Positions 1-64,000 of a DNA stretch of 64,000 bases are shown here, one piece after another. The notes under the pieces were generated by a model. It ran no database searches. It was not told the origin of the DNA and saw only the letters and a list, made by a program, of their open reading frames with translations. This DNA is from Saccharomonospora cyanea NA-134 (lineage in GTDB: Bacteria; Actinomycetota; Actinomycetes; Mycobacteriales; Pseudonocardiaceae), in the NCBI RefSeq assembly GCF_000244975.1, contig NZ_CM001440.1:1601538-1665537 (forward strand), in the 5' to 3' direction. A program made the translations under genes and the position numbers. The number at the start of each line of letters is the position of its first letter. Position 1 is the first letter of the stretch.

Positions 1-778
1 GGTGATCGATGTGGCGCAGTACGTGCGCGCGGGTGGACGTCACGTCGACGCCGTCCCCGCGTAGTGCTCTCACGATGCTGCCGGGATGGTCCGGGTTCAC
101 GACCCGGCCACCGAACGCGGCGGTGATGCGTTCGGCCAGTTCGGCGAGTCTGCGGGGCCGCTGCCCCGACGGCACCCTCGGGCCCAGCAGGTCGGTGAGC
201 AGTTCCCGATGCACGTCCGCCCGCCACGGCAACCCGTCGGCGGACATCTCCACCGCGGCCAGCGCGCTGGCCGACTCGGCCGCCGTGAGCAGCCGTGTCC
301 GATCGGGGTGGGGCAGGCCACGCAACCGCTGTCGCTGGTCGTCGTGCACGACGTCGGCGGCCTCGCTCACGTCGACGTCCGGGGGCAGGCCCGAGTCGTG
401 GAGCTCGAACAGGGTCGGCTCGTCACCCGTCTCGTGATGGTCGCCGCCGGTTTCGGGCGGCGGTGGCAGGCCCCGGGCCCTGGCGTAGGCCGCGGCGAGC
501 GTGCGTGACTCGCCGTGGCGACCCGCGTGGCCGAGCAGCAGGTACTCGGTCAAAGCGAGATCGGTGCACCGGCCCACGCGCACGCCGTGGGCGACCAACG
601 GCGGGTAGTCGTGCTCGACGGACGTGAACACCCACCGCGGTGCGTACTCGCGTTCCCAGGTGTGTACCAGTGCGGCGGCCTCGGCCGTGCCGAGACCACT
701 CGTGGGTACACCGGACACGGACACCGAGGGCCGCAGCAGGTATCTGCCGTCCGGTTGCCGTGCCACGGTGATGTGCAC
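1..778 (-). CDS. Family A DNA polymerase-like protein (bifunctional 3'-5' exonuclease/polymerase type), 5' part only
   Basis: The gene reads leftward off the window, so only about the first 259 residues are present. They begin VHITVARQPDGRYLLRPS and reach a stretch with FGGRVVNPDHPGSIVRALR and DVTSTRAHVLRHIDH. This is the N-terminal layout of the actinobacterial proteins annotated as bifunctional 3'-5' exonuclease/DNA polymerase, about 550 residues long, in which a degenerate exonuclease-like domain precedes a PolA fold. The catalytic polymerase motifs would lie beyond the left edge, so activity cannot be judged. The start is the GTG at 778; no Shine-Dalgarno lies before it, so the transcript may be leaderless. 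It diverges from the acyl-CoA ligase gene across a shared spacer holding an inverted repeat. Confidence 0.72.
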   Translation of the reverse strand, partial: MHITVARQPDGRYLLRPSVSVSGVPTSGLGTAEAAALVHTWEREYAPRWVFTSVEHDYPPLVAHGVRVGRCTDLALTEYLLLGHAGRHGESRTLAAAYARARGLPPPPETGGDHHETGDEPTLFELHDSGLPPDVDVSEAADVVHDDQRQRLRGLPHPDRTRLLTAAESASALAAVEMSADGLPWRADVHRELLTDLLGPRVPSGQRPRRLAELAERITAAFGGRVVNPDHPGSIVRALRGDGVDVTSTRAHVLRHIDH

Positions 779-824
779 GAAGGAATTGTGCGGCGGGACA
801 CCGACATTCCGGGCTCGACGCCTT

Positions 825-844
825 AACCTACTTGCGGGTAGGTT
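825..844. promoter_or_regulatory. Inverted repeat, TetR-type operator candidate
   Basis: AACCTAC, six bases, GTAGGTT form a perfect 7-base inverted repeat in the short divergent spacer between the polymerase-like gene and the acyl-CoA ligase. Size and spacing fit a TetR-family operator, as often found before actinobacterial fatty-acid genes. No TetR gene lies next to it, so the binding protein is unknown. Confidence 0.4.
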
Positions 845-873
845 GAGGGTGCCACGGGAACGAGGAGGTGCTG

Positions 874-2490
874 ATGCGGCCATCACCGCTGGTCGACGTC
901 GCGAGTGCGGTGGCACGGACCGCCCGCAGCATCGCGGTGCTGTATCGCGCGGGGCTCGTGCCGGTGCCCCGCCTCGACGAGGCCGTCCGGTCGCTCGTCG
1001 CCACCCGACGCTACGGGCCGCTGGCCGGTTCCGTCCGCATCGCCGCGCGCCGCGCCCCGCACGCCGTCGGCCTCGTCGACGAACGAGGATCGATGACGTT
1101 CGCCCAGCTCGACCTGCGTTCGAACGCGCTGGCACGGGCCTGGTCGCAGCGCGGTGTGCGGCCGGGAACCACGCTGGCCGTGCTCTGTCGCGACCATCGC
1201 GGCCTCGTGCTCACCCTGCTCGCCGCGGGCAAGCTCGGGGTTCCGGTGCTGCTGCTCAACACCGGGTTCGCCAAGCCTCAGCTCACCGACGTCGTCGCGC
1301 GCGAGAAGGTCGGCGTGCTGGTCCACGACGAGGAGTTCACGGGCCTGCTCGGCGACATCGTCGGCGTCGACCGCTACCTCGCGTGGACGGACTCCGACTC
1401 CGCCGACTCGCCGCTGCTCGAAGACGTCATCGCGGGCAGTGACGACCACCCGCTGCCCGCACCCGCCAAACCCGGCGGGTTCGTTCTGCTCACCAGCGGT
1501 ACCACGGGCACCCCGAAGGGCGCGCCCCGGCCGAAGGTCTCGGCGCTGCACTCCGCGGAGTTCCTCGACCGCATTCCCCTGCGGGTCGGTGAGGCGACGT
1601 ACTTCGGGGCGCCGCTGTTCCACGCCACCGGCATCTCGCAGTTCATCCTCTCGTGCGCGCTCGGCTGCACGGTGGTGTTGCGCAGGCGGTTCGACCCCGA
1701 AGCCACGCTGCGCGGCGTCGCCGAGCACCGGTGCACCGCGGTCGTGCTCGTGCCGACCATGCTCCAGCGGATCCTCGACCTCGGGGCGGACGTGCTGGCC
1801 AGGTACGACACGTCCAGCCTGCGCGTGATCTTCGTCGCGGGCTCGGCGCTCGCGCCCGAAGTGGGCAACCGTGCCAGGGAGGCGTTCGGCGACGTGGTCC
1901 ACAACGTGTACGGCTCCACGGAGGTCGCGGTGGCCACCGTCGCGACACCCGAGGACTGGGTGAGGGCGCCGGGCACCGTGGGGCGGCCGCCCGTGGGGTG
2001 CCGGGTCGCGCTCTACGACGACGAGGGCAGGCGCATCACCACGCCGTACGTCACCGGCCGGGTGTTCGTCGGCAGTGGCCTCGCGTTCAAGGGCTACACC
2101 GACGGCGCGACCAGGGACACGGTCGACGGCCTGATCGCCACCGGAGACGTCGGGCACGTCGACGCCGACGGGCTGCTGTTCATCGACGGCCGCGACGACG
2201 AGATGATCGTCTCGGGCGGGGAGAACGTCTATCCCGTCGAGGTCGAGAACGTGCTCGTGGAGCACCCCGACGTGCGCGAGGCCGCTGTGATCGGAGTGCC
2301 CGACGAGGAGTTCGGGCAGCGGCTCAAGGCGTTCGTCGTCGTGCGTGACGGGGCGGAGGCGGACGCGGAGCTCCTGCGCGAGCACGTGCGGAACAACCTG
2401 GCGCGGTTCAAGGTGCCCCGCGACGTCGAGTTCCTCGACAGCCTGCCCCGCAACTCCACCGGAAAGGTCCTCCGCAAGGCGCTGGAGTAG
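874..2490 (+). CDS. Fatty-acyl-CoA synthetase (FadD-like, AMP-binding)
   Basis: The 538-residue protein is an ANL-superfamily adenylating enzyme that should activate a fatty or related carboxylic acid to its CoA thioester through an acyl-AMP. The P-loop motif LLTSGTTGTPKG lies near residues 206-217. The YGSTE motif lies near 345, the TGDVGH and GRDDEMIVSGGENVYP motifs follow around 430-450, and the C-terminal catalytic lysine motif NSTGKVLRKAL ends the protein. ATG 874 is preferred over GTG 868 because GAGGAGG at 862-868 sits five bases ahead of it. An inverted repeat at 825-844 may be its operator. The nearest relatives are probably FadD2/FadD12-type ligases; the substrate is not readable from sequence. 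Confidence 0.88.
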   Translation: MRPSPLVDVASAVARTARSIAVLYRAGLVPVPRLDEAVRSLVATRRYGPLAGSVRIAARRAPHAVGLVDERGSMTFAQLDLRSNALARAWSQRGVRPGTTLAVLCRDHRGLVLTLLAAGKLGVPVLLLNTGFAKPQLTDVVAREKVGVLVHDEEFTGLLGDIVGVDRYLAWTDSDSADSPLLEDVIAGSDDHPLPAPAKPGGFVLLTSGTTGTPKGAPRPKVSALHSAEFLDRIPLRVGEATYFGAPLFHATGISQFILSCALGCTVVLRRRFDPEATLRGVAEHRCTAVVLVPTMLQRILDLGADVLARYDTSSLRVIFVAGSALAPEVGNRAREAFGDVVHNVYGSTEVAVATVATPEDWVRAPGTVGRPPVGCRVALYDDEGRRITTPYVTGRVFVGSGLAFKGYTDGATRDTVDGLIATGDVGHVDADGLLFIDGRDDEMIVSGGENVYPVEVENVLVEHPDVREAAVIGVPDEEFGQRLKAFVVVRDGAEADAELLREHVRNNLARFKVPRDVEFLDSLPRNSTGKVLRKALE

Positions 2491-2500
2491 CTCTGAAGCA

Positions 2501-2607
2501 ACCGTGTCCGCAGGTGGTGCACGGGTGTTGGCAGTTCTGGTACGTGGGGTTCGGTGTTCGCGCCGTAGGCTGCGGACACGCGTGCGGGAAGTGCGGACAC
2601 GGTGTCA
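2501..2607. repeat. Dispersed intergenic inverted-repeat element
   Basis: The spacer between the acyl-CoA ligase and the XRE remnant is almost entirely an imperfect inverted repeat. ACCGTGTCCGCA (2501-2512) pairs perfectly with TGCGGACACGGT (2592-2603). Inner arms (CACGGGTGTTGGCAG against CTGCGGACACGCGTG) pair at 12 of 15 positions around a loop of about 35 bases. The right end, TGCGGACACGGTGTCA (2592-2607), recurs exactly in reverse complement at 20325-20340. It could act as a terminator, a protein-binding array or a small non-autonomous element. Confidence 0.7.
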
Positions 2608-2886
2608 GGCAAGGTGGCGGCGGGAGGCGATACCGCGCGGGCGCGGCGGTGGGAGGAGGCTCAGCAGGGAGCCCGTCGGGACGTCGAGGATCTGTTCCAG
2701 CGCCAGCACCGCGCGCAGTGACCGCTGCCGTTCGGGCTGACGCTTGCCGGACTGCCAGTAGCTCAGCGCGGTGACACTCACGGGGACGCCGCGTTCCTGC
2801 AACCTCACCTGGATGCGGTCGAGGCTCAGGCCACTCGTGGAGATCGCCGACCGAAGCTCTTCGGAAAACGCCGTCGCGCTACTCAT
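2605..2886 (-). pseudogene. Truncated XRE-type helix-turn-helix regulator
   Basis: Ninety-three residues remain of a regulator family whose members, as I recall them, usually run to about 300 residues. They have this N-terminal DNA-binding domain (FSEELRSAISTSGLSLDRI, then VSVTALSYWQSGKRQPER) followed by a ligand or dimerisation domain. Here the reading frame ends just after the family's PPPRPRG segment, and the TGA stop is supplied by the end of the intergenic repeat at 2592-2607. It may be a domain remnant, or a short DNA-binding protein that still works. It diverges from the subtilase gene. Confidence 0.55.
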
Positions 2887-2973
2887 CGTATTCCCCCGAC
2901 TACCCTTGAATAACGATATGGGAACACGTTAGCAGCACCTGTAACGCCTGGTGAGGAAGCTGATGCGAAAGAG

Positions 2974-2991
2974 TTAGCCCAAACGGGCTAA
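2974..2991. promoter_or_regulatory. Perfect hairpin/inverted repeat upstream of the subtilase gene
   Basis: TTAGCCC, AAAC, GGGCTAA form a perfect 7-base inverted repeat with a four-base spacer in the divergent region between the XRE remnant and the subtilase. It is well placed for an operator of either gene. Nothing identifies the regulator. Confidence 0.35.
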
Positions 2992-3103
2992 TGCTCACTC
3001 CGTCGAATGGCTCAGAACTGGTAAATGTGAATCATTGCCCATGTTCCACGGTCAGGGCTCTCATGGTCACACCACGTTGTCGCCTGACACGGAAAGGTTA
3101 CTG

Positions 3104-4312
3104 ATGGGCACCTCCAAGAAAACCACACGGGCGGCCCTGACCGGTGCCGTCGCGGTGGGTGTGACGGGACTGTTCGCCGCAGCGGTGGCTCCCGCGCACG
3201 CCGAGACGGGACAGATCGTCCACGCGGAGTCGGCACGCGCGATCGACGGCAGCTACATCGTCGTGCTGAAGGACGACAAGGCCGGTTCGCTGTCGGCCTC
3301 GGCGGTGTCCGCGCAGGCGCGCACACTCGCCGCCGACTACGGCGCCACGGTGAAGCAGACGTTCGACACGGCGATCGACGGTTTCGCCGTCGCCGCCGAC
3401 GAGGCGACGGCGAAGCGGCTGGCCGCCGACGAGTCCGTCGCGTTCGTCAGCCAGAACCAGCGGTTCCACATCGCCGACGAGTCGGGTACGCAGGCCGTCT
3501 CGTCGTGGGGCCTCGACCGGATCGACCAGCGAGACCTGCCGCTGGACGACAGCTACACGCCGCCGACCTCGGCCTCGGAGGTCACGGCGTACATCATCGA
3601 CACCGGCGTGTCGGAGCACAGCGACTTCGGCGACCGCCTCCAGCCGGGCGCGGACTTCGTGGACAACGACGACGACGCCACCGACGAGAACGGGCACGGC
3701 ACGCACGTGGCCGGCACGATCGGCGGCTCGACCTACGGTGTGGCGCCCGACGTGAACCTCGTCGGGGTGCGGGTGCTCGACGCGAACGGCAGCGGCACCA
3801 CCGCCGGCGTCATCGCGGGTGTCGAGTGGGTCGCCGAGAACGCGTCCGGGCCGTCCGTGGCGAACATGAGCCTGGGCGGTGGCGCCGACGCGGCTCTCGA
3901 CGCGGCCGTCCTCGGTGCCATCGAGGCCGGTGTCACGTTCGGTGTCGCGGCGGGCAACGAGTCGTCCGACGCGAACAACTCGTCGCCGGCCCGGGTCACC
4001 GAGGCGATCACCGTGGCGGCCAGCGACCAGGACGACAGCCAGGCGTACTTCTCCAACTACGGCGACGTGGTGGACATCTACGCTCCCGGTGTGAACATCA
4101 CCTCGGCGTGGCACGACGGCGGTGAGAACACCATCAGCGGTACCTCGATGGCGACTCCGCACGTGGTCGGTGCGGCCGCGCTGCACCTGGCCGCCAACCC
4201 GGACGCCTCGCCCGCCGAGGTCGCCGACGCGCTGACCTCCTCGGCGACGCCGGACGTCATCTCCAACCCGACGGGACAGACCCCGAACCGCCTGCTCTAC
4301 GTGGGCGGCTGA
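3104..4312 (+). CDS. Secreted subtilisin-family serine protease (S8, aqualysin/proteinase K type)
   Basis: A 402-residue pre-pro-protease. Residues 1 to about 30 are a Sec signal peptide (KK-TT-R start, hydrophobic core, APAHA cleavage region). An I9 inhibitor propeptide follows (GSYIVVLKDD to the VAFVSQNQRF segment). The mature S8 domain carries the full triad: Asp166 in AYIIDTGV, His198 in GHGTHVAG and Ser348 in SGTSMATPH. There is no C-terminal extra domain. ATG 3104 is chosen because GGAAAGG lies just upstream and the signal peptide then starts naturally. It should be exported and self-processed. A strong hairpin terminator follows, so it is probably transcribed alone. A subtilisin-inhibitor-like gene lies about 8 kb downstream. 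Confidence 0.93.
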   Translation: MGTSKKTTRAALTGAVAVGVTGLFAAAVAPAHAETGQIVHAESARAIDGSYIVVLKDDKAGSLSASAVSAQARTLAADYGATVKQTFDTAIDGFAVAADEATAKRLAADESVAFVSQNQRFHIADESGTQAVSSWGLDRIDQRDLPLDDSYTPPTSASEVTAYIIDTGVSEHSDFGDRLQPGADFVDNDDDATDENGHGTHVAGTIGGSTYGVAPDVNLVGVRVLDANGSGTTAGVIAGVEWVAENASGPSVANMSLGGGADAALDAAVLGAIEAGVTFGVAAGNESSDANNSSPARVTEAITVAASDQDDSQAYFSNYGDVVDIYAPGVNITSAWHDGGENTISGTSMATPHVVGAAALHLAANPDASPAEVADALTSSATPDVISNPTGQTPNRLLYVGG

Positions 4313-4354
4313 CGCGACACCGCGTGCACTCGCACGTCATTTCTCCTCCTGCAC

Positions 4355-4389
4355 AGGCCGGCCCGGCGCACCTCGCGTCGGGCCGGCCT
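4355..4389 (+). terminator. Hairpin terminator after the subtilase gene
   Basis: AGGCCGGCCCG (4355-4365) and CGGGCCGGCCT (4379-4389) form a perfect 11-base GC stem with a 13-base loop, followed by TTGTT. It lies 43 bases after the protease stop and before the next gene. Confidence 0.75.
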
Positions 4390-4425
4390 TGTTACTGTCG
4401 GGTAAGGTCCGGGTAGGGTCTGCGT

Positions 4426-5181
4426 ATGGCCGTACGGAAGAACATCGTGATCACCGGTGCCAGCGCCGGTCTCGGTGAGGGAATGGCCCGGAAGTTCGCC
4501 GCACAGGGGCGCAACCTCGCGCTGTGTGCCCGTCGTCGCGACCGGCTCGACGCCCTCGCCGCGGAACTCACCGAGCGGCACCCCGGCATCCGTGTCGTCG
4601 TCCGTGAGCTCGACGTCAACGACCACGACCGGGTTTTCACGGTCTTCGACGAGTTCCGCTCGGAACTCGGTGTCCTCGACCGGGTGGTCGTCAACGCGGG
4701 TCTCGGCAAGGGGCAGCCCGTCGGCACGGGGTACTTCACCGCCAACCGGCAGACCGTGGAGACGAACCTCGTCGCCGGGCTGGCGCAGTGCGAGGCCGCT
4801 GTGTCGATCTTCCGGGAGCAGAACGCGGGGCACCTCGTGGTGGTGTCGTCGTTCAGCGCCGTGCGGGGCATGCCGCGCAACCTCACCGCCTACGCGGCCT
4901 CGAAGGCGGGCATCGCCACGCTCGCCGACGGCATCCGTGCGGACCTGTCGACCACACCGATCGCCGTCACCACCGTGCTGCCCGGCTACATCGAGTCGGA
5001 GATGACCCGACGAACCTCGGGGCGGACCCCGCTGCTGGCGAGCGCGGACGCGGGCGCGCGGGCACTGGTCAAGGCGATCGAACGTGAGCCCGCGAGGGCC
5101 TACGTGCCGACCTGGCCGTGGACGCCGCTCAGCGTGCTCGTGCGTGTGTTGCCGACGAGCCTGTTCCGCAGGTTCGCCTGA
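4426..5181 (+). CDS. SDR family oxidoreductase
   Basis: A 251-residue classical short-chain dehydrogenase/reductase. The Rossmann nucleotide motif TGASAGLGEG is at residues 10-19, the NAG motif is in VVVNAGLGKG, and the catalytic Tyr156/Lys160 pair is in YAASK. The arginine-rich stretch after strand 2 (CARRRDR) suggests NADP(H) preference. The C-terminal segment (VPTWPWTPLSVLVRVLP) is hydrophobic and may touch the membrane, as in SDRs acting on lipids. It is followed after 22 bases by a histidine phosphatase gene, probably in one transcript. The substrate is not determinable. Confidence 0.85.
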   Translation: MAVRKNIVITGASAGLGEGMARKFAAQGRNLALCARRRDRLDALAAELTERHPGIRVVVRELDVNDHDRVFTVFDEFRSELGVLDRVVVNAGLGKGQPVGTGYFTANRQTVETNLVAGLAQCEAAVSIFREQNAGHLVVVSSFSAVRGMPRNLTAYAASKAGIATLADGIRADLSTTPIAVTTVLPGYIESEMTRRTSGRTPLLASADAGARALVKAIEREPARAYVPTWPWTPLSVLVRVLPTSLFRRFA

Positions 5182-5203
5182 ACGAGAAGGGAAGGACCCG
5201 CGG

Positions 5204-5866
5204 ATGGGAGCCGTCTACCTGGTCCGGCACGGGCAGGCGTCGTTCGGTGCGGCGAACTACGACGTGTTGTCCGACCTCGGGCGTGCCCAGGCTCGGGCCG
5301 TCGGAGTCGAACTCGCCCGCCGTGGCGTGAGCGTGTCCGCGGCACGGTGCGGCACGCTGGCGCGACAGCGTGCCACCGCGGAACTGGCGCTCGCGGAGTC
5401 CGGCTCCGGCACACCCGTCGAGCCCGACGCCCGGTGGAACGAGTACGACCACGTCGACATCGCGGCGCACCACGGCGGAGGGGCAGCGCAGGACAGTGCC
5501 GACCCGAGGGCCTACCAGGACGCGCTGGAGAAGGCGTTGACGGCGTGGATCGAGGCGGGGGCGGACGGCCCGTGCGCCGAGACGTGGCCGATGTTCCTGG
5601 CCCGCGTGCGCGCGGTGTTCGACGAGGTCTCCTCGAGCCTGGGCAAGGGGGAGCGGGCCGTGGTCTTCACGTCGGGCGGGGTGATCTCGGCGTTGTGTGG
5701 TGACCTGTTGGGGGATGCCGCCAGGGGAATGCTGTCCCTGAACCGGGTGACGGTGAACGCGGGACTGACCAAGGTGGTCACCGGGCGCTCCGGCACCACG
5801 CTGGTGTCGTTCAACGAGCACGGCCACTTCGACGGTGAGGCGACGGGTCTGCTGACCTACCGTTGA
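5204..5866 (+). CDS. Histidine phosphatase family protein (phosphoglycerate-mutase-like)
   Basis: A 220-residue protein of the branch 1 histidine phosphatase superfamily. The catalytic motif RHGQ is at residues 8-11 (LVRHGQASFG). The TLARQRATAEL segment matches the second arginine region of the family, and the second catalytic histidine is expected in the VVFTSGGVISAL region, where Ser-Gly-Gly replaces the usual His-Gly-Gly. That substitution is worth noting and may weaken or alter catalysis. ATG 5204 is chosen because GAGAAGGGAAGG lies about ten bases upstream; longer in-frame starts would overlap the SDR gene. It probably forms a bicistron with that gene. Confidence 0.8.
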   Translation: MGAVYLVRHGQASFGAANYDVLSDLGRAQARAVGVELARRGVSVSAARCGTLARQRATAELALAESGSGTPVEPDARWNEYDHVDIAAHHGGGAAQDSADPRAYQDALEKALTAWIEAGADGPCAETWPMFLARVRAVFDEVSSSLGKGERAVVFTSGGVISALCGDLLGDAARGMLSLNRVTVNAGLTKVVTGRSGTTLVSFNEHGHFDGEATGLLTYR

Positions 5867-5873
5867 GCGGCGC

Positions 5874-6494
5874 TCACGTGGTCGCGAGTTCGGGGAGCAC
5901 GTCGTCGACGAGCGACTGGAGTACCTGGCTGAGCAGCGTGTGCACCTGGGCGCGGTCGAGCGTGCCGCGTACGAGCCACTCGCGGCCCGCGACCTTCACC
6001 ATGCCGCCGTAGGCGCGGATGACGGCGTTGAACTGTTCCCACCGCGGGTCGTCGCGGGCGAAACCCATGGCTTCCAGGACACGGTCGGCAGCGTGGCGGT
6101 CGGCGTCGTCGAGGATGCGTTCGACTTCGAGGTCACGTCCGATGCCTTCCGGGGTGATGACGGCGAGCCACGTCTTCTCCTGCTTGCTCACCATGTCCAT
6201 GAACCAGTCGACCGCGGCCTTGGCGCGTTCCTCGGTGGAACCTTCGGGCAGCCCCGTCGCGACGTCGTAGGGGATGTTGAGGGCGCGCCGTACCACGGCC
6301 AGATACAGCTCGCGTTTGGTGCCGAAGTAGTGGTTGATCAACCCCCGGGCCACGCCCGCGCGTGCGGCGATGTCCGACGTGGACACATCGGCGTACGGGC
6401 GTTCTCCGAACAGTTCGGCGGCACAGGCGAAGATCTGCTCTCTACGCTCGTCGGGTTCCAGCCGCCGCCACTTCGGCACGGATTCCGTGGTCAT
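5874..6494 (-). CDS. TetR family transcriptional regulator
   Basis: A 206-residue repressor-like protein. An N-terminal TetR helix-turn-helix lies at about residues 14-62 (RREQIFACAAELFGERPYADVS, then IAARAGVARGLINHYFGTKREL), followed by an all-helical ligand-binding domain. It lies 13 bases downstream of the cholesterol-oxidase-like gene on the same strand, so the two are probably cotranscribed and it may respond to a sterol or lipid. ATG 6494 is preferred; longer in-frame versions run into the oxidoreductase gene. It ends tail to tail with the phosphatase gene, eight bases away. Confidence 0.85.
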   Translation of the reverse strand: MTTESVPKWRRLEPDERREQIFACAAELFGERPYADVSTSDIAARAGVARGLINHYFGTKRELYLAVVRRALNIPYDVATGLPEGSTEERAKAAVDWFMDMVSKQEKTWLAVITPEGIGRDLEVERILDDADRHAADRVLEAMGFARDDPRWEQFNAVIRAYGGMVKVAGREWLVRGTLDRAQVHTLLSQVLQSLVDDVLPELATT

Positions 6495-6507
6495 GCGGTG
6501 GAGTTTC

Positions 6508-8217
6508 TCACGCGGACCCGCGTTTCGCCGGGAAAATCGGCAGCCGGAGGGCCCCGACGGCCGTGGTGGGCACGATCGGGTGGTCCGGTGCGACGGGTGC
6601 GATCCGTTCGTAGGGGGCGGACAGTGGTGGGCGGGGATCCGGCTCGCCCTTGTTGGGCCACAGGGCCATGGCGCGTTCGGCCTGCGCGGTGATCGTGAGC
6701 GACGGGTTGACACCCAGGTTGGCCGACACCGCCGAACCGTCCATGATGTGCAGTCCCGGATGGCCGTACACCCGTTGGTAGGCGTCCACCACGCCGGTGT
6801 CCGGGGAGTCCCCGATGACGCAACCACCGATGAAGTGGCCCGTCAACGGGCGGTCGAACAGGTCGTTCCAGCCGCCGCCCGCGATGCCGCCGATGCGGTC
6901 GGCGATCCGGCGCACCACGTCGTGTCCCGCCGGGATCCAGGTGGGGCTCGGCTCGCCCACGCCCTGTTTCGTGAGCATGCGCCTGCCGAACAGGCCCCGC
7001 CGCGTGTAGGTGGTGACGGAGTTGTCGAGCGACTGCATCACCAACAGCGCGATCGTCTGTTCCGACCAGTGGCGTGGGTTGTGCAACGCGGGCAACCTCC
7101 GCCTCTGACGTGCCAACTCCGCGAGCCCGGCCCGCCACCGGGGTTTGCCGGGGACGGGGTCGACCAGCACGGTCCCGAGCAGGCCCAGCAGGTTGCTGCC
7201 CTTGCCGTAGCGCACCGGTTCGACATGGGTGACCTCGTCGGGATGGAAGGACGAACTGATCGCGACACCGCGGTGGTACGCCGCGTCGCGGCGAGTCGTG
7301 CGCGCGGCCAGGACGGCTTCGGAGTTCGTTCTCGCGAGTAGGCCGAGCCGCGACGAGAGCCGGGGCAGCAGCCCACGGTCGCGCATGCGGTGCAGGAGTC
7401 GCTGGGTGCCCAGGGAGGAAGCGGCGAACACCACCTGCTCGGCCGTGAAGACGCGCTTGCGCCAGCGCTGTGTCGTGTGAACGGAGGAGCAGGCGTAGCC
7501 ACCACCGGGTAGTGGGCGGACCTCGGTCACCGTCGTGAGCGGGTGCACGGTCGCGCCCGCTTTCTCGGCGAGGTGGAGGTAGTTCTTCACCAGGGTGTTC
7601 TTGGCGCCGTGCCGGCAACCGGTGAGGCACTCGCCGCAGTGCGTGCAGGCACGCCGGTCGGGGCCCAACCCGCCGAAGAAGGGGTCGGGCACCCTCGTCC
7701 CCGGTCGTGTGTCGCCGTCTCCGAAGAACACGCCGACGGGTGTCGGGCGGTAGGTGCGGCCGACGCCCAGGTCCTCGGCGACCTGCCGCATCACCTCGTC
7801 GGCCGGGGACGTCCACGGGTTGGTGGTCACGCCGAGCATGCGTTTCGCCTGGTCGTAGTAGGGAGCGAGCTCGGTCTTCCAGTCCGTGATGTCCGCCCAC
7901 TGCCGGTCGGCGAAGAACGTGCCGGGCGGCTCGTACAGCGTGTTGCCGTAGCCGAGGGAACCGCCGCCGACCCCGGCTCCGGTCACCACGAGGACGTCCG
8001 GGAAGGGGGTGACGCGCAGGATCCCCGTGCAGCCGAGCAGGGGGGCGAACAGGTAGTCGCGCAGGTGCCACGACGTCCGCGCGAACTCGTGGTCGGCGAA
8101 GCGCCTGCCCGCCTCCAGAACGCCTACCCGGTAGCCCTTCTCGGTGAGCCGTAACGCGCTGACGCTGCCACCGAAGCCGGACCCGATGACCACGACGTCG
8201 TAGTCGAATCGCACCAT
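6508..8217 (-). CDS. choD: GMC oxidoreductase, cholesterol-oxidase (ChoD)-like
   Basis: A 569-residue flavoprotein closely resembling mycobacterial ChoD (Rv3409c). The FAD Rossmann motif VVVIGSGFGGS starts about residue 6, followed by GYRVGVLEAG, GAGVGGGSLGYGNTLY, a ferredoxin-like cysteine segment CTHCGECLTGCRHGAKNT, and the C-terminal SANLGVNPSLTITAQAERA flavin-binding region. The family is annotated as FAD-dependent sterol oxidoreductase, but the true substrate of this branch is uncertain. The cysteine segment looks more like the FAD-linked membrane dehydrogenases than secreted cholesterol oxidases, and no signal peptide is present. ATG 8217 puts the Rossmann fold at the N terminus as expected. 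It heads a two-gene unit with the TetR gene. Confidence 0.85.
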   Translation of the reverse strand: MVRFDYDVVVIGSGFGGSVSALRLTEKGYRVGVLEAGRRFADHEFARTSWHLRDYLFAPLLGCTGILRVTPFPDVLVVTGAGVGGGSLGYGNTLYEPPGTFFADRQWADITDWKTELAPYYDQAKRMLGVTTNPWTSPADEVMRQVAEDLGVGRTYRPTPVGVFFGDGDTRPGTRVPDPFFGGLGPDRRACTHCGECLTGCRHGAKNTLVKNYLHLAEKAGATVHPLTTVTEVRPLPGGGYACSSVHTTQRWRKRVFTAEQVVFAASSLGTQRLLHRMRDRGLLPRLSSRLGLLARTNSEAVLAARTTRRDAAYHRGVAISSSFHPDEVTHVEPVRYGKGSNLLGLLGTVLVDPVPGKPRWRAGLAELARQRRRLPALHNPRHWSEQTIALLVMQSLDNSVTTYTRRGLFGRRMLTKQGVGEPSPTWIPAGHDVVRRIADRIGGIAGGGWNDLFDRPLTGHFIGGCVIGDSPDTGVVDAYQRVYGHPGLHIMDGSAVSANLGVNPSLTITAQAERAMALWPNKGEPDPRPPLSAPYERIAPVAPDHPIVPTTAVGALRLPIFPAKRGSA

Positions 8218-8289
8218 GCGTCCACGGTCGACCAGGTGTTGGCAATCTGGCAATGAAGCGATCGGGTGGTTCGGCGGCGGTGAACTAGG

Positions 8290-8308
8290 GTAGGAAAGGC
8301 ATACCTAA
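8290..8308. promoter_or_regulatory. IdeR/DtxR iron-box-like sequence
   Basis: Read on the minus strand, the 19-mer ending at 8290 matches the IdeR consensus TTAGGTTAGGCTAACCTAA at 13 of 19 positions, including the outer TTAGGT half and the CCTA of the other half. It lies about 22 bases before the siderophore-interacting protein gene, the position expected for iron repression. Confidence 0.6.
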
Positions 8309-8330
8309 CAAACGTACTCAGGGAGTTCGG

Positions 8331-9131
8331 ATGGCGGAGCGGGGCCGAAACGGCAAGCCGACGATCCAGGCGCGGGTGGTGCGCACCGAGCGCCTCACCC
8401 CGCAGATGATCAGGGTCGTGTGCGGTGGCGAGGGACTCGCCTCGTTCCGGCACAACGGGTTCACCGACTCGTACGTGAAGGTGCTGTTCCGAGTCCCGGG
8501 CGTGCGTTACCCGGAGCCGTTCGACCTCGCCGCCGTACAGGAGTCCCTTCCGCGCGAGCAATGGCCGCGCATGCGTACCTACACCGTCCGCTACCACGAC
8601 GCCGACGCCGGGGAACTCGCACTCGACATCCTCGTCCACGGCGACGAGGGACTGGGCGGACCGTGGGCGTCGCGGGTGCGGCCCGGTGACGAGGTGCTCC
8701 TGCGCGGCCCCGGCGGCGCCTACGCCCCGCGCGTCGACGTCGACCGGCATCTGTTCGTCGGCGACGAGTCCGCGTTGCCCGCGATCGCCGCGTCGCTGGA
8801 GGCGCTGCCCGCCGGGGCCCCCGCCACCGTCCGCCTGCTCGTGGAGAACCAGGACGAACAGCAGGCCCTGTCCACGAAGGGTGCCGTGGATCTCCGGTGG
8901 CTGCACCGTGCCGACGGGGACGACCTCGTGAGCGAGGTGCGCGCACTCGATGTCGGCTCCGGGTCCGTGCAGGCGTTCGTCCACGGGGAGGCCGGGATGG
9001 TGCGTGACCTCCGAGGACACCTGCTGCGCGAGCGGGGACTCGACCGGGAGTTGCTGTCGATCTCGGGCTACTGGCGGCAGGGCCGCACGGACGAGTCCTG
9101 GCGCAAGGAGAAGAAGGCGTTCATGGCCTGA
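8331..9131 (+). CDS. Siderophore-interacting FAD-binding protein (ViuB-like ferric reductase)
   Basis: A 266-residue SIP-family flavoprotein that should release iron from internalised ferric siderophores by reduction. The FAD-binding motif RMRTYTVR is near residue 80, the FAD/NADP domain follows (LVHGDEGLGGPWA, GPGGAYAP), then HLFVGDESALPAI for the NAD(P)H-binding domain, and the C-terminal ISGYWRQGRTDESWRKEKK signature of the family ends the protein. ATG 8331 follows a GGGAG. It is single and convergent with the hydroxylase gene, and an iron-box-like site lies directly upstream, so iron limitation should induce it. No siderophore synthesis genes are in the window. Confidence 0.9.
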   Translation: MAERGRNGKPTIQARVVRTERLTPQMIRVVCGGEGLASFRHNGFTDSYVKVLFRVPGVRYPEPFDLAAVQESLPREQWPRMRTYTVRYHDADAGELALDILVHGDEGLGGPWASRVRPGDEVLLRGPGGAYAPRVDVDRHLFVGDESALPAIAASLEALPAGAPATVRLLVENQDEQQALSTKGAVDLRWLHRADGDDLVSEVRALDVGSGSVQAFVHGEAGMVRDLRGHLLRERGLDRELLSISGYWRQGRTDESWRKEKKAFMA

Positions 9132-9159
9132 GGCGCGCCGTCCAGGAAGTCCCCGGCGG

Positions 9160-10722
9160 TCAGGTGCGCACGAGTTCGACGGGACGGAGCCAGCGCCGCA
9201 GCGCCGCCCTGAGTGCCTGCCGGTCCGCGGCGTCCGGGTGGGGTGACGCGGTCGCCCAGGCGACGTGGCAGTCCGGGCGGAGGAGCAGGGCGGTGGGCGC
9301 GCCGGTCTGGGGGTGGGCGGTGACGACATCGACCTGGTCGTGCCACTCGGACAGCGTCCGCGCCAGTGTGGCCTCCTCGGTGAGGTCCAGCAGCAGTGGG
9401 CGTGCCGTTCTGGTCAGCTCCGCCAGCCGGACGACTCCGGTCGAAGTGCGCAGGGCCAGCTCGGGCGCGAACCGGCCGACCAGCGGGTGCGTGGCGGCTC
9501 CGCCCATGTCGTAGCGGACGTCCGCGCCCGTGGTGAGTTCGGCGAGTCGCCGCACGGCGTTCCGGTCGCGGAGCAGTTCGCCGAACACTTCGCGCAGCCC
9601 GGTGACGTCGCCGCCGGGGGCGATCAGGGCCGACTGTGCCTGCGCGTTGAGCACCATGCGGTGGGCGGCCGCTCGCCGTTCGGTCCCGTAGCTGTTCAGC
9701 AGACCGGGTGGGGCGCCGCCGTGGACCTCGGCGGCGAGCTTCCAGCCGAGGTTGACCGCGTCCTGCAGGCCGAGGTTGAGCCCGGGCCCGCCTCCGGTGG
9801 CGGAGAACACGTGAGCGGCGTCGCCGATCAGGAAGACCCGGCCCTCGGAGAACCGCTCGGCCACGCGGGTGTTGCCGCCGGTCAACCGGCGCAGCACGTG
9901 CGGCCCCTCGCCTTCGGGCGGACCGAGCGGCACGTCGACGCCGAGCACGCGGCGGACACTCGCTCGCAACTCGTCGAGGCTCATAGGGGTGCCGGTCTCG
10001 GGCTGGTCCCATTCCGTGGTGCTGAGCAGCGGCGGATGGCCGGGCAGTGGTGCGTAGGAGAACCCTCCGTGCTCGGTGCGATGGGGCAGGAACGGCGCAA
10101 CAGTGCCGTATCCGGGCACGTCCAGGGTGCCGGTATCGGGATCGACCCACTCCGTCGGCACCGTCGCGTGCGCTGATCGGACGGTCATCCGGTCGTAGGT
10201 GACGCCGGGAAAACCGATGCCCGACAGCTTGCGCGTGACGCTGTGCGCTCCGTCCGCGCCGACGAGGTAGCGAGCCCGCAACCGGTAGGCCCCGGCCGGA
10301 CCCGCGATCTCGACGGTGACCGCGTCGTCGTCCTGTGACATACCGACGACCTCGTGTCCTCTCCGGATCTCCGCACCGAGTTCGAGGGCACGCTGTTGCA
10401 GGACCTGTTCGATCCGGTGCTGTGGTGCGGGCAGGGCATGGACCGGGCTGTCCTCCAGCAGGCTCAGATCCAGGCTCAGCGCGCCGAACATGAAGTACGC
10501 GGAGTTCGGCTGTGGCGGCTCCGCGCTACCGCTGAGCCGCTCGTGCAGCCCACGGCGGTCGAGCATCCTCACGACCTGGCCGAGCAACCCGTTCGCCTTC
10601 GGTTCCCTGTTCGGTTCCGGCAGGCGTTCCAGCACGATCGGCCGGACCCCGGCCAGACCCAGCTCGCAGGCCAGCATCAGTCCGTTCGGGCCGCCGCCGA
10701 CGACAACGACATCAGTGGTCAC
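9160..10722 (-). CDS. FAD-dependent aromatic monooxygenase (PHBH/PgaE type)
   Basis: A 520-residue flavin hydroxylase. It has an N-terminal FAD site VVVVGGGPNGLMLA, the YLVGADGAHSVTR DG motif near residue 160, the VFLIGDAAHVFSATGGGPGLNLGLQDA FAD/ribityl region (given here as two abutting motifs, GDAAH and GGGPGLNLG), and a C-terminal thioredoxin-like domain as in polyketide hydroxylases and RdmE/PgaE. It would insert oxygen into a phenolic or anthracycline-like ring using NAD(P)H. GTG 10722 is chosen over ATG 10743 because AAGGAGA lies five bases ahead of it. It diverges from a TetR gene across two palindromes, a classic resistance/detoxification arrangement; no biosynthetic cluster is near. 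Confidence 0.87.
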   Translation of the reverse strand: MTTDVVVVGGGPNGLMLACELGLAGVRPIVLERLPEPNREPKANGLLGQVVRMLDRRGLHERLSGSAEPPQPNSAYFMFGALSLDLSLLEDSPVHALPAPQHRIEQVLQQRALELGAEIRRGHEVVGMSQDDDAVTVEIAGPAGAYRLRARYLVGADGAHSVTRKLSGIGFPGVTYDRMTVRSAHATVPTEWVDPDTGTLDVPGYGTVAPFLPHRTEHGGFSYAPLPGHPPLLSTTEWDQPETGTPMSLDELRASVRRVLGVDVPLGPPEGEGPHVLRRLTGGNTRVAERFSEGRVFLIGDAAHVFSATGGGPGLNLGLQDAVNLGWKLAAEVHGGAPPGLLNSYGTERRAAAHRMVLNAQAQSALIAPGGDVTGLREVFGELLRDRNAVRRLAELTTGADVRYDMGGAATHPLVGRFAPELALRTSTGVVRLAELTRTARPLLLDLTEEATLARTLSEWHDQVDVVTAHPQTGAPTALLLRPDCHVAWATASPHPDAADRQALRAALRRWLRPVELVRT

Positions 10723-10796
10723 TGGATTCTCCTTCGTTCGCATGGAAGAGGGCAGGACGAACCAGCCCGGCAACGGCCTCAGGCTAGCCACAAAAC

Positions 10797-10827
10797 TTGC
10801 GTGCACGCAAACTTGCGCGAGTGCAAG
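10797..10827. promoter_or_regulatory. Tandem palindromic operators in the divergent hydroxylase/TetR promoter
   Basis: TTGCGTGCACGCAA (10797-10810) is a perfect 14-base palindrome. CTTGC, six bases, GCAAG (10812-10827) is a second one immediately after. They share the TTGC/GCAA half-site and fill the spacer between the hydroxylase gene and its TetR neighbour, so they most likely bind that repressor. Confidence 0.7.
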
Positions 10828-10847
10828 AAAGGTGGGATGCTGGCACG

Positions 10848-11495
10848 ATGGCAGCACGACGGGCGGGATTGCGCGAGCAGAAGAAGCAGGCCACCCGGGA
10901 GGCGTTGCGGCAGGCGGCACTGCGGCTGGCGCTCGAACGGGGGCCGGAGAACGTGCGCGTCGACGACATCGCCGAGGCCGCCGGTGTCTCACCGCGGACC
11001 TACAACAACTACTTCTCCAGCCGTGAGCAGGCCATCGTCTCCGCCGTCACCGCCGAACGGGAAGCACGGATCGCGGCGGCGGTGGCCGACCACCCCGCCG
11101 GCGTGCGTCTCGCCGACGTCGTCGTCGAAGCGGTCGTGGCTCAGTACACCGACGCGGGCGACCCCGACCACGACGCGATGCCGCTGATCACCACCAGCCC
11201 CACGCTGCGCGAAGCGTTCCTCCATGCCGCCACGGCGATCGAACACCCCCTCACCGACGCGATCGCCCGGCGTCTCGGTGACACCGATCCGCACACCCCC
11301 CGCGTGCTCGCGGCCAGCGTGACCGCCGCGGTCCGCGTCGCCCTCGAACGATGGCTACGACCGGCCGCCACATCACCCGCGACGGGCGGACTCGTCGTGC
11401 CCTCCGGTGCGCTGCCGGACCTGCTCCGCGCCGCGCTCGCACCTCTCGTCCCCGCGCTCGACGCCGCCGAGGAACGGTACCGCCGGCATCGGTGA
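10848..11495 (+). CDS. TetR family transcriptional regulator, divergent from the FAD hydroxylase
   Basis: A 215-residue regulator with the TetR helix-turn-helix at about residues 12-58 (REQKKQATREALRQAALRLA, then IAEAAGVSPRTYNNYFSSREQ), and a C-terminal ligand domain of the kind seen in actinobacterial drug or aromatic-compound sensors. ATG 10848 starts MAARRAGLREQ; upstream in-frame codons would run into the operator palindromes. Autoregulation and control of the facing hydroxylase are inferred from the tandem palindromes at 10797-10827. Transcription ends at a strong bidirectional hairpin at 11602-11638. Confidence 0.87.
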   Translation: MAARRAGLREQKKQATREALRQAALRLALERGPENVRVDDIAEAAGVSPRTYNNYFSSREQAIVSAVTAEREARIAAAVADHPAGVRLADVVVEAVVAQYTDAGDPDHDAMPLITTSPTLREAFLHAATAIEHPLTDAIARRLGDTDPHTPRVLAASVTAAVRVALERWLRPAATSPATGGLVVPSGALPDLLRAALAPLVPALDAAEERYRRHR

Positions 11496-11601
11496 CGCCG
11501 TGTCACGGAAGCGTGGTCCCGTTCGCCCAGGAGCCGAAGCCGGTCCGGTGCCTCACTGTGCCGACCGGTGCCGAGCCCGACCGTTTCGCGGACCACACGA
11601 C

Positions 11602-11638
11602 GAAGGCCACCGTCCCCCGGGTGGGGGCGGTGGCCTTC
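11602..11638. terminator. Bidirectional hairpin terminator
   Basis: GAAGGCCACCGTCCCC and GGGGGCGGTGGCCTTC form a 16-base stem with one G-U pair and a five-base loop. It lies between the ends of two convergent genes (TetR and the inhibitor-like gene). Confidence 0.8.
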
Positions 11639-11649
11639 TCGTTGCGGGA

Positions 11650-12027
11650 TCAGAAGGAGAACACGCCGCCTGACCGAGCGTCGGCGAAGCAGCGGTTGGA
11701 GTACTCGGCGGTGAAGTCGACCGGGGTGCCGTGCCAGTCGCCGCTGGCCCTCGCCAGTACCGGCGAATGGATCATCGTGCAGAGCTGCTCCTTCGCGGGG
11801 AGTCGCGCGAAGTCGCCGTCGGCCTGCTCCAGCGCTTGGCAGGCCGTGTCCGGCTGCGGGTGGCTGCCTTGCGCGGGGCCGCACGTCAGCTCCACGAACG
11901 TGGTGGCGCCCCTGGCGTCGGTGAGGCTCAGAACGAAGGAGGAGTCGGGCGCGGCGGTGGCGGGGCCACCCGTGCACATGGCCGCGACCACGCAGGCGGC
12001 GAGGGATGTCGCTCCGAACATGGGCAT
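11650..12027 (-). CDS. Secreted subtilisin-inhibitor-like protein (SSI family)
   Basis: About 125 residues: a signal peptide (FGATSLAACVVAAM, then ATAAPD) followed by an SSI-like domain. The family hallmarks are the spaced cysteines in VELTCGPAQGSHPQPDTAC, a QLCTMIHSPV reactive-site region, and the closing YSNRCFADARSGGVFSF, which parallels the conserved FSNxC...VFAF end of Streptomyces subtilisin inhibitors. In SSI proteins the residues after the third cysteine form the protease-binding loop; here that loop reads TMIHSP, so the P1 residue is not the usual Met/Lys and specificity is unclear. Start choice among GTG 12048, ATG 12027 and ATG 12021 is uncertain, as none has a strong ribosome site. 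It may restrain secreted subtilases such as the one at 3104. Confidence 0.72.
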   Translation of the reverse strand: MPMFGATSLAACVVAAMCTGGPATAAPDSSFVLSLTDARGATTFVELTCGPAQGSHPQPDTACQALEQADGDFARLPAKEQLCTMIHSPVLARASGDWHGTPVDFTAEYSNRCFADARSGGVFSF

Positions 12028-12259
12028 GCCCTGACTATCGGCTCGCACCGGAGGAGACCTGTTTACTCGATCGGCTGATCGTGTTCACTCGTTGTGGGGT
12101 TCGGCGTCTCGCGGTATGTGTTTGAGATCACTCGGTGCGTCGGGGCCGGTCGCGTAGCCGCTGTTCCGGGCGGCTGTCCAGGGGTTTTGACCCTGCGTGA
12201 GCACCTGGGCGGACTCGGCCGCACGTAAACTCGTGGTCAAGCGTCGAGAGGAGGTGCTG

Positions 12260-13285
12260 GTGGCCAACGCGGAGGAGCGTCGGTTCGAGGTCCTGCGTGC
12301 CATCGTCGCCGACTACGTGTCGAACCAGGAGCCGGTGGGGTCGAAGGCCCTCGTCGACCGGCACAACCTGGGTGTGTCGAGCGCCACGGTACGTAACGAC
12401 ATGGCGGCGCTGGAGGAGGAGGGCTACATCACCCAGCCTCACACCAGCGCGGGCCGCGTCCCCACCGACAAAGGTTACCGGTTGTTCGTCGACCGGCTGT
12501 CGGAGGTCAAGCCGCTGTCCGCCGCCGAGCGGCGAGCGATCGTGCAGTTTCTGGAGGGCGCCGTCGACCTCGACGACGTGCTGCGGCGGTCGGTGAGGCT
12601 GCTGGCCCAGCTCACGCGCCAGGTCGCGGTGGTGCAGTACCCCACGTTGACCTCCTCCACCGTCCGGCACGTGGAGGTGGTGGCGCTCACGCCGGCCCGG
12701 CTTCTCATCGTGCTCATCACCGACACCGGCCGGGTCGACCAGCGAACGGTCGATCTCGGTGACGTCGTCGGCGACGAGACCGTGGCCCGGCTGCGCGAAG
12801 TGCTGAACGGCACCCTGTCCGGACACCGGCTGGCCGACGCGGCGGCGAAGGTGTCGGAGCTGCCGGAGCAGGCGCCTTCCGACCTGCGCGACGTGATGAC
12901 GCGGGTGTGCACGGTGCTCGTCGAGTCGCTGGTCGAACACCCCGAGGAGCGGCTCGTGCTCGGGGGTACGGCCAACCTCACGCGCAACGTCGCGGACTTC
13001 CCCGGTTCACTGCGCCAGGTGCTGGAGGCGCTCGAGGAACAGGTCGTCGTGCTCAAGCTGCTCGCCGCCGCCCGCAACCCCGGTGCCGTCACGGTGCGGA
13101 TCGGGGAGGAAAATGAGGACGAGCAGATGCGGAGTACCTCGGTCGTGTCGATCGGGTACGGATCGGACCAGGTACTACTGGGGGGCATGGGCGTGGTCGG
13201 CCCCACCCGGATGGACTACCCCGGGACGATCGCTGCGGTACGTGCGGTCGCGACGTACGTGGGCCGGATCCTGTCCGGGCGGTAG
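12260..13285 (+). CDS. hrcA: Heat-inducible transcription repressor HrcA
   Basis: A 341-residue HrcA. The N-terminal winged helix ([38 protein letters not shown], then [17 protein letters not shown]) is diagnostic, followed by the GAF-like and dimerisation domains ([22 protein letters not shown]-type region seen as IGYGSDQ and GPTRMDYPG). It represses chaperone genes by binding CIRCE elements with GroE help. GTG 12260 is preferred because GAGAGGAGG lies six bases upstream. A TAAACT -10-like box is at 12226. dnaJ follows directly, the usual actinobacterial hrcA-dnaJ pair. I see no CIRCE repeat in front of it. Confidence 0.96.
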
Positions 13286-13354
13286 GAGGCCGCCCGACCG
13301 GGCTCGAAGCGCGGATGACAAGCTTGTGCAGGCTTTCTAGGAGGACGGCAGACG

Positions 13355-14512
13355 GTGGCCAAGGATTACTACGGCATCCTCGGCGTGTCGAAGAACGCGA
13401 CCGAACAGGAGATCAAGCGCGCGTATCGCAAGCTCGCGCGTGAGCTGCACCCCGACGTCAACCCCTCCGAGGACGCGCAGCACAAGTTCAGCGAGGTCAC
13501 CACCGCCTACGAGGTGCTGTCCGACCCCCAGAAGCGCAAGATCGTCGACCTGGGCGGCGACCCCATGGGCAACGGGGCGGGCGCCGGTGCGCGCGACCCG
13601 TTCGCCGGCTTCGGTGGCCTCGGCGACATCATGGACGCCTTCTTCGGCGCCGCCACCGGAGGTGCGCGAGGCCGGGGCCCGCGCAGCAGGGTCCAGCCCG
13701 GCTCCGACGCCCTCATCCGGCTGAAGCTGACGCTGGAGGAGTGCGCCACGGGCGTCAACAAGCAGATCACGGTCGACACCGCCATCCTGTGCGACCGGTG
13801 CCGGGGGGCGGGCACGGCCGAAGGCGGCAGTGTCGTCACGTGTGACACCTGTGGTGGCCAGGGCGAGGTGCAGTCCGTGCAGCGGTCGTTCCTCGGCCAG
13901 GTCGTGACGGCTCGTCCCTGCCCCACCTGCCGCGGCTACGGGGAGGTCATCACCGACCCGTGCCAGCAGTGCGGCGGTGACGGCCGGGTGCGGGCCCGCA
14001 GGGACGTGACGGCGAAGATCCCGCCGGGTGTGGGTGACGGAATGCGCATCCGGCTGTCCGGCCAGGGCGAGGTCGGCCCCGGCGGCGGGCCCGCCGGTGA
14101 CCTCTACGTCGAGGTGGACGAGGCTCCGCACGAGGACTTCGAGCGGCAGGGCAACGACCTGCACTGCCGGTTGCGCGTGCCCGTCACGGCGGCCGCGCTC
14201 GGCGCGGTGATCCCCATGGAGACGCTGGTGGACGGCGAGACCGACGTGGAGATCCAGCCGGGTACCCAGCCGAACACCGAGATCGTGCTGCCGGGCCTCG
14301 GCATGCCGCGGCTGCGTTCGTCCGGTCGCGTCGACGGCCGTGGCGACCTGCACATCAGTGTCGAGGTCGTGGTGCCCACGAAACTCGACGACGAGCAGGC
14401 CGAGTTGCTGCGCGAGCTGGCCAGGCTGCGTGGGGAAGAGGTCCCGACCCTGGCGGGCAACGGCCACAAGCCGGGCGGGCTGTTCTCGAAGCTGCGTTCC
14501 AAGAGCCGCTGA
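13355..14512 (+). CDS. dnaJ: Molecular chaperone DnaJ (DnaJ2 type)
   Basis: A 385-residue type I J protein. The J domain has the HPD motif near residues 33-35 ([10 protein letters not shown]), then a Gly/Phe-rich linker ([11 protein letters not shown]), four zinc-finger repeats [24 protein letters not shown] and CQQCGGDG, and the two C-terminal beta domains. It stimulates DnaK ATPase and delivers unfolded proteins. GTG 13355 follows AGGAGG with about nine bases spacing. Located 70 bases after hrcA, it is the second DnaJ paralogue typical of actinobacteria, separate from the dnaK operon. Confidence 0.96.
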
Positions 14513-14542
14513 CGCCACGGACGCGGGAAGCGACGAGTCGTC

Positions 14543-15304
14543 ATGGGCGAGGCAACCGACACCACTCCACCGATCTTCCTCGTGCCCGCGTTGCCGGACG
14601 GCGACCTCGCCGTGCTCGACGGCGAGGAGGCACACCACGCCGTCACCGTGCGCCGGTTGCGCGAGGGTGAGCGACTGACGCTGTCGGACGGGCGTGGCGG
14701 GACGGCCGACTGCGTTGCCCGCGCCGTCCATCCGGGGCGCAGGCCCACCGTGGAGTTGCGGGTCCGGAGCACGGGCAGCGTGCCCGCCCCCGCACTGCGG
14801 GTGACCGTCGCGCAGGCGCTGGCGAAGGGTGATCGCGGTGAGCTGGCGGTGGAGTTGGCCACGGAGGCGGGGGTCGACGCGATCGTGCCGTGGCGGGCCG
14901 CCCGCAGCGTCGCCCGCTGGGACGACGGCCCGAGAGGAGCCAAGGCGCTCGGCAAGTGGCGGGCCACGGCCCGGGCGGCGGCCAAGCAGGCACGCCGGGC
15001 ATGGGTGCCCGAGGTCGCCGAACCCGTGACCACGCGGGAACTCGCCACCGTGCTGTCGACCGCGGACCTCGCCCTGGTGCTCGACGGCACCGCCACCGAA
15101 GCGCTCACCGACCTCGCGTTGCCCGAGGCGGGCGAACTCGTACTCGTGGTCGGCCCCGAGGGCGGGGTCGCTCCCGAGGAACTCGCCGCGTTCGCCGACG
15201 CGGGTGCGCGGAGTGTCCGGTTGGGACCGACGGTGTTGCGTACGTCGACGGCGGCGGCGGTGGCTCTGGGCGCTCTGGGTGCGCTGACCGCGCGCTGGGC
15301 GTAG
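14543..15304 (+). CDS. rsmE: 16S rRNA (uracil-1498-N3)-methyltransferase RsmE
   Basis: A 253-residue SPOUT methyltransferase. It has an N-terminal PUA-like domain (EEAHHAVTVRRLREGE) and a C-terminal trefoil-knot SAM site: ALAKGDRGELAVELATEAG, then LVVGPEGGVAPEEL and the closing VRLGPTVLRTSTAAAVA. It methylates U1498 in the decoding region of 16S rRNA using SAM. It is 30 bases downstream of dnaJ, the usual place (Rv2372c-like), and probably belongs to the same transcript. Confidence 0.96.
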   Translation: MGEATDTTPPIFLVPALPDGDLAVLDGEEAHHAVTVRRLREGERLTLSDGRGGTADCVARAVHPGRRPTVELRVRSTGSVPAPALRVTVAQALAKGDRGELAVELATEAGVDAIVPWRAARSVARWDDGPRGAKALGKWRATARAAAKQARRAWVPEVAEPVTTRELATVLSTADLALVLDGTATEALTDLALPEAGELVLVVGPEGGVAPEELAAFADAGARSVRLGPTVLRTSTAAAVALGALGALTARWA

Positions 15305-15656
15305 GCCGAACGGACGTGCCCGCTAGCGCCGGTGGCACAAGTCCACGGGTTTCTGCGCGGTTTTCGCTTCGCGGTGAAGGTGATCGCCCTACGCTGAGGC
15401 GCAACCTGCCCGACCTACGCGGGACCTGCGTGGCGTGCCACGGAGAACGCGCGGGTGACCGACGGCGTCGTGCAGGACGAGGACCCGCCGGACGTCTCCC
15501 CCCTCGGTCCGGCGGAGCCGCGGTGGCGAGTGGAGCGACCCCCAGGCTGCACCGCCCCGCGGCGCCCTCGTGCCGGTCGTGGGCGAAGATGGCTGTGAAC
15601 GCTGTGAACACAGCGAGTTGGCAGACCGCGGACCACGATCGACGCCGGGAGGGGCC
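15305..15656. other. 352-base spacer between rsmE and the HIT gene
   Basis: No convincing gene. On the plus strand a short open frame starting at GTG 15454 (about 47 codons, VTDGVVQDEDPP...) lacks a ribosome site and database-like motifs that I recognise. The 3' end holds a repeat-palindrome at 15592-15614. I see no tRNA, riboswitch or terminator with confidence. Confidence 0.5.
15592..15614. promoter_or_regulatory. Direct repeat plus palindrome upstream of the HIT gene
   Basis: GCTGTGAAC occurs twice in tandem (15592-15600, 15601-15609). The second copy is part of the palindrome GCTGTG-AA-CACAGC (15601-15614). It lies about 43 bases before the HIT start codon, where a regulator site would be expected. 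Confidence 0.35.
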
Positions 15657-16043
15657 TTGAGCGAGCACGATCCCACCGAAGCCACCGACGATTCCGCCGA
15701 GACGCTGTTCGAGCGGATCATCGCCAGGGAGATTCCGGCGGACATCGTCCACGAGACCGCCACCACACTGGCGTTTCGCGACATCAGCCCGCAGGCCGCC
15801 ACACACGTCCTGGTGGTCCCCAAGACCCGCTACCGCACCGTTGCCGAGCTGGCGGCCGCCGACCCGGCGTTGCTCGCGGACGTCGTGGCCACGGCCGCGA
15901 GGGTCGCCGAGCTGGAAGGCCTCGACAACGGTTACCGGCTGGTGTTCAACACCGGCGCCGACGCCGGACAGACGGTCTTCCACGTGCACGCCCACGTCGT
16001 CGGAGGGGAACAGCTCGGCCACTTCGGACGTTATTCCCAGTGA
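15657..16043 (+). CDS. Histidine triad (HIT) nucleotide-binding protein
   Basis: A HINT-like hydrolase of 128 residues if TTG 15657 is the start. The HIT motif HVHAHVVGG is near the C terminus, with the conserved ETLFERIIAREIPADIV start and RDISPQAATHVLVVPK strand. Such proteins hydrolyse aminoacyl- or other adenosine phosphoramidates. The TTG start is chosen because GGGAGGGG ends three bases upstream and the family's N terminus begins shortly after; ATG 15570 would add 29 residues of unusual composition. It lies between rsmE and phoH, as in other Pseudonocardiaceae. Confidence 0.85.
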   Translation: MSEHDPTEATDDSAETLFERIIAREIPADIVHETATTLAFRDISPQAATHVLVVPKTRYRTVAELAAADPALLADVVATAARVAELEGLDNGYRLVFNTGADAGQTVFHVHAHVVGGEQLGHFGRYSQ

Positions 16044-16156
16044 GCCCAGGTGGCGGGTAAACTCACCTGCCCCGAGGCGGTCGATGCCGTTAACATCGAC
16101 GTGTTCACCACCGTTGTCGACCAGCACGACTGTGCAGAAAGCAGGCCCGAGGCCAC

Positions 16157-17206
16157 GTGGCCGGAACCGAACCGCTGCAACCCAATGCCACTGCGTCACA
16201 GGAATCTTCGGCTCAGTCGAAGTTCCAGATCCCCGACGCCGCCGCGCTCGTGTTGCTCGGCTCCCGCGACGAGAACCTGCGGGTCGCCGAGGACATCCTG
16301 GAGGCGGACGTCCACGTTCGGGGCAACGAGGTCACGCTGACGGGTGCGCCGGGTGACGTGGCGTTCGCCGAGCGTGTGTTCGAAGAACTCGTGACCTTGG
16401 CCCGACGCGGCCAGCAGGTCGGCCCCGACACGGTGCGCCGCACGGTCGCCATGCTGTCGTCCGGGGGCTCCGAGTCGCCCGCCGACGTGCTGAGCATGGA
16501 CATCGTGTCGCGACGGGGCCGCACCATCCGCCCCAAGACGCTCAACCAGAAGCGCTACGTCGACGCGATCGACCAGCACACGGTGGTGTTCGGCATCGGG
16601 CCCGCGGGAACGGGCAAGACCTACCTGGCGATGGCCAAGGCCGTGCAGGCGTTGCAGACCAAGCAGGTCACGAGGATCATCCTCACCCGTCCCGCCGTGG
16701 AGGCGGGGGAGCGGCTGGGTTACCTGCCCGGAACCCTCTACGAGAAGATCGACCCGTACCTGAGGCCGCTGTACGACGCGCTGCACGACATGGTCGATCC
16801 CGACTCGATCCCCAGGCTGATGCAGGCGGGCACGATCGAGATCGCTCCGCTCGCGTACATGCGCGGGCGGACCCTCAACGATGCCTTCATCATCCTCGAC
16901 GAGGCGCAGAACACGACGCCCGAGCAGATGAAGATGTTCCTCACCCGGCTCGGGTTCGGGTCGAAGGTCGTCGTCACCGGCGATGTGACCCAGGTCGATC
17001 TGCCCAGCGGGCAGCGCAGTGGTCTGCGTGTGGTGCGTGAGATCCTCGAAGGCGTGAACGACCTGCACTTCGCCACGCTGACGAGTCACGACGTGGTCCG
17101 GCACAAGCTCGTCGGGGACATCGTGGACGCCTACGAGAAGTGGCAGGCGACGCAGGACGCCGCGGCCGGTGACGGCCGCGCGGTGAGCGGGCGGGGACAC
17201 CGGTGA
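16157..17206 (+). CDS. phoH: PhoH family ATPase
   Basis: A 349-residue PhoH-like protein. It has an N-terminal KH-like region, then a P-loop NTPase domain with Walker [14 protein letters not shown], the [15 protein letters not shown] segment, and Walker [11 protein letters not shown], followed by [15 protein letters not shown]. This form precedes ybeY in most bacteria and is thought to act in RNA metabolism or ribosome quality control; the reaction is not settled. GTG 16157 begins VAGTEPLQ. The stop overlaps the ybeY start, showing tight coupling. Confidence 0.93.
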
Positions 17207-17754
17207 GCATCGAGATCGCCAACGAGTCCGGGATCGACGTCGACGAGGCTTCGATCGTGTCGGCCGCGCGGTTCGCGCTCGACCGGATGGAGGTCAGCCC
17301 GCTCGCGGAACTCTCGGTCGTCCTGGTCACGCTCGACGTGATGGAGGACCTGCACGTGCGGTGGATGGACCTTCCCGGTCCCACCGACGTGATGGCGTTT
17401 CCCATGGACGAGTTGGAGGCGGGCCGCCGTCCCGACGCGGTGGAGCCGTCCCCCGCGTTGCTCGGTGACATCGTGCTCTGTCCCGCGTTCGCCAAGGACC
17501 AGGCGCGCAAGGCCGGACACTCCCTGCTCGACGAACTCCACCTGCTCACGGTGCACGGCGTGTTGCACCTGCTCGGGTACGACCACGCCGAGCCCGAGGA
17601 GGAGCGGGAGATGTTCGGCCTGCAGAACCGCATCCTCGGCGAATTCCGTGACACGCTCGCTGCCGCACGCAAGCAGGACGCGCAGCGCAGCAACGACGAC
17701 CGGTTGCTGGGAGCGGCCGGTCTCGACGGAAGGTCTGATACGGAGCAATCGTGA
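17203..17754 (+). CDS. ybeY: rRNA maturation RNase YbeY
   Basis: A 183-residue YbeY with the zinc-binding motif [11 protein letters not shown] near residues 114-124 and the [11 protein letters not shown] and LLGDIVLCP segments. It is a single-strand endoribonuclease needed for 16S rRNA 3' maturation and ribosome quality control. The C-terminal 30 residues ([18 protein letters not shown]...) are a charged extension beyond the usual 150-residue core, common in actinobacteria. The GTG overlaps the phoH stop by four bases, and its own stop overlaps the next gene. Confidence 0.96.
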
Positions 17755-19100
17755 CCTCTTCTGCCATCGTCCTGGTCGTGGCAGTCCTTCTCGTGTTGCT
17801 CGGCGGTGTGTTCGCGGCCGCCGACGCGGCCATCGGCACGGCGTCGCAGGCCAGGGCCGAGGGCCTGGAGCGCATGGGACGGTTCGGGGCGCGCCGGCTC
17901 GTGCTGGTGCTCCGTGAACGCAGCCGGCACATCAACCTGCTGCTGTTGCTGCGCATGGGCTGTGAACTCACGGCCACCGTGCTCGTCACCGTGGTCATGC
18001 TCCGCTGGGTGCACCCGGAGTGGCTGGCGGTGCTGCTCGCCGCTCTGATCATGGTGCTGGTCAGCTACGTCATCGTGGGTGTCGGACCGCGCACGATCGG
18101 CAGGCAGCACCCGTACCGGGTGGGTCTCGTCGCGGCCGGGCCGGTGCGGGTGCTGGGCACCGTTCTCGGGCCGCTCAGCAGGTTGCTCATCGTGGTGGGC
18201 AACGCCATCACACCGGGTGGGGGTTTCCGGGAAGGTCCGTTCACCACCGAGGTGGAGCTGCGGGAACTCGTGGACCTCGCGCAGGAGCGCGGTGTCGTGG
18301 GCACCGACGAGCGGGAGATGATCCACTCGGTGTTCGAGCTCGGCGACACGGTGGCGCGCGAGGTGATGGTGCCGCGCACCGAGATCGTGTGGATCGAGCA
18401 GAACAAGACCGTGCGGCAGGCGCTGGCGCTGTCGATGCGGACCGGTTTCACGCGTATCCCGGTGATCGGCGAGTCGGTGGACGACATCGTCGGCGTGGTG
18501 AACCTCAAGGACCTGGTGCGGGTGTCGTTCGCCGAGGACGGCACGACGCGCGAGGTCCGGGAACTCATGACGCCCGCCGACTTCGTGCCGGACTCCAAAC
18601 ACCTGGACGGCCTGCTCAAGCACATGCAGCGGTCACGGCACCACATGGCCATCGCCGTCGACGAGTACGGTGGCACGGCCGGGCTCGTGACCATCGAGGA
18701 CATCCTCGAGGAGATCGTCGGCGAGATCACCGACGAGTCGGACACCGACGATCGGCCGCCCGTGGAACACGTCGACGACCAGGTGGTGCGGGTGTCCGCG
18801 CGGCTGGGTGTCGACGACCTGGGTGAGTTGTTCGGCGTCGACCTGTCGGAACACGACGTGGAGACGGTCGGCGGCCTCCTCGCGCAGCGGCTGGGCCGCG
18901 TGCCGCTGCCGGGTGCCGAGGCGGAGATCGACGGACTGCGGCTGCGGGCCGAGGGCGGCAAGGATCGGCGAGGCCGCATGAGGATCACCACGGTGGTCGC
19001 TCGGGCCGCGGACGGCCGCCGGATCGGGCCCGGCACGCCTTCCCCGAGCGACGACGCCGACGAGCACGACGACCGCGACAGGAGAGTGGAACATGCCTGA
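17751..19100 (+). CDS. CNNM/hemolysin C-like membrane protein (DUF21-CBS-CorC)
   Basis: A 449-residue protein. It has an N-terminal DUF21 with about four transmembrane helices ([20 protein letters not shown], then [33 protein letters not shown]), paired CBS domains ([13 protein letters not shown] to [10 protein letters not shown], then [29 protein letters not shown]), and a CorC_HlyC domain. Family members are implicated in Mg2+/Co2+ efflux. It sits in the conserved ybeY-CNNM-CDA-like-era block (Rv2366c-like), overlapping its neighbours at both ends, and is probably translated with them. Confidence 0.92.
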
Positions 19101-19428
19101 GCTCGACCCCGAGGACGAGAAGATCGTCATCCTGGCACGCACGACCCGCGCCAGGACGCAGGCGGCGGAGGGGGCGGCCGTGCGCGACACCGACGGTCGT
19201 ACGTACGCCGCCGCGACGGTGCGGTTGCCGTCGTTGAAGCTGACCGCGTTGCAGGCCGCGGTGGCGGCGGCGGTGTCGAGCGGGGCCGAGAGCCTCGAGG
19301 CCGCGGCTGTGGTGACCGAGGAACCGATGGTGCTGGGTGCCTCGGTGCAGGCGGTGCGTGATCTGGCGGCGGACGCTCCGATTCTGCGCGCCGATCCGTC
19401 GGGGACCGTTCAGGAGACGTTGCGGTGA
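19093..19428 (+). CDS. Cytidine-deaminase-fold protein, catalytic residues absent
   Basis: A 111-residue protein equivalent to mycobacterial Rv2365c, found between the CNNM gene and era across actinobacteria. The fold looks like a small cytidine deaminase ([28 protein letters not shown], shown here as separate motifs RTYAAATV and ALQAAVAAA), but the HAE and PCxxC zinc motifs are missing, so it is unlikely to deaminate. It overlaps the CNNM gene by eight bases and the era start by four. A structural or regulatory role is possible; none is known to me. Confidence 0.8.
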
Positions 19429-20327
19429 ACGACGTCGAGCACAGGTCCGGGTTCGCGTGTTTCGTCGGCAGGCCCAACGCGGGCAAGTCCACGCTGACGA
19501 ACGCGCTGGTGGGGTCCAAGATCGCCATCACGTCGAGCAAGCCGCAGACCACGCGGCACGCCATCCGGGGCATCGTGCACCGCGACGACGCACAGCTCAT
19601 CATCGTGGACACGCCGGGCCTGCATCGTCCGCGCACGCTGCTGGGGCAGCGTCTCAACGACCTCGTGCGGGCGACGTGGTCGGAGGTGGACGTGGTCGGG
19701 TTCTGTGTGCCGGCCGACGAGAAGATCGGTCCGGGTGACCGGTTCATCGCGGCCGAGCTGGCGAAGATCGCCCGTCACACTCCAGTGCTCGGCATCGTCA
19801 CGAAGACCGACCTCGTGAGCAAGGACCAGGTCGCCAAGCAGTTGCTGGAACTCCAGGACGTCATGGACTTCGCCGACCTGGTTCCGGTGTCGGCTGTCGA
19901 GTCCTACCAGGTGGACACGCTGGCCGACCTGCTGGTGGCGCGGCTGCCGGAGGGACCGGAGCTGTACCCGGACGGTGATCTCACCGACGAGCCCGAACAG
20001 ACGCTGGTGGCGGAGCTGATCCGCGAGGCGGCGCTGGAGGGGGTGCGCGACGAACTTCCGCACTCCATCGCGGTGACGATCGAGGAGATGTTCCCGCGTG
20101 AAGGGCGCGACGACCTCATCGACGTCTACGCGCACGTGTACGTGGAGCGGGCCAGCCAGCGTGGCATCGTGCTCGGCCACCGGGGCAGCAGGCTCAAGGA
20201 GGTCGGGGCCAGGGCCCGCAAGCAGATCGAGGCGCTGCTGGGCAGCAAGGTGTACCTCGACCTGCACGTCAAGGTGGCGAAGGACTGGCAGCGCGATCCG
20301 AAGCAGCTCCGCAAACTCGGCTTCTGA
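19425..20327 (+). CDS. era: GTPase Era
   Basis: A 300-residue Era with G1 GRPNAGKS (residues 15-22), G3 DTPG, G4 TKTD, and a C-terminal KH domain that binds the 16S rRNA 3' end (LGHRGSRLKEVGARARKQIE, then VKVAKDWQRD). It acts in 30S assembly at the membrane-cytosol interface. GTG 19425 overlaps the preceding stop. The TGA stop at 20325-20327 is at the same time the first three bases of the dispersed repeat TGACACCGTGTCCGCA. Confidence 0.97.
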   Translation: MNDVEHRSGFACFVGRPNAGKSTLTNALVGSKIAITSSKPQTTRHAIRGIVHRDDAQLIIVDTPGLHRPRTLLGQRLNDLVRATWSEVDVVGFCVPADEKIGPGDRFIAAELAKIARHTPVLGIVTKTDLVSKDQVAKQLLELQDVMDFADLVPVSAVESYQVDTLADLLVARLPEGPELYPDGDLTDEPEQTLVAELIREAALEGVRDELPHSIAVTIEEMFPREGRDDLIDVYAHVYVERASQRGIVLGHRGSRLKEVGARARKQIEALLGSKVYLDLHVKVAKDWQRDPKQLRKLGF

Positions 20328-20361
20328 CACCGTGTCCGCAGCCTGTGCACGCGTGTCCGCA
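20325..20361. repeat. Dispersed intergenic repeat, second copy
   Basis: TGACACCGTGTCCGCA (20325-20340) is identical to the reverse complement of 2592-2607. After GCCTGTGCAC comes a second GCGTGTCCGCA (20351-20361), so the half-motif GTGTCCGCA is repeated at 20-base intervals. The left TGA is the era stop codon. This copy lacks the distal inverted arm seen at 2571-2607. Confidence 0.7.
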
Positions 20362-20508
20362 CGCTCAGCAGCCGCGCCGTCATGAGGTCCAACGAGGTCA
20401 CCGCCGACCAACGGGTGTCGCAGTAGGTGAAGACGCCGTGCCTGGTCGCCTCGGTCCTCGGAGCGGTGCGGTGGTGAGCCCCCATCCCCTCGGTGGGACG
20501 ATGGAGCG

Positions 20509-21360
20509 GTGAGTCTGTATCGGGACACGGGAGTGGTGCTGCGGGTCCACAAGCTCGGTGAGGCCGACCGCATCATCACCCTGCTCACCCGGCGGCACGG
20601 CAAGGTCCGTGCCGTGGCCAAGGGGGTCCGGCGCACCACGTCCCGGTTCGGTGCGCGGCTGGAACCGTTCGGTCACGTCGACGTGCAGCTCTACACGGGC
20701 CGCACGCTCGACGTCATCACCCAGGTCGAGACGGTCGACGCGTTCGCGTTGCCCATCGTCGGCGACTACCAGCGTTACACGGCCGCCAGCGCCATCGCCG
20801 AGACCGCCGACCGGCTCACCGCCGAGGAGGGCGAGCCGGTACTGAAGCTGTACCTGCTCGTGGTCGGGGCGTTGCGGGCGTTGGCGGAAGGGCAGCGGGA
20901 CGCGTCGCTGGTGCTCGACGCGTTCCTGCTGCGGTCGATGGCGTTCGCGGGCTGGGCTCCGGCGATCACCGAGTGCGCACGCTGCGGCAGGCGCGGACCC
21001 CACGCCGCGTTCAACATCCAGGCGGGCGGTTCGCTGTGCGCGCAGTGCCGTGTGCCCGGTTCGGTGCATCCGGCACCCGAGGTCCTCGTACTGCTCGACG
21101 CGTTGCTGCACGGCGACTGGGACACCGCCGAGGGCAGTGTCCAGGGTGTGCGGCGTGACGTGAGCGGCCTCGTCGCGGCGCATCTCCAGTGGCACCTGGA
21201 GCGGCAGTTGCGGTCGCTGCCGTTCGTGGAACGCCGTGCCCGTGAGGCACCGATCGTGGACACGTTAGGGTCGGACTCGGTGTCCGGCGAGACGGAGGTA
21301 ACGAGTGCGGCGCAGGGGACGCGAAGCCGCGAGAGCGCACATGGAGCTACGGGAGCCTGA
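20509..21360 (+). CDS. recO: DNA repair protein RecO
   Basis: A 283-residue RecO. It has an N-terminal OB fold ([19 protein letters not shown], then [16 protein letters not shown]), a helical domain, and a zinc-finger region CARCGRR...CAQC near residues 155-185. It anneals ssDNA and loads RecA with RecR in the RecF pathway. The C-terminal 30 residues after [17 protein letters not shown] are an unstructured Ser/Glu/Gly tail. The last 56 bases overlap the uppS start in another frame. It begins at GTG 20509, 181 bases after era, in a spacer that starts with the dispersed repeat. Confidence 0.95.
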
Positions 21361-22141
21361 TCCGCACCCGTCGGGCGCGCGGCCGCCGAGCATCCCGCCC
21401 GAGTTGGTCCCGAACCACGTCGCCCTGGTGATGGACGGCAACGGCCGGTGGGCCAACCAGCGCGGGCTGCCCCGCATCGAGGGGCACAAACGCGGCGAGG
21501 CCGTGATGATCGACGTGGCCAGCGGCGCCGTGGAGCTGGGTGTGAAGTGGCTGTCGGTGTACGCGTTCTCCACGGAGAACTGGAAGCGCAGCCCCGATGA
21601 GGTGCGCTTCCTCATGGGCTTCAACCGCGACACGATCCGCAGGCAGGTGGACTACCTGGGATCCATCGGGGTGCGCATCCGCTGGGCGGGCCGTACGCCG
21701 AGGTTGTGGCGCAGCGTCATCAAGGAGCTGAAGGACGCCGAGGAGAAGACCCGGCACAACACGCGGCTCAACATGACGATGTGCGTGAACTACGGCGGGC
21801 GTGCCGAACTCGGTGACGCGGCACGGCGGATCGCGCAGCTCGCGGCCGAAGGCAAGATCAACCCGGACAAGGTGGACGATCGCATGCTCGCGAAGTACCT
21901 CTACCAGCCGGAGATGCCGGACGTCGACCTGTTCCTGCGTCCCTCCGGGGAACTGCGGACCTCCAACTTCCTGCTGTGGCAGTCGGCCTACGCCGAGTTC
22001 GTGTTCCAGGACACGCTGTTCCCGGACTTCGACCGCAGGAAGCTGTGGGAGGCGTGCCTGGAGTACGCCAAGCGGGACCGCCGGTTCGGTGCCGCCGTCG
22101 ACGCCGCCGCTGCCGCGGCCGCAGGGGGTGGTCCGGCGTGA
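21305..22141 (+). CDS. uppS: Polyprenyl (decaprenyl) diphosphate synthase, cis-prenyltransferase
   Basis: A 278-residue cis-isoprenyl diphosphate synthase, the orthologue by position and sequence of Rv2361c. The catalytic Asp/pyrophosphate motif is MDGNGRWA, then [15 protein letters not shown] and the C-terminal [19 protein letters not shown]. It adds isopentenyl units to make the decaprenyl carrier lipid for peptidoglycan and arabinogalactan. GTG 21305 is chosen because GGAGGT lies five bases upstream, which makes it overlap recO by 56 bases. The C terminus is an alanine/glycine-rich tail. Confidence 0.95.
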
Positions 22142-22548
22142 GTTCGGAGGCCGCCGACACCGCCGAGTTGCTGACATCGGCCCGCCAGGCGCTCGAACGG
22201 TTCCTCGACGTTCGCGTCGACGACGACGGGACGCTGACCTTCTCACACGCCGACGTGCCGTGCGTGGTGCAGGCCATGCGGTTGGCCGACGGGCTGTCGG
22301 TGCTGAGCCTGACGTGCGTGGTCGCGTGGGACCTGCCCGACGAGCCCGCGCTCGCGGCGGACGTCGCGGAGCGCGCCGGTCAGGGCCTGTTCGGCACACT
22401 CGGCATCGTCCACACCGAGCGCGGTATGGACCTCACCCTGCGCTACGCCTTCCCCGCGCAGGGACTCGACGACACCGCGCTGGGCACGCTGCTGATGCTC
22501 GTGGTGTCCACCGCCTCCCAGGTGCGTTCCGAGCTCGTGAAGGCATGA
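22138..22548 (+). CDS. YbjN-like small protein (Rv2360c-like)
   Basis: A 136-residue protein following uppS with a four-base GTGA overlap, as Rv2360c does in mycobacteria. The core ([21 protein letters not shown], then [13 protein letters not shown] and [20 protein letters not shown]) matches the two-layer alpha/beta YbjN/CesT-like fold, known as a putative peptide-binding or sensory domain. No catalytic residues are visible. Translation is coupled on both sides. The function is not known to me. Confidence 0.72.
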
Positions 22549-23549
22549 GCGAGAGCACCGCGGCGCCGGTCGAGCCGAACAGGCGCAGGCCGGTCACCTC
22601 GATCGAGGTGCTCTGTGCCGTGCTGCTCGTGGCGATCGTCGGGCAGTCGTGGCTGGTGTCCGTTCTGGACGTTCCCGTGCTGCGCACCGCGTCCACGGTC
22701 TTCGTGGCCGTGTGTGTGCAGGCGCTGCCGTTCCTGGCGCTCGGTGTGCTGATCAGCGGTGCGCTGGCCGCCTTCGTGCCGGCTCGCGCGCTGCGAGCCG
22801 TGCTGCCGCGCAGGCAGTCCGCCGCGGTGGGGGTGGCGGGACTGTCCGGTGTGGCGCTGCCGGGCTGCGAGTGCGCGTCGGTGCCCGTGGCGAGGCGGCT
22901 GATCGGCCAGGGTGTCGCGCCCGCGGCGGCGTTGACGTTCCTGCTCGCCGCGCCTGCCGTCAACCCGGTCGTGATCGTGGCGACGGCGGTGGCCTTCCCC
23001 GGGGAACCCGGCATGGTGGTGGCGCGGTTCGTGGCGTCGCTGGCCACGTCGGTGGTGATGGGTCTGTTGTGGATTCGGTGGGGCCGGACGGAGTGGATCG
23101 CCGAGCGGGTGTGGCGGCGGATGCCCGATTCCGGCGGCAACCGCTGGGCGAGGTTCGCCGAGACCGCGCGCGCCGATCTCGTGGACGCCGGCGGGTTCCT
23201 CGTACTCGGGGCACTGGTGTCGGCGGTGCTCGGGGTGCTGGTGCCGCCGTCGTGGTTCGCGGCGTTGTCGGACGACGTCGTGCTGGGTGTCGTGGTGATG
23301 GCGGTGCTCGCGGTGGTGTTGTCGCTGTGCAGTGAGGCCGACGCGTTCGTGGTCGCCTCGCTGGCGCCGGTGCCGTTGCTGCCGAAGCTCGTGTTCCTGG
23401 TGGTGGGGCCCGCTGTGGATCTCAAGTTGTTCGCGCTGCAGGCGGGCACGTTCGGCCGGGCGTTCGCGGTGCGCTTCGCGCCCGCCACGTTCGTGGTCGC
23501 GGTGGGCTGTGCCGTGCTGGCGGGGACGCTGTTGCTGGGGGAGGGCTGA
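22545..23549 (+). CDS. Permease of the YraQ/ArsP (DUF318) family
   Basis: A 334-residue membrane protein with about eight transmembrane helices. The GVALPGCECASVPVARRL motif, with its paired cysteines (PGCECASVP), and LLAAPAVNPVVIVATAVAF are signatures of the DUF318 permeases, which include the organoarsenical exporter ArsP. The second half repeats the arrangement (LSLCSEADAFVVASL). It forms an ATGA overlap with the YbjN-like gene and a TGATG overlap with the TIGR03943 gene, the usual two-gene permease pair. The cargo is unknown; nearness to the metal regulators smtB-zur suggests a metal or metalloid link but does not prove it. Confidence 0.85.
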   Translation: MSESTAAPVEPNRRRPVTSIEVLCAVLLVAIVGQSWLVSVLDVPVLRTASTVFVAVCVQALPFLALGVLISGALAAFVPARALRAVLPRRQSAAVGVAGLSGVALPGCECASVPVARRLIGQGVAPAAALTFLLAAPAVNPVVIVATAVAFPGEPGMVVARFVASLATSVVMGLLWIRWGRTEWIAERVWRRMPDSGGNRWARFAETARADLVDAGGFLVLGALVSAVLGVLVPPSWFAALSDDVVLGVVVMAVLAVVLSLCSEADAFVVASLAPVPLLPKLVFLVVGPAVDLKLFALQAGTFGRAFAVRFAPATFVVAVGCAVLAGTLLLGEG

Positions 23550-24277
23550 TGCGGCGCGAGACGCAGAACGTGCTGCTGGTGTTGCTCGGCGGGGCGTTGC
23601 TGAAGATCGGGCTGAGCGGTGACTACCTGCGCTACGTCAAACCGTCGCACCAGCCGTGGCTGCTCGGCGCCGCGGCCGTGATGCTGGCACTGGGAACCGT
23701 CGCGATCGTCCGTGACGTGGTGGCCGCGCGCCGCGCGGCGGTGGTCGACCACACGGGGCACCATCACGACGCGCGGTCGGCGTGGTTGCTGGTGCTGCCG
23801 GTGCTGGCCGTGTTCCTGGTCGCGCCGCCCGCACTGGGCGCGGACTCGGTGAAGCGCGACGCGGCGGCCGGGGCGGTGCAGGGCGCGCGGCAACCGGAGT
23901 CGCCGTTCCCGCCGCTGCCCGCCGGGGACGTGGTGCCGCTGACGGTGACCGAGTTCGTGACGCGCGCCGGATGGGACGCGGCGAACAGCCTCACGGGCCG
24001 CACGGTGTCGTTGACGGGATTCGTGGTCCACGAGAGCGGCGACACGATGCTCGCCCGCATGGTGATCGGATGCTGCGCCGCGGACGCGTCCCCGGTACTC
24101 GTGCGCCTGGTGGGTGATGTCGCCGAGACCTTGGGTGAGACGCCGGAGGACACGTGGCTCGCCGTCACCGGCACCGTCGTACCGGGCACGGCGACACGGG
24201 AAACCGGGTTCCGCCCCGACCTCACCGTGCATACCGTGCGCGAGGTGAACGAACCCGCTGACCCGTACGAGTACTGA
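23549..24277 (+). CDS. TIGR03943 family putative permease subunit
   Basis: A 242-residue protein with two N-terminal transmembrane helices ([16 protein letters not shown] and LLGAAAVMLALGTVAIV), a histidine-rich linker HTGHHHDAR, a third helix, and an extracytoplasmic OB-like domain (TVSLTGFVVHESGDTMLARMV, with the CCAADA pair). TIGR03943 proteins nearly always pair with DUF318 permeases and resemble B. subtilis YcgQ. The histidine cluster and Cys-Cys pair could bind metal. Translation is coupled to the permease. Confidence 0.82.
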   Translation: MRRETQNVLLVLLGGALLKIGLSGDYLRYVKPSHQPWLLGAAAVMLALGTVAIVRDVVAARRAAVVDHTGHHHDARSAWLLVLPVLAVFLVAPPALGADSVKRDAAAGAVQGARQPESPFPPLPAGDVVPLTVTEFVTRAGWDAANSLTGRTVSLTGFVVHESGDTMLARMVIGCCAADASPVLVRLVGDVAETLGETPEDTWLAVTGTVVPGTATRETGFRPDLTVHTVREVNEPADPYEY

Positions 24278-24283
24278 CGGCGA

Positions 24284-24314
24284 TGTAGCGCTCGTGAGCT
24301 ACACGTGCGCTACA
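24284..24314. promoter_or_regulatory. Inverted repeat upstream of the toxin-antitoxin pair
   Basis: TGTAGCGC (24284-24291) and GCGCTACA (24307-24314) form a perfect 8-base inverted repeat. A third GCTAC (24298-24302) lies between them. It ends 20 bases before the antitoxin ATG, the position of a toxin-antitoxin autoregulation operator. Confidence 0.5.
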
Positions 24315-24333
24315 CGCTGGAAGGGACTCTGGT

Positions 24334-24756
24334 ATGGCAGCGAGTACGTCGTTTCGGATCAGTGCGGAGGCGAAGCGGGTGTTGGCGGCGCGCGCTGAAC
24401 AGGAAGGGACGAGTGCGACGGCTCTTCTCGAACGACTGATCCTGGAAGGCGTGGAGCAGTTGGATCACCCGGGAATCGTGTTCCGGGGCCCGGCTCACGA
24501 CCGGCGAGCAGCGTTGGCCGCCGGACCGGACGTGTGGGAAGTGATCTCGCGGTTGCAGGAGTTGGAGGGAACGGAGGAGGAGGAGCGGATCGCGGTCCTG
24601 AGCGAGGAGACGGAGCTCCACCCCCGACTGATCCGATTGGCTGTCGACTATGCGGTCGAGCACGTCGAGGATGTCCGTGCCCGGATCGAACGCAATCGCC
24701 GGCTCGCTGAACGCAGCCGCCTCGCCGCCCAGCACCGCAGGGATCCCATCGCGTGA
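24334..24756 (+). CDS. Antitoxin-like protein with DUF433-type C-terminal part
   Basis: A 140-residue protein. An N-terminal ribbon-helix-helix-like stretch (SFRISAEAKRVLAARAEQEG) is followed by the DUF433-like segment GIVFRGPAHDRRAALAAGPDVWEVI and a helical tail (HPRLIRLAVDYAVEHVEDVRARIERN). DUF433 proteins are antitoxins of DUF5615 PIN-like toxins, and such a gene follows with a four-base GTGA overlap. It should neutralise the toxin and bind the inverted repeat upstream. Since the partner is frameshifted, it may now be an orphan antitoxin. Confidence 0.75.
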   Translation: MAASTSFRISAEAKRVLAARAEQEGTSATALLERLILEGVEQLDHPGIVFRGPAHDRRAALAAGPDVWEVISRLQELEGTEEEERIAVLSEETELHPRLIRLAVDYAVEHVEDVRARIERNRRLAERSRLAAQHRRDPIA

Positions 24757-25084
24757 GTCTTTTTCTGGTCGATGAGATGTTCCCGCCTGCGGTGGCTCGG
24801 ATTCTGCGGGAACAGTACGGTCACGATGCCGTCCACGTCTTTGAGGTGGGACTGCGCGCAGTCGACGACGTCATGGTTGCGGCGGCCGCTCGCACCGAAG
24901 GGCGCGCCGTGGTGACGGAGAACGTGGCTGACTTCGCCGGCGAACGCGACGTCGTGCTGGTGTTCGTGCTGGAGCGGACGTTACCGCAGGGGGAGGGCAG
25001 GCCGAGGCTTTGGCGAAGCTTCTCGACGCGTGGGCACAGGCCAACCCACGGCCTTACCTCGGGCCACACTGGCCCCGGTCCTGA
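24753..25084 (+). pseudogene. DUF5615 PIN-like toxin, frameshifted
   Basis: The first 78 codons read MSLFLVDEMFPPAVARIL, then HDAVHVFEVGLRAVDDV and TENVADFAGERDVVLVFVL, matching the DUF5615/Mut7-C-type PIN toxins. At about 24985-24988 (TTACCGCA) the frame shifts. The next frame continues with family-like sequence GGQAEALAKLLDAWAQ, then NPRPYLGPHWPRS and a stop at 25082-25084. Adding one G (TTACCGGCA) would restore LPAGGGQA, close to what I expect of the family. The deletion is therefore real in this sequence, either a disabling mutation or a base-call error. The unshifted frame runs on without homology. Confidence 0.82.
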
Positions 25085-25109
25085 GCGCGGTCCCAGGGCC
25101 TCCGCGCGG

Positions 25110-25535
25110 CTACTTCTTCGCCGCGCACGTGGAGCACGTGCCGGTGATCTCCACCGTGTGGTTTATGTCGGAGAACCCGTTGCCAAGGGCGATGCGCTCG
25201 GCCCAGCGCTCCACCGCCGGGCCCTCCACCTCGACGGTGTAGCCGCAGTGACGGCACACCAGGTGATGGTGATGGTGGGCCGAGCACTGCCGATACAGCG
25301 CCTCCCCCGAGTCGGTGCGCAACACGTCGATCTCGCCTGCCTCGGACAGCGACTGCAACGTGCGGTAGACGGTGGTCAGGCCGATGCCCTCACCGCGTTT
25401 GCGCAGTTCGTCGTGCAGTTCCTGAGCCGAACGGAAGTCGTCGACCTCGGCGAGGAGGTCGACGACCGCGGCGCGCTGCTTGGTCGCCCTGCGTCCCGGA
25501 AGCGGGGCCCGACCGCGGGTCTCGATGGTGCTCAT
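25110..25535 (-). CDS. zur: Zinc uptake regulator (Fur family, Zur/FurB-like)
   Basis: A 141-residue Fur-family repressor. It has a winged helix (TKQRAAVVDLLAEVDDFRSA, then IGLTTVYRTLQSLSEAG) and the metal-binding C-terminal half with HHHHHLVCRHCG and CSTCAAKK; both CxxC pairs form the structural zinc site. It is orthologous by context to mycobacterial FurB (Rv2359), a zinc-responsive repressor of zinc importers and alternative ribosomal proteins. The ATG at 25535 overlaps the smtB stop, so the two are cotranslated. Its targets are not in view, though the permease pair nearby is a candidate. Confidence 0.92.
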   Translation of the reverse strand: MSTIETRGRAPLPGRRATKQRAAVVDLLAEVDDFRSAQELHDELRKRGEGIGLTTVYRTLQSLSEAGEIDVLRTDSGEALYRQCSAHHHHHLVCRHCGYTVEVEGPAVERWAERIALGNGFSDINHTVEITGTCSTCAAKK

Positions 25536-25939
25536 ACCGGCTGCGCGTCCTCCTGCACGTGTGCGACGGCGTCGACGACGATGTGTGCGAGATGGTCGTC
25601 CACCAAGTGGTACACCACTTCGCGACCTCGTCGCTCACCCTGTACCACACCGGCGGCCTTCAGTACCCGGAGATGCTGGCTGATGAGGGGCTGGGTCACG
25701 TCGAGTGCGTCCACGAGTTCGTGCACGCAGCGAGGGCCGTGCCGTAGTTGCAGCACGATCGCGATGCGCACCGGCGCGGCGAGCGCACGCAGGAGTTCAC
25801 CCGCATCGGTGAGGGTCGCCGCCGGTGGGGGCGCGGCGACGGCCGGTGGCCGTCTCGTGGCGGAGTGCTCCTGCTGTTCACCCACGTCAACGGGGTCGGG
25901 CGCCGGAGAACGCGCCGCGTCGGAACCCGCCGTCGCCAT
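25532..25939 (-). CDS. smtB: ArsR/SmtB family metal-sensing repressor
   Basis: A 135-residue ArsR-type repressor: a disordered Ala/Pro-rich N terminus, then a winged helix (LLRALAAPVRIAIVLQLRHG, CVHELVDALDVTQPLISQHLRVLKAAGVV) and the C-terminal helix VDDHLAHIVVDAVAHVQED. The D-x-H and H-x(9-10)-H spacing in that last helix fits the alpha5 zinc site of SmtB/Rv2358. Zinc should release it and allow zur expression. ATG 25939 follows GGAGAG; ATG 25990 would include the upstream inverted repeat. It heads the smtB-zur operon, as in Mycobacterium. Confidence 0.9.
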   Translation of the reverse strand: MATAGSDAARSPAPDPVDVGEQQEHSATRRPPAVAAPPPAATLTDAGELLRALAAPVRIAIVLQLRHGPRCVHELVDALDVTQPLISQHLRVLKAAGVVQGERRGREVVYHLVDDHLAHIVVDAVAHVQEDAQPV

Positions 25940-25980
25940 GTCGCTCTCCAGCCTTGGTCGTCCTGCAGCGTTCGGGGAGT

Positions 25981-25998
25981 GCACTACCATCCTAGTGC
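25981..25998. promoter_or_regulatory. Inverted repeat before smtB-zur
   Basis: GCACTA, six bases, TAGTGC form a perfect 6-base inverted repeat, extended by GAGT/CTCG on the flanks, 42 bases upstream of the smtB ATG. It is the best candidate for the ArsR autoregulatory operator in this region. Confidence 0.45.
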
Positions 25999-26059
25999 TC
26001 GTGCGCGGCGGGTGATCCCGTGTGGCACGTGGCGGTGCCGACGAGGGCGAGGGGGCAGC

Positions 26060-27223
26060 GTGAGTCGTGTCGTGTCGAGGTTGAGCGCGGCTGCGGTGAC
26101 GACGGTGACGATGGCGACGGCGGCGTTGACCGTTCTCTGGGCCGGTGCCACGGTGCCCGCCGCCGCTCTACCCCGGCCCGTGGACCCCGAGACGGGGCCG
26201 GTGGCCTTCGCCAACGTCGCGTCGATGGCGATCGCGGACGACGGTTACGGCAGGCCGGGCGGCTCGGTCATCAGCGAGACCCAGCGTTCGCCCCTCACCC
26301 CGGGTGTGTCGCGGCTCGGGGAAAGCCGGTCGGCGCTGCCCGCTTCCGAGGGGGAGCGCGCCGCCGTGGGGCCGAACTACCGGCTCGGCATCGAACACCA
26401 CGACGTCGCCGCCGGGCTCGGGGAGAGCCGGGTGCCCGAGGCGAGCGCGCGGGCGGACTTCGCCCTCACCGACCTCGCCACCGACGTCACGGTGCTGGCG
26501 TTCGAAAGCGCGAGGACTTCGGTGGAGTGCGTTTCGACCGCGGAGCCGGAGTCCGGCGCATCGGCGTCCCGGCTCTCCGTCACCGGCGCGGACGGGGTCC
26601 TGCGGCCGGTGTCGTTGCCGAAGCCCGGTGAAGAGGTGCGCAGGCAGGACCTGCCCTTCGGGGCGCCCGTGGAGATCGGCGAGGACGAGGTGGCGACCTC
26701 CGACCTCCGGATCCGGCCGGTGACCGAGTTCGACCAGTTGCTGCGGCAGCGGCAGTGGCGTGACGGGGAGGTCACCGCCGCCTCGGGCTGGCTCGTCGAG
26801 ATCCACACCCACGTACGGCCCGCCGAGTCCGACGGTGACGAGCGTTTCGAGCTCCCGGTGCCCGCCGAGGTCACGGAAGGCACACCGGAAGTACCGGCGG
26901 CCGGTGACGGCGAGCGGCATTCCGCCCGCACCGTCGAGACCACGTTCGTGCTGGGTGGCGTGAGTTGCTCGGTGCCGCGCGACTTCGTGAGCGGAGGCGG
27001 TGGGCAGGCCGAGCCGGGCGCGCCGTCGGTTCCGGTGACGATCCCGGCGGGTGTCGGTGCGCCGAGTGGGCACCCCGCGCGGGCGGAGGTCCGGGCCGAG
27101 GGGTCCGACGCGCGGTCCGCCACCACCGTGTGGGGGACGGCTCTGCTGGCCGGTGGTGGGGTGCTCGGGCTCGCCGCACTATTCCTGGCGCGCAGGGCCT
27201 CCTCGTCGCGGACCCGTCCGTGA
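26060..27223 (+). CDS. Secreted, C-terminally membrane-anchored protein of unknown function
   Basis: A 387-residue exported protein that I do not recognise. It has a signal peptide (VVSRLSAAAVTTVTMATAAL, ending VPAAALP), a long acidic extracellular region, a Pro/Gly-rich stretch, and a single C-terminal transmembrane helix (TVWGTALLAGGGVLGLAALF) followed by RRASSSRTRP. Two cysteines (VECVS and VSCSVP) could form a disulfide. No LPxTG-type signal is present, so anchoring would be by the helix. The stop overlaps the sortase start by four bases, suggesting that the pair acts at the cell surface together. GTG 26060 gives a clean signal peptide. Confidence 0.72.
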   Translation: MSRVVSRLSAAAVTTVTMATAALTVLWAGATVPAAALPRPVDPETGPVAFANVASMAIADDGYGRPGGSVISETQRSPLTPGVSRLGESRSALPASEGERAAVGPNYRLGIEHHDVAAGLGESRVPEASARADFALTDLATDVTVLAFESARTSVECVSTAEPESGASASRLSVTGADGVLRPVSLPKPGEEVRRQDLPFGAPVEIGEDEVATSDLRIRPVTEFDQLLRQRQWRDGEVTAASGWLVEIHTHVRPAESDGDERFELPVPAEVTEGTPEVPAAGDGERHSARTVETTFVLGGVSCSVPRDFVSGGGGQAEPGAPSVPVTIPAGVGAPSGHPARAEVRAEGSDARSATTVWGTALLAGGGVLGLAALFLARRASSSRTRP

Positions 27224-27909
27224 CCTCCTGGTGGCGCTCGCCGGTGTGGCAGCGCAGGACGGCGACCGCGCTCGGGGTGCTGGCGGTGCTCGCCGTGACG
27301 GCGGGGACAGCGGTGTTGCGCAGCGCACCGAGTGCGCGGCCGAGCGAGCCCGGCGCCGTCGCCCCCGCCCCGGCCGTTCCCGAGGTGACGGCCAGGGTTC
27401 CGGGCACGGCGGAAACCGAACCCCCGCGCGAGCCCCGCGCCGCCCCACCGCGCCCGGGCCCGCAGCCGCCCAACAGTGTCCGCCTTCCGGGCGGAGCCAC
27501 CTCCACGCTCGTGCGCACGGAACTGACCGCCGACGGCACGCTGCCGATTCCCGGCGGAGTCGACCGCGCGGCCTGGTGGGGGGCCGGATTCGGCGACGAC
27601 CGTGGTGCCGCGCTCGTCGCCGGGCACGTCGACTGGTACGGCCGTTCGGGGCCGTTCACCAGCCTGTTCCGGCTGGAGGCCGGTGACGAGGTGACCGTCC
27701 GCGACGCGGCGGGCCGGACGTGGACCTACCGCGTCGCCTCGGCGACGACCCTGCACAAGAGCAGGCTGGCCCGGTACGCGCCGGAACTGTTCGCCCAGGA
27801 CGGGCCGCACCGACTGCTGCTCGTCACGTGCGGCGGTGACTACCTCGGTGGTACGGGCGGCTACTCGGACAACCACATCGTCACCGCGAAGCTGGTCAGT
27901 GGGCGCTGA
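27220..27909 (+). CDS. Class F sortase
   Basis: A 229-residue sortase-like transpeptidase: a membrane anchor (TATALGVLAVLAVTAGTAVL), a Pro-rich linker of about 60 residues, then the sortase barrel with the catalytic His in ALVAGHVDWYG and the Cys in LLLVTCGGDY. The active-site arginine commonly found just before the last strand seems replaced by Ser in GGYSDNHIV, as far as I can judge without an alignment. The Pro-rich linker could span the wall. It is coupled by overlap to a secreted membrane-anchored protein, but no sorting-signal substrate is visible. Confidence 0.83.
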   Translation: MTSWWRSPVWQRRTATALGVLAVLAVTAGTAVLRSAPSARPSEPGAVAPAPAVPEVTARVPGTAETEPPREPRAAPPRPGPQPPNSVRLPGGATSTLVRTELTADGTLPIPGGVDRAAWWGAGFGDDRGAALVAGHVDWYGRSGPFTSLFRLEAGDEVTVRDAAGRTWTYRVASATTLHKSRLARYAPELFAQDGPHRLLLVTCGGDYLGGTGGYSDNHIVTAKLVSGR

Positions 27910-27959
27910 GGGCGCTGAGGGGGCACTGAGGGGGGCACTGAGGGGGGCCCTGAGGGGCC
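27902..27959. repeat. Short tandem repeat (GCxCTGAGGGGG)n
   Basis: Directly after the sortase stop, five imperfect copies of a 10-14 base unit built on GCACTGAGGGGG follow one another (GGGCGCTGAGG, GCGCTGAGGG, GGCACTGAGGGG twice, GGCCCTGAGGGG). A purine-rich G tract of this kind is prone to slippage. No terminator is seen between sortase and glyS. Confidence 0.6.
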
Positions 27960-28044
27960 ACCTCCCCACCGGAGCCGTCGCCCGTCTCGCCGGATACGCT
28001 GTGAGTTCCAAGACAACCCAATTCCGGATGCTTCGGAGCGTGGA

Positions 28045-29433
28045 GTGCCCGCCAACACCATTGAGACCGTCGTCAACCTGTGCAAGCGCCGTGGCTTCGT
28101 CTTCCCCTCGGGGGAGATCTACGGCGGTACCCGGTCGGCGTGGGACTACGGACCGCTCGGCGTCGAGCTGAAGGACAACATCAAGCGCCAGTGGTGGAAG
28201 ACCATGGTGCAGAACCGCGAGGACGTGGTCGGCCTCGACTCGTCGGTGATCCTGCCGCGTCAGGTGTGGGTGGCCTCGGGTCACGTGGGCGCGTTCCACG
28301 ACCCGCTGGTGGAGTGCCTGTCCTGTCACCGGAGGTTCCGCGCCGACCAGCTCGCCGAGGAGTACTCCGAGCGCACCGGCACGGAGACCTCCGAGGACGA
28401 CCTGTCCGAGGTGCCGTGCCCGAACTGCGGCAACCGCGGCCAGTACACCGAGCCGCGCGAGTTCAACATGATGCTGAAGACCCACCTAGGCCCGGTCGAG
28501 TCGGAGGAGGGGATGCACTACCTCCGCCCGGAGACCGCGCAGGGCATCTTCGTCAACTTCCTCAACGTGCAGACGACCTCGCGCAAGAAGCCGCCGTTCG
28601 GCATCGGCCAGATCGGCAAGTCGTTCCGCAACGAGATCACGCCCGGAAACTTCATCTTCCGCACCCGCGAGTTCGAGCAGATGGAGATGGAGTTCTTCGT
28701 CGAGCCCGGCGAGGACGAGAAGTGGCACCAGTACTGGATCGACGAGCGCATGGAGTGGTACGTCGACCTGGGTATCCGGCGGGACAACCTGCGGCTCTAC
28801 GAGCACCCGAAGGAGAAGCTGTCGCACTACTCGAAGCGCACGGTCGACATCGAGTACCGCTTCGGGTTCTCGTCCGGGCAGGAGTGGGGTGAGCTGGAGG
28901 GTGTCGCCAACCGCACGGACTTCGACCTCACCACCCACTCGAACCACTCGGGTGTGGACCTGTCGTACTTCGACCAGGCTTCCGGCCAGCGCTACCGGCC
29001 GTTCGTGATCGAACCGGCCGCGGGTGTCGGCCGTCCGATGATGGCGTTCCTCGTCGACGCCTACACCGAGGACGAGGTGCCCAACGCCAAGGGCGGTGTG
29101 GACAAGCGGACCGTGCTCAAGCTGGACCCGAGGCTGGCGCCGTACAAGGTGGCGGTGCTGCCGCTGTCGCGCAACGCCGACCTGACGCCGAAGGCCCGCG
29201 ACATCGCCGCCGCGCTGCGCAAGCACTGGAACACCGACTTCGACGACGCGCAGTCGATCGGCAAGCGCTACCGCAGGCAGGAGGAGATCGGCACGCCGTA
29301 CTGCGTGACGGTCGACTTCGACACCCTCGACGACCACGCCGTCACTGTGCGGGAACGCGACTCGATGGCGCAGGAGCGGATCGCGATCGACAAGCTGGAG
29401 TCGTACCTCGCGGCCCGGTTGATCGGCTGCTGA
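28045..29433 (+). CDS. glyS: Glycine-tRNA ligase (dimeric GlyQS type)
   Basis: A 462-residue class II aminoacyl-tRNA synthetase that charges tRNA-Gly. The start [11 protein letters not shown] and [11 protein letters not shown] is the eukaryote/actinobacterial alpha2 GlyRS signature. A zinc insertion CLSC...CPNC lies near residues 92-135. Motif 2 is FRNEITPG, motif 3 [10 protein letters not shown], and the C-terminal anticodon-binding domain begins at [15 protein letters not shown] 28045 opens the gene. No T-box-like leader is visible upstream. Orthologue by position of Rv2357c. Confidence 0.97.
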
Positions 29434-29436
29434 ACC

Positions 29437-30066
29437 GTGCGGGCCGTGGTGAGGAAGTGGCTCGCGAGGACGGTCGCCGGGATCGTCCTCGTCGGGCTGC
29501 TGATCGTGGGGGGAACGGCCTTTCGCGTGTGGCACGTCGCGCGGGCCGACGAACGGCCGAGGGTGGACGCCATCGTCGTGCTGGGTGCGGCCCAGTACAA
29601 CGGCAGACCCTCGGAGATCTTCCAGGCACGTCTCGCGCATGCCCGTGAGCTCTACGCGCAGGGGGTCGCCGGGACGATCGTCACCACCGGCGGTATGCGC
29701 GCCGGGGACGCCTACACCGAGGCGCAGGCGGGCGCGAACTGGCTGCGTGGCCAGGGGGTTCCCGCGGAGGCGCTGGTACCCGTCGGCGAGGGCAACGACA
29801 CCCTGCGCTCGGTGCGGGCGGCCGCCGAAGTGATCAAGAGCCGGGGCTGGAGCGACGTCGTGATCGTGAGCGATCCGTGGCACTCGCTGCGGGCGGGCAT
29901 CATGACGGAGGACGCGGGCCTGACGGTGTGGACGTCACCCACGCACTCCGGCCCGATCGTCCAGACCCGCAGCACGCAGGTCCGCTACATCCTGCGGGAG
30001 ACCGCGGCACTGCTGTACTACCGGGTGTCGAAGAACCCGGCGGACCACGTGGATCTCGGACTGTAG
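29437..30066 (+). CDS. YdcF family (DUF218) membrane-anchored protein
   Basis: A 209-residue protein with one N-terminal transmembrane helix (VAGIVLVGLLIVGGTAFRVW) and a DUF218 domain outside: DAIVVLGAAQYNGRPS, then IVTTGGMRAGDAYTEA, EGNDTLRSVRAAAEVIK and VVIVSDPWHSLRAGIM. Related YdcF/ElyC/SanA proteins are linked to envelope and undecaprenyl-phosphate metabolism, but no reaction is proven for this group. It starts GTG 29437, three bases after the glyS stop, so cotranscription with glyS is likely. Confidence 0.85.
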   Translation: MRAVVRKWLARTVAGIVLVGLLIVGGTAFRVWHVARADERPRVDAIVVLGAAQYNGRPSEIFQARLAHARELYAQGVAGTIVTTGGMRAGDAYTEAQAGANWLRGQGVPAEALVPVGEGNDTLRSVRAAAEVIKSRGWSDVVIVSDPWHSLRAGIMTEDAGLTVWTSPTHSGPIVQTRSTQVRYILRETAALLYYRVSKNPADHVDLGL

Positions 30067-30118
30067 GACGCGTATCACCCGAAGGTGTGGCATGGCCGTC
30101 CCACGCAGTGGGAGGCGG

Positions 30119-30147
30119 TTGGGACGTCCCCGATGCCTCACTAGCGT
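30119..30147 (+). promoter_or_regulatory. Probable housekeeping promoter of metY-metX
   Basis: TTGGGA (30119-30124), 17 bases, TAGCGT (30142-30147) fit a vegetative actinobacterial promoter, 36 bases ahead of the metY GTG. A TCCCAC-GCA-GTGGGA hairpin overlaps the upstream side. No SAM-riboswitch structure can be drawn in the short leader. Confidence 0.5.
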
Positions 30148-30182
30148 CGGCAAGGACACCGAGCCGCAAAGGAGTGAGTCCA

Positions 30183-31481
30183 GTGACCGACGGATGGTCG
30201 TTCGAGACCAAGCAGATCCACGCGGGAGCGCAGCCCGACCCGGCCACCGGCGCGCGCGCCACGCCGATCTACCAGACGACCTCCTACGTCTTCCGGGACA
30301 CCCAGCACGGCGCCGACCTGTTCAGCCTCGCCGAGCCGGGCAACATCTACACGCGGATCATGAACCCCACCCAGGACGTCCTGGAGCAGCGGGTCGCCGC
30401 GTTGGAAGGTGGCGTTGCCGCGCTGGCGTTCGCCTCGGGCTCGGCGGCCACCACCGCGGCGGTGCTGAACCTCGCCGGCGCGGGTGACCACGTCGTGGTG
30501 AGCCCCGCCCTGTACGGCGGCACGTACAACCTGTTCCGGCACACCTTGCCCAAGCTCGGCATCGAGGTCACGTTCCTCTCCGACCAGGACGACCTCGACG
30601 AGTGGCGTTCGGCGGCCAAGCCGAACACGAAGCTGTTCTTCGCGGAGACACTCGCCAACCCCGGCAGCAACGTCCTGGACATCCGTGGCGTGGCCGACGT
30701 GGCGCACGAGATCGGTGTGCCGCTGGTGGTGGACAACACCATCCCGACGCCGTTCCTGCTGCGGCCGATCGAGCACGGCGCGGACGTCGTGGTGCACTCG
30801 GCCACCAAGTACCTCGGCGGGCACGGCACCACGGTCGCGGGTGTGCTGGTGGACGGCGGAACCTTCGACTTCGGCGCGCAGCCGGAGCGGTTCCCCGGCT
30901 TCAACGAGCCCGACCCCAGCTACAACGGTCTCAAGTTCTGGGAGGCCCTCGGGCCGGGCGCGTTCGCGGCCAAGGCGCGTGTGCAGCTGCTGCGTGACAC
31001 GGGCGCGGCCATCGCCCCGCTGAACGCCTTTCTGATCCTGCAGGGCATCGAGACGTTGTCGCTGCGCATGGAGCGGCACGTCTCCAACGCCAAGGCCCTG
31101 GCGGAGTGGCTGGAGCAGCGCGACGAGGTGGAGAGGGTCTACTACGCGAGCCTGCCGTCGAGCCCCCACCACGAGGCGGCGCAGAAGTACCTTCCCCAGG
31201 GTGCGGGCGCGGTGCTGTCGTTCGAGCTGCGTGGTGGGGTCGAGGCCGGGCGCGCGTTCGTGGACGGCACCGAGCTGCACAGCCAGCTCGTCAACATCGG
31301 TGACGTGCGCAGCCTGATCGTGCACCCCGCCAGCACCACGCACAGCCAGCTCACCCCGCAGGAGCAGCTCGCGGGTGGTGTGACGCCGGGACTGGTGCGG
31401 CTGGCGGTGGGTCTGGAGGGTCTCGAGGACCTGCAGGCCGACCTGGAGGCCGGGTTCCGGGCGGCGAAGGCCGCTCTGTGA
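30183..31481 (+). CDS. metY: O-acetylhomoserine sulfhydrylase (MetY-type Cys/Met PLP enzyme)
   Basis: A 432-residue Cys/Met-metabolism PLP enzyme. It uses O-acetylhomoserine and sulfide (or another thiol) to make homocysteine. The PLP lysine lies in VVHSATKYLGGHGTTVAG, with NIYTRIMNPTQDVLEQRVAALEGG at the N-terminal half given here as TRIMNPTQ, and the closing VRLAVGLEGLEDLQADL. Length and the N-terminal FETKQIHAGAQPDPATGA motif favour MetY over MetB/MetC. GTG 30183 follows AAAGGAG with eight bases spacing. The stop overlaps metX by four bases. Confidence 0.94.
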   Translation: MTDGWSFETKQIHAGAQPDPATGARATPIYQTTSYVFRDTQHGADLFSLAEPGNIYTRIMNPTQDVLEQRVAALEGGVAALAFASGSAATTAAVLNLAGAGDHVVVSPALYGGTYNLFRHTLPKLGIEVTFLSDQDDLDEWRSAAKPNTKLFFAETLANPGSNVLDIRGVADVAHEIGVPLVVDNTIPTPFLLRPIEHGADVVVHSATKYLGGHGTTVAGVLVDGGTFDFGAQPERFPGFNEPDPSYNGLKFWEALGPGAFAAKARVQLLRDTGAAIAPLNAFLILQGIETLSLRMERHVSNAKALAEWLEQRDEVERVYYASLPSSPHHEAAQKYLPQGAGAVLSFELRGGVEAGRAFVDGTELHSQLVNIGDVRSLIVHPASTTHSQLTPQEQLAGGVTPGLVRLAVGLEGLEDLQADLEAGFRAAKAAL

Positions 31482-32608
31482 GCTCGTCGGGTAGTACCGG
31501 TCTCCCGCCTGCCACCGGCGCGTGGCGGGCGGGAGACCCGCCCGGGCGCAGGCAGTGGTTCCGGCCCGAGGCCGTGCTGCGACTGGAGTCGGGGCAGGAG
31601 CTGCCCGGCGTCGAGATCGCGTACGAGACGTGGGGGACGCTCAACGCCGACGCGTCGAACGCGGTGCTGATCGAACACGCGTTGACGGGTGACAGCCACG
31701 CGGCGGGGGACATCGAGCCCGGTCATCCGAGCCCGGGCTGGTGGGACGGCCTGATCGGGCCCGGTAAGGCGCTGGACACGGACGAGTTGTTCGTGGTGGT
31801 GCCCAACGTGCTCGGGGGGTGTCAGGGTTCGACGGGCCCCGCCTCGCCCGCTGAGGACGGCAGGTACTGGGGGAGCCGGTTTCCCCGGATCACCGTCCGC
31901 GACCAGGTGGCCGTGGAGGTCGCGCTGGCGGACGCGCTGGGCGTCGAACGGTGGGCCGCGGTGCTCGGCGGGTCGATGGGCGGGATGCGCGCGCTGGAGT
32001 GGGCGGTCATGGAACCCTCGCGCGTGCGGGCGTTGATGGTGCTGGCGAGTCCCGCCGCGTCGTCGGCGGACCAGATCGCGTGGTCGGCGCCGCAGCTCCA
32101 CGCCATCCTCGCCGACCCGAACTGGAAGGGCGGCGACTACCACGCGGGCGGGCCCGGTGAGGGGCCGCACCTCGGCCTGGGTGTGGCGCGGCGGATCGCC
32201 CACGCCACCTACCGCAGTGCCGAGGAGCTCAACGAACGGTTCGGCCGCAGCCCCCAGGGTGAGGGGGACCCCCGGTTCGCCGTCGAGTCCTATCTGGACC
32301 ACCACGCGGACAAGCTCGTCCGGCGGTTCGACGCGGCGAGTTACGTGCTGCTGACCCGCTCGATGAACGGACACGACGTCGGACGCGGCCGTGGGGGAGT
32401 CGGCGAGGCCCTGTCGCGGGTGACGGCCCGGACGATCGCGGTGGGCGTCGACTCCGACCGGCTGTACCCGCCGGGGCAGGTGCGGGAGCTGGCCGACGGC
32501 ATTCCCACCGCCCGCTACGCCGAGATCTCCTCGCCGTACGGGCACGACTCGTTCCTCGTCGAGACCGAGCAGGTGGCGACGCTGGTCAAGGAGCTGCTGG
32601 GGGACTGA
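31478..32608 (+). CDS. metX: Homoserine O-acetyltransferase
   Basis: A 376-residue alpha/beta hydrolase that acetylates homoserine from acetyl-CoA, feeding the coupled MetY. The nucleophile elbow is GGSMGGMRALEW near residues 165-175. The oxyanion-side GGCQGSTGPASP region and the late acid/His (DSDRLYPPGQ; YGHDSFLVE) complete the triad. Its substrate region matches acetyl- rather than succinyltransferases of the MetX family. GTGA overlap with metY shows coupled translation. Confidence 0.95.
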   Translation: MSSSGSTGLPPATGAWRAGDPPGRRQWFRPEAVLRLESGQELPGVEIAYETWGTLNADASNAVLIEHALTGDSHAAGDIEPGHPSPGWWDGLIGPGKALDTDELFVVVPNVLGGCQGSTGPASPAEDGRYWGSRFPRITVRDQVAVEVALADALGVERWAAVLGGSMGGMRALEWAVMEPSRVRALMVLASPAASSADQIAWSAPQLHAILADPNWKGGDYHAGGPGEGPHLGLGVARRIAHATYRSAEELNERFGRSPQGEGDPRFAVESYLDHHADKLVRRFDAASYVLLTRSMNGHDVGRGRGGVGEALSRVTARTIAVGVDSDRLYPPGQVRELADGIPTARYAEISSPYGHDSFLVETEQVATLVKELLGD

Positions 32609-32638
32609 CGTGGTGGCATAAGCGGTAGCATGTATAGC

Positions 32639-32902
32639 ATGGCAGATGCCACCCAGAAGTACTCGATCACGATGCCGCGGGACATCGCGGAGGCTGCGCG
32701 TGCCCGCGGCGGTTCGTCCGGCCTGTCGTCCTATGTCACGGCCGCGGTGGCGCGGCAGCTCGAACGGGACAACCTGGCTGAGATCATCGCCGTCGCCGAG
32801 GCGGAGCACGGCCCGGTGAGTGACGAGGAGATCCGGGACAAGCGGGAAACGCTTCGGCAGGCGCAGGAGCGGGTGCACCGGGAAGGCCGGACCACGCAGT
32901 GA
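32639..32902 (+). CDS. CopG/ribbon-helix-helix antitoxin-like protein
   Basis: An 87-residue protein with an N-terminal ribbon-helix-helix (KYSITMPRDIAEAARARGG, then SSYVTAAVARQLERDN) and a charged tail that would wrap the toxin. It is the probable antitoxin of the PIN protein whose start it overlaps by four bases. Two TAGCATG copies (32626-32632, 32635-32641) straddle the starts ATG 32630 and ATG 32639 and may be its operator; the second ATG is chosen on protein grounds, with no ribosome site visible. Confidence 0.8.
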   Translation: MADATQKYSITMPRDIAEAARARGGSSGLSSYVTAAVARQLERDNLAEIIAVAEAEHGPVSDEEIRDKRETLRQAQERVHREGRTTQ

Positions 32903-33312
32903 GGCGGCAGGCGACACCCAACGGCACGCTCGTCCTGGACGGCGAAGGCCTCGCCAAGGTCGTCGCGCGTGACCGGGAGCTGACCGCGTGGCTCGGCGTG
33001 GCGCACGCCGACGACTTTCGAGTCGTCACCAGTGCGGCCACGCTCGTGGAGGTCATGCACCCTCGGACCAACCGGCAAGCCCTCGACTGGACCTTGTCGC
33101 GGCTCGTGGTCGAGCCGGTGACGGCCGAGATCGGAAGGCGGGCGGCGAGTCTTCTGGCGGAGGCGGGACTCCACGGGCACAAGTACGCCATCGACGCGAT
33201 GGTGGCCGCGACCGCGTTGGCCTCCCCAAGGCCGGTAACCGTGCTGACGTCGGACCCCGACGACTTTTCGGTCTTGGTCGAGAGTCGTCACGTGACCGTG
33301 GTGAAAGTCTGA
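32899..33312 (+). CDS. PIN domain ribonuclease toxin (VapC-like)
   Basis: A 137-residue PIN-domain protein. The acidic active-site residues appear in [11 protein letters not shown] (Asp), ATLVEVMHP (Glu), [11 protein letters not shown] (Asp) and [11 protein letters not shown] (Asp). Such toxins cleave tRNA or rRNA. GTG 32899 overlaps the antitoxin stop by four bases. The module is inserted between metX and dgt, so it is probably accessory. Confidence 0.85.
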
Positions 33313-33385
33313 CGTGAGGTTGTGGAGCGGGAGGTACCGGTCGGTGAGCCCGGAACCCGCCCGCTCGCCCGTAAGCTCCCTTGGC

Positions 33386-34657
33386 ATGGGCTACACCATG
33401 CACGACGTGCAGCGGCGGTTCACCGAGCGGCCGAAGTCCTCCACGTTGCCCGGCGCGCGAGATGACGGGCGGACGCCGTACGCGCGCGACCGCGCCAGGG
33501 TGCTGCACTCGGCCGCGCTGCGCAGGCTCGCCGGGAAGACGCAGGTCGTCGGTCCCGGTGAGGGTGCCGAGGTGAGCGGGGTGCCGCGGACCCGGCTGAC
33601 ACACTCCCTGGAAGTGGCCCAGATCAGTCGCGGGATCGCCGCCGACCTCGGTGCCGACCCCGATCTCTGCGACACCGCCGGGCTCGCCCACGACATCGGG
33701 CACCCACCGTTCGGGCACAACGGCGAGGCGGCACTCGACGAGGCCGCGCGGGCGTGCGGCGGCTTCGAGGGCAACGCGCAGACGCTGCGCATCCTCACGC
33801 GGCTGGAGCCCAAGGTGGTGGGCGATTCCGGCGAACCCTACGGACTCAACCTCACCCGCGCCTGCCTCGACGCCACGATGAAGTACCCGTGGCCGCGCCG
33901 GGACGGGCAGCGCAAGTTCGGCGTCTACGCCGACGACCTCGACGCGTTCACCTGGATCCGCAGCGAGGCGCCCGGCGAGGACACGTGCCTGGAAGCGCAG
34001 ATCATGGACTGGGCCGACGACGTGGCGTACTCGGTGCACGACGTCGAGGACGGCGTGCTGGCCGACCGCATCTCGCTGCCGGTGCTCGCGGACGCGCAGG
34101 AGCGCGCCGCGCTGGCGGGGCTCGCGGCGGAGCACTTCTGTGCCCTGTCCGTGTCCACGGTCGAGGGCGCGGCGCTCGGTCTGCTGGAGCTGCCCGCCGT
34201 GGCCGACTTAGTCCGTACCCCCTACGACGGCTCCCCGGCGGCGCAGGCGGCGCTCAAGCGCATGACGAGTGAACTCGTCGGCCGGTTCGTGTCGGCGGCG
34301 GTCACCGGCACCCGCGCCGTCCACGGGGAGGGACCGTTGTCCCGGTACGGCGCTCGGCTGGTGGTGCCCGACCAGGTGGCGGCCGAGGTGGCGTTGCTGA
34401 AGGCGCTAGCGCTGCGCTACGTGATGAGCGACCGGCGGCGGCTGGCCCTTCAGGAGGGGCAGCGGCAGTTGCTCGGCGAGCTGGTGGAGGTGCTGCCGCT
34501 GCGGGCGCCCGAGGTGCTCGACGCCGGTCTGCGCCCGGCGTGGGACGCGGCACCGGACGACGCCGCCCGCCTGCGCGTGGTGATCGACCAGATCGCCTCG
34601 CTCACCGACGCCCAGGCGAGGGCCTGGCATTCCTGGCATCTGGGGCGGCATGGTTGA
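33386..34657 (+). CDS. dgt: Deoxyguanosinetriphosphate triphosphohydrolase-like protein
   Basis: A 423-residue HD-domain dNTP triphosphohydrolase. It would cleave dNTPs (dGTP) to the nucleoside and triphosphate and so adjust pools. The HD motif is [16 protein letters not shown] near residues 110-125, with [14 protein letters not shown] before it, [16 protein letters not shown] and the C-terminal helical domain. ATG 33386 (MGYTMHDVQ) is close to a TAAGCT -10-like box at 33372, so a leaderless start is possible. In mycobacteria dnaG follows directly; here four genes lie between. Confidence 0.92.
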
Positions 34658-34679
34658 CCGGCCACGGTAACGTCGGGGA

Positions 34680-35798
34680 ATGCCCGCTTCCGATGTCGTC
34701 CGGACTCACCTGGGTTTCACACTGGCCGTGCACCGGGCTCTGGCCGCACCCGGCGGCAACGCGTGCTTCTCGCCCTATTCCGTGGCGAGCGCGCTCGCCC
34801 TGGTCGCCCGCGCGGCCAGAGGGGACACCGCCGCCGAGCCCGCAGGGCTCCTCGCGGGGTCGCTCGATCACGTCGCCGAGCTGACGGAGCTGCTGCACAA
34901 GGCTGCCGTGCTCGACGCCGCGCGCAGCGGTGAGGACACCCCCTCGCTCGCGGTGTCCAACACGCTGTGGGTGTGGCGGGAACTCGGGATCAGACAGGGT
35001 TTCACCGAGGCCCTGAGCGAATGGCCTTCCGGGGCGGTGCGGACGGCGCCGTTCGTGGACGACCCCGAGGGCGCCCGCACCGCGATCAACGCCGACGTCG
35101 CCCGCACGACCCGCGACCTCGTCCCCGAACTGCTGCCGGCAGGCACGGTCGGTGACGACACCGTGGCGGGGCTCGTCAACGCGCTGTACCTGCGCGTGGG
35201 ATGGACGTTCCCGTTCCGGGAGGCGGACACGGCCGACGGTGACTTCCACACGCCGTCGGGTGTCGTGAGAGTGCCGATGATGCGCCAGGCCGAACGCCTC
35301 GGCCACGCCGCCGTCGGCGGCTGGCAGCTCGTGGACCTGCCCGCGGTCGGTGGCGTCTCCGCGTCGGTGCTGTTGCCCGACCGCCCGTTGGAGGAGGCCG
35401 AACCCGGTCTCGACGCGGACACGCTGGCGGCGTTGCTGGCCGCGCGGCGCGAGACGATGGTGCGGCTGAGCCTGCCTCGCCTGTCCCTGGACCTCCGGTG
35501 TGCGTTGAAGGACACGCTCGAAGCGCTGGGCGTACGCAGGATGTTCCGGCCGGGCGCGGACTTCGGGGAACTGACCGACGATCCGCGGATGGTGGTGTCG
35601 GACATGCTGCACCAGTCGGTGTTGCGTGTCGACGAGACCGGGCTGGAGGGCGCGGCCGCCACCGCGGCGATGATGCGCCTGGTGTCGGCTCCCGCGGCGG
35701 AGCCCGTCACCGTGACGGTGGACCGGCCGTTTTTGTTCCTCGTGCGGCACCGGGCCAGTGGCGTGGTCTACTTCCTGGCCAGGGTCGTCCAGCCGTGA
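34680..35798 (+). CDS. Serpin family protease inhibitor
   Basis: A 372-residue protein of the serpin fold: ACFSPYSVASALALVARAAR (helix B/hinge region, given as FSPYSVASAL), NALYLRVGWTFPF, LSLPRLSLDLRCALKDTLEALGVRRMF (seen as SLPRLSLD), and the C-terminal VDRPFLFLVRHRASGVVYF. The reactive-centre hinge reads VDETGLEGAAATAAMM, with Ala-rich P12-P6 residues typical of inhibitory serpins. A fixed count from the P17 Glu puts P1-P1' at Val-Ser, but the loop is about four residues longer than in antitrypsin, so P1 is not certain. P14 is Leu instead of Thr/Ser. No signal peptide, so it may act inside the cell. The stop overlaps the next gene. Confidence 0.9.
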   Translation: MPASDVVRTHLGFTLAVHRALAAPGGNACFSPYSVASALALVARAARGDTAAEPAGLLAGSLDHVAELTELLHKAAVLDAARSGEDTPSLAVSNTLWVWRELGIRQGFTEALSEWPSGAVRTAPFVDDPEGARTAINADVARTTRDLVPELLPAGTVGDDTVAGLVNALYLRVGWTFPFREADTADGDFHTPSGVVRVPMMRQAERLGHAAVGGWQLVDLPAVGGVSASVLLPDRPLEEAEPGLDADTLAALLAARRETMVRLSLPRLSLDLRCALKDTLEALGVRRMFRPGADFGELTDDPRMVVSDMLHQSVLRVDETGLEGAAATAAMMRLVSAPAAEPVTVTVDRPFLFLVRHRASGVVYFLARVVQP

Positions 35799-37627
35799 GC
35801 GCACCGACCCGGGAGCCCGTCCGCGCGGAGACGCCGGAGCCGGCCCGGCCGCGTGGGCGGGTTCCGTGGCCGCTGCTGGCGGACGCGGCGGTCATGACGT
35901 TCTTCGTGCTGGCCGCCTTCCTGCTCTACCGTCCACTGTGGGAGAACCTGTCGGGCGGTTACCTGCAGCACAGCGGGCAGGACCAGAACATGTGGGAGTG
36001 GTTCTTCGCGGTCACCGCCCACTCCGTGCTGAACTTCGAGAACCCGCTTTTCTCCACCCTGCAGAACCACCCCCTCGGCGTGAACCTCATGGCCAACACG
36101 GCCATGTTCGGGGTCGGTGTCCCGCTGACGCCGGTCACGGTGTTGTTCGGACCCACGGTGACGTGGGCTATCGCGCTCACCGGGGGACTCGCCGGCACAG
36201 CCGTCGCGTGGTACTGGGTGCTGTCGCGCCACCTGGTGAGCACGCGCGCGGGCTCGGCCGTGGGTGCGGCGTTCGCCGCGTTCGCGCCCCCGATCATCTC
36301 CCACGCCAACGCGCACCCGAACTTCGTCGCGTTGTTCGTGCTGCCGTTCATCGTGCTGTGGTTGCTCAAGCTCGCCCGGGGCGAGCGGGTGGTCCGGAAC
36401 GGGGTGATCCTCGGGCTGCTGGTGACCTACCAGATCCTGCTGGGTGAGGAGTCCCTGCTCATCGCGGCCACGACACTGGCCGTGTTCGCGCTCGCCTACA
36501 CGGTGATGCGGCCCGAGCAGGCGTTGTCGATGGTGCGACCGCTGGGCAAGGGCGTCGCCGTGGGCGCGGCGGTGTCGCTGGTCCTGGTGGCGGTGCCGCT
36601 GTGGTGGCAGTTCTTCGGCCCGCAGAGCTATCCGGGTATCGAACACGGGATGCGGGGCAACGACGTCGCCGCCTTCACCGCGTTCGCCACCGAGTCCGTG
36701 GCGGGCACCGACGACAGCGCGGTGGGACTGTCGATGAACCGCACCGAGGAGAACGCGTTCTTCGGCTGGCCGCTGGTGGTGTTGCTGCTGGGGCTCGTGG
36801 TGGCGCTGTGGCGTGACGTGGTCTCGCGTGCGCTCGCGGTGACGATGCTCGTCATGGCGTGGCTGTCGATGGGCGCGCTGTTGATCGTGGACGGCGAGGG
36901 CACGTCGATTCCGGGTCCGTGGATGCTGCTGTTCGACGTGCCGCTGTTCGACTCCGTGCTGGAGTCGCGCTTCGCGCTCGGCTGCGTTCCCGTCATCGGA
37001 ATACTGTTGGCCAGGGCTACCGAGAAGGTGCTGCGCCTGCGGGTGCGGCCGGACTGGCGTTACACGGCGGGCATCGTGTGGTTCAGCGCGCTCGTCCTCG
37101 CGTTGCTGCCCATCGCGCCCACGGAGCTGAAGGTCGCCGAGCGCGGCGAGACACCGGCGTTCTTCACGAGCGGCGAGTGGCGCCGGTACGTGGACGACGG
37201 GTCCGTCGTCGTGGCACCGCTGCCGAACCCCGGCGACGCCGACGCCCTGCACTGGCAGGTGGAGTCCGGGTTGGAGTTCCCGCTGGCAGGCGGGTACTTC
37301 GTCGGCCCCGACGGTGAGGGCAACGGCCGGTACGGGCCGGAGTACCGGCCCACCACGTACCTGCTCGCCGAGGTGCACACGAGCGGGGAGGTACCCGAGA
37401 TCACCGTCGACCACCGGGACGATGCCGTGGCCGACCTGCGGTACTGGCGGGCGGACGTCGTCGTGCTGCCGATCGGCGACTCGCCGCACCAGGTGCAGTT
37501 GCGGGAGACCATCGAGGCTCTGCTCGGACAGCCGGGCGAGGTGCACCGGGATGTGTGGGTGTGGGACGTGCGGAGGTTGACCGCCGACGCTGTCACACCG
37601 GAGGAGGCTGTCTCGTCCCCAGGGTGA
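35795..37627 (+). CDS. Polytopic membrane protein, GT-C glycosyltransferase-like
   Basis: A 610-residue protein with about ten transmembrane helices and a soluble C-terminal domain of about 170 residues (TELKVAERGETPAFF to the end). An early extracytoplasmic loop with the acidic Gln-Asp (QHSGQDQNMWEWFF) resembles the metal/substrate loop of GT-C glycosyltransferases that use polyprenyl-phosphate sugars. I cannot name the substrate. It begins at GTG 35795 with a four-base overlap to the serpin gene. The final 37 bases contain an ECF41-type promoter for the gene that follows. Confidence 0.72.
   Translation: MSAPTREPVRAETPEPARPRGRVPWPLLADAAVMTFFVLAAFLLYRPLWENLSGGYLQHSGQDQNMWEWFFAVTAHSVLNFENPLFSTLQNHPLGVNLMANTAMFGVGVPLTPVTVLFGPTVTWAIALTGGLAGTAVAWYWVLSRHLVSTRAGSAVGAAFAAFAPPIISHANAHPNFVALFVLPFIVLWLLKLARGERVVRNGVILGLLVTYQILLGEESLLIAATTLAVFALAYTVMRPEQALSMVRPLGKGVAVGAAVSLVLVAVPLWWQFFGPQSYPGIEHGMRGNDVAAFTAFATESVAGTDDSAVGLSMNRTEENAFFGWPLVVLLLGLVVALWRDVVSRALAVTMLVMAWLSMGALLIVDGEGTSIPGPWMLLFDVPLFDSVLESRFALGCVPVIGILLARATEKVLRLRVRPDWRYTAGIVWFSALVLALLPIAPTELKVAERGETPAFFTSGEWRRYVDDGSVVVAPLPNPGDADALHWQVESGLEFPLAGGYFVGPDGEGNGRYGPEYRPTTYLLAEVHTSGEVPEITVDHRDDAVADLRYWRADVVVLPIGDSPHQVQLRETIEALLGQPGEVHRDVWVWDVRRLTADAVTPEEAVSSPG
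37591..37617 (+). promoter_or_regulatory. ECF41-type promoter
   Basis: TGTCACA (37591-37597), exactly 16 bases, CGTC (37614-37617). This is the bipartite ECF41 promoter consensus reported for this sigma group. It lies 39 bases before the carboxymuconolactone-decarboxylase gene and inside the 3' end of the membrane protein gene. The ECF41 sigma gene is immediately beyond, on the opposite strand. Confidence 0.85.
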
Positions 37628-37655
37628 AGGATTCCCGACGAGGAGGAGACAGACC

Positions 37656-38255
37656 ATGCCCCGCATCCCCGGTGTGCCCACGGCCAGGGCTTCCCGGCTC
37701 CTGCGACTGGTGTACCGGTTCACGCGACGCCGCTACGGCGCTGTGCCCGAGCCGATCACCGTCGTCGCGCACCACCCCCGGCTGCTCCTGGCATCCGGGG
37801 TGCACGAGCTGCTCGTCGAGCGGGCCGCCCGCGTGCTGCCCCGCAACGTCGCCGAGCTGGCCGTGTACCGCACGGCGGTGCGCCTGAACTGCTCGTGGTG
37901 CATCGACTTCGGAACGATGCTGCAGAAGCACGCGGGACTCGACATCGACCGGTTGAAGCACATCGACGACTACGCCGACTCACCGCTGTTCACCCGGCAG
38001 GAGCGGCTCGCGCTGGCCTACGCCGACGCGATGACCGACACGCCGGTGGGCGTCACCGACGAGCAGGTGACGGAGCTGGAGGGCGAGTTCGGTCGTGACG
38101 GGCTGGTCGAGCTGACCTACCTCGTGGCCCTGGAGAACTCCCGAGGCCGGATGAACAGCGCGCTGGGTATCACCGACCAGGGGTTCACCTCGGGCGACGC
38201 GTGCCGGGTGCCCGTGCCCTCGGACCGGCAGACCGTCACCGAGGTATCCGCGTGA
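37656..38255 (+). CDS. Carboxymuconolactone decarboxylase/AhpD family protein (ECF41-linked)
   Basis: A 199-residue CMD-family protein with the AhpD-like redox motif NCSWCIDFGT (CxxC) near residue 85 and the helices RQERLALAYADAMT, LVELTYLVALENSRGRMNSAL (split here as LVELTYLVA and ENSRGRMNSAL). Most such proteins near ECF41 sigma factors are of unknown substrate; a disulfide- or peroxide-linked role is plausible from the CxxC. The ATG follows an AGGAGG. Its promoter matches ECF41 and it ends tail to tail with the sigma gene, overlapping it by 20 bases. Confidence 0.88.
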   Translation: MPRIPGVPTARASRLLRLVYRFTRRRYGAVPEPITVVAHHPRLLLASGVHELLVERAARVLPRNVAELAVYRTAVRLNCSWCIDFGTMLQKHAGLDIDRLKHIDDYADSPLFTRQERLALAYADAMTDTPVGVTDEQVTELEGEFGRDGLVELTYLVALENSRGRMNSALGITDQGFTSGDACRVPVPSDRQTVTEVSA

Positions 38256-39180
38256 GCTTGTCGGGGTTGGCGATGTCGTAGATTGCGACGATCCGGCCGT
38301 CACGCACGGCCATCGTGTGCACGCGCTCGTGGAGGTCGCGGTAGCGGCCTTCGCCGGGTTCGGCCGCGAGGTGGAAGCCGAGATCGCCGTTGACCAGTAC
38401 CGGCCGGGCGGCCATGAGCGCCCCCGGCCGGTAGGTGGCGACCAGACCGACGGCGAAGCGGGCGATCTTGTCGACGCCGACGAGGACGCGGAGTGCCGTC
38501 CGCGCCTTGCCGTCGGAGTCGCCGACGAAGCGGGCGTCGGGGTGCAGGACTTCGGCGACCGCCCGCACGTCGCCGGAACTCACCGCGGCCAGGAACCGCT
38601 CGACCACCAGCCGCTGGTGTTCCAGGCTCTCCCTCGGCGGTGGCTCGGCGTCGGCCACGGCCCTGCGGCCCCGCGACGCGTGCTGCCGTGCCGCGGCGAC
38701 GGAGCAGTCCAGGATGTCGGCGATCTCGTCGAACGGCACGTCGAAGGCGTCGTGCAGTACGAACGCCACCCGCTGCTGCGGGGTGAGCGTGTCCAGCACC
38801 ACCATGGCCGCCATGCGCACGGCGTCGTCACGCACCACGACGTCGAGCGGGTCGTCCGGGCGCGCCGTGCCCAGCGGCGTCACGATCGGTTCCGGCAGCC
38901 ACTGGCCGACGTAGCGTTCGCGACGTGCCGCCGCGGAGCGCAGGCGGTCCAGGCACACGCGCCCGACCACCGTCGTGCACCAGGCGCGCAGGTCGCGGAC
39001 CGCCTCGCGGCGGGCGTCCGGGAGACCCGCCCAGCGCAGCCACGTCTCCTGCACGGCGTCCTCGGCGTCGGCCAGCGACCCGGTGAGCCGGTAGCCCACC
39101 GCGAGCAGGTGGGCGCGGAGGGAGGAGAACGCATGAGAGCTGTCGGAGTCGCCGGAGCTGTCGGGGCGTTCGGTCTCCAT
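38236..39180 (-). CDS. ECF sigma factor of group ECF41 with fused SnoaL-like domain
   Basis: A 314-residue sigma-70 family protein: region 2 (LRAHLLAVGYRLTGSLADAEDAVQETWLR, shown as YRLTGSLADAEDAVQE), region 4 (LTPQQRVAFVLHDAFDVPF, then IADILDCSVAAARQHASRGR) and a fused SnoaL_2-like domain. ECF41 hallmarks are present: the linker WLPEP (in YVGQWLPEPI), a DSDGK segment in place of the common DGGGK, and the closing NPDKL. Instead of an anti-sigma factor the fused domain controls activity. It converges with, and very likely drives, the CMD gene through the promoter at 37591; no such site precedes its own gene. Confidence 0.93.
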   Translation of the reverse strand: METERPDSSGDSDSSHAFSSLRAHLLAVGYRLTGSLADAEDAVQETWLRWAGLPDARREAVRDLRAWCTTVVGRVCLDRLRSAAARRERYVGQWLPEPIVTPLGTARPDDPLDVVVRDDAVRMAAMVVLDTLTPQQRVAFVLHDAFDVPFDEIADILDCSVAAARQHASRGRRAVADAEPPPRESLEHQRLVVERFLAAVSSGDVRAVAEVLHPDARFVGDSDGKARTALRVLVGVDKIARFAVGLVATYRPGALMAARPVLVNGDLGFHLAAEPGEGRYRDLHERVHTMAVRDGRIVAIYDIANPDKLTRIPR

Positions 39181-39238
39181 CGCCCGAGTATGGGCCAGGG
39201 GAGAATCCCGGTCACAGCCGGTGTTCTACAGTGGGGCG

Positions 39239-41152
39239 GTGGCGGGACGGATCCGGGAGAGCGACATCGCACAGGTGCGTGACCGCAATCGGATCGACGA
39301 GGTCGTCGGCGAGTACGTGGCCCTGCGCAGGGCCGGCGGCGGTGCGCTGAAGGGCCTGTGCCCCTTCCACGAGGAGAAGACGCCGTCGTTCAACGTGCGT
39401 CCCACGCACGGCACCTTCCACTGCTTCGGCTGCGGTGAGGGCGGCGACGTCATCAAGTTCGTCATGCGGATCGAACACCTCGGGTTCGTCGAGGCCGTCG
39501 AACGGCTCGCCGACCGCATCGGACTGCGACTCACCTACGAGGGCGGCGGGACCTCCGTCCGCCGCGACCGAGGGACGCGGCTGCGCCTGGTGGAGGCACA
39601 CAAGGCCGCCCAGGCGTTCTACGCCGAGCAGCTCGCCACCCCGGAGGCGGAGGCGGCCAGGAAGTTCCTCTCCGAGCGGGGCTTCGACCAGGCGGCGTGG
39701 ACGAAGTTCGGCTGCGGGTTCGCGCCCGGCGGCTGGGACCGGCTGACGAAACACCTGATCCGCAGCGGCTTCGAGCTGAACGAGCTCTACAAGGCACAGT
39801 TGTCGAAGGAGGGCAGGCGCGGTCCCATCGACCGGTTCCACCGCAGGCTCGTGTGGCCGATCAAGGACCGCGGCGGAGACGTCGTCGGGTTCGGCGCGCG
39901 GCGGTTGTTCGACGACGACCCGATCCAGGCCAAGTACCTCAACACGAGCGAGAGCCCGATCTACAAGAAGTCGCAGGTGCTGTTCGGGCTCGACCAGGCC
40001 AAGCGCGAGATCGCGCGGCGGCACCAGGTGGTGGTCGTCGAGGGGTACACCGACGTGATGGCCATGCACGAGGCCGGGGTGCCGACGGCGGTGGCGTCGT
40101 CGGGCACGGCGTTCGGCGAGGAGCACATGCGGGTGCTCCGGCAGATCATGATGGACGACGACACCTTCCGCGGTGAGGTGATCTTCACCTTCGACGGTGA
40201 CTCGGCGGGGCAGAAGGCCGCCCTCAAGGCGTTCGAGGGTGATCAGACGTTCGCCGGTCAGACCTACATCGCCGTGGCGCCCGACGGGATGGACCCGTGC
40301 GAGCTGCGGCTGGCCAAGGGCGACGCCGCCGTGCGCGACCTCGTGGCCCGCCGCACCCCGCTGTTCGAGTTCGCGATCCGCAGCCTGCTCTCCGAGTACG
40401 ACCTCGACTCGGTGGACGGCCAGGTGGCGGCCCTGCAACGCACCGTGCCGCTGGTGGCGCAGATCAAGGACCGCGCCAAACGCGACGGCTACGCCACCAA
40501 ACTCGCGTGGTGGGTCGGCTGGCAGGACGAGGCCATGGTGGTGCGGCGCGTGCGCGAGACCGCCGGCGCGCCCGTGAAGGCGAACGGTGCCCGGCGCGCA
40601 CCAGTGCGCAGCGGCGGCGGTGCGAACGGCGCCGACGGGGGGCGACGTCCGGCGCAACTGGAGCGCCCCGACCCGCGGAACCCGGACCTGGAGGCACAGC
40701 GGGAGGCGTTGAAGGCCGCCCTGCAGGAGCCCGCGCTCGCCGGGCCCGAGTACGACGCGCTGCCGGAGGACGCGTTCGTGCACCCCGCCTACGTGGGGGT
40801 GCATCGCGCGATCGTGAAGGCGGGCGGCACGAGCAGCGGTCTCACCGGTCCCGCGCTGATCGAGGCGGCCGCCGCGCACGCGGACGACCGCACGGTCGCG
40901 TCGCTGCTCTCGGAGTTGGCGGTGGAACCACTGAGGTCCCAGAGCGACGCCGACGTCCGCTACGTGTCGAGCGTGCTCGCCGCCGTGCAGGAGAGCCTCG
41001 TCGGCAGGCAGATCGGAGAACTCAAGTCGCGGTTGCAGCGACTGTCTCCGGTGGACGCGGCAGAGGAGTACCGCGCGCTCTTCGGTGACCTCGTGGCACT
41101 GGAGCAGTACCGTATTGCGTTGCGGGAACAGGCGGCGAACCGATGGGATTGA
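39239..41152 (+). CDS. dnaG: DNA primase DnaG
   Basis: A 637-residue primase. The CHC2 zinc finger uses Cys41-His44-Cys62-Cys65 (LCPFHEEKT...HCFGC). The TOPRIM core has VVVVEGYTDVMAMH and FTFDGDSAGQKA acidic clusters, and a C-terminal DnaB-binding helical domain follows a Gly/Ala-rich linker. It lays RNA primers at the replication fork. GTG 39239 (VAGRIRESDIAQ) matches family N termini; the TACAGT at 39227 would be a -10 box for a leaderless mRNA. It diverges from the ECF41 gene. Confidence 0.96.
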   Translation: MAGRIRESDIAQVRDRNRIDEVVGEYVALRRAGGGALKGLCPFHEEKTPSFNVRPTHGTFHCFGCGEGGDVIKFVMRIEHLGFVEAVERLADRIGLRLTYEGGGTSVRRDRGTRLRLVEAHKAAQAFYAEQLATPEAEAARKFLSERGFDQAAWTKFGCGFAPGGWDRLTKHLIRSGFELNELYKAQLSKEGRRGPIDRFHRRLVWPIKDRGGDVVGFGARRLFDDDPIQAKYLNTSESPIYKKSQVLFGLDQAKREIARRHQVVVVEGYTDVMAMHEAGVPTAVASSGTAFGEEHMRVLRQIMMDDDTFRGEVIFTFDGDSAGQKAALKAFEGDQTFAGQTYIAVAPDGMDPCELRLAKGDAAVRDLVARRTPLFEFAIRSLLSEYDLDSVDGQVAALQRTVPLVAQIKDRAKRDGYATKLAWWVGWQDEAMVVRRVRETAGAPVKANGARRAPVRSGGGANGADGGRRPAQLERPDPRNPDLEAQREALKAALQEPALAGPEYDALPEDAFVHPAYVGVHRAIVKAGGTSSGLTGPALIEAAAAHADDRTVASLLSELAVEPLRSQSDADVRYVSSVLAAVQESLVGRQIGELKSRLQRLSPVDAAEEYRALFGDLVALEQYRIALREQAANRWD

Positions 41153-41156
41153 TCGC

Positions 41157-41681
41157 GTGAGTGTGTGGCGCAGGATCTTCGGTCCCGCCGTACCGGACGA
41201 GGTGCGGGAGCGGCTCGCCGCGGACGAACACGTGCTCGCCGCCGCGGTCACCGGAAACGGCGGCCACGTCGCCGTCTCCGCGCTCGGCCTGTGGGTTCCC
41301 GACGGCGACGGCGCCCGCCGTGTCGGGTGGGACCTGATCAGCAAGGCCGTGTGGGGCGGCGACGCGTTGACGGTCACCGAGGTGGAGGTGGTCGACCGCG
41401 CGGGCGAGGCTGTGGTGCTGCGCGACCTGCCGCCCGTGCGCCACGTCCTGCCGAAACCGGGGCGGATCCCGTACCTCGTGCGGCAACGCGTCGAGAGCTC
41501 CATCCGCTCGCGTTACCGCAAGGAGTTGCCGGGTGGCGGCGCGTGGTTCGTGGTGCGCAAGCTTCCGGGAACCGACGGCGTGGTGCTCCAGGTGCGGCCC
41601 GATCCCGGCACCGAACCCGACGTCGTACGCGGCATCGCCGAGGAGGCGGCGGCGAAACTCGTGGGCGGGCGCGGCGAGTAG
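41157..41681 (+). CDS. Conserved hypothetical protein downstream of dnaG
   Basis: A 174-residue protein I cannot assign. It begins VSVWRRIFGPAVPDEVRERL and contains alternating strands (VLAAAVTGNGGHVAVSALGLWVPDGDG, VLRDLPPVRH, AWFVVRKLPGTDGVVLQVRPD) consistent with a small beta-rich, PH-like or DUF domain, without membrane segments. It starts four bases after the dnaG stop, so cotranscription is likely, and proteins of similar length and position follow dnaG in related actinobacteria. Confidence 0.6.
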   Translation: MSVWRRIFGPAVPDEVRERLAADEHVLAAAVTGNGGHVAVSALGLWVPDGDGARRVGWDLISKAVWGGDALTVTEVEVVDRAGEAVVLRDLPPVRHVLPKPGRIPYLVRQRVESSIRSRYRKELPGGGAWFVVRKLPGTDGVVLQVRPDPGTEPDVVRGIAEEAAAKLVGGRGE

Positions 41682-41791
41682 CACCTCGCCCTGTGACGTA
41701 GTGCGGGGCGGGCGGATTACGTCGACAGGCGAGGGCAGAAGGCGCGCTGAGGCCGACGACAGCGACCGTGTCCGCTCCTAGCGTTGCGATC

Positions 41792-42265
41792 GTGAGTGAG
41801 AACAGGACTGTCGACCGGAACTCCGTACATACCCGGCGGCTCGGGCTGTCGCCGTCGGCCGTCTGGGGCCTGGCGGCGTTGGGCGTCCCTCGGGTGGTGG
41901 CACACGACCTGGACCTCGTCGGGCCGGAGCTGAACACGGTGCTCGTGTTCGCACCACCGCTGGTGTGGTTGGTCGTGGTGCTCGCCCGCCGGGTGCCCTC
42001 GCCCTTGGCGACCCTCTCGGTGATCGGCCTCGCCTACGGCGTGCTACTGGCGGTGACGCACCAGCTGTTGTGGTCACACGCGTTCGACGGTGACGCTCCC
42101 ACGTTGGGTGGCAACTTCGCCGGGACGTTGTCACCGGTGTGGGAGCAGGTCGTGGTGCGCGGGTTCGCGTGCGTGAGCAGCCTGGTCACCGGCCTCGCCG
42201 TGGGCGCGGTGACGGGTGTGGTGGCGTGGGCGCTGTCGAGCGTCCGTTCCCGTACGCGAGGCTAG
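41792..42265 (+). CDS. Small membrane protein with four predicted helices
   Basis: A 157-residue protein with hydrophobic segments near [50 protein letters not shown] and [22 protein letters not shown]. No motif identifies it. The GTG at 41792 lies about nine bases after a TAGCGT -10-like box, suggesting a leaderless start; GTG 41768 is the alternative and overlaps a short GTGTCCGC resembling the dispersed repeat. Its last four bases overlap the convergent dehydrogenase gene. Confidence 0.6.
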
Positions 42266-43170
42266 CCCGCGTGCGTGGTGTCGCGGCTCTCCGTGCGAGC
42301 TTCGAGGGCTCTGATCACGGCGGTCATGTCCACGCCGCCGTGCCCGAGTTCCACGGTCTGCTCGTACAGGGCGTGGCAGACGTCCAGCAGGGGCGAGGCG
42401 ACCTTCGCCGAGCAGGCCGACTCGGTGATGAGCCGGGTGTTCTTCAGTACGTCGGCCGCTGCCGCCTGCACCGACGAATCGCCGGAGACGAGCTTGGCCG
42501 CCTTGGCCCGCGACACCACCGACGCCATCGGTCCCGCGTCGAGAACGCGTTCGAGCGTCCCCGTATCGAGGCCGTGCCCCTCGGCGAAGTGGAACGCCTC
42601 GGCGAGCCCGGTCACCATCGTGATCATGAAGAGGTTGACCGCGAACTTCATGCGCAGCGCGCCGGGCACGGGACCACAGTCGACCGTCGCCGAGCACATC
42701 GGCGACAGCAGCGGCCGCACCCGCGCCACGTCCGTGTCGCAACCGGCGAGCAGGGCCACGAGGTCGCCCGACTCCGCGGGGCCACGCGAACCCGACACGG
42801 GAGCCTCGACGTAGGCGCCGCCCGCCGCCGCGATCTCCTCACCGAGTCCTTGCGAGTACTCGGCCGACACGGTGCCCATGTGCACCACGGTGCGGCCCCG
42901 GACCCGAGCGGCGAACGACGTGGTGCCGCGCGCCAGTACCGCGTCGACGGCGACCTCGTCGGCGAGCATCAGCACCACCACGTCCGAGCGCGCGAACAGT
43001 TCCCCGGCGTCGTCCGCGCGCCGCGCCCCGGCCGCGACCACCGGATCACAGCGGGAGGCGGTCCGGTTCCACACCAGCAGCGGTGTGCCCGCCCGGGCGA
43101 GGTTGAGCGCCATCGGCAGGCCCATGACACCCAGCCCGGCGAAACCCATCCGTACTCCGCTCGGCTCCAT
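42262..43170 (-). CDS. NAD(P)-dependent beta-hydroxyacid dehydrogenase (HIBADH family)
   Basis: A 302-residue dehydrogenase. The N-terminal Rossmann motif is [21 protein letters not shown] (seen as GLGVMGLPM). The substrate motif is in [17 protein letters not shown], and the catalytic lysine is in [13 protein letters not shown]-type context, with the family's MKFAVNLFM helix. Members reduce or oxidise 3-hydroxyisobutyrate, tartronate semialdehyde, glyoxylate or similar acids. ATG 43170 follows GGGAGA. It is divergent from an AraC regulator 32 bases away, which probably controls it. Confidence 0.87.
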
Positions 43171-43202
43171 CGTGTCTCCCGTCCTCGGGCTAGTCTCGGC
43201 GT

Positions 43203-44081
43203 GTGCGGCCGAACGTAGACCGAGCGGACGGCGGAAGTCTTGAACGTCTGTGCCGACCCGTGACGTGGGCGGCGCGGACCCGGTCACCCGGCCACCGGCT
43301 GCGGTACGGCGGTGGTGCGTGCGGCATCGAGCGACTCGAAGCCGTCCTGGTGGGCGAGGGTTTCTCCCCGCACCGGCACGACACGTACGCCGTCGGGGTG
43401 ACTCTGAGCGGGACGCAGACGTTCCGGTACCGGGGGCGGTTGCGGTACTGCCTCGCCGGTGAGTGGCACGTCCTGCATCCCGACGAGGTGCACGACGGCG
43501 TGCCCGGAACCGCCGACGGATTCGGTTACCGCATCGTCCACCTCGATCCCGTGCTGGTCCAGGAGGCACTCGGCGGGCAGCCGCTGCCGTTCGTGGCCGA
43601 CCCGGTGATCCGGGACGGCGGGCACCCGCTCGCCGAATACCTGGCCGACATGGACGAGACCCTCGACGATCTCAGGGCGGCCGAACTCACCACCGCGGTC
43701 GCGGATCTCCTCGTCCGTCACGCCGACCGGAGTTTCCGGCGCCGCGCACCGCTCGACCTGCCCGCGCTGCTGCGCGTGCGTGCCCTGCTGCTCGACGATC
43801 CGCAGAGCGCGCACTCCGCCGCGGACCTGGAAGGCGTGTCAGGGCTCGACCGCTGGACACTGGCCCGGCAGTTCCGTGCCGCGTTCGGCACCAGTCCCAC
43901 GCGGTTCCGCACCATGCGCAGGGTCGACCGGGCGCGGGAACTGATACGCGCCGGAGGTCGGCTCGGCGACGTGGCGGCGCTGGCGGGTTTCGCCGACCAG
44001 AGTCACCTGACGCGGATGTTCAAGCGCGCCTACGGTCTCACCCCCGCGGCGTGGGCCGAAGCCGTCCGGGCGGCCGGATAG
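43203..44081 (+). CDS. AraC family transcriptional regulator
   Basis: A 292-residue regulator with an N-terminal cupin ligand domain ([17 protein letters not shown], then [17 protein letters not shown]) and a C-terminal double helix-turn-helix ([22 protein letters not shown] region and [31 protein letters not shown], here as [14 protein letters not shown]). It should control the facing dehydrogenase and perhaps itself from the 32-base divergent spacer. The GTG 43203 lies directly beside that promoter. Confidence 0.88.
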
Positions 44082-44116
44082 TACGGTCGTACCGCAGTCG
44101 TGGAGGAGGTCGGCAC

Positions 44117-44884
44117 GTGTGGGATCCGCAGGCGTACCTGGACTACGGGGAGCTCAGGGCGCGGCCGTTCCGCGAACTCGTCGCCCGCGTCGGCGCCGAG
44201 CGGCCACGCCGGGTCGTGGACGTCGGCTGCGGGCCGGGCACGCTCACCGCCGAGCTCGCGCGCCGCTGGCCGGAGGCGAGGCTGGAGGCGTTCGACAACT
44301 CACCGGAGATGGTGGCCGCGGCCCGGGAGCGGGGCGTGGCCGCGCGCCTGTGCGACGTGAGCGACTGGCGGCCCGAACCCGACACCGACGTGGTCGTCAG
44401 CAACGCGGTGCTGCAGTGGGTGCCGGGCCACGAGGAGTTGCTGCGCCGCTGGGTGGGTGAGCTTCCGGGCGGGGCGTGGTTGGCGGTGCAGGTGCCAGGC
44501 AATATGGAGGCGCCGTCGCATCGCATCGTGCGCGAACTCGCGGCGAGCGAGCCGTGGGCCCACCGGCTGCGGGACGTGCGGCTGCGTGGCGTCGACGCCG
44601 TGTACGAGCCGCTGGACTACGCGGAACTGCTCGCCGACCTGGGCTGCGAGGTGGACGCGTGGGAGACCACCTACGTGCAGCGGTTGACGGGTGAGAACGC
44701 CGTGCTGGAATGGGTCACCGGCACGGCCCTGCGACCGATCGCCGCCGCGCTCGACCACGAGGAGTGGCAGGGGTTCCGCCGGGACCTGGCGCCTTTGCTG
44801 GACGAGGCGTACCCGCCACGGCGCGACGGTACGACGTGGTTCCCGTTCCGGCGGATCTTCGTGGTGGCGCGCACCCCCGCCTGA
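44117..44884 (+). CDS. tam: Trans-aconitate 2-methyltransferase-like
   Basis: A 255-residue SAM methyltransferase. Motif I is [20 protein letters not shown] near residue 34, given here as VDVGCGPGT, followed by [13 protein letters not shown] and [20 protein letters not shown]. The Tam family detoxifies trans-aconitate formed from cis-aconitate. The conserved [15 protein letters not shown] start and the [12 protein letters not shown] and WETTYVQRL segments support Tam over other methyltransferases. GTG 44117 follows GGAGGAGG with about eight bases spacing. It follows the AraC gene on the same strand. Confidence 0.9.
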
Positions 44885-44894
44885 GGGCGCGGCC

Positions 44895-45146
44895 TCAGCC
44901 GCCGCTGCGCGACTCCGAGGCGGCGTAGCCGTCGTGGCCGTGCATCACCCCGTGCTTGCGATGGGTGAACGGCAGCCGATCGCCGACCTTCTCACCCAGC
45001 TTCGCGCGCACGACCCCGGCGGCGCCCTGCACGGCGGGGTGGTCGGCCAGCTTGCGGTAGTTGCGCACGATCTGCTCGTAGCGGGCGCGTCCCGCACGGG
45101 CTCCGAGGACGTAACCCGCTGCGGCGCCCACCAGGAACATCTTCAT
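44895..45146 (-). CDS. Small YtxH-like membrane protein
   Basis: An 83-residue protein with one N-terminal hydrophobic segment (MKMFLVGAAAGYVLGARAGR) and a basic, alpha-helical tail (YEQIVRNYRKLADHPAVQGA, then KLGEKVGDRLPFTHRKHG). The glycine-rich GAAAGYVLGARAG motif is typical of YtxH-like general stress proteins. ATG 45146 follows GGAGGTCC. It is convergent with tam. Its exact role is unknown. Confidence 0.72.
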   Translation of the reverse strand: MKMFLVGAAAGYVLGARAGRARYEQIVRNYRKLADHPAVQGAAGVVRAKLGEKVGDRLPFTHRKHGVMHGHDGYAASESRSGG

Positions 45147-45300
45147 CGCGGACCTCCTCGTCGGCGGATCAGGTCCCCTCATTGTCCCGCAGGGCCCGCC
45201 GCTGTGCCGCGCAGTCAACGAGGGGGTGGTGTGAGCGGCTGTTCCCGGGTGCGCTAAAGTAGTCAGCGTCAGGCCGGAGTGATCCGGCCAGGCGAAGCGG

Positions 45301-45376
<76 letters not shown>

Positions 45377-45377
45377 A

Positions 45378-45408
45378 AACCCCAGGTCGTCGACCTGGGG
45401 TTGTTTTG
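45378..45408 (+). terminator. Rho-independent terminator after tRNA-Asn
   Basis: AACCCCAGGTCG, T, CGACCTGGGGTT is a perfect inverted repeat ending in TTGTTTTGTG, two bases after the tRNA CCA. Confidence 0.85.
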
Positions 45409-45590
45409 TGTTCGGATCCCACTCCCGCGGTTCCCCGAGAACGAAACGGTTCCCTCGGTTCTCGACGATCCTCCATGGCGGGCAGGCCCGGGCACCGAGA
45501 CCACGCCCGCCCGGCTCGTCCTCCCCACCGTCAGTGTCGTCAGCGTCGTCAGTGTCGGCGGTATTCGGGCGCCCCGAACCGCTCCCGACG

Positions 45591-46436
45591 TCACGGGTCA
45601 GCCGGCTCCCTGTCCCGGCTGTGGGTCGCCGCGAGGGTGCCGAGCAGGGTGAGTGCCTCGGCGCTGACCGAACCGGGCTCGGCGTGATAGACGATCAGTT
45701 CCTGTCCGGGAACGGACTTCACCTCGAAAGCGTTCATGTGCAGCGTGAGTTCCCCGACCTCCGGGTGACGGAACCGCTTGCGTTCCAAGCGTTTGCCGCG
45801 AGCGTCGTGGCGCTGCCACAGGGCGGCGAACTCCTCGCTCCGCGCCGTGAGCGAGTCCAGCACCTCGGTGATGCGGGGGTCGCGCGGTGAGCGGCCGTGC
45901 AGCACCCGGAACCCGGCCACCGCGTATGCCGCGACCCGGTCCCAGTCGGGATAGAAGGCCCGCGCGTCCGGGGCGAGGAAGATCTGCGCCAGCAGGTTCG
46001 GGCCGTGGCCGAACCCGTCGAACAGTGCGTGCGCCAGCCGGTTCGCGGCCAGCACGTCGTACGCCCGGCCCAGGACGATCGCTGGGTTGTCCGGCCACAT
46101 GTCCATCAGCCGCAGCAACTCGGGATCGACCCGCTCGGGGGCGATGCTGTGCGGGGTGCCCGGCGTCAGCCCGGCGATGCGGAAGAGGTGGAGGCGCGCG
46201 TCGTCGTCGAGCTGCAGCACGTCACCGAGAGCCGCGAGGACCTGAGCCGAGGGGTTGCGCTCGCGTCCCTGCTCCAGTCGCACGTAGTAGTCGACACTCA
46301 CGCCCGCCATCGTCGCCACCTCCTCACGGCGAAGGCCCGGCACGCGGCGGACTCCGTGGGCCGGAATGCCGGCGGCATGGGGACTGATCCGCGCGCGCCG
46401 GGCCCGCAGGTAGTCGCCCAGGAGGTTCTCAGGCAT
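45591..46436 (-). CDS. MmyB-type XRE transcriptional regulator
   Basis: A 281-residue regulator with an N-terminal Cro/C1 helix-turn-helix (LGDYLRARRARISP, RREEVATMAGVSVDYYVRLEQG, given here as MAGVSVDYYVRLEQG) and a C-terminal MmyB-like ligand domain (PAIVLGRAYDVLAANRLAHALFDGFG, shown as DVLAANRLAHALF, then VGELTLHMNAFEV and GQELIVYHAEPGS). This architecture is common in actinobacteria, usually facing an SDR oxidoreductase, as here. It probably controls that facing SDR gene in response to an unknown small ligand. Confidence 0.9.
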   Translation of the reverse strand: MPENLLGDYLRARRARISPHAAGIPAHGVRRVPGLRREEVATMAGVSVDYYVRLEQGRERNPSAQVLAALGDVLQLDDDARLHLFRIAGLTPGTPHSIAPERVDPELLRLMDMWPDNPAIVLGRAYDVLAANRLAHALFDGFGHGPNLLAQIFLAPDARAFYPDWDRVAAYAVAGFRVLHGRSPRDPRITEVLDSLTARSEEFAALWQRHDARGKRLERKRFRHPEVGELTLHMNAFEVKSVPGQELIVYHAEPGSVSAEALTLLGTLAATHSRDREPADP

Positions 46437-46538
46437 ACAGCCAGGTTAGGGCGAGGCTCGGCCCCGCTGCCTGGGTGTGCTGCTCCCAGGCACACGGTTG
46501 CCTTCCTCGGCCGAGCGGCGCCGATGACAGTGGAGGCC

Positions 46539-47309
46539 ATGACCACCAACGACACCACCAACAACACCGGCAACACCGTCGGAGACGAGCCCCGAGTGAT
46601 CCTGGTGACGGGCGCCTCCAGCGGGATCGGTGAGGCGACGGCGCGCCGCCTGGCAGGCGATGGGCACCACGTCGTATTGGCGGCGAGGCGTACGGACCGC
46701 CTCGACGTCATCGTCGAGGAGATCAGGAAGGCCGGGCACAGCGCGGAGGCCCGTGCCCTGGACGTGGTGAACAGGGCGGCGTTCCAGGCTCTCGTCGACG
46801 ACGTCGTCGCCACGAGAGGGAGACTCGACGTCCTGGTCGGCAACGCCGGCGTCATGCTGCTGTCACGCCTCGACGCGCTGCTCGTCGAGGAGTGGGACCG
46901 CATGGTCGATGTCAACGTCCGTGGGCTGTACAACGGGATCGCGGCGGTGCTGCCGCACTTCCGGGCGCAGGGGGCGGGACACGTCGTCACCATGGCCTCG
47001 ATCGGTGCGCACGAGGTCGTCCCGACCTCGGCGGTCTACTCGGCGACCAAGTACGCGGCATGGGCGCTCACCGAAGGACTGCGGACGGAATCCGACCCCA
47101 CCATCCGCGTCACGACCATCTCCCCGGGCGTGACCGAGTCCGAACTGGCCGACCACATCACCGACGCCCACGCGGCCGACGCCATGGTCGACTACCGCAA
47201 GGCCGCCATCCCGGCCGACGCCGTCGCCCGCGCAGTCAGCTTCGCCATCTCCCAGCCGAGCGACGTCGACGTCAACGAGATCATCGTTCGCCCGGCCGCG
47301 CAACGCTGA
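46539..47309 (+). CDS. SDR family oxidoreductase, divergent from the MmyB-type regulator
   Basis: A 256-residue classical SDR with TGASSGIGEATARRLA, the NAG motif in VGNAGVMLLSRL, and the catalytic YSATK. The VLAARRTDR after strand 2 suggests NADP preference. Start choice is uncertain: ATG 46539 has GGAGG only two bases upstream, and ATG 46524 would be better spaced only as a leaderless mRNA; it would add five residues. The pairing with an MmyB-like regulator suggests ligand-induced expression of a small-molecule reductase. Confidence 0.85.
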   Translation: MTTNDTTNNTGNTVGDEPRVILVTGASSGIGEATARRLAGDGHHVVLAARRTDRLDVIVEEIRKAGHSAEARALDVVNRAAFQALVDDVVATRGRLDVLVGNAGVMLLSRLDALLVEEWDRMVDVNVRGLYNGIAAVLPHFRAQGAGHVVTMASIGAHEVVPTSAVYSATKYAAWALTEGLRTESDPTIRVTTISPGVTESELADHITDAHAADAMVDYRKAAIPADAVARAVSFAISQPSDVDVNEIIVRPAAQR

Positions 47310-47496
47310 CCACGCCCCTCGGGCAAGGAGACGCAGCCGAGCGCCATCCTGGGCCACGCGCACCCGGAGATCATCGTGACCGTCCACGAACGGACCGGTC
47401 GGCTCGACCGCTTCCACAACGGCATGCCGAGTCGGCCGGTCCGGACCGGAGTCACACACGCCCACGCCCCGGGATCGTTCTTCTGTGGCCCCGGGT

Positions 47497-47853
47497 TCAC
47501 CCCGCCGGTTCTGCGGGAGCCTCCGCGAGGGAGAGGCTGTTCCCGTCCGGGTCCACGACGGTGACGTGACGTACCCCGTTGGCGTAGGTCTCCACCGGTT
47601 CGTGCCCGATGTCGTGTGCGGCCAGCCGAGCCAGGATGCCGTCGAGACCTTCCACCTCCAGAGTGAGCAGCGCATGGCCCGCCCGGTCGGGAATCTCGTC
47701 GACGAAGACCCACGCGGTGTCACTGATCCGCCAGAGTTCCTCACCACCGACGACCTCGTCCGCCGGGCGCCCGAAGAACGCCGCGTACCAGTCGCGTGCG
47801 GCAGCGCGGTCGGTCACCGGCACGCCGCTGTACAGGCGAGTCATCGATGCCAT
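47497..47853 (-). CDS. VOC family glyoxalase-fold protein
   Basis: A 118-residue protein with the paired beta-alpha-beta-beta-beta motifs of the VOC superfamily (RLYSGVPVTDRAAARDWYAAFFG, given as VTDRAAARDWYAAF; then LWRISDTAWVFVDE and VETYANGVRHVTVVDPDGN). Metal ligands would be contributed by His/Glu positions, and several are not clearly present, so the reaction is open (dioxygenase, isomerase or resistance protein). ATG 47853 starts MASMTRLY. Confidence 0.78.
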   Translation of the reverse strand: MASMTRLYSGVPVTDRAAARDWYAAFFGRPADEVVGGEELWRISDTAWVFVDEIPDRAGHALLTLEVEGLDGILARLAAHDIGHEPVETYANGVRHVTVVDPDGNSLSLAEAPAEPAG

Positions 47854-48087
47854 ACGGCGACAGTAGCGTGCGGCCTGTTCCGATGTGGGGCATTGCGGTG
47901 AATCCCGCTCGCTCCACCGTTGTGTGACCACACCGACATCACGGGTCCACGCCGACTCGCCACAGGTTTCCCACCAGCGGCTCAGGGATATCTCTTCGCC
48001 CGAAACCCGGGTTCGTCGCCCTCACATTTGTTTGACATGGGAAGTGATCGCCGATAACTTGCCGGGCCTGCACGGAGGGAGATCATC

Positions 48088-49815
48088 ATTCTGAAGAAGC
48101 TAGAACGGGCGCTGGGGTTGAGGACGAATCCCGTCATCTTCTTCAGCTCGGCATTGCTGGCCTTGGTCTTCGTCGTGGCCTCCATCGCGTTCACGGACGA
48201 GGTCGACGGTATTTTCCGGGCTGCGTCCGACGCGGTGAAGACCAATCTGGGCTGGCTCTACATCCTGGGTGTGACGTCCTTCCTCGGCTTTCTGTTGTGG
48301 ATCGCGTTCAGCCGTTACGGACACGTTCGGTTGGGCGGCAAGGATTCCAGGCCGGAGTACAGCAATCTGAGCTGGTTCGGGATGCTCTTCGCGGCGGGCA
48401 TCGGGACGATCCTGATGTTCTGGGGTGTTGCCGAGCCCATCAACCACTTCGCCAACCCGCCTTTCGGCGGAGCCCACGACCAGGTGGGAGAACTGGCGGA
48501 GAGTGCGGGCACTTCCGAGCAGTTCGCGGAGCGTCTCAGGGAGCTGCCGGTCGACGGTGGAGCGACGGCTCCGTTGAGCGAGGGAGCCGCGAACGAGGCC
48601 GTCGGATTCGCGCTGTACCACTTCGGTTTCCACACATGGGCGATCTTCTCGTTGCCCGCGCTGGCGTTCGCCTACTTCGCGTACAAGCGTGGACTGCCGT
48701 TCCGGGTGAGCTCGATCTTCCATCCGATCCTCGGCGACCGGATCAACGGACCGATCGGCAAGGTCATCGACGTCATCGCCGTGGTCGGCACCCTGTTCGG
48801 GGTCGCCGTGTCCATCGGGCTCGGCACGTTGCAGATCAACAGTGGGCTGAACGGGCTCTTCGGCATCGAGATCAGCGGCACGGTGCAGATCCTCATCATC
48901 GCGGTGGTGACCACCATCGCCACCATCTCGGTGGTGACCGGTCTCGACAAGGGCGTGAAATGGCTGTCCAATATCAACATCGGGATGGCCGTCGCGCTGC
49001 TGCTGTTCATTCTGTTCGCCGGTTCCACCGTGTTCCTGCTTCGCGGCGTCATCGAGAGCACCGGCAACTACCTGAGCATGATCGTGCCGCTGTCCTTCTG
49101 GAACGACGCGCTGCCCGCGGGTGAGTGGGGCTGGCAGGGCAGTTGGACGGTGTTCTACTGGGCGTGGACGATCACGTGGGCGCCGTTCGTCGGTATCTTC
49201 GTCGCTCGTATCTCCAAGGGCCGCACCGTCCGCGAGTTCGTGCTCGGTGTGCTCGGTGCGCCGGTCGCGTTCTCGATCATCTGGTTCAGCGTCTTCGGGA
49301 TGTCCTCGATCAACATCGAGTGGAGCGACCCCGGCTCGCTGGTCGGTCCGGTGGTGCAGGAGGGCGACACCGCCGCCGCGTTGTTCGCCTTCCTGGAGCA
49401 CTTCCCGGCCAGCGAGTTTCTGATGGCGCTCTCGGTGCTGATCGTCGTCATCTTCTTCACGACGTCGGCCGACTCGGCGTCACTCGTGGTCGACATGCTG
49501 ACGTCGGGCAACACCGTGAACACGCCGGTCCGCCAGCGCGTGTTCTGGGCGGTGCTGTCGGGTGTCGTGGCGGCGACGCTCATCGCCGCCACCGGGCAGG
49601 AGGCGTTGCAGGCGCTCGAACAGGTCATCACGGTGCTCGGGCTGCCGTTCTTCCTCATCGCGTTCGTGATGATGTACTGCCTGGTGAAGGCCATGCGGAA
49701 GGACGTTCCCGAGGAGGAACTACTGCCGCGCCGGGCCAGGCTGATGCTGGAGCGGCAACGCACGGCCCGGCAGTCGGAGGAGTCCGGACGGCAGTCGGAG
49801 TCCGAACCGAGTTGA
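48088..49815 (+). CDS. BCCT family betaine/choline/carnitine transporter
   Basis: An approximately 575-residue transporter with 12 predicted helices. Family motifs are GIGTILMFWGVAEPINH, VEFALYHFG-type GFALYHFGFHTWAIF, and the signature SWTVFYWAWTITWAPFVGIF of the substrate-binding Trp box. It imports betaine-type osmolytes. The SD GGAGGGAG at 48074-48081 points to a start at ATT 48088 (nine bases away) or CTG 48091; TTG 48118 has no ribosome site. Both candidates encode the continuous reading LKKLERALGLRTNPV. If TTG is used, the protein is 565 residues. A terminator-like inverted repeat follows the stop. Confidence 0.88.
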   Translation: MLKKLERALGLRTNPVIFFSSALLALVFVVASIAFTDEVDGIFRAASDAVKTNLGWLYILGVTSFLGFLLWIAFSRYGHVRLGGKDSRPEYSNLSWFGMLFAAGIGTILMFWGVAEPINHFANPPFGGAHDQVGELAESAGTSEQFAERLRELPVDGGATAPLSEGAANEAVGFALYHFGFHTWAIFSLPALAFAYFAYKRGLPFRVSSIFHPILGDRINGPIGKVIDVIAVVGTLFGVAVSIGLGTLQINSGLNGLFGIEISGTVQILIIAVVTTIATISVVTGLDKGVKWLSNINIGMAVALLLFILFAGSTVFLLRGVIESTGNYLSMIVPLSFWNDALPAGEWGWQGSWTVFYWAWTITWAPFVGIFVARISKGRTVREFVLGVLGAPVAFSIIWFSVFGMSSINIEWSDPGSLVGPVVQEGDTAAALFAFLEHFPASEFLMALSVLIVVIFFTTSADSASLVVDMLTSGNTVNTPVRQRVFWAVLSGVVAATLIAATGQEALQALEQVITVLGLPFFLIAFVMMYCLVKAMRKDVPEEELLPRRARLMLERQRTARQSEESGRQSESEPS

Positions 49816-49828
49816 GGTTCTTCTCCGC

Positions 49829-49896
49829 GATCAGCGGCGTCGGGGTGGCCGCGGTGCGCGCGGTGGCCGCGGCCCGTGAAGCCGGCGCCGCTGATC
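49829..49896. terminator. Inverted repeat between BCCT and PAP2 genes
   Basis: GATCAGCGGCG (49829-49839) and CGCCGCTGATC (49886-49896) form a perfect 11-base stem with a long loop. It starts 14 bases after the BCCT stop and lies within the last codons of the convergent PAP2 gene, serving as a probable bidirectional terminator. Confidence 0.5.
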
Positions 49897-50754
49897 GTTC
49901 CCCGAGGGCCAGTGGGGAGTGCGGGGGATCGGGCGGGTCGGTGCTTCGTCGACGGATGCCCGCGTGGCGACGAGTACGCGGGTGTCGTCGTCCGTGTCCT
50001 CCACCGGGTCCGTGTCCACCACGGGGTCCGCGGTCCGCGGGAGCGCGACCTGTGTCGCGCCGGGGCCCAGGAGCAGGCCGAAGAGTTGGTGCGGCCGGTA
50101 TGTCTCGACAAGCCGAGTGGTCCACCGGGCGGCCAGGGTCATCACCGCCGCGACCACCGCGACGCCGAGAGTGAACCCCACCAGCACGTCGTGCGGGTAG
50201 TGCACACCGACCACGACGCGGGAGAACGCCACGAGCGCGCCCAGGCACAGCGCGGCCACTCCGACCGCCCCGCGCCGGCACAGGAACACCGCCATCGCCG
50301 CGCCCCCGGCGATGGTCGAGTGGTTGCTCGGAAACGACCAGTCGCCCAGTTCGGGACACTCCGTCAGCGGCCGTGCTCCCGGCACCGCCCGGCACGGACG
50401 GTCCTGCTCGATCACCAGCTTGGCGAGTTCGCTGATCCCGTAGGCGAACAGTGTGGCCACCGGGGCGAACACCGCCGCCGCCATGGCACCGGCCGAGCCG
50501 CGCCGCGCCTGCCACCACCCGAACACCAGCAGCAGACCGAGCACCACCACCCCGGCCTCGGTGAAGAACACCGCGAAGTCCCCCAGCCAGCCCGGCGCGG
50601 CGTTCGCGGCGTCGAGCACCGCCCGGTACCACTCGGCTGACAGATCGGGAACGCCGTCGACTTCCAGCACCTCCTCCTGCCCGGCTTGTCCGTCGGGGGC
50701 GGCGGGAGGGGTGGAACGTGTGACGGGGACGGCCTCGGGGACCGGGAAGGGCAT
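49831..50754 (-). CDS. PAP2 superfamily phosphatase (membrane)
   Basis: A 307-residue membrane phosphatase with the three PAP2 signatures: KLVIEQDRP (C1), PSNHS (C2) and SRVVVGVHYPHD (C3). Several helices surround them (VVVLGLLLVFGWWQ, VGFTLGVAVVAAVMTLAAR). It dephosphorylates lipid or polyprenyl pyrophosphates, e.g. in carrier-lipid recycling. The C-terminal 30 residues, rich in Pro and Arg, coincide with the terminator stem and are probably unstructured. ATG 50754 is the start. Confidence 0.86.
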   Translation of the reverse strand: MPFPVPEAVPVTRSTPPAAPDGQAGQEEVLEVDGVPDLSAEWYRAVLDAANAAPGWLGDFAVFFTEAGVVVLGLLLVFGWWQARRGSAGAMAAAVFAPVATLFAYGISELAKLVIEQDRPCRAVPGARPLTECPELGDWSFPSNHSTIAGGAAMAVFLCRRGAVGVAALCLGALVAFSRVVVGVHYPHDVLVGFTLGVAVVAAVMTLAARWTTRLVETYRPHQLFGLLLGPGATQVALPRTADPVVDTDPVEDTDDDTRVLVATRASVDEAPTRPIPRTPHWPSGNDQRRRLHGPRPPRAPRPPRRR

Positions 50755-50885
50755 GCTGGCAACTCCTGAGTAATCGAACGTCGACTCAGTGTATTGACGA
50801 CGTTAAGGTGACTCAGGAGCCGCCCACCTCGGCTGATCGACCGGATGCCTCGGCCGATCAGCCGGTTTTCCGGAGCCGGACCACC

Positions 50886-51509
50886 TCAGGAGAAGCCCTG
50901 CTGGGGCAACACCATGTCGTCGGCGGTGGCCAGCGCCTCCGGGTCGCGGTCGGCGCGGTGCGACAGTCCTCGGTCGGACACCTCCCGGCTCAGATCCATC
51001 ACCGCACCGACGAGGAACTCGACCTTGCGGCGCAGTTCCCGAAGTTCCTCGTCCTCCTTGGAGGCGGTGCTCGGTACCAGTTCCCGTGCGGTGGGGGTGA
51101 ACATCTCGCGCAGATCGCGCGGCAGGTGTTCCAGTGCGTGGGCCAGCGAACCGGGGGAGAGCAACTCCCGCATCCCTTCAGAGACATCGCGAATGGCCGA
51201 GCGTACGTCGGTGCGCCGGATGCCGGCCTCGGCCGCGATACGGTCGATGCAGTCGTCGCAGCCGTAGCGGATGGGGACCTTGCTCGGCACCCAGCCGTCG
51301 TAGAAGGTGCCGCGCAACAGTTCGGGTAGCTGGGCTCCGAAGTGGGCGGCTCCCTCCACGGTGAGGCGGTCGCGCAACGTGTGCAGCCACGCCCGCAACA
51401 CCCGGTAGGTGTATCGACGGTCGTGGGTGCCCAGCGCTTCGCCGATGGCGGCGAGCCATTCGTGGGCGGTGTTCTGAGCTCGGGCGAGTGGGTCGCTGTT
51501 GTGCGTCAT
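50886..51509 (-). CDS. DUF2267 family protein
   Basis: A 207-residue helical protein with the duplicated DUF2267 layout (AHEWLAAIGEALGTHDRRYTYRVLRAWLHTLRDRLTVEGA, here as THDRRYTYRVLRAWL; LPELLRGTFYDGWVPSK) and a Cys-Asp motif YGCDDCIDR. DUF2267 proteins are common in actinobacteria and often stress-induced, but their biochemical function is unknown. The tail after KEDEELRELRRKVEFLVG is coiled-coil-like. ATG 51509 is the start. Confidence 0.8.
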   Translation of the reverse strand: MTHNSDPLARAQNTAHEWLAAIGEALGTHDRRYTYRVLRAWLHTLRDRLTVEGAAHFGAQLPELLRGTFYDGWVPSKVPIRYGCDDCIDRIAAEAGIRRTDVRSAIRDVSEGMRELLSPGSLAHALEHLPRDLREMFTPTARELVPSTASKEDEELRELRRKVEFLVGAVMDLSREVSDRGLSHRADRDPEALATADDMVLPQQGFS

Positions 51510-51687
51510 GTGGTCCTCCCGCGTGAGGGGCGTCGGGCGGTGGCGTCCACTCGCCTGTCAGTGTCGAAAAGCTCGCCGGAACGGCACAGAGTCCAATGGC
51601 TCATCGTCGGTGCGCGCGACTTTCGCCCGCCTGTGCCCCGTGCTCATGATGGACGTCGGAGGCCCAGCCGGATGGGACTTTCCGACG

Positions 51688-52776
51688 ATGGCGGCGATCA
51701 CGCTCTTCCTTGCCGGTGACGTGATGACGGGACGGGGAATCGACCAGATCCTTCCCCATCCCGGCGACCACCGGCTGCGCGAATCGTTCGTGCGGGATGC
51801 GCGGTACTACGTGCACGCCGTCGAGGAGCGCAACGGCCCGCTGCCACGCCCGGTGCCGTTCTCGTGGCCGTGGGGCAGTGCGTTGCGGGCGATCGAGGCG
51901 GCGGCGCCCTCGGCGCGGATCCTGAACCTGGAGACGAGCGTGACGCGGGCGCGGGCGTTCGCGCCGGGAAAGCCCGTGCACTACCGGATGAGGCCGGAGA
52001 ACCTGCCCGCGGTGCTCGCCGCGAGACCCGACGTGTGTGTGCTGGCCAACAACCACGTGCTCGACTTCGGGCGGGCCGGCCTGCTGGAGACCCTCGCGGT
52101 GTTGTCCCGCGCGGGCGTGCGGGTGGCCGGCGCGGGACACGACGTCGCCGAGGCGGCGAGTCCCGCCGTCGTCGGGACAGGCCAGACCCGTCTCGCCGTG
52201 TTCGCGGCGGCGGCGAGCTCCAGCGGGGTGCCCGCCGAGTGGGCGGCGGGTCCGGCGACGCCGGGTGTGCGCCTGCTGGATTCGGACGCGCCCGAGCTGG
52301 TCGAACAGGTCGCCGCCGCGAAGCGGGCCGGACACCTCGTGCTGGTGTCGTTGCACTGGGGGTCGAACTGGGGCTACGGCGTCGCCTCCGGGCAGATGGG
52401 ATTCGCTCACCGCCTGATCGACGCCGGGGCGGACGTCGTGCACGGGCACTCCTCGCACCACCCTCGACCCATCGAGGTGTACCGGGGCAGGCTCGTCCTC
52501 TACGGCTGCGGTGATCTCGTCAACGACTACGAGGGCATCAGCGGTTTCGAGCGTTATCGCGGCGATCTGCGGCTGCTCTACTTCCCGTCCCTCGATCCGG
52601 AGACCGGGGCGCTGCTCGCCCTGCGCATGGTGCCGGTGCAGTCCCGCCGGTTGCGCCTGCAACGCGCGGGTTCGCGTGACGAGGAGTGGTTGCGGTCGGT
52701 GCTCACCCGATGCAGCACACCCTTCGGTACCCGCGTCGACAGCGTGGACGGAGTCCTGTCTCTGGCGTGGCGTTGA
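51688..52776 (+). CDS. CapA family protein (poly-gamma-glutamate synthesis-like)
   Basis: A 362-residue metallophosphatase-fold protein of the CapA group: ITLFLAGDVMTGRGIDQ at the start, RILNLETSVTRA, VCVLANNHVLDFGRAG, LVSLHWGSNWGYG, and VVHGHSSHHPRP, the Asp, Asn and His residues expected for the metal site. CapA-type proteins affect poly-gamma-glutamate or other envelope polymers; the reaction here is unknown. Signal peptide absent. Start ATG 51688 is chosen from where family similarity begins; no strong ribosome site precedes it. Confidence 0.82.
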   Translation: MAAITLFLAGDVMTGRGIDQILPHPGDHRLRESFVRDARYYVHAVEERNGPLPRPVPFSWPWGSALRAIEAAAPSARILNLETSVTRARAFAPGKPVHYRMRPENLPAVLAARPDVCVLANNHVLDFGRAGLLETLAVLSRAGVRVAGAGHDVAEAASPAVVGTGQTRLAVFAAAASSSGVPAEWAAGPATPGVRLLDSDAPELVEQVAAAKRAGHLVLVSLHWGSNWGYGVASGQMGFAHRLIDAGADVVHGHSSHHPRPIEVYRGRLVLYGCGDLVNDYEGISGFERYRGDLRLLYFPSLDPETGALLALRMVPVQSRRLRLQRAGSRDEEWLRSVLTRCSTPFGTRVDSVDGVLSLAWR

Positions 52777-52800
52777 ACGTTGGACGAGAGTCTTGCGGGA

Positions 52801-52811
52801 TTGTTGAACAA
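52801..52811. promoter_or_regulatory. Palindrome TTGTTGAACAA before the NRAMP-like gene
   Basis: TTGTT-G-AACAA is a perfect palindrome 40 bases upstream of the NRAMP-like start. It resembles GntR-family operators but no regulator gene is adjacent. Confidence 0.4.
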
Positions 52812-52850
52812 CTCTGTACCTTGTGCCGAACCACGAGGATCGGAGTTGCG

Positions 52851-54071
52851 ATGACCGACCGGCTCGACTCGGCGAAGCCCACCTCGACGGTCTCGAGAGG
52901 CACGTTGCTCGGCGCCGTCTTCCTGATGGCCACCAGCGCCATCGGCCCGGGCTTCATCACCCAGACCACCACGTTCACCGCGCAGCTCGGCGCGGCGTTC
53001 GCCTTCGCCATCCTGCTGTCGATCCTCGTCGACATCGCCGTGCAGCTGAACGTCTGGCGAGTCGTCGGGGTCTCGGGCCTGCGTGCTCAGGACCTCGGCA
53101 ACCGGGTGCTCCCCGGTGTCGGCTACCTCATGGCCGCCCTCGTGGTGTTCGGCGGGCTGGTGTTCAACATCGGCAACATCTCGGGCACGTCCCTCGGGCT
53201 CGACGCGTTGTTCGGGCTCGACGTCAAGCTCGGGGGCACGATCTCCGCGCTCGTCGCCGTCGGCATCTTCCTCAGCAAGCGGGCGGGTGTGGCGATGGAC
53301 CGGCTCGTCGTGGTGCTCGGCCTCGTGATGATCGCTCTCACCGCCTACGTCGCCGTCGTGTCCGGGCCTCCCGTCGGTGAGGCACTACGGCAGGCCGTGG
53401 TGCCCGACACGGTCGACTTCCTCGTCGTCACCACACTGATCGGCGGCACCGTCGGCGGCTACATCACCTACGCCGGCGCGCACCGGCTCGTGGACGCGGG
53501 TGTGCGCGGGCCCGAGCAGGTGGCGCACGTCAGCCGCAGTTCGGTCACCGCGTTGCTGGTGACCGGGGTGATGCGCGCGGTGCTGTTCCTCGCCGTGCTC
53601 GGCGTCGTCGCCGGAGGTGCCACGCTCGCCGCGGACAACCCCTCCGCCGACGCCTTCCACCAGGCCGCCGGGGAGGTGGGGCTGCGCCTGTTCGGCATCA
53701 TCCTGTGGGGCGCCTCGGTGACGTCGGTCATCGGCGCGTCGTACACGTCCGTGTCGTTCCTCGTGTCGTTCTCGCCAGTGCTCCAGCGGCGCCGCAACTG
53801 GCTCGTGATCGCCTTCATCGCGGTGTCGCTCACCGCTTTCCTGCTGCTCGACCAAGCCCCCACGACGTTGCTGGTGCTGGCGGGAGCGCTGAACGGCCTC
53901 ATCCTGCCCGTGGGCTTCGGTGTGCTGATGTGGGTGGCGGTCCGGCGCCGCGACCTGCTCGGCGGCTACCGCTACCCGCGCTGGCTGCTCGTGATCGGGG
54001 TGGCCGCGTGGCTGCTCACCGTGTACCTGGGGTGGAACTCGCTCAGCGGGATCGGCGACCTCTGGAACTGA
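52851..54071 (+). CDS. NRAMP-related transporter, divergent (YcsG-like)
   Basis: A 406-residue protein of the NRAMP superfamily with about 11 helices. TM1 reads AIGPGFITQTTTF rather than the metal-coordinating DPGN, and the TM6 segment reads YAGAHRLVDAG rather than MPH. Both metal-ligand motifs of true Mn/Fe importers are thus absent, as in the YcsG-type branch. Its cargo is probably something other than a divalent metal. ATG 52851 follows GGAG with five bases spacing. A palindrome precedes it. Confidence 0.82.
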   Translation: MTDRLDSAKPTSTVSRGTLLGAVFLMATSAIGPGFITQTTTFTAQLGAAFAFAILLSILVDIAVQLNVWRVVGVSGLRAQDLGNRVLPGVGYLMAALVVFGGLVFNIGNISGTSLGLDALFGLDVKLGGTISALVAVGIFLSKRAGVAMDRLVVVLGLVMIALTAYVAVVSGPPVGEALRQAVVPDTVDFLVVTTLIGGTVGGYITYAGAHRLVDAGVRGPEQVAHVSRSSVTALLVTGVMRAVLFLAVLGVVAGGATLAADNPSADAFHQAAGEVGLRLFGIILWGASVTSVIGASYTSVSFLVSFSPVLQRRRNWLVIAFIAVSLTAFLLLDQAPTTLLVLAGALNGLILPVGFGVLMWVAVRRRDLLGGYRYPRWLLVIGVAAWLLTVYLGWNSLSGIGDLWN

Positions 54072-54137
54072 GGTTTGGTGTCGCGTTCCGACGGCCATTC
54101 CCGTGACGAGGAACGGACGTCGAGCCAAGGAGCGAAC

Positions 54138-54563
54138 ATGCCTGTCGCCGAAATGGTCCGCAGTTACCCGGCAGACCTCGGAGGTGTCGACCGCGACGCA
54201 CTCGTGCGGTGCATCGAGGAGTGTGTCGCCTGCGCTCAGGCGTGCGCGGCCTGTGCCGACGCATGTCTGTCCGAACCGGATGATGTGTTGCCGTCGCTGC
54301 GCAAGTGCATCCGGACCAACTTGGACTGCTCCGACGTGTGTGACACGACAGCGCGCGTCCTCTCGCGGCACACCGGCTATGACGCCAACCTCACGCGGGC
54401 GGTGCTGGAGGCCTGTGCGACGGTGTGCCGGTCGTGCGCCGACGAGTGTGGCGCCCACGCCCACCACCACGAGCACTGCCGCGTGTGCGCGGAGGCGTGC
54501 CGCCGCTGTGAGCAGGCGTGCCAGGAACTGATCAGCGGACTCGGCCGGGGCGCGGGAGTCTGA
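54138..54563 (+). CDS. Four-helix-bundle copper storage protein (Csp-like)
   Basis: A 141-residue protein with 18 cysteines arranged as CxxxC pairs along helices (CIEECVACAQACAACADAC region, then KCIRTNLDCSDVC, ACATVCRSCADEC and CRVCAEACRRCEQAC). That number and spacing match cytosolic Csp3-type proteins, which store many Cu(I) ions. No signal peptide, so it would act in the cytosol. ATG 54138 follows AAGGAG. No copper exporter is adjacent. Confidence 0.9.
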   Translation: MPVAEMVRSYPADLGGVDRDALVRCIEECVACAQACAACADACLSEPDDVLPSLRKCIRTNLDCSDVCDTTARVLSRHTGYDANLTRAVLEACATVCRSCADECGAHAHHHEHCRVCAEACRRCEQACQELISGLGRGAGV

Positions 54564-54572
54564 GAGCCTGTT

Positions 54573-54620
54573 CCGCGGGTGGGCCGACGGGCGCGTGGCG
54601 CGGTCGCGGCCCACCCGCGG
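54573..54620. terminator. Bidirectional terminator between Csp and the kinase gene
   Basis: CCGCGGGTGGGCC (54573-54585) and GGCCCACCCGCGG (54608-54620) form a perfect 13-base stem between the ends of two convergent genes. Confidence 0.65.
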
Positions 54621-54653
54621 CCCGCGCAGGCCGGTGCCGCGGGGACGCCTCGG

Positions 54654-56264
54654 TCAGTCGTCGTCCTTCTCGCGCCGCTTCTTCTCTTCCTCCCGCTCCT
54701 TCTCCCGCTGTTTCTTCTCCTCCTCCCGCTCCTTCTCGCGTTCCTTCTTCTCTTCCTTCCGATCGTCCTCGCCACGGCGGTCGTCCTGGGGCGGTGGGGC
54801 GGCCGTCTCCGAGTGCAGGACGGTGTCGGAGGTGATCACGACCGCACCGTCGTGGCGCCCGATTCCGTGCTGGTGGTACTCGGTGACCGTGGCCCCCGAA
54901 CGCAGCACGAGTCGGATGCCGACGTGCACGGTGTCGGTGCCGTTCACACGCGGTGGTGAGACCACCGTGACCGAGCGGACCTCCGCCCACTTCCCGGCGA
55001 ACTCCGACTCGCCCTGCGCGCGCAGCGTCGGACCGTGCAGCGCGTACGCGGCCTGCGGGTCGCCGGGCAGGTGTCCGTAGTAGTCGCCGACCACGTCGAG
55101 CAGTTCGGCGGCGGACAGCGGTCGGAGGCTCGACGCGGTGGTCGAGGGACCGGGTGTCGGCTCCGCTGTGGTGGTTTCCCCGCCGCCCGACGCGATGGCG
55201 ATCGTGATGCCCGCGGCGACCACCGCCAGGCCACCGCCGACGGCGAACAGCCCCGTGCGGCGGGAACGCCGTGGTGGCGGTGGTGGTGGGGGAGCCGGCG
55301 CGCCGGCGGGATTCGGGCTCGACGGGGTGTCGAACGGGTGCAGATCGAGCCGCGTCCCACCGCGAGGGGTGTTCACGGCGACGGCCCGGAGTGGCTGCGT
55401 CAACTCCTCCGGCGCGGGCGCGAGCACCGGGGTCCGGCCTTCGGCGACCGCCTTCAGCTGGTCGCGCACCACGGCTGCCGAGGGCCGCGCCGCGGGATCG
55501 GGGACGAGGACTCCTTCGAGCACCGGAGTCAGCGGGCCCGCGCGGCGTGCGGGCGCCACCTCGCCCGCGGCCACCTGGTAGAGCACCCCGAGGGTGTTCT
55601 CCTCGCTCTCGCCGAACGGTGGGATGCCCTCGACCGCCGCGAACAGCAGCGAGCCCAGCGAGAACACGTCCGACGCCGGAGAGGACGGCCGCCCGCGCGC
55701 CACCTCGGGAGCCAGATACGCGGGGGTGCCCGCGACGACCCCGGTCTGGGTGACCGTCACGTCGCCCCCGGCATGGGCGATGCCGAAGTCGACCAGCTTC
55801 GCCGTGCCGTCCCCGCCGAGGAGCACGTTGGCCGGTTTGACGTCGCGGTGCACGATGCCCGCGTCGTGCGCGGCGGCGAGCGCGGCGGCCACCTGGGCCC
55901 CGATGGCGGCGGCTGCGCGAGGTGACAGGGGGCCGTCCGTGGCCAGCACGTCCGCGAGGCTGCGCGCGGGGAAGTACTCCATCACCAGCACGGGAAGCCC
56001 GTCGTGCTCGACGACGTCGTGGACGGTGACCGCGTTCGGATGGTGCAGGCGCGCGGCGATGCGGCCCTCACGTTGCGCGCGCTCCCGGGCCTGCGCCGCC
56101 GCCGTGGCGTCCAGGCCGGGTTGCAGGAGCAGCTCCTTGACGGCGACCTGCCTTCCCAACCGCTCGTCCACGGCCTGCCACACGGTGCCCATCGCGCCGC
56201 TGCCGATCTCACGCTGCAGCCGGTAGCGGCCCGCCAGCACCGTCCCTTCACCCGAATTGGTCAC
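54654..56264 (-). CDS. Serine/threonine protein kinase, PknB-like, with charged helical tail
   Basis: A 536-residue membrane kinase. The kinase domain spans about residues 12-270: P-loop GSGAMGTVW, VAVKELL, HRDVKPANVLL, DFG and APE (ylAPEVARG). A Pro-rich juxtamembrane region and one helix (RRTGLFAVGGGLAVVAAGITIAIA, seen as LFAVGGGLAVVAAG) follow, then an extracellular domain that is not PASTA. The last 40 residues are almost all Lys/Arg/Glu in a repeating EKEREEEKK pattern, fitting a single stable alpha-helix or coiled coil outside the membrane. GTG 56264 starts VTNSGEGTVLAGRYRL. Its stop is close to a strong terminator. Confidence 0.9.
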   Translation of the reverse strand: MTNSGEGTVLAGRYRLQREIGSGAMGTVWQAVDERLGRQVAVKELLLQPGLDATAAAQARERAQREGRIAARLHHPNAVTVHDVVEHDGLPVLVMEYFPARSLADVLATDGPLSPRAAAAIGAQVAAALAAAHDAGIVHRDVKPANVLLGGDGTAKLVDFGIAHAGGDVTVTQTGVVAGTPAYLAPEVARGRPSSPASDVFSLGSLLFAAVEGIPPFGESEENTLGVLYQVAAGEVAPARRAGPLTPVLEGVLVPDPAARPSAAVVRDQLKAVAEGRTPVLAPAPEELTQPLRAVAVNTPRGGTRLDLHPFDTPSSPNPAGAPAPPPPPPPRRSRRTGLFAVGGGLAVVAAGITIAIASGGGETTTAEPTPGPSTTASSLRPLSAAELLDVVGDYYGHLPGDPQAAYALHGPTLRAQGESEFAGKWAEVRSVTVVSPPRVNGTDTVHVGIRLVLRSGATVTEYHQHGIGRHDGAVVITSDTVLHSETAAPPPQDDRRGEDDRKEEKKEREKEREEEKKQREKEREEEKKRREKDDD

Positions 56265-56305
56265 GCGAGAAGGGTAGGCGGCGGGCCTTTCCGGCCAGCG
56301 CGGCC

Positions 56306-57166
56306 TCACCGGAAGCGGGCGACGACCTCGTCGATGTCCTTCCGAAGCTCGGCCGGCACGCCAGGCAGGGACATGCGGCACGCCCACTCGCCACCCGTCC
56401 GTACCGTGAGCGCGGCCTTGAGCCGGGTGATCGTGGGGCCCGTCAACCCCACCAGCCGCGTCACGGTCCGCTGGAGTTCGTCCACCCGGTCCGTGTCGCC
56501 GTCGTCGAGGGCCCGCGCGAGCGCGGCGAACGTCTCCGGAAAAGCCGACGACACCCCCGACACCACACCGGTGCCCCCGTGCTCGACGACCCACGGCAGA
56601 CGGCCGTCGTCGCCCGAGTACAGCTCCTGGCCGTCGCCGAGCGCCGTGGCGTATTCGGGGAGCCGGTCCGCCGCCCCACCGGACAACTTCACCCCGACCA
56701 TGCCCGGCAGCCGCAACACCTCACGGAGCAGCTCCACGGAGATCTCCATCCCCGTGCGTTCGGGGAAGACGTAGGCGTAGACGTCTGCCTCCGGATGGGC
56801 CTCCGTCAGCGAGCGGAAGAACCCGATCACACCGTCGTCGTCGGACGGCAGATAGTACGGCGACAGCAGGGCGAACCGGGTGATGCCAGTGTTCGCCGCC
56901 GCGTCGGCGAGCCGTAGCACCTGGCGACTGCTGGCGTGGCCGACGTGGCCGATGACGCGGTCGGCGCCCAGCAACCCGGCCGCAACCCGGAAGAGCTCCA
57001 CCCGCTCGTCGTCCTCCAGCGCGGGGAACTCCCCGGTGGTGCCGGCGATCAGCACGCCGGTGACGTGTTCCTCGATCGAGGTGAGTGTCTTCTCGTACTC
57101 GGCGAGGTCGATCGAGCCGTCGCGGGTGAACGGCACCGGAACGGCGCTGACGATCTGCGCAGGCAT
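56306..57166 (-). CDS. Dihydrodipicolinate synthase/N-acetylneuraminate lyase family aldolase
   Basis: A 286-residue class I aldolase-type TIM barrel. GTTGEFPAL carries the Thr-Thr pair, SPYYLPSDDD the catalytic Tyr, and GVKLSGG the Schiff-base lysine near residue 156. The DapA family includes KDG/KDGA and other 2-keto-acid aldolases and dehydratases, which cluster with sugar-acid transporters, as here. So a sugar-acid or keto-acid substrate is more likely than lysine synthesis. ATG 57166 follows GAAAGGAAT; TTG 57193 is the alternative. Confidence 0.85.
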   Translation of the reverse strand: MPAQIVSAVPVPFTRDGSIDLAEYEKTLTSIEEHVTGVLIAGTTGEFPALEDDERVELFRVAAGLLGADRVIGHVGHASSRQVLRLADAAANTGITRFALLSPYYLPSDDDGVIGFFRSLTEAHPEADVYAYVFPERTGMEISVELLREVLRLPGMVGVKLSGGAADRLPEYATALGDGQELYSGDDGRLPWVVEHGGTGVVSGVSSAFPETFAALARALDDGDTDRVDELQRTVTRLVGLTGPTITRLKAALTVRTGGEWACRMSLPGVPAELRKDIDEVVARFR

Positions 57167-57196
57167 CGGGACGGGATTCCTTTCGTCGGACAACGG

Positions 57197-58711
57197 TCAG
57201 TGGGAGGCGGCGGACTCGGCCTCGGCTGCGGCCCGCCGTTCGCGCCGGGACGCGCGGGCGCGGGCGAGAATCGGAGTGAGCAGGCCCAGCACCGCCAGTG
57301 CGAGCAACACTGCCGAGATCGGTTTGGTCACGAGCACCGACGGCCCGTCGATGATGAGGGCGCGGCGCAGGTTCGCCTCCGCGAGCGGCCCGAGCAGCAG
57401 CCCGAGCACCATCGGACCCGCCGGGAACCCGGTGCGCTTCATGATCACTCCGAGCACGCCCGCGACGAGCATGACCCACACCGTGTAGATGTCGTTCGTG
57501 GTCGCGTAGGTGCCGACGAGGCAGAACAGGAGCACGCCGGTCCACAGGTAGTGCGGGGGCAGGTCGAGCAGGCGCACCATCCCCTTGGTGCGGACCAGGC
57601 TGATCAGCAGTGACAGCAGCGTCGCCACGATCATGATGGCCCCGATGGTGATCACGAGGTCGGGGCTGTCGGTGAACAGCGACGGCCCGGGCTGCAGGCC
57701 CCAGATGACCATGGAGCCGATCATCACGGCCATCACGGAGTCACCGGGGATGCCGAGTGCCATGGTGGTGGTCAGCGACCCACCGAGCGTGGCGCTGGAC
57801 GCGGTGTCCGCGGCGGTCAGGCCCTCCAGGGAGCCCTTGCCGAACTTCTCCGGGCGCTTCGACATTCGCTTGGCGCGGTCCCAGCCGATGAGACCCGCGA
57901 TGTCGCCACCCGCGGCCGGGAGCGCCCCGATCACCGTGCCGAGCACGCTGCTGACCGCGAAGGGGCGAGCCATCTGCCGGTACTCCGACCGGTTGGGACG
58001 CCAACGCCCGAACGTGGACGCGGCCTTGGTCTGCCCCCGCCGGTGGGTGAGCAACTGGTCGAACAACTCGGCGATGCCGAACAGGCCGATGATGACGGCG
58101 ATGAACGGCAGTCCGGAACTGAGGTCGTTCAGGCCGAAGGTGAACCGCTCGTCCCCGGTGATCGGGTCCCGGCCCACCGTCGCGATGGCCAACCCGGCGA
58201 TACCGGAGAGGACACCCTTCAGCACGGACTTCGACGACACCGACACCATCACGGTGAGACCGAAGAGGACCAGGGAGAACATCTCCGCGGGTCCGAACTC
58301 CAGCGCCACCTGTGCGATGGGCCGGGCGGCGAAGAGGAACACCAGCATCGAGACGAGGATTCCGCCGGTGGTGACGAGGGCCGAGGTCACGAGTGCGAGC
58401 CCGGCCTTGCCCTGCTTGGCCAGCGGGTAGCCGTCGAGGGTCGTCGCGATCGAGGCGGGCGTGCCCGGGGTGTTGACCAGGATGGACGGGATGCGGTCGC
58501 CGAAGTTGGCGCCCACGTAGATGGTCAGCAGCACGGCCAGGCCCTGCTCGGGTTCGAGCGTCAGCGTGAAGCCCGACGCCAGAGCGACCGCCATCGTCCC
58601 GGTGATGCCCGGGAAGGCTCCGACCAGCGTGCCGATGGCGAGACCGAGCAGCAGGCAGACCCCGACGGTGGGATCGAGCAGGACGCCGAGGCCGTCGGCG
58701 ATCGTGTTCAC
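57197..58711 (-). CDS. tctA: Tripartite tricarboxylate transporter large membrane subunit (TctA)
   Basis: A 504-residue membrane protein with about 11-12 helices and the TctA signatures GAFPGITGTMAVALASGFT, given as FPGITGTM, VNTPGTPAS, and LGIPGDSVMAVM plus PAGGGDIAGLIGW-type loops. It is the pore of a solute-binding-protein-dependent secondary transporter for di/tricarboxylates or sugar acids. GTG 58711 overlaps the tctB stop by four bases. It lies 30 bases upstream of the aldolase. Confidence 0.93.
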   Translation of the reverse strand: MNTIADGLGVLLDPTVGVCLLLGLAIGTLVGAFPGITGTMAVALASGFTLTLEPEQGLAVLLTIYVGANFGDRIPSILVNTPGTPASIATTLDGYPLAKQGKAGLALVTSALVTTGGILVSMLVFLFAARPIAQVALEFGPAEMFSLVLFGLTVMVSVSSKSVLKGVLSGIAGLAIATVGRDPITGDERFTFGLNDLSSGLPFIAVIIGLFGIAELFDQLLTHRRGQTKAASTFGRWRPNRSEYRQMARPFAVSSVLGTVIGALPAAGGDIAGLIGWDRAKRMSKRPEKFGKGSLEGLTAADTASSATLGGSLTTTMALGIPGDSVMAVMIGSMVIWGLQPGPSLFTDSPDLVITIGAIMIVATLLSLLISLVRTKGMVRLLDLPPHYLWTGVLLFCLVGTYATTNDIYTVWVMLVAGVLGVIMKRTGFPAGPMVLGLLLGPLAEANLRRALIIDGPSVLVTKPISAVLLALAVLGLLTPILARARASRRERRAAAEAESAASH

Positions 58712-59253
58712 AGCGGCACCTTCAGCAACGTGTGGAACAGCAGGAAGACCAGCCCGGACAGGACGACCGGGTAGAGGACGAGCGACTTCCAGCCGCGCCC
58801 GCCGAACAGGTAGGTCGCGGCGCAGAGGAAGACCGGGGCCGTCGGGAGGAACCCGGCGACGGGCCACAGGACGACGAACACCACCGCCAGCGACACCGCG
58901 GCACCCAGGCGTATCCACCCGGGCCGGGTGGCGGGCTCGACGTCGCGCTGCGCCGGTGGCCGCACGAGTGCCACGAGAAGCAGCAGCACGGCCAGGGCGA
59001 GCCCGACCAACCCGAGTACCTGCGGCCACCACCTCGGGTCGATGCCGCCGGTCTCCCTGCGTAGCTCGATCGCCCGCGCCAGCAGGACCAGCGCGCCGGT
59101 CCCGGCCACGGCCAGCGACGCGCAGACGATCTCCAGTGGGCGGGAGCGCGGCGCGGTCACCATGTCGTTGTCCACGTCACCGGTCGGCGGGGTGGACGTG
59201 TCCGGCTCCCCGGTCACGTCCACCCCGGCCGACTGTTGTCCGGGCCGACCCAT
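58708..59253 (-). CDS. tctB: Tripartite tricarboxylate transporter small membrane subunit (TctB)
   Basis: A 181-residue protein with four hydrophobic helices (VCASLAVAGTGALVLLARA, LVGLALAVLLLLVALV, LGAAVSLAVVFVVLWPVAGFL and LVLYPVVLSGLVFLLFH). This is the layout of TctB, which pairs with TctA. The N-terminal 35 residues are hydrophilic and extra-long. ATG 59253 overlaps the tctC stop (TGATG). Confidence 0.85.
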   Translation of the reverse strand: MGRPGQQSAGVDVTGEPDTSTPPTGDVDNDMVTAPRSRPLEIVCASLAVAGTGALVLLARAIELRRETGGIDPRWWPQVLGLVGLALAVLLLLVALVRPPAQRDVEPATRPGWIRLGAAVSLAVVFVVLWPVAGFLPTAPVFLCAATYLFGGRGWKSLVLYPVVLSGLVFLLFHTLLKVPL

Positions 59254-60212
59254 CACTGAGCTCCGAGGATCTGCCCGAACCGCTCGTGCTCGGAGTTGAC
59301 GAACTTCGTGAACTCCTCCGCGCTCTTGTACACGGGAAGGTTGCCGGGCTTGGAGATCGTGTCGACGAAGCTCTCGGACTCGGCGGCCTTCTTCACCGCG
59401 TTCTCCAGCGTGGTGTGGACGTCCTCGGGCAGCCCGGCCGGCGCGTACACGCCGCCCCAACCACCGAACTCCAGGTCGTAACCCGCCTCCGCGGCGGTCG
59501 GGACGTCCGGCATGTCGGGGTGCCGCTCGTTGTGGAACACCGCCAGCGGCCGCAGCTGTCCCTCCTTGTAGGCGCTCATCGTCTCGCCCGCACCGGCGAC
59601 GGCGGCGTCCACCTGGCCGCCGACGGCCGCGGTGATCGCCGGCGCCCCGCCGTCGAACGGCACCGACGCCAGCTTCGCGCCGGCCTCCTGGGCAAGGCCG
59701 AACGCGGTGGCCTCCCAGATCGAGCCCGCGCCCGCGTTGGCCACCGACAGTTCCTTCTGCTTGGCCGCCTGCACGAAGTCGTCCAGCGTCTTGTAGGGGC
59801 TGTCCGCGGGCACCGACAGCACGCCCGGGGCGAGCATGATCTGGCCGAGGAAGTCGTAGTTTGTGGGATCGACGTCGAAGTTCTGGTGTCCCAGCATCGA
59901 GATCTCCACGGGGGAGAAGCCGATGGTGTAGCCGTCGGGGTCCTGCTCGGCGACGTACTGCATGGCCGTGGAGCCGGACGCGCCCGGCCGGTTCTCGACC
60001 ATGATGGACACGCCGAGTTCCTTCTCCATCTGCTCGGCGAGCGCGCGGGAACTCAGGTCCGAGCCACCGCCCGCGGCGGCCTGGACGATGAACGTGATGT
60101 CGTCCTCGGGGAAGGACGCCGATCCCTCCGCACCGCCGCCGGTGCAGGCGGACAGGGTGAGAGCTGCGGTGGCGGCGAGGCCGCCGACGACCACTGCGGT
60201 CCGGGAGATCAT
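59253..60212 (-). CDS. tctC: Tripartite tricarboxylate transporter solute-binding lipoprotein (TctC)
   Basis: A 319-residue Bug-type solute-binding protein. A lipoprotein signal ends LTLSAC (residues 20-25). The Bug fold motifs are IVQAAAGGGSDLSSRALA, VENRPGASGSTAM, and VDAAVAGAGETMSAY. It captures a carboxylate outside the membrane. ATG 60212 follows AAGGAG with six bases spacing. It is the first transporter gene after the GntR gene. Confidence 0.92.
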   Translation of the reverse strand: MISRTAVVVGGLAATAALTLSACTGGGAEGSASFPEDDITFIVQAAAGGGSDLSSRALAEQMEKELGVSIMVENRPGASGSTAMQYVAEQDPDGYTIGFSPVEISMLGHQNFDVDPTNYDFLGQIMLAPGVLSVPADSPYKTLDDFVQAAKQKELSVANAGAGSIWEATAFGLAQEAGAKLASVPFDGGAPAITAAVGGQVDAAVAGAGETMSAYKEGQLRPLAVFHNERHPDMPDVPTAAEAGYDLEFGGWGGVYAPAGLPEDVHTTLENAVKKAAESESFVDTISKPGNLPVYKSAEEFTKFVNSEHERFGQILGAQ

Positions 60213-60253
60213 GAACAACTCCTTTGTTGCGGGGTGGGGCAGAGCGGGGAACT

Positions 60254-60952
60254 TCAGTTGGTGGCCTGCTCCAGGAACCTGGCGTAGGCGGTGTGCATGC
60301 GGCGCCGAGAGCCCTCGATGTGTTCGGTGAGCAGGTCGAGCGCTGCGGGGTCGCCGTCGACGATGACGTCGAGGAGGTGAACGTGATCGCGGTAGGTGGG
60401 GCCGAGATCACGGTCTTCGGCGTTGGTGACCGACAGCATGTCGGCGAAGGTGGGCCGGTACTGCTGCCAGACGTTGTCGAGCCGGCGGTTGCCGGACAGC
60501 TTGTAGAAGGCCGAGTGGAAGTCGAGGTCGCCCTCGGCGAACGTTGCGGGGTCCTGCGCGTCCGCCGCGGCCTCCATGCGGGCGAGGTGCTCGCGCGCTT
60601 CGGCGAAGTCGCGCGCCGTGCCGCGCAGGCACGACCGGACCGCGTGGGACTCCAGCAGGGTGCGCAGGTCGTAGAGCTCGTCGATGTCGCCGGGCGTGAG
60701 GCCGATGACGAACACGCCGCGCCTCCGGGACTCCACCAACCCTTCGACCTCCAGTTGCCTTAGTGCGTCGCGCACGGGACCGCGGCTGACGTCGAAGGTC
60801 TTGGAGAGTTGGGACTCCACCAGGTGTGTTCCGGGTCGCAGCTTGCCCACGATGATCATTCGCCGGAGGTAGTCGACCACGTGGCGACCCAGCGCGGGCG
60901 CCGGTCGTGCCGTCGCGACGAAGCTCTGCCATTCGGCACTCGCTGTGCTCAC
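60254..60952 (-). CDS. GntR/FCD family transcriptional regulator
   Basis: A 232-residue regulator with a GntR winged helix (VVDYLRRMIIVGKLRPGTHLVESQLSKTFDVSRGPVRDALRQLEVEGL, here as QLSKTFDVSRGPVRDALR) and an FCD ligand domain (ELYDLRTLLESHAVR, DLDFHSAFYKLSGN, TYRDHVHLLD). FCD members sense carboxylates, so it should repress the tctCBA-aldolase operon until its substrate is present. GTG 60952 follows AAGGGA. A palindrome lies upstream. Confidence 0.9.
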   Translation of the reverse strand: MSTASAEWQSFVATARPAPALGRHVVDYLRRMIIVGKLRPGTHLVESQLSKTFDVSRGPVRDALRQLEVEGLVESRRRGVFVIGLTPGDIDELYDLRTLLESHAVRSCLRGTARDFAEAREHLARMEAAADAQDPATFAEGDLDFHSAFYKLSGNRRLDNVWQQYRPTFADMLSVTNAEDRDLGPTYRDHVHLLDVIVDGDPAALDLLTEHIEGSRRRMHTAYARFLEQATN

Positions 60953-60990
60953 CAGTGAGTGGTCCCTTCGGGAAAACGATTACTCGGTCA

Positions 60991-61002
60991 ACGGTTAACC
61001 GT
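60991..61002. promoter_or_regulatory. Palindromic operator before the gntR-tct operon
   Basis: ACGGTTAACCGT is a perfect 12-base palindrome 39 bases upstream of the gntR GTG, a typical position and form for GntR autoregulation. Confidence 0.5.
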
Positions 61003-61105
61003 AAACCTAAGTGGCGAGTAGCGAGTCGCGCAAGACCCGGGTTTCAGTGATCGATCCAGGTGGATCAGTGCGCGAGCAGGAGGCCGGTCGGTGAACCGAC
61101 CCCGA

Positions 61106-61702
61106 TCACAGGGCGGCGACCCCGATGGCAGCGGCCACCACGATCACCAGGAGCGCGGCACCAGCGAGCGCGAGGTACGCCGCGACGGGCCTGCGTTCGG
61201 CCACCCCGACCGCCCCCGGCAACCGGCCGGAGAGCTGCTGCGGAGTGACGGGCCCGCCCGGGCGCTCGCACGGTACCCCGAGCAGGTGCACCAGCCGGTC
61301 GATGTCGGCGCGCGGGTAGACCTGCGCGGGCACTCGGGCGAGCACGGCGCCATGCGCGTCGAGGAGGAACAGCGTGTCGGCGGCGGGCCCCCGGAGCGGA
61401 ACCAGATCGACGCGCACCAGTCGTGCCACGAGACGCCGAGGTACCCGGCGAGTACCCGCGAACGGCTCCCGCACCACCACCTCGTGCGGCGTGACCTCGA
61501 CGTGGCGGGCGCGGATGATCCCGACGACGACGCCGAAGCACAGCACCGACAGCCCGGCCACCCCGGCGGCGCCCGCCGCCGACCCGGCCACGATCGTCAC
61601 GGCGAACACGAGTCCCAGCGGAATCGCGGCCAACAGAACGCCTGCCCAGGCCCGCGCAGTGTCGGGACGCAGGACGACTCGGTGCTCCTGGCGCGGATTC
61701 AT
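61106..61702 (-). CDS. Membrane protein with PH-like domain
   Basis: A 198-residue protein with two N-terminal helices (VLLAAIPLGLVFAVTIVAG and AAGVAGLSVLCFGVVVGII), a PH-like beta region (HVEVTPHEVVVREPFAGTRRV, then LARVPAQVYPRADIDRLVHLLG) and one C-terminal helix (YLALAGAALLVIVVAAAIGV). PH-domain membrane proteins of this sort are common in actinobacteria; the function is unknown. ATG 61702. Confidence 0.68.
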   Translation of the reverse strand: MNPRQEHRVVLRPDTARAWAGVLLAAIPLGLVFAVTIVAGSAAGAAGVAGLSVLCFGVVVGIIRARHVEVTPHEVVVREPFAGTRRVPRRLVARLVRVDLVPLRGPAADTLFLLDAHGAVLARVPAQVYPRADIDRLVHLLGVPCERPGGPVTPQQLSGRLPGAVGVAERRPVAAYLALAGAALLVIVVAAAIGVAAL

Positions 61703-61829
61703 GTCGTGAGCGTACAAACGCCGTGCGCGAGTGAGGCGGACGCGTCTCCCGCGGAGAGCGCCGGTGATCGAGTCCGGGCGCCTCACGGGACACGGGCAAC
61801 GATCCCGATGGCAGACCGACCCGACACGA

Positions 61830-61835
61830 TATAGT
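61830..61835 (+). promoter_or_regulatory. -10 box of the CAT-anticodon tRNA
   Basis: TATAGT lies 54 bases upstream of the tRNA, and is the best -10 match in that spacer. Confidence 0.4.
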
Positions 61836-61888
61836 GACCACACGCTGGGCCCGTCGCGGCGACTGCGGCCGCACGGAGCTACCAGCCT

Positions 61889-61962
<74 letters not shown>

Positions 61963-62014
61963 CGCGTGTGACCTGGGGTTTCGTTCTACCGGCCCTGTGT
62001 TCTAGATGGTCGAA

Positions 62015-62038
62015 TGTCCATGGTTTCGTCCATGGACA
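62015..62038 (+). other. Hairpin downstream of the tRNA
   Basis: TGTCCATGG, six bases, CCATGGACA is a perfect 9-base inverted repeat. It could end tRNA transcription, although no T tract follows. Confidence 0.4.
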
Positions 62039-62088
62039 GCGCGCTCATGTGTCCGCTGAGCCGGCTGGATGCCGCCGCCATGGCTTGA

Positions 62089-62236
62089 TCAGCTGGGGAC
62101 ACCGCCCGCCGCACATCGGAAAGCGGGAAACTCGCTGCAGGCGCGGTCTACTCGGGTGTCGACCCGGTGACCGGCAGGGAGCTTTACCTAACCGAGACGA
62201 TCAACGGCACGGATACCTCACGCGCCGCTGCGTACT
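62089..62236 (+). pseudogene. Tyrosine-integrase N-terminal remnant
   Basis: After a stop at 62086-62088 an open stretch encodes SGKLAAGAVYSGVDPVTG, then RELYLTETINGTDTSRAA. This matches the arm-binding start of actinobacterial phage/ICE tyrosine integrases (consensus VYAGVDPVTGRxxYLTETxxGTD). There is no start codon and no catalytic domain; after about residue 50 the similarity stops and the reading frame merges into unrelated sequence. It is a broken integrase beside its tRNA target. Confidence 0.65.
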
Positions 62237-62296
62237 GTGCGCACGAGTCGAGTACCGCGCCCACGGGCGCCGATCTGGCCCTGTACGAGGAGACCC

Positions 62297-63823
62297 GTGA
62301 TCTACCGACCTGTACTGCCCACCCTGTCCCTGGACCTACCTCGCGGCCATCTCGCGTTCCCGTCCGTGGCGCAGCTCGACGACGGGCGCCTGTTTCTCGT
62401 ATGGCGCCGCGGCAGCGACCACTTCTTGGCCCGCGATGGGGTGATCGAGGCCGCTGTCAGCAGCGACCTCGGCGCGACCTGGACCCAGATCGGCGGACTC
62501 GCCGACCCCGCAGACCTGCGTGACCCGTGCATCGCGAACATCGGCGGCGCACTGTGGTTGACGTACTTCAAGGGCAGGCGCGACTCCCGCGCCGACGGGG
62601 CGTTCGTGCGCCGCAGCGACGACCAGGGAACCACGTGGGGTCCTGAGTACCGGATCGACCCGGACATGCACCAGGCCGCGATCTGCGCGCCCCTCCTCGA
62701 ACTTCCCGACGGGCGGCTGCTGGCCGTCTACTACGGTCGCCACTCCGGCGAGACGTTCGACAGCGTGTGGGCGGCCACCAGCGTCGACGGGCAGACGTGG
62801 ACGTCACAGCGGCTCGTCGCCGGTGTCGCGCGCGCCTACCAAGAGCCGTGGGCGGTACGGCGCGAGGGCGAGATCACCGTCACCTTCCGGTGGGGCGGCT
62901 CGGACGGCGTGGGCGGCATCCAGTCGGTCGATGGCGGCACGACGTGGGGCACACCCACCCGCCTGTTCACGGGCACCGGCCGGCCCTCGGCCTGCTGGGA
63001 CGGCGACCGGCTGGTCATCGTCTACCGCGGCGAGCGCGGGCACACGACGATGCGCTACCTGCACGGCGACGTGGTCTCCGCACCGCGGGTGATCCACCGG
63101 GCCGCACCGGGCGGCATGATGACCTACGCCCACCCGCTCGTGGTCGACGGTGGACTGTTCTGCCCACTGTGTACAGAGGACTCCAAGGGTGTGGAGTCCG
63201 AGCTGCGGCTGACCTACCTGTCCACGGGCGGGCAGACCCCGCTCGGCTGGGTTCCCAGCGGCACCCTCGCCGTGCTCACCGACTACGACACCACTCTGGC
63301 CGCTGAGGTGTTCGACCGCCCCGACGGCCCGCCACCGGGATGGCGGAACCTGCGCGGCTCCGCGATCGTGCGCGATGGCCTGCTGGCCTCCACCACTGCC
63401 GACGGCAACCCCGACGTGGCCGTACTGCCCACCGGTTCGGCCGATGTCACCGTGAGCGCGGATCTGCGCTGGACGGGCATGTCCGGCACCGGCGTGGCCA
63501 TCCGCGCCATCGACGCCCAGAACTATCTGTGGTTCACCGCTGAGTCGAGCGGTACCGTGCTGCGCCTGTACAAGCGACACGGCGGCACCGTCACCAAACT
63601 CGCCGGCGTCTACGGCGACACCGCCGCGAACGTCTGGCACCGCTACCGGGTGGAAGCGCGCGGCCCGCTGGTGCGCTGCTACCTCGACGACGAACTGGTC
63701 ATCGACCACACCCTCACCAGTGGCGACCAAGCGCTGGTCGGGCGGGCGCACCTGCACGGCGTGGTCCTCAACTCTCCGAACGGCGGAACGCACACCTGCC
63801 GCCGCATCACCATCCACGCATGA
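62297..63823 (+). CDS. Sialidase-like Asp-box protein with C-terminal LamG/concanavalin-like domain
   Basis: A 508-residue protein. The N-terminal six-bladed propeller carries Asp boxes SSDLGATW, SDDQGTTWG, SVDGQTW and SVDGGTTWG, with the early FPSVAQLDDGRLFLVWRRGSDHF region. The C-terminal 150 residues (WTGMSGTGVAIRAID, YLWFTAESSGTVLRLYKRH, CYLDDELVIDH) resemble a LamG-like jelly roll. No signal peptide. It may be a glycosidase, or a phage/element tail-type protein that binds glycans. GTG 62297 follows GAGGAG with about five bases spacing. It sits inside the tRNA-linked element. Confidence 0.75.
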   Translation: MIYRPVLPTLSLDLPRGHLAFPSVAQLDDGRLFLVWRRGSDHFLARDGVIEAAVSSDLGATWTQIGGLADPADLRDPCIANIGGALWLTYFKGRRDSRADGAFVRRSDDQGTTWGPEYRIDPDMHQAAICAPLLELPDGRLLAVYYGRHSGETFDSVWAATSVDGQTWTSQRLVAGVARAYQEPWAVRREGEITVTFRWGGSDGVGGIQSVDGGTTWGTPTRLFTGTGRPSACWDGDRLVIVYRGERGHTTMRYLHGDVVSAPRVIHRAAPGGMMTYAHPLVVDGGLFCPLCTEDSKGVESELRLTYLSTGGQTPLGWVPSGTLAVLTDYDTTLAAEVFDRPDGPPPGWRNLRGSAIVRDGLLASTTADGNPDVAVLPTGSADVTVSADLRWTGMSGTGVAIRAIDAQNYLWFTAESSGTVLRLYKRHGGTVTKLAGVYGDTAANVWHRYRVEARGPLVRCYLDDELVIDHTLTSGDQALVGRAHLHGVVLNSPNGGTHTCRRITIHA

Positions 63824-63845
63824 GAGGAAGCCCGGCCCGAGGGTC

Positions 63846-64000
63846 GTGAGTGACGTGCCCGCCCCCCTCGTGGCGATCTCGACGCTGGTCGGGTGGTTGG
63901 CTAGCGCGGTCGTCATGGTGTGGACCCCGGTCAGTTTCCAGTCTCGCCCTGAACCGGACATTTTCGCTGTTCAGCGGTACCGGCCAGATTTGGCCGCCTT
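63846..64000 (+). CDS. Hypothetical membrane-associated protein, cut by window end
   Basis: The frame starting at GTG 63846 runs to the right edge, reading VSDVPAPLVAISTLVGWLASAV with a hydrophobic helix, then VWTPVSFQSRPEPDIF. Only about 51 codons are visible and no motif identifies it. Near 63951 the sequence TGAACCGGACATTTT could be the end of an insertion sequence that interrupts it; this is a guess. Confidence 0.35.
   Translation, partial: MSDVPAPLVAISTLVGWLASAVVMVWTPVSFQSRPEPDIFAVQRYRPDLAA

Follow-up and report, generated by a model that had tools for sequence, protein, structure and literature searches.

A convergent ECF41 sigma factor and CMD gene pair in Saccharomonospora cyanea with a probable cognate promoter

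Promoters of the class discussed here have been mapped for the ECF41 sigma factors of Bacillus licheniformis and Rhodobacter sphaeroides (PMC3426412) and of Sinorhizobium meliloti (PMC6180224). Bacillus subtilis lacks an ECF41 sigma factor (PMC3426412). Co-transcription of the COE gene with the sigma gene is the commonest published layout among COE-linked ECF41 sigma factors (PMC3426412). Convergent pairs are also already published: they make up 9 of 373 (2%), and four of them have a promoter at the COE gene (Wecke 2012, PMC3426412). For ECF41, Wecke et al. saw no phenotype that could be reproduced (PMC3426412). Here, we describe a convergent pair from Saccharomonospora cyanea, in which a carboxymuconolactone decarboxylase (CMD)-like gene is the predicted target.

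The locus and its two proteins

The window, i.e. the whole 64,000-nt stretch of DNA analysed, has the following features at this locus.

33314..34657, + strand: dgt (dGTPase), flanking gene, family profile match
34680..35798, + strand: serpin gene (251 bits)
35498..37627, + strand: preceding open frame, a membrane protein by eye, whose 3ʹ end contains the promoter
37591..37597, + strand: -35 element TGTCACA of the CMD promoter, exact match
37612-37613, + strand: two pyrimidines, CT, directly 5ʹ of the -10 element, from the sequence
37614..37617, + strand: -10 element CGTC of the CMD promoter, exact match
37626, + strand: predicted transcription start, G, the ninth base past CGTC
37640..37648, + strand: ribosome-binding site GAGGAGGAG of the CMD gene, from the sequence
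37656..38255, + strand: CMD-like gene, 199 aa, CSWC motif, predicted target (sequence, Pfam and PDB comparison)
38236..38255, no strand: tail-to-tail overlap of the CMD and sigma coding sequences, 20 bases, unconserved
38236..39180, - strand: ECF41 (SigJ-type) sigma factor gene, sigma2-WLPEP-sigma4 plus SnoaL-like domain (Pfam, NCBIfam and PDB matches)
39187..39192, - strand: CATACT, candidate -10 element of the sigma gene, 6 nt before its ATG, at a conserved position
39221..41152, + strand: dnaG, flanking gene, divergent from the sigma gene, family profile match

The original prediction of an ECF41 sigma factor with a fused SnoaL-like domain and WLPEP, DSDGK and NPDKL motifs is borne out by the sequence and by Pfam and NCBIfam. 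The protein matches Pfam r2, r4_2 and SnoaL_2 above cut-off (SnoaL_2 with 30.0 bits, cut-off 27) and the NCBIfam SigJ subfamily with 366 bits (cut-off 271), and it aligns with PDB 5xe7 over residues 17-313 (E 5e-87). Its sigma regions are sigma2 and sigma4 only, of SigJ type, as defines ECF41. The WLPEP linker is kept in 64/66 orthologues, NPDKL, NPEKL or NPDKF in 64/66, and D-x-x-G-K/R in 62/66. DSDGK is an ordinary variant (10/66 orthologues, with DGGGK in 24/66), and SigJ of PDB 5xe7 has DSNGK. This check of the C-terminal extension covered two of three conserved motifs, with spellings taken from the original prediction; neither the DGGGK nor the NPDKL spelling was found in a search of the text of PMC3426412. 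No anti-sigma family was found among the six proteins scanned (sigma, CMD, membrane protein, serpin, dgt and dnaG).

CATACT stands at the same place upstream of the sigma gene in all seven sequences compared (the window, L157, L159, L158, L151, L150 and L022), and a generic sigma-70 scan found no promoter in this region. An ECF41 motif of at least 10 of 11 bases is absent from the 180 bases 5ʹ of the sigma gene in 66/66 full loci, and we therefore rejected autoregulation. One locus, L078, has an exact motif ~580 bases 5ʹ of the sigma start, which counts against this reading.

The CMD protein scores 20.2 bits with the Pfam CMD family, below the gathering score of 23, which counts against the assignment. 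It has PDB relatives from E 1.3e-8 and carries a CxxC redox motif, as CSWC. The pattern E-x11-C-x-x-C matches 66 of 77 CMD sequences, with 11 unmatched; this set is the window plus 76 relatives, with L091 excluded as too short. The proton relay of AhpD includes a His four residues past the second Cys. The CMD protein has Gly at that position, where its best PDB relatives, and likewise Atu0492, have His; among the 66 pattern-matched sequences it is Gly in 65 and Ser in 1.

The pair was said to be wedged between dgt and dnaG. This is loosely right, but dgt does not adjoin the CMD gene: the serpin gene, a frequent neighbour (59/77 loci), and the membrane-protein frame intervene. For dnaG, the GTG at 39239 would be a likelier start than 39221.

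The promoter in front of the CMD gene

An exact TGTCACA-N16-CGTC at 37591-37617, as originally predicted, ends 38 nt 5ʹ of the CMD gene and lies, also as predicted, within the 3ʹ end of the preceding gene, whose frame stops at the TGA at 37625-37627. It is the single match to TGTCACA-N15-17-CGTC in the window. The raw genome count of this motif shows no clear enrichment, and it is the position that exceeds chance. Shuffles of the window have a mean of 0.28 matches, with at least one match in 26 of 100; scaled to the genome, this rate gives ~24 matches expected by chance, and the genome has 11, versus 6 for the reversed pattern.

We gathered 77 relatives by their CMD protein and scored the 150 bp upstream of each against the 11 promoter bases. 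The best site matches 11 bases in 37 relatives, 10 in 35, 9 in four and 8 in one, so that at least 10 bases are kept in 72/77, with a median of 10/11 over all 77. The spacer is 16 in 75 of the 76 sites scoring at least 9. Equal-length control stretches within genes reach a score of at least 10 in 0/77 cases and a score of 9 in 2/77; when the upstream stretches themselves are read on the opposite strand, 10 is reached in 1/77 and 9 in 22/77. The five loci with just 8 or 9 bases count against the cognate reading, and the counts overstate independence because the relatives share descent and most promoters within each set are orthologous. CGTC is invariant in 54 non-redundant promoters of the window type, which were selected on a score of 9 or more out of 11.

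Might the motif be a chance match in the coding sequence of the preceding gene? The raw genome counts do not rise above shuffles, and the site lies inside an open frame in the window and also in three close relatives, whose frames likewise end at a TGA 8-10 bases past CGTC. However, 75 relatives have a site with spacer 16 that scores 9 or more, and in 59 of these the serpin or membrane-protein gene preceding it stops before the -35 element, so coding cannot explain the site there, and the high median score argues in the same direction. We regard a chance match as exceedingly improbable. A position inside the preceding gene is not a general feature either: it holds for the window and the three close relatives, but not for the 59. 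Sequence comparison thus leaves the site well supported as the cognate promoter of the CMD gene.

The predicted transcription start, 37626, is the middle base of the TGA of the preceding gene. GTGA is conserved at +7 to +10 after CGTC among the relatives. Among the 59 relatives where the upstream gene stops short of the -35 element, it is exact in 32, matched at 3/4 bases in 11 and absent in 16, and it is therefore unlikely to be a mere stop codon. In at least 9 of 39 sites, a possible start codon stands exactly 8 nt past CGTC, and the RpoE9 target promoter of S. meliloti, as printed, ends in G nine bases past CGTC (PMC6180224). Position 37626 is suggested as the start by the leaderless relatives together with the start mapped in Sinorhizobium.

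Gene content, promoter conservation, convergent orientation, the lack of an ECF41 motif near the sigma gene and the two promoter sets described below were computed directly. We consider it very probable that the locus is an ECF41 module in convergent layout whose sigma factor reads the TGTCACA-N16-CGTC of the CMD gene. In the mechanism we propose, a short leaderless promoter within the 40-60 bases shared with dnaG would drive the sigma gene, and the sigma factor, exerting no feedback on its own gene, would carry its own control domain (the SnoaL-like C-terminus) and have no anti-sigma factor. A signal would alter the SnoaL-like domain, and the holoenzyme would then start at ~37626 from TGTCACA-N16-CGTC, leading to the CMD-like CxxC protein. 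The bases before the -10 element may help to separate this sigma factor from the second ECF41 of the genome, whose promoters end in GG before the -10. In sigma2, residues 67, 69-72, 76, 83 and 87, some of many positions at which the two sigma subfamilies differ, are candidates for this discrimination.

Convergent layout and the two promoter types

What is the significance of the convergent layout? The open reading frame coordinates agree with the prediction of convergent genes overlapping by 20 bases, and the sigma gene is convergent on the CMD gene in all 71 loci in which a sigma gene was found, six of which lack dgt, serpin and dnaG in the fetched stretch. This tail-to-tail arrangement would suit a control by convergent transcription, in which CMD transcripts damp the sigma gene by antisense RNA or polymerase collision, as negative feedback; nor was a terminator-like site found in 37400-39400, in a scan of low power with 0.3 expected by chance. 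However, the genes overlap in only 27/66 full pairs and are more than 200 bases apart in 13/66, some by over 1 kilobase, and a single inherited layout accounts for the orientation. We consider such control improbable. The earlier suggestion that the overlap adds antisense control is unsupported because the overlap is not conserved, and we rejected it as a conserved feature.

Among 12 genomes of the genus, all nine with a CMD orthologue also have a sigma orthologue, two of the sigma genes being fragmentary at contig ends or gaps. S. saliphila (L021) and S. iraqiensis paurometabolica (L023) were rejected as natural sigma losses, since runs of N break these loci. Two genomes retain the sigma gene without CMD, which counts against our reading and implies some other use of the sigma factor there.

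The genome encodes at least three ECF41-type sigma factors with WLPEP, and the second has its own CMD and a TGTCACA-N16-CGTC in front. The promoter could thus be of ECF41 type and read mainly by a paralogue (we considered 3324846-3325778 and 4068122-4068994), under one shared promoter code. We think this quite unlikely. In the genus, CMD occurs only where the window-type sigma does (9/9), and the promoters of the second system have GG or GA before the -10 element in 32/32 non-redundant cases, versus 0/54 in the window set. At the last spacer base, 54/54 window-type promoters have a pyrimidine and 32/32 of the second type a purine, and leave-one-out assignment is correct for 54/54 and 32/32. 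Dropping near-identical spacers had reduced the two sets from 79 to 54 and from 55 to 32 promoters, all preselected for a score of at least 9 or 10 out of 11 and a spacer of 16. The survey figure of at least 88/150 genomes comes from 15 candidates scored per genome, with promoters read in the 30 best-scoring loci.

In favour of two sets, the second type is common to separate promoter lineages (the second sigma gene's own promoter, that of its divergent CMD gene, and that of DoxX before such a sigma gene). Counting against our reading, the window type also occurs at the own promoters of five ECF41 genes of other kinds, i.e. at 5/39 sites of a set selected for type, in which gene labels other than CMD and sigma are by eye, as they are at L149, L152 and L153. 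Since the window type is found at these ECF41 genes and also at the RpoE9 promoter of Sinorhizobium, we rejected a private promoter code of the window's sigma factor.

One site per genome had been proposed as the sign of a single-target regulon. Taken literally this fails, with four exact N16 sites: that of the window, the promoter of the second ECF41 gene, one before a DoxX-like gene, and one that no gene start follows. A single target in this genome is nevertheless plausible from the sequence, because of eleven TGTCACR-N16-CGTC sites only the window's combines two pyrimidines before the -10 element with a gene start behind. We judged DoxX of this genome a less likely target of the window's sigma factor, since its promoter leans to the GG type and the DoxX relatives L218, L222 and L224 adjoin, on the 5ʹ side, a sigma gene of the other type.

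Of 35 DoxX loci, 15 had their promoters scored for type, ten leaning to GG and five to the window type; the other 20, including L215, had weaker, differently spaced or no sites and were excluded. At L215, whose genome encodes the second sigma, a site resembling the window type has a spacer of 17. In three Saccharomonospora genomes where the second ECF41 was not found, DoxX carries the window type GCTGTCT-CGTC, and in two species that lack CMD and keep the sigma gene, the window type stands before an unlinked FAD-oxidoreductase-like gene. In related species, targets such as DoxX and FAD oxidoreductases may be gained or exchanged, but there are counter-examples: the DoxX promoters of L230 and L223 lean to the window type despite a second sigma in the genome, and count against exchange. 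More tentatively, and at somewhat less than even chances, paralogous ECF41 factors in one cell could be insulated by the last spacer bases (two pyrimidines versus GG), and genes could switch master by changing them. If so, ECF41 regulons would be small and open to exchange, and the published partner classes (carboxymuconolactone decarboxylases, oxidoreductases and epimerases) would be joined by DoxX-like genes.

Comparison with known ECF41 systems

The pair is a well-conserved example of an already known ECF41 switch. Its convergent layout gives the CMD and sigma genes separate promoters, so that target induction could be followed free of any feedback on the sigma gene. One genome also holds two ECF41 systems whose promoter sets are clearly distinct, and this offers a simple two-base test of how similar sigma factors avoid each other's promoters.

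The sigJ gene of Mycobacterium tuberculosis is not known to have a CMD partner. Its product SigJ (PDB 5xe7; Goutam et al. 2017, as cited in PMC8999054) has the same domain order as the window's sigma factor. Ecf41Bli-ydfG of Bacillus licheniformis and RSP_0606-ecf41Rsp of Rhodobacter sphaeroides (PMC3426412) resemble the window's system in the WLPEP linker and C-terminal extension, the TGTCACA -35 element, the 16-base spacing and the lack of an anti-sigma factor. There, CMD is the sole detected target; here, it is the predicted one. In contrast to both, the window's genes are convergent, and COE-sigma co-transcription is impossible. For RpoE9-SMb20029 of Sinorhizobium meliloti, CMD is the only target (PMC6180224), and here it is the predicted target. 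That system is unlike the window's in being alphaproteobacterial and in having a CMD gene that precedes the sigma gene and is probably transcribed together with it (PMC6180224). Its promoter, TGTCACACCGGCGGCCGCTGTCTCGTC, differs from the window's at 3 of 27 bases, and GCTGTCTCGTC is common to both (PMC6180224).

Locus layout and conservation

The Saccharomonospora cyanea NA-134 genome is a single contig of 5,408,301 bases. On its plus strand lie, in order, dgt, a serpin gene, a membrane-protein frame and the gene for a carboxymuconolactone-decarboxylase-like (CMD) protein, which the ECF41 sigma gene overlaps:

37591-37617, TGTCACA-N16-CGTC, sole occurrence within the window
37656-38255, plus strand, CMD-like gene
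38236-39180, minus strand, sigma gene, back to back with dnaG

The original prediction placed the pair between dgt and dnaG. This holds on the dnaG side; on the dgt side the serpin gene and the membrane-protein frame intervene. Relatives were collected by CMD protein search only, giving 77 named loci, and dgt (53), the serpin (59) and dnaG (63) recur within ~4 kb. Serpins are rare in bacteria; this one (34680-35798) travels with the block, being present in 49 of the 50 loci that show dgt, sigma and dnaG. The small frame ahead of dgt (32899-33312) resembles a PIN-domain protein, judged by eye alone.

The best consensus site in the 150 bp before the CMD start codon matches all 11 box bases at 37 of the 77 loci, 10 at 35 (mostly TGTCACG), 9 at 4 and 8 at 1, and of the 76 sites scoring at least 9, 75 have a 16-base spacer. 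In equal-size stretches inside the genes, two best sites score 9 and none scores 10; on the reverse strand of the same upstream stretches, 22 score 9 and one scores 10.

The sigma gene is present at 71 of the 77 loci and is convergent with the CMD gene in every one; at 3 of the 6 loci where no sigma was found, the contig stops shortly past the CMD gene. The 66 full pairs comprise 27 that overlap, 10 with gaps of up to 30 bases, 16 with 31-200 and 13 with more. With spacing variable and convergence constant, this arrangement is old, and the overlap, once suggested as a possible means of antisense control, is incidental. Of 12 genomes from the genus, nine contain the CMD gene. Each of these nine also contains the sigma, in two of them broken up at assembly gaps; G006 and G008 retain the sigma orthologue and lack CMD, and G010 has neither. 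One record named Rhodococcus rhodnii (L086) is near-identical in layout and identities to a Kibdelosporangium locus (L082) and is possibly mislabelled or contaminated.

The sigma protein exceeds the Pfam cut-offs for regions 2 and 4_2 and SnoaL_2. The NCBIfam model for the SigJ subfamily scores it at 366 bits against a cut-off of 271, and its residues 17-313 align with the SigJ structure PDB 5xe7 (E 5e-87). The predicted motifs are borne out: of the 66 full orthologues, 64 keep WLPEP and 64 have NPDKL or a near form, and DSDGK (for DGGGK) is among several usual forms. The CMD protein, 82% identical to its closest named relative (Saccharomonospora saliphila), scores 20.2 bits against the Pfam CMD model, below the cut-off of 23, and its PDB relatives start at E 1.3e-8. 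It carries CSWC (CSWCIDFG), with Gly replacing the His of its best PDB (AhpD-type) relatives; Gly is found in 65 of 66 pattern-matched sequences, 11 of the 77 being unmatched by the pattern. We therefore withhold the label AhpD peroxidase, and its chemistry may differ from that of AhpD-type relatives.

Predicted transcription starts

Where does CMD transcription begin? Profiling 65 non-redundant promoters revealed, besides the two boxes, conserved pyrimidines directly preceding the -10 box and a GTGA occupying +7 to +10 behind it. In the window, as in three close relatives, the TGA doubles as the preceding gene's stop codon. Where the upstream gene stops short of the -35 box (59 relatives), GTGA is exact in 32, matches three of four bases in 11 and is absent in 16. 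A possible start codon falls exactly at +9 in at least 9 of 39 extended-pattern sites from 60 family genomes. In Table 1 of PMC6180224, whose entries appear to end at the mapped transcription start, the last base printed for the S. meliloti RpoE9 target promoter is a G nine bases past CGTC. From these three observations we infer that CMD transcription starts at 37626, giving a 30-base leader.

No consensus site of at least 10/11 occurs within 180 bases upstream of the sigma gene at any of the 66 full loci; at L078 an exact site lies farther off, ~580 bases upstream. All seven sequences compared have CATACT 6 nt ahead of the sigma start codon, a position that points to a leaderless promoter of the housekeeping type; a generic promoter scan called none ahead of this gene. 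The dnaG start codon is likewise preceded at 6 nt by a -10-like hexamer (TACAGT), back to back with CATACT within 39187-39241, a placement that suggests two divergent leaderless transcripts.

Two promoter types

The original prediction took a single site in the genome as the mark of a single-target regulon; four exact N16 sites are present. The first is the window promoter. The second precedes another ECF41 gene (3324846-3325778), divergent from its own CMD gene, whose promoter is TGTCACA-N16-CATC. The third lies upstream of a DoxX_2 gene at 4490037, at a distance of 33 nt; in the fourth (L001) two pyrimidines precede the -10 box, but no gene start follows. TGTCACR-N16-CGTC gives 11 sites genome-wide, versus 2 for the reversed pattern. 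The remaining seven sit in long open frames, common in GC-rich DNA, one with an internal start 25 nt behind (L291) and one 101 nt ahead of a regulator-like start (L295). None has two pyrimidines before the -10 box; five end in a pyrimidine, so a single-base rule alone would not exclude those five. Among seven exact N15/N17 sites, two have the double pyrimidine: L002, which no start follows, and L009, whose following start, 45 nt away, falls within a longer frame. The stricter TGTCACR-N11-YGYCT-CGTC matches only the window site.

At least 88 of 150 family genomes carry the second sigma. Its 30 best-scoring loci supplied N16 sites scoring at least 10, 29 of them in forward and 26 in reverse orientation. 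With near-duplicates removed, 54 window-type promoters were compared with 32 of this set (GG type). A pyrimidine ends the spacer in 54/54 of the former and a purine in 32/32 of the latter; two pyrimidines precede the -10 box in 49/54 versus 0/32 (Fisher p 1e-18, uncorrected for relatedness), and leave-one-out assignment was correct for 54/54 and 32/32. Common descent is not the whole reason for the split, because separate promoters share the second type: the forward and reverse promoters of the second sigma's divergent pair are alike in this respect, as are DoxX promoters before second-type sigmas (L218, L222, L224).

A window-type search of 60 family genomes gave 39 matches versus 1 for the reversed control. 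These precede 14 orthologous CMD genes, one CMD that is probably a broken frame, one further CMD and 5 ECF41 genes; labelled by eye, the rest precede 9 epimerase-like, 4 FAD-oxidoreductase-like and 3 small membrane-protein genes, apart from 2 sites that are probably there by chance. We thus rejected a private promoter code for the window-type sigma. Three ECF41 promoters printed in PMC6180224 and PMC3426412 also have two pyrimidines before the -10 box. Since published and varied family promoters share this feature, the GG type looks derived.

Possible exchange of targets and relation to known systems

Among 35 DoxX_2 loci, 12 have an upstream site scoring 10-11/11 and 11 more score 9, a level the in-gene control reaches in 1/35. 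Of the 15 promoters scored for type, 10 lean GG, this genome's being the weakest (log2 odds -5.6), and 5 lean to the window type (G003, G004, G005, L230, L223). No second-type sigma was found in G003, G004 or G005, the first two only 82-83% complete; the third sigma match in G005 most resembles a more distant paralogue. The second sigma is present in the genomes of L230 and L223 (G024, G084), evidence against a simple rule linking DoxX type to its presence. In G006 and G008, which lost the CMD but also each hold a second ECF41, window-type sites lie 34 and 37 nt before FAD-oxidoreductase-like genes. The evidence for target exchange consists of these few cases. At L218, L222 and L224 the DoxX_2 gene directly precedes the second-type sigma gene, with TGTCACR-N16-TGTC in front.

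DoxX_2 would be an ECF41 partner class outside the published target list of carboxymuconolactone decarboxylases, oxidoreductases and epimerases (COE). A literature search, with most subscription journals outside its reach, found no publication joining ECF41 and DoxX; among publications with DoxX and "ECF sigma factor", no title names ECF41, and ECF41 publications, judged mainly by title, announce no promoter types. These negatives make a weak case for novelty of the DoxX partner and the promoter types. The ECF41 motif, COE targets and a convergent class (9/373) are already described by Wecke et al. 2012 (PMC3426412), and the window locus is therefore a further case of that published convergent class.
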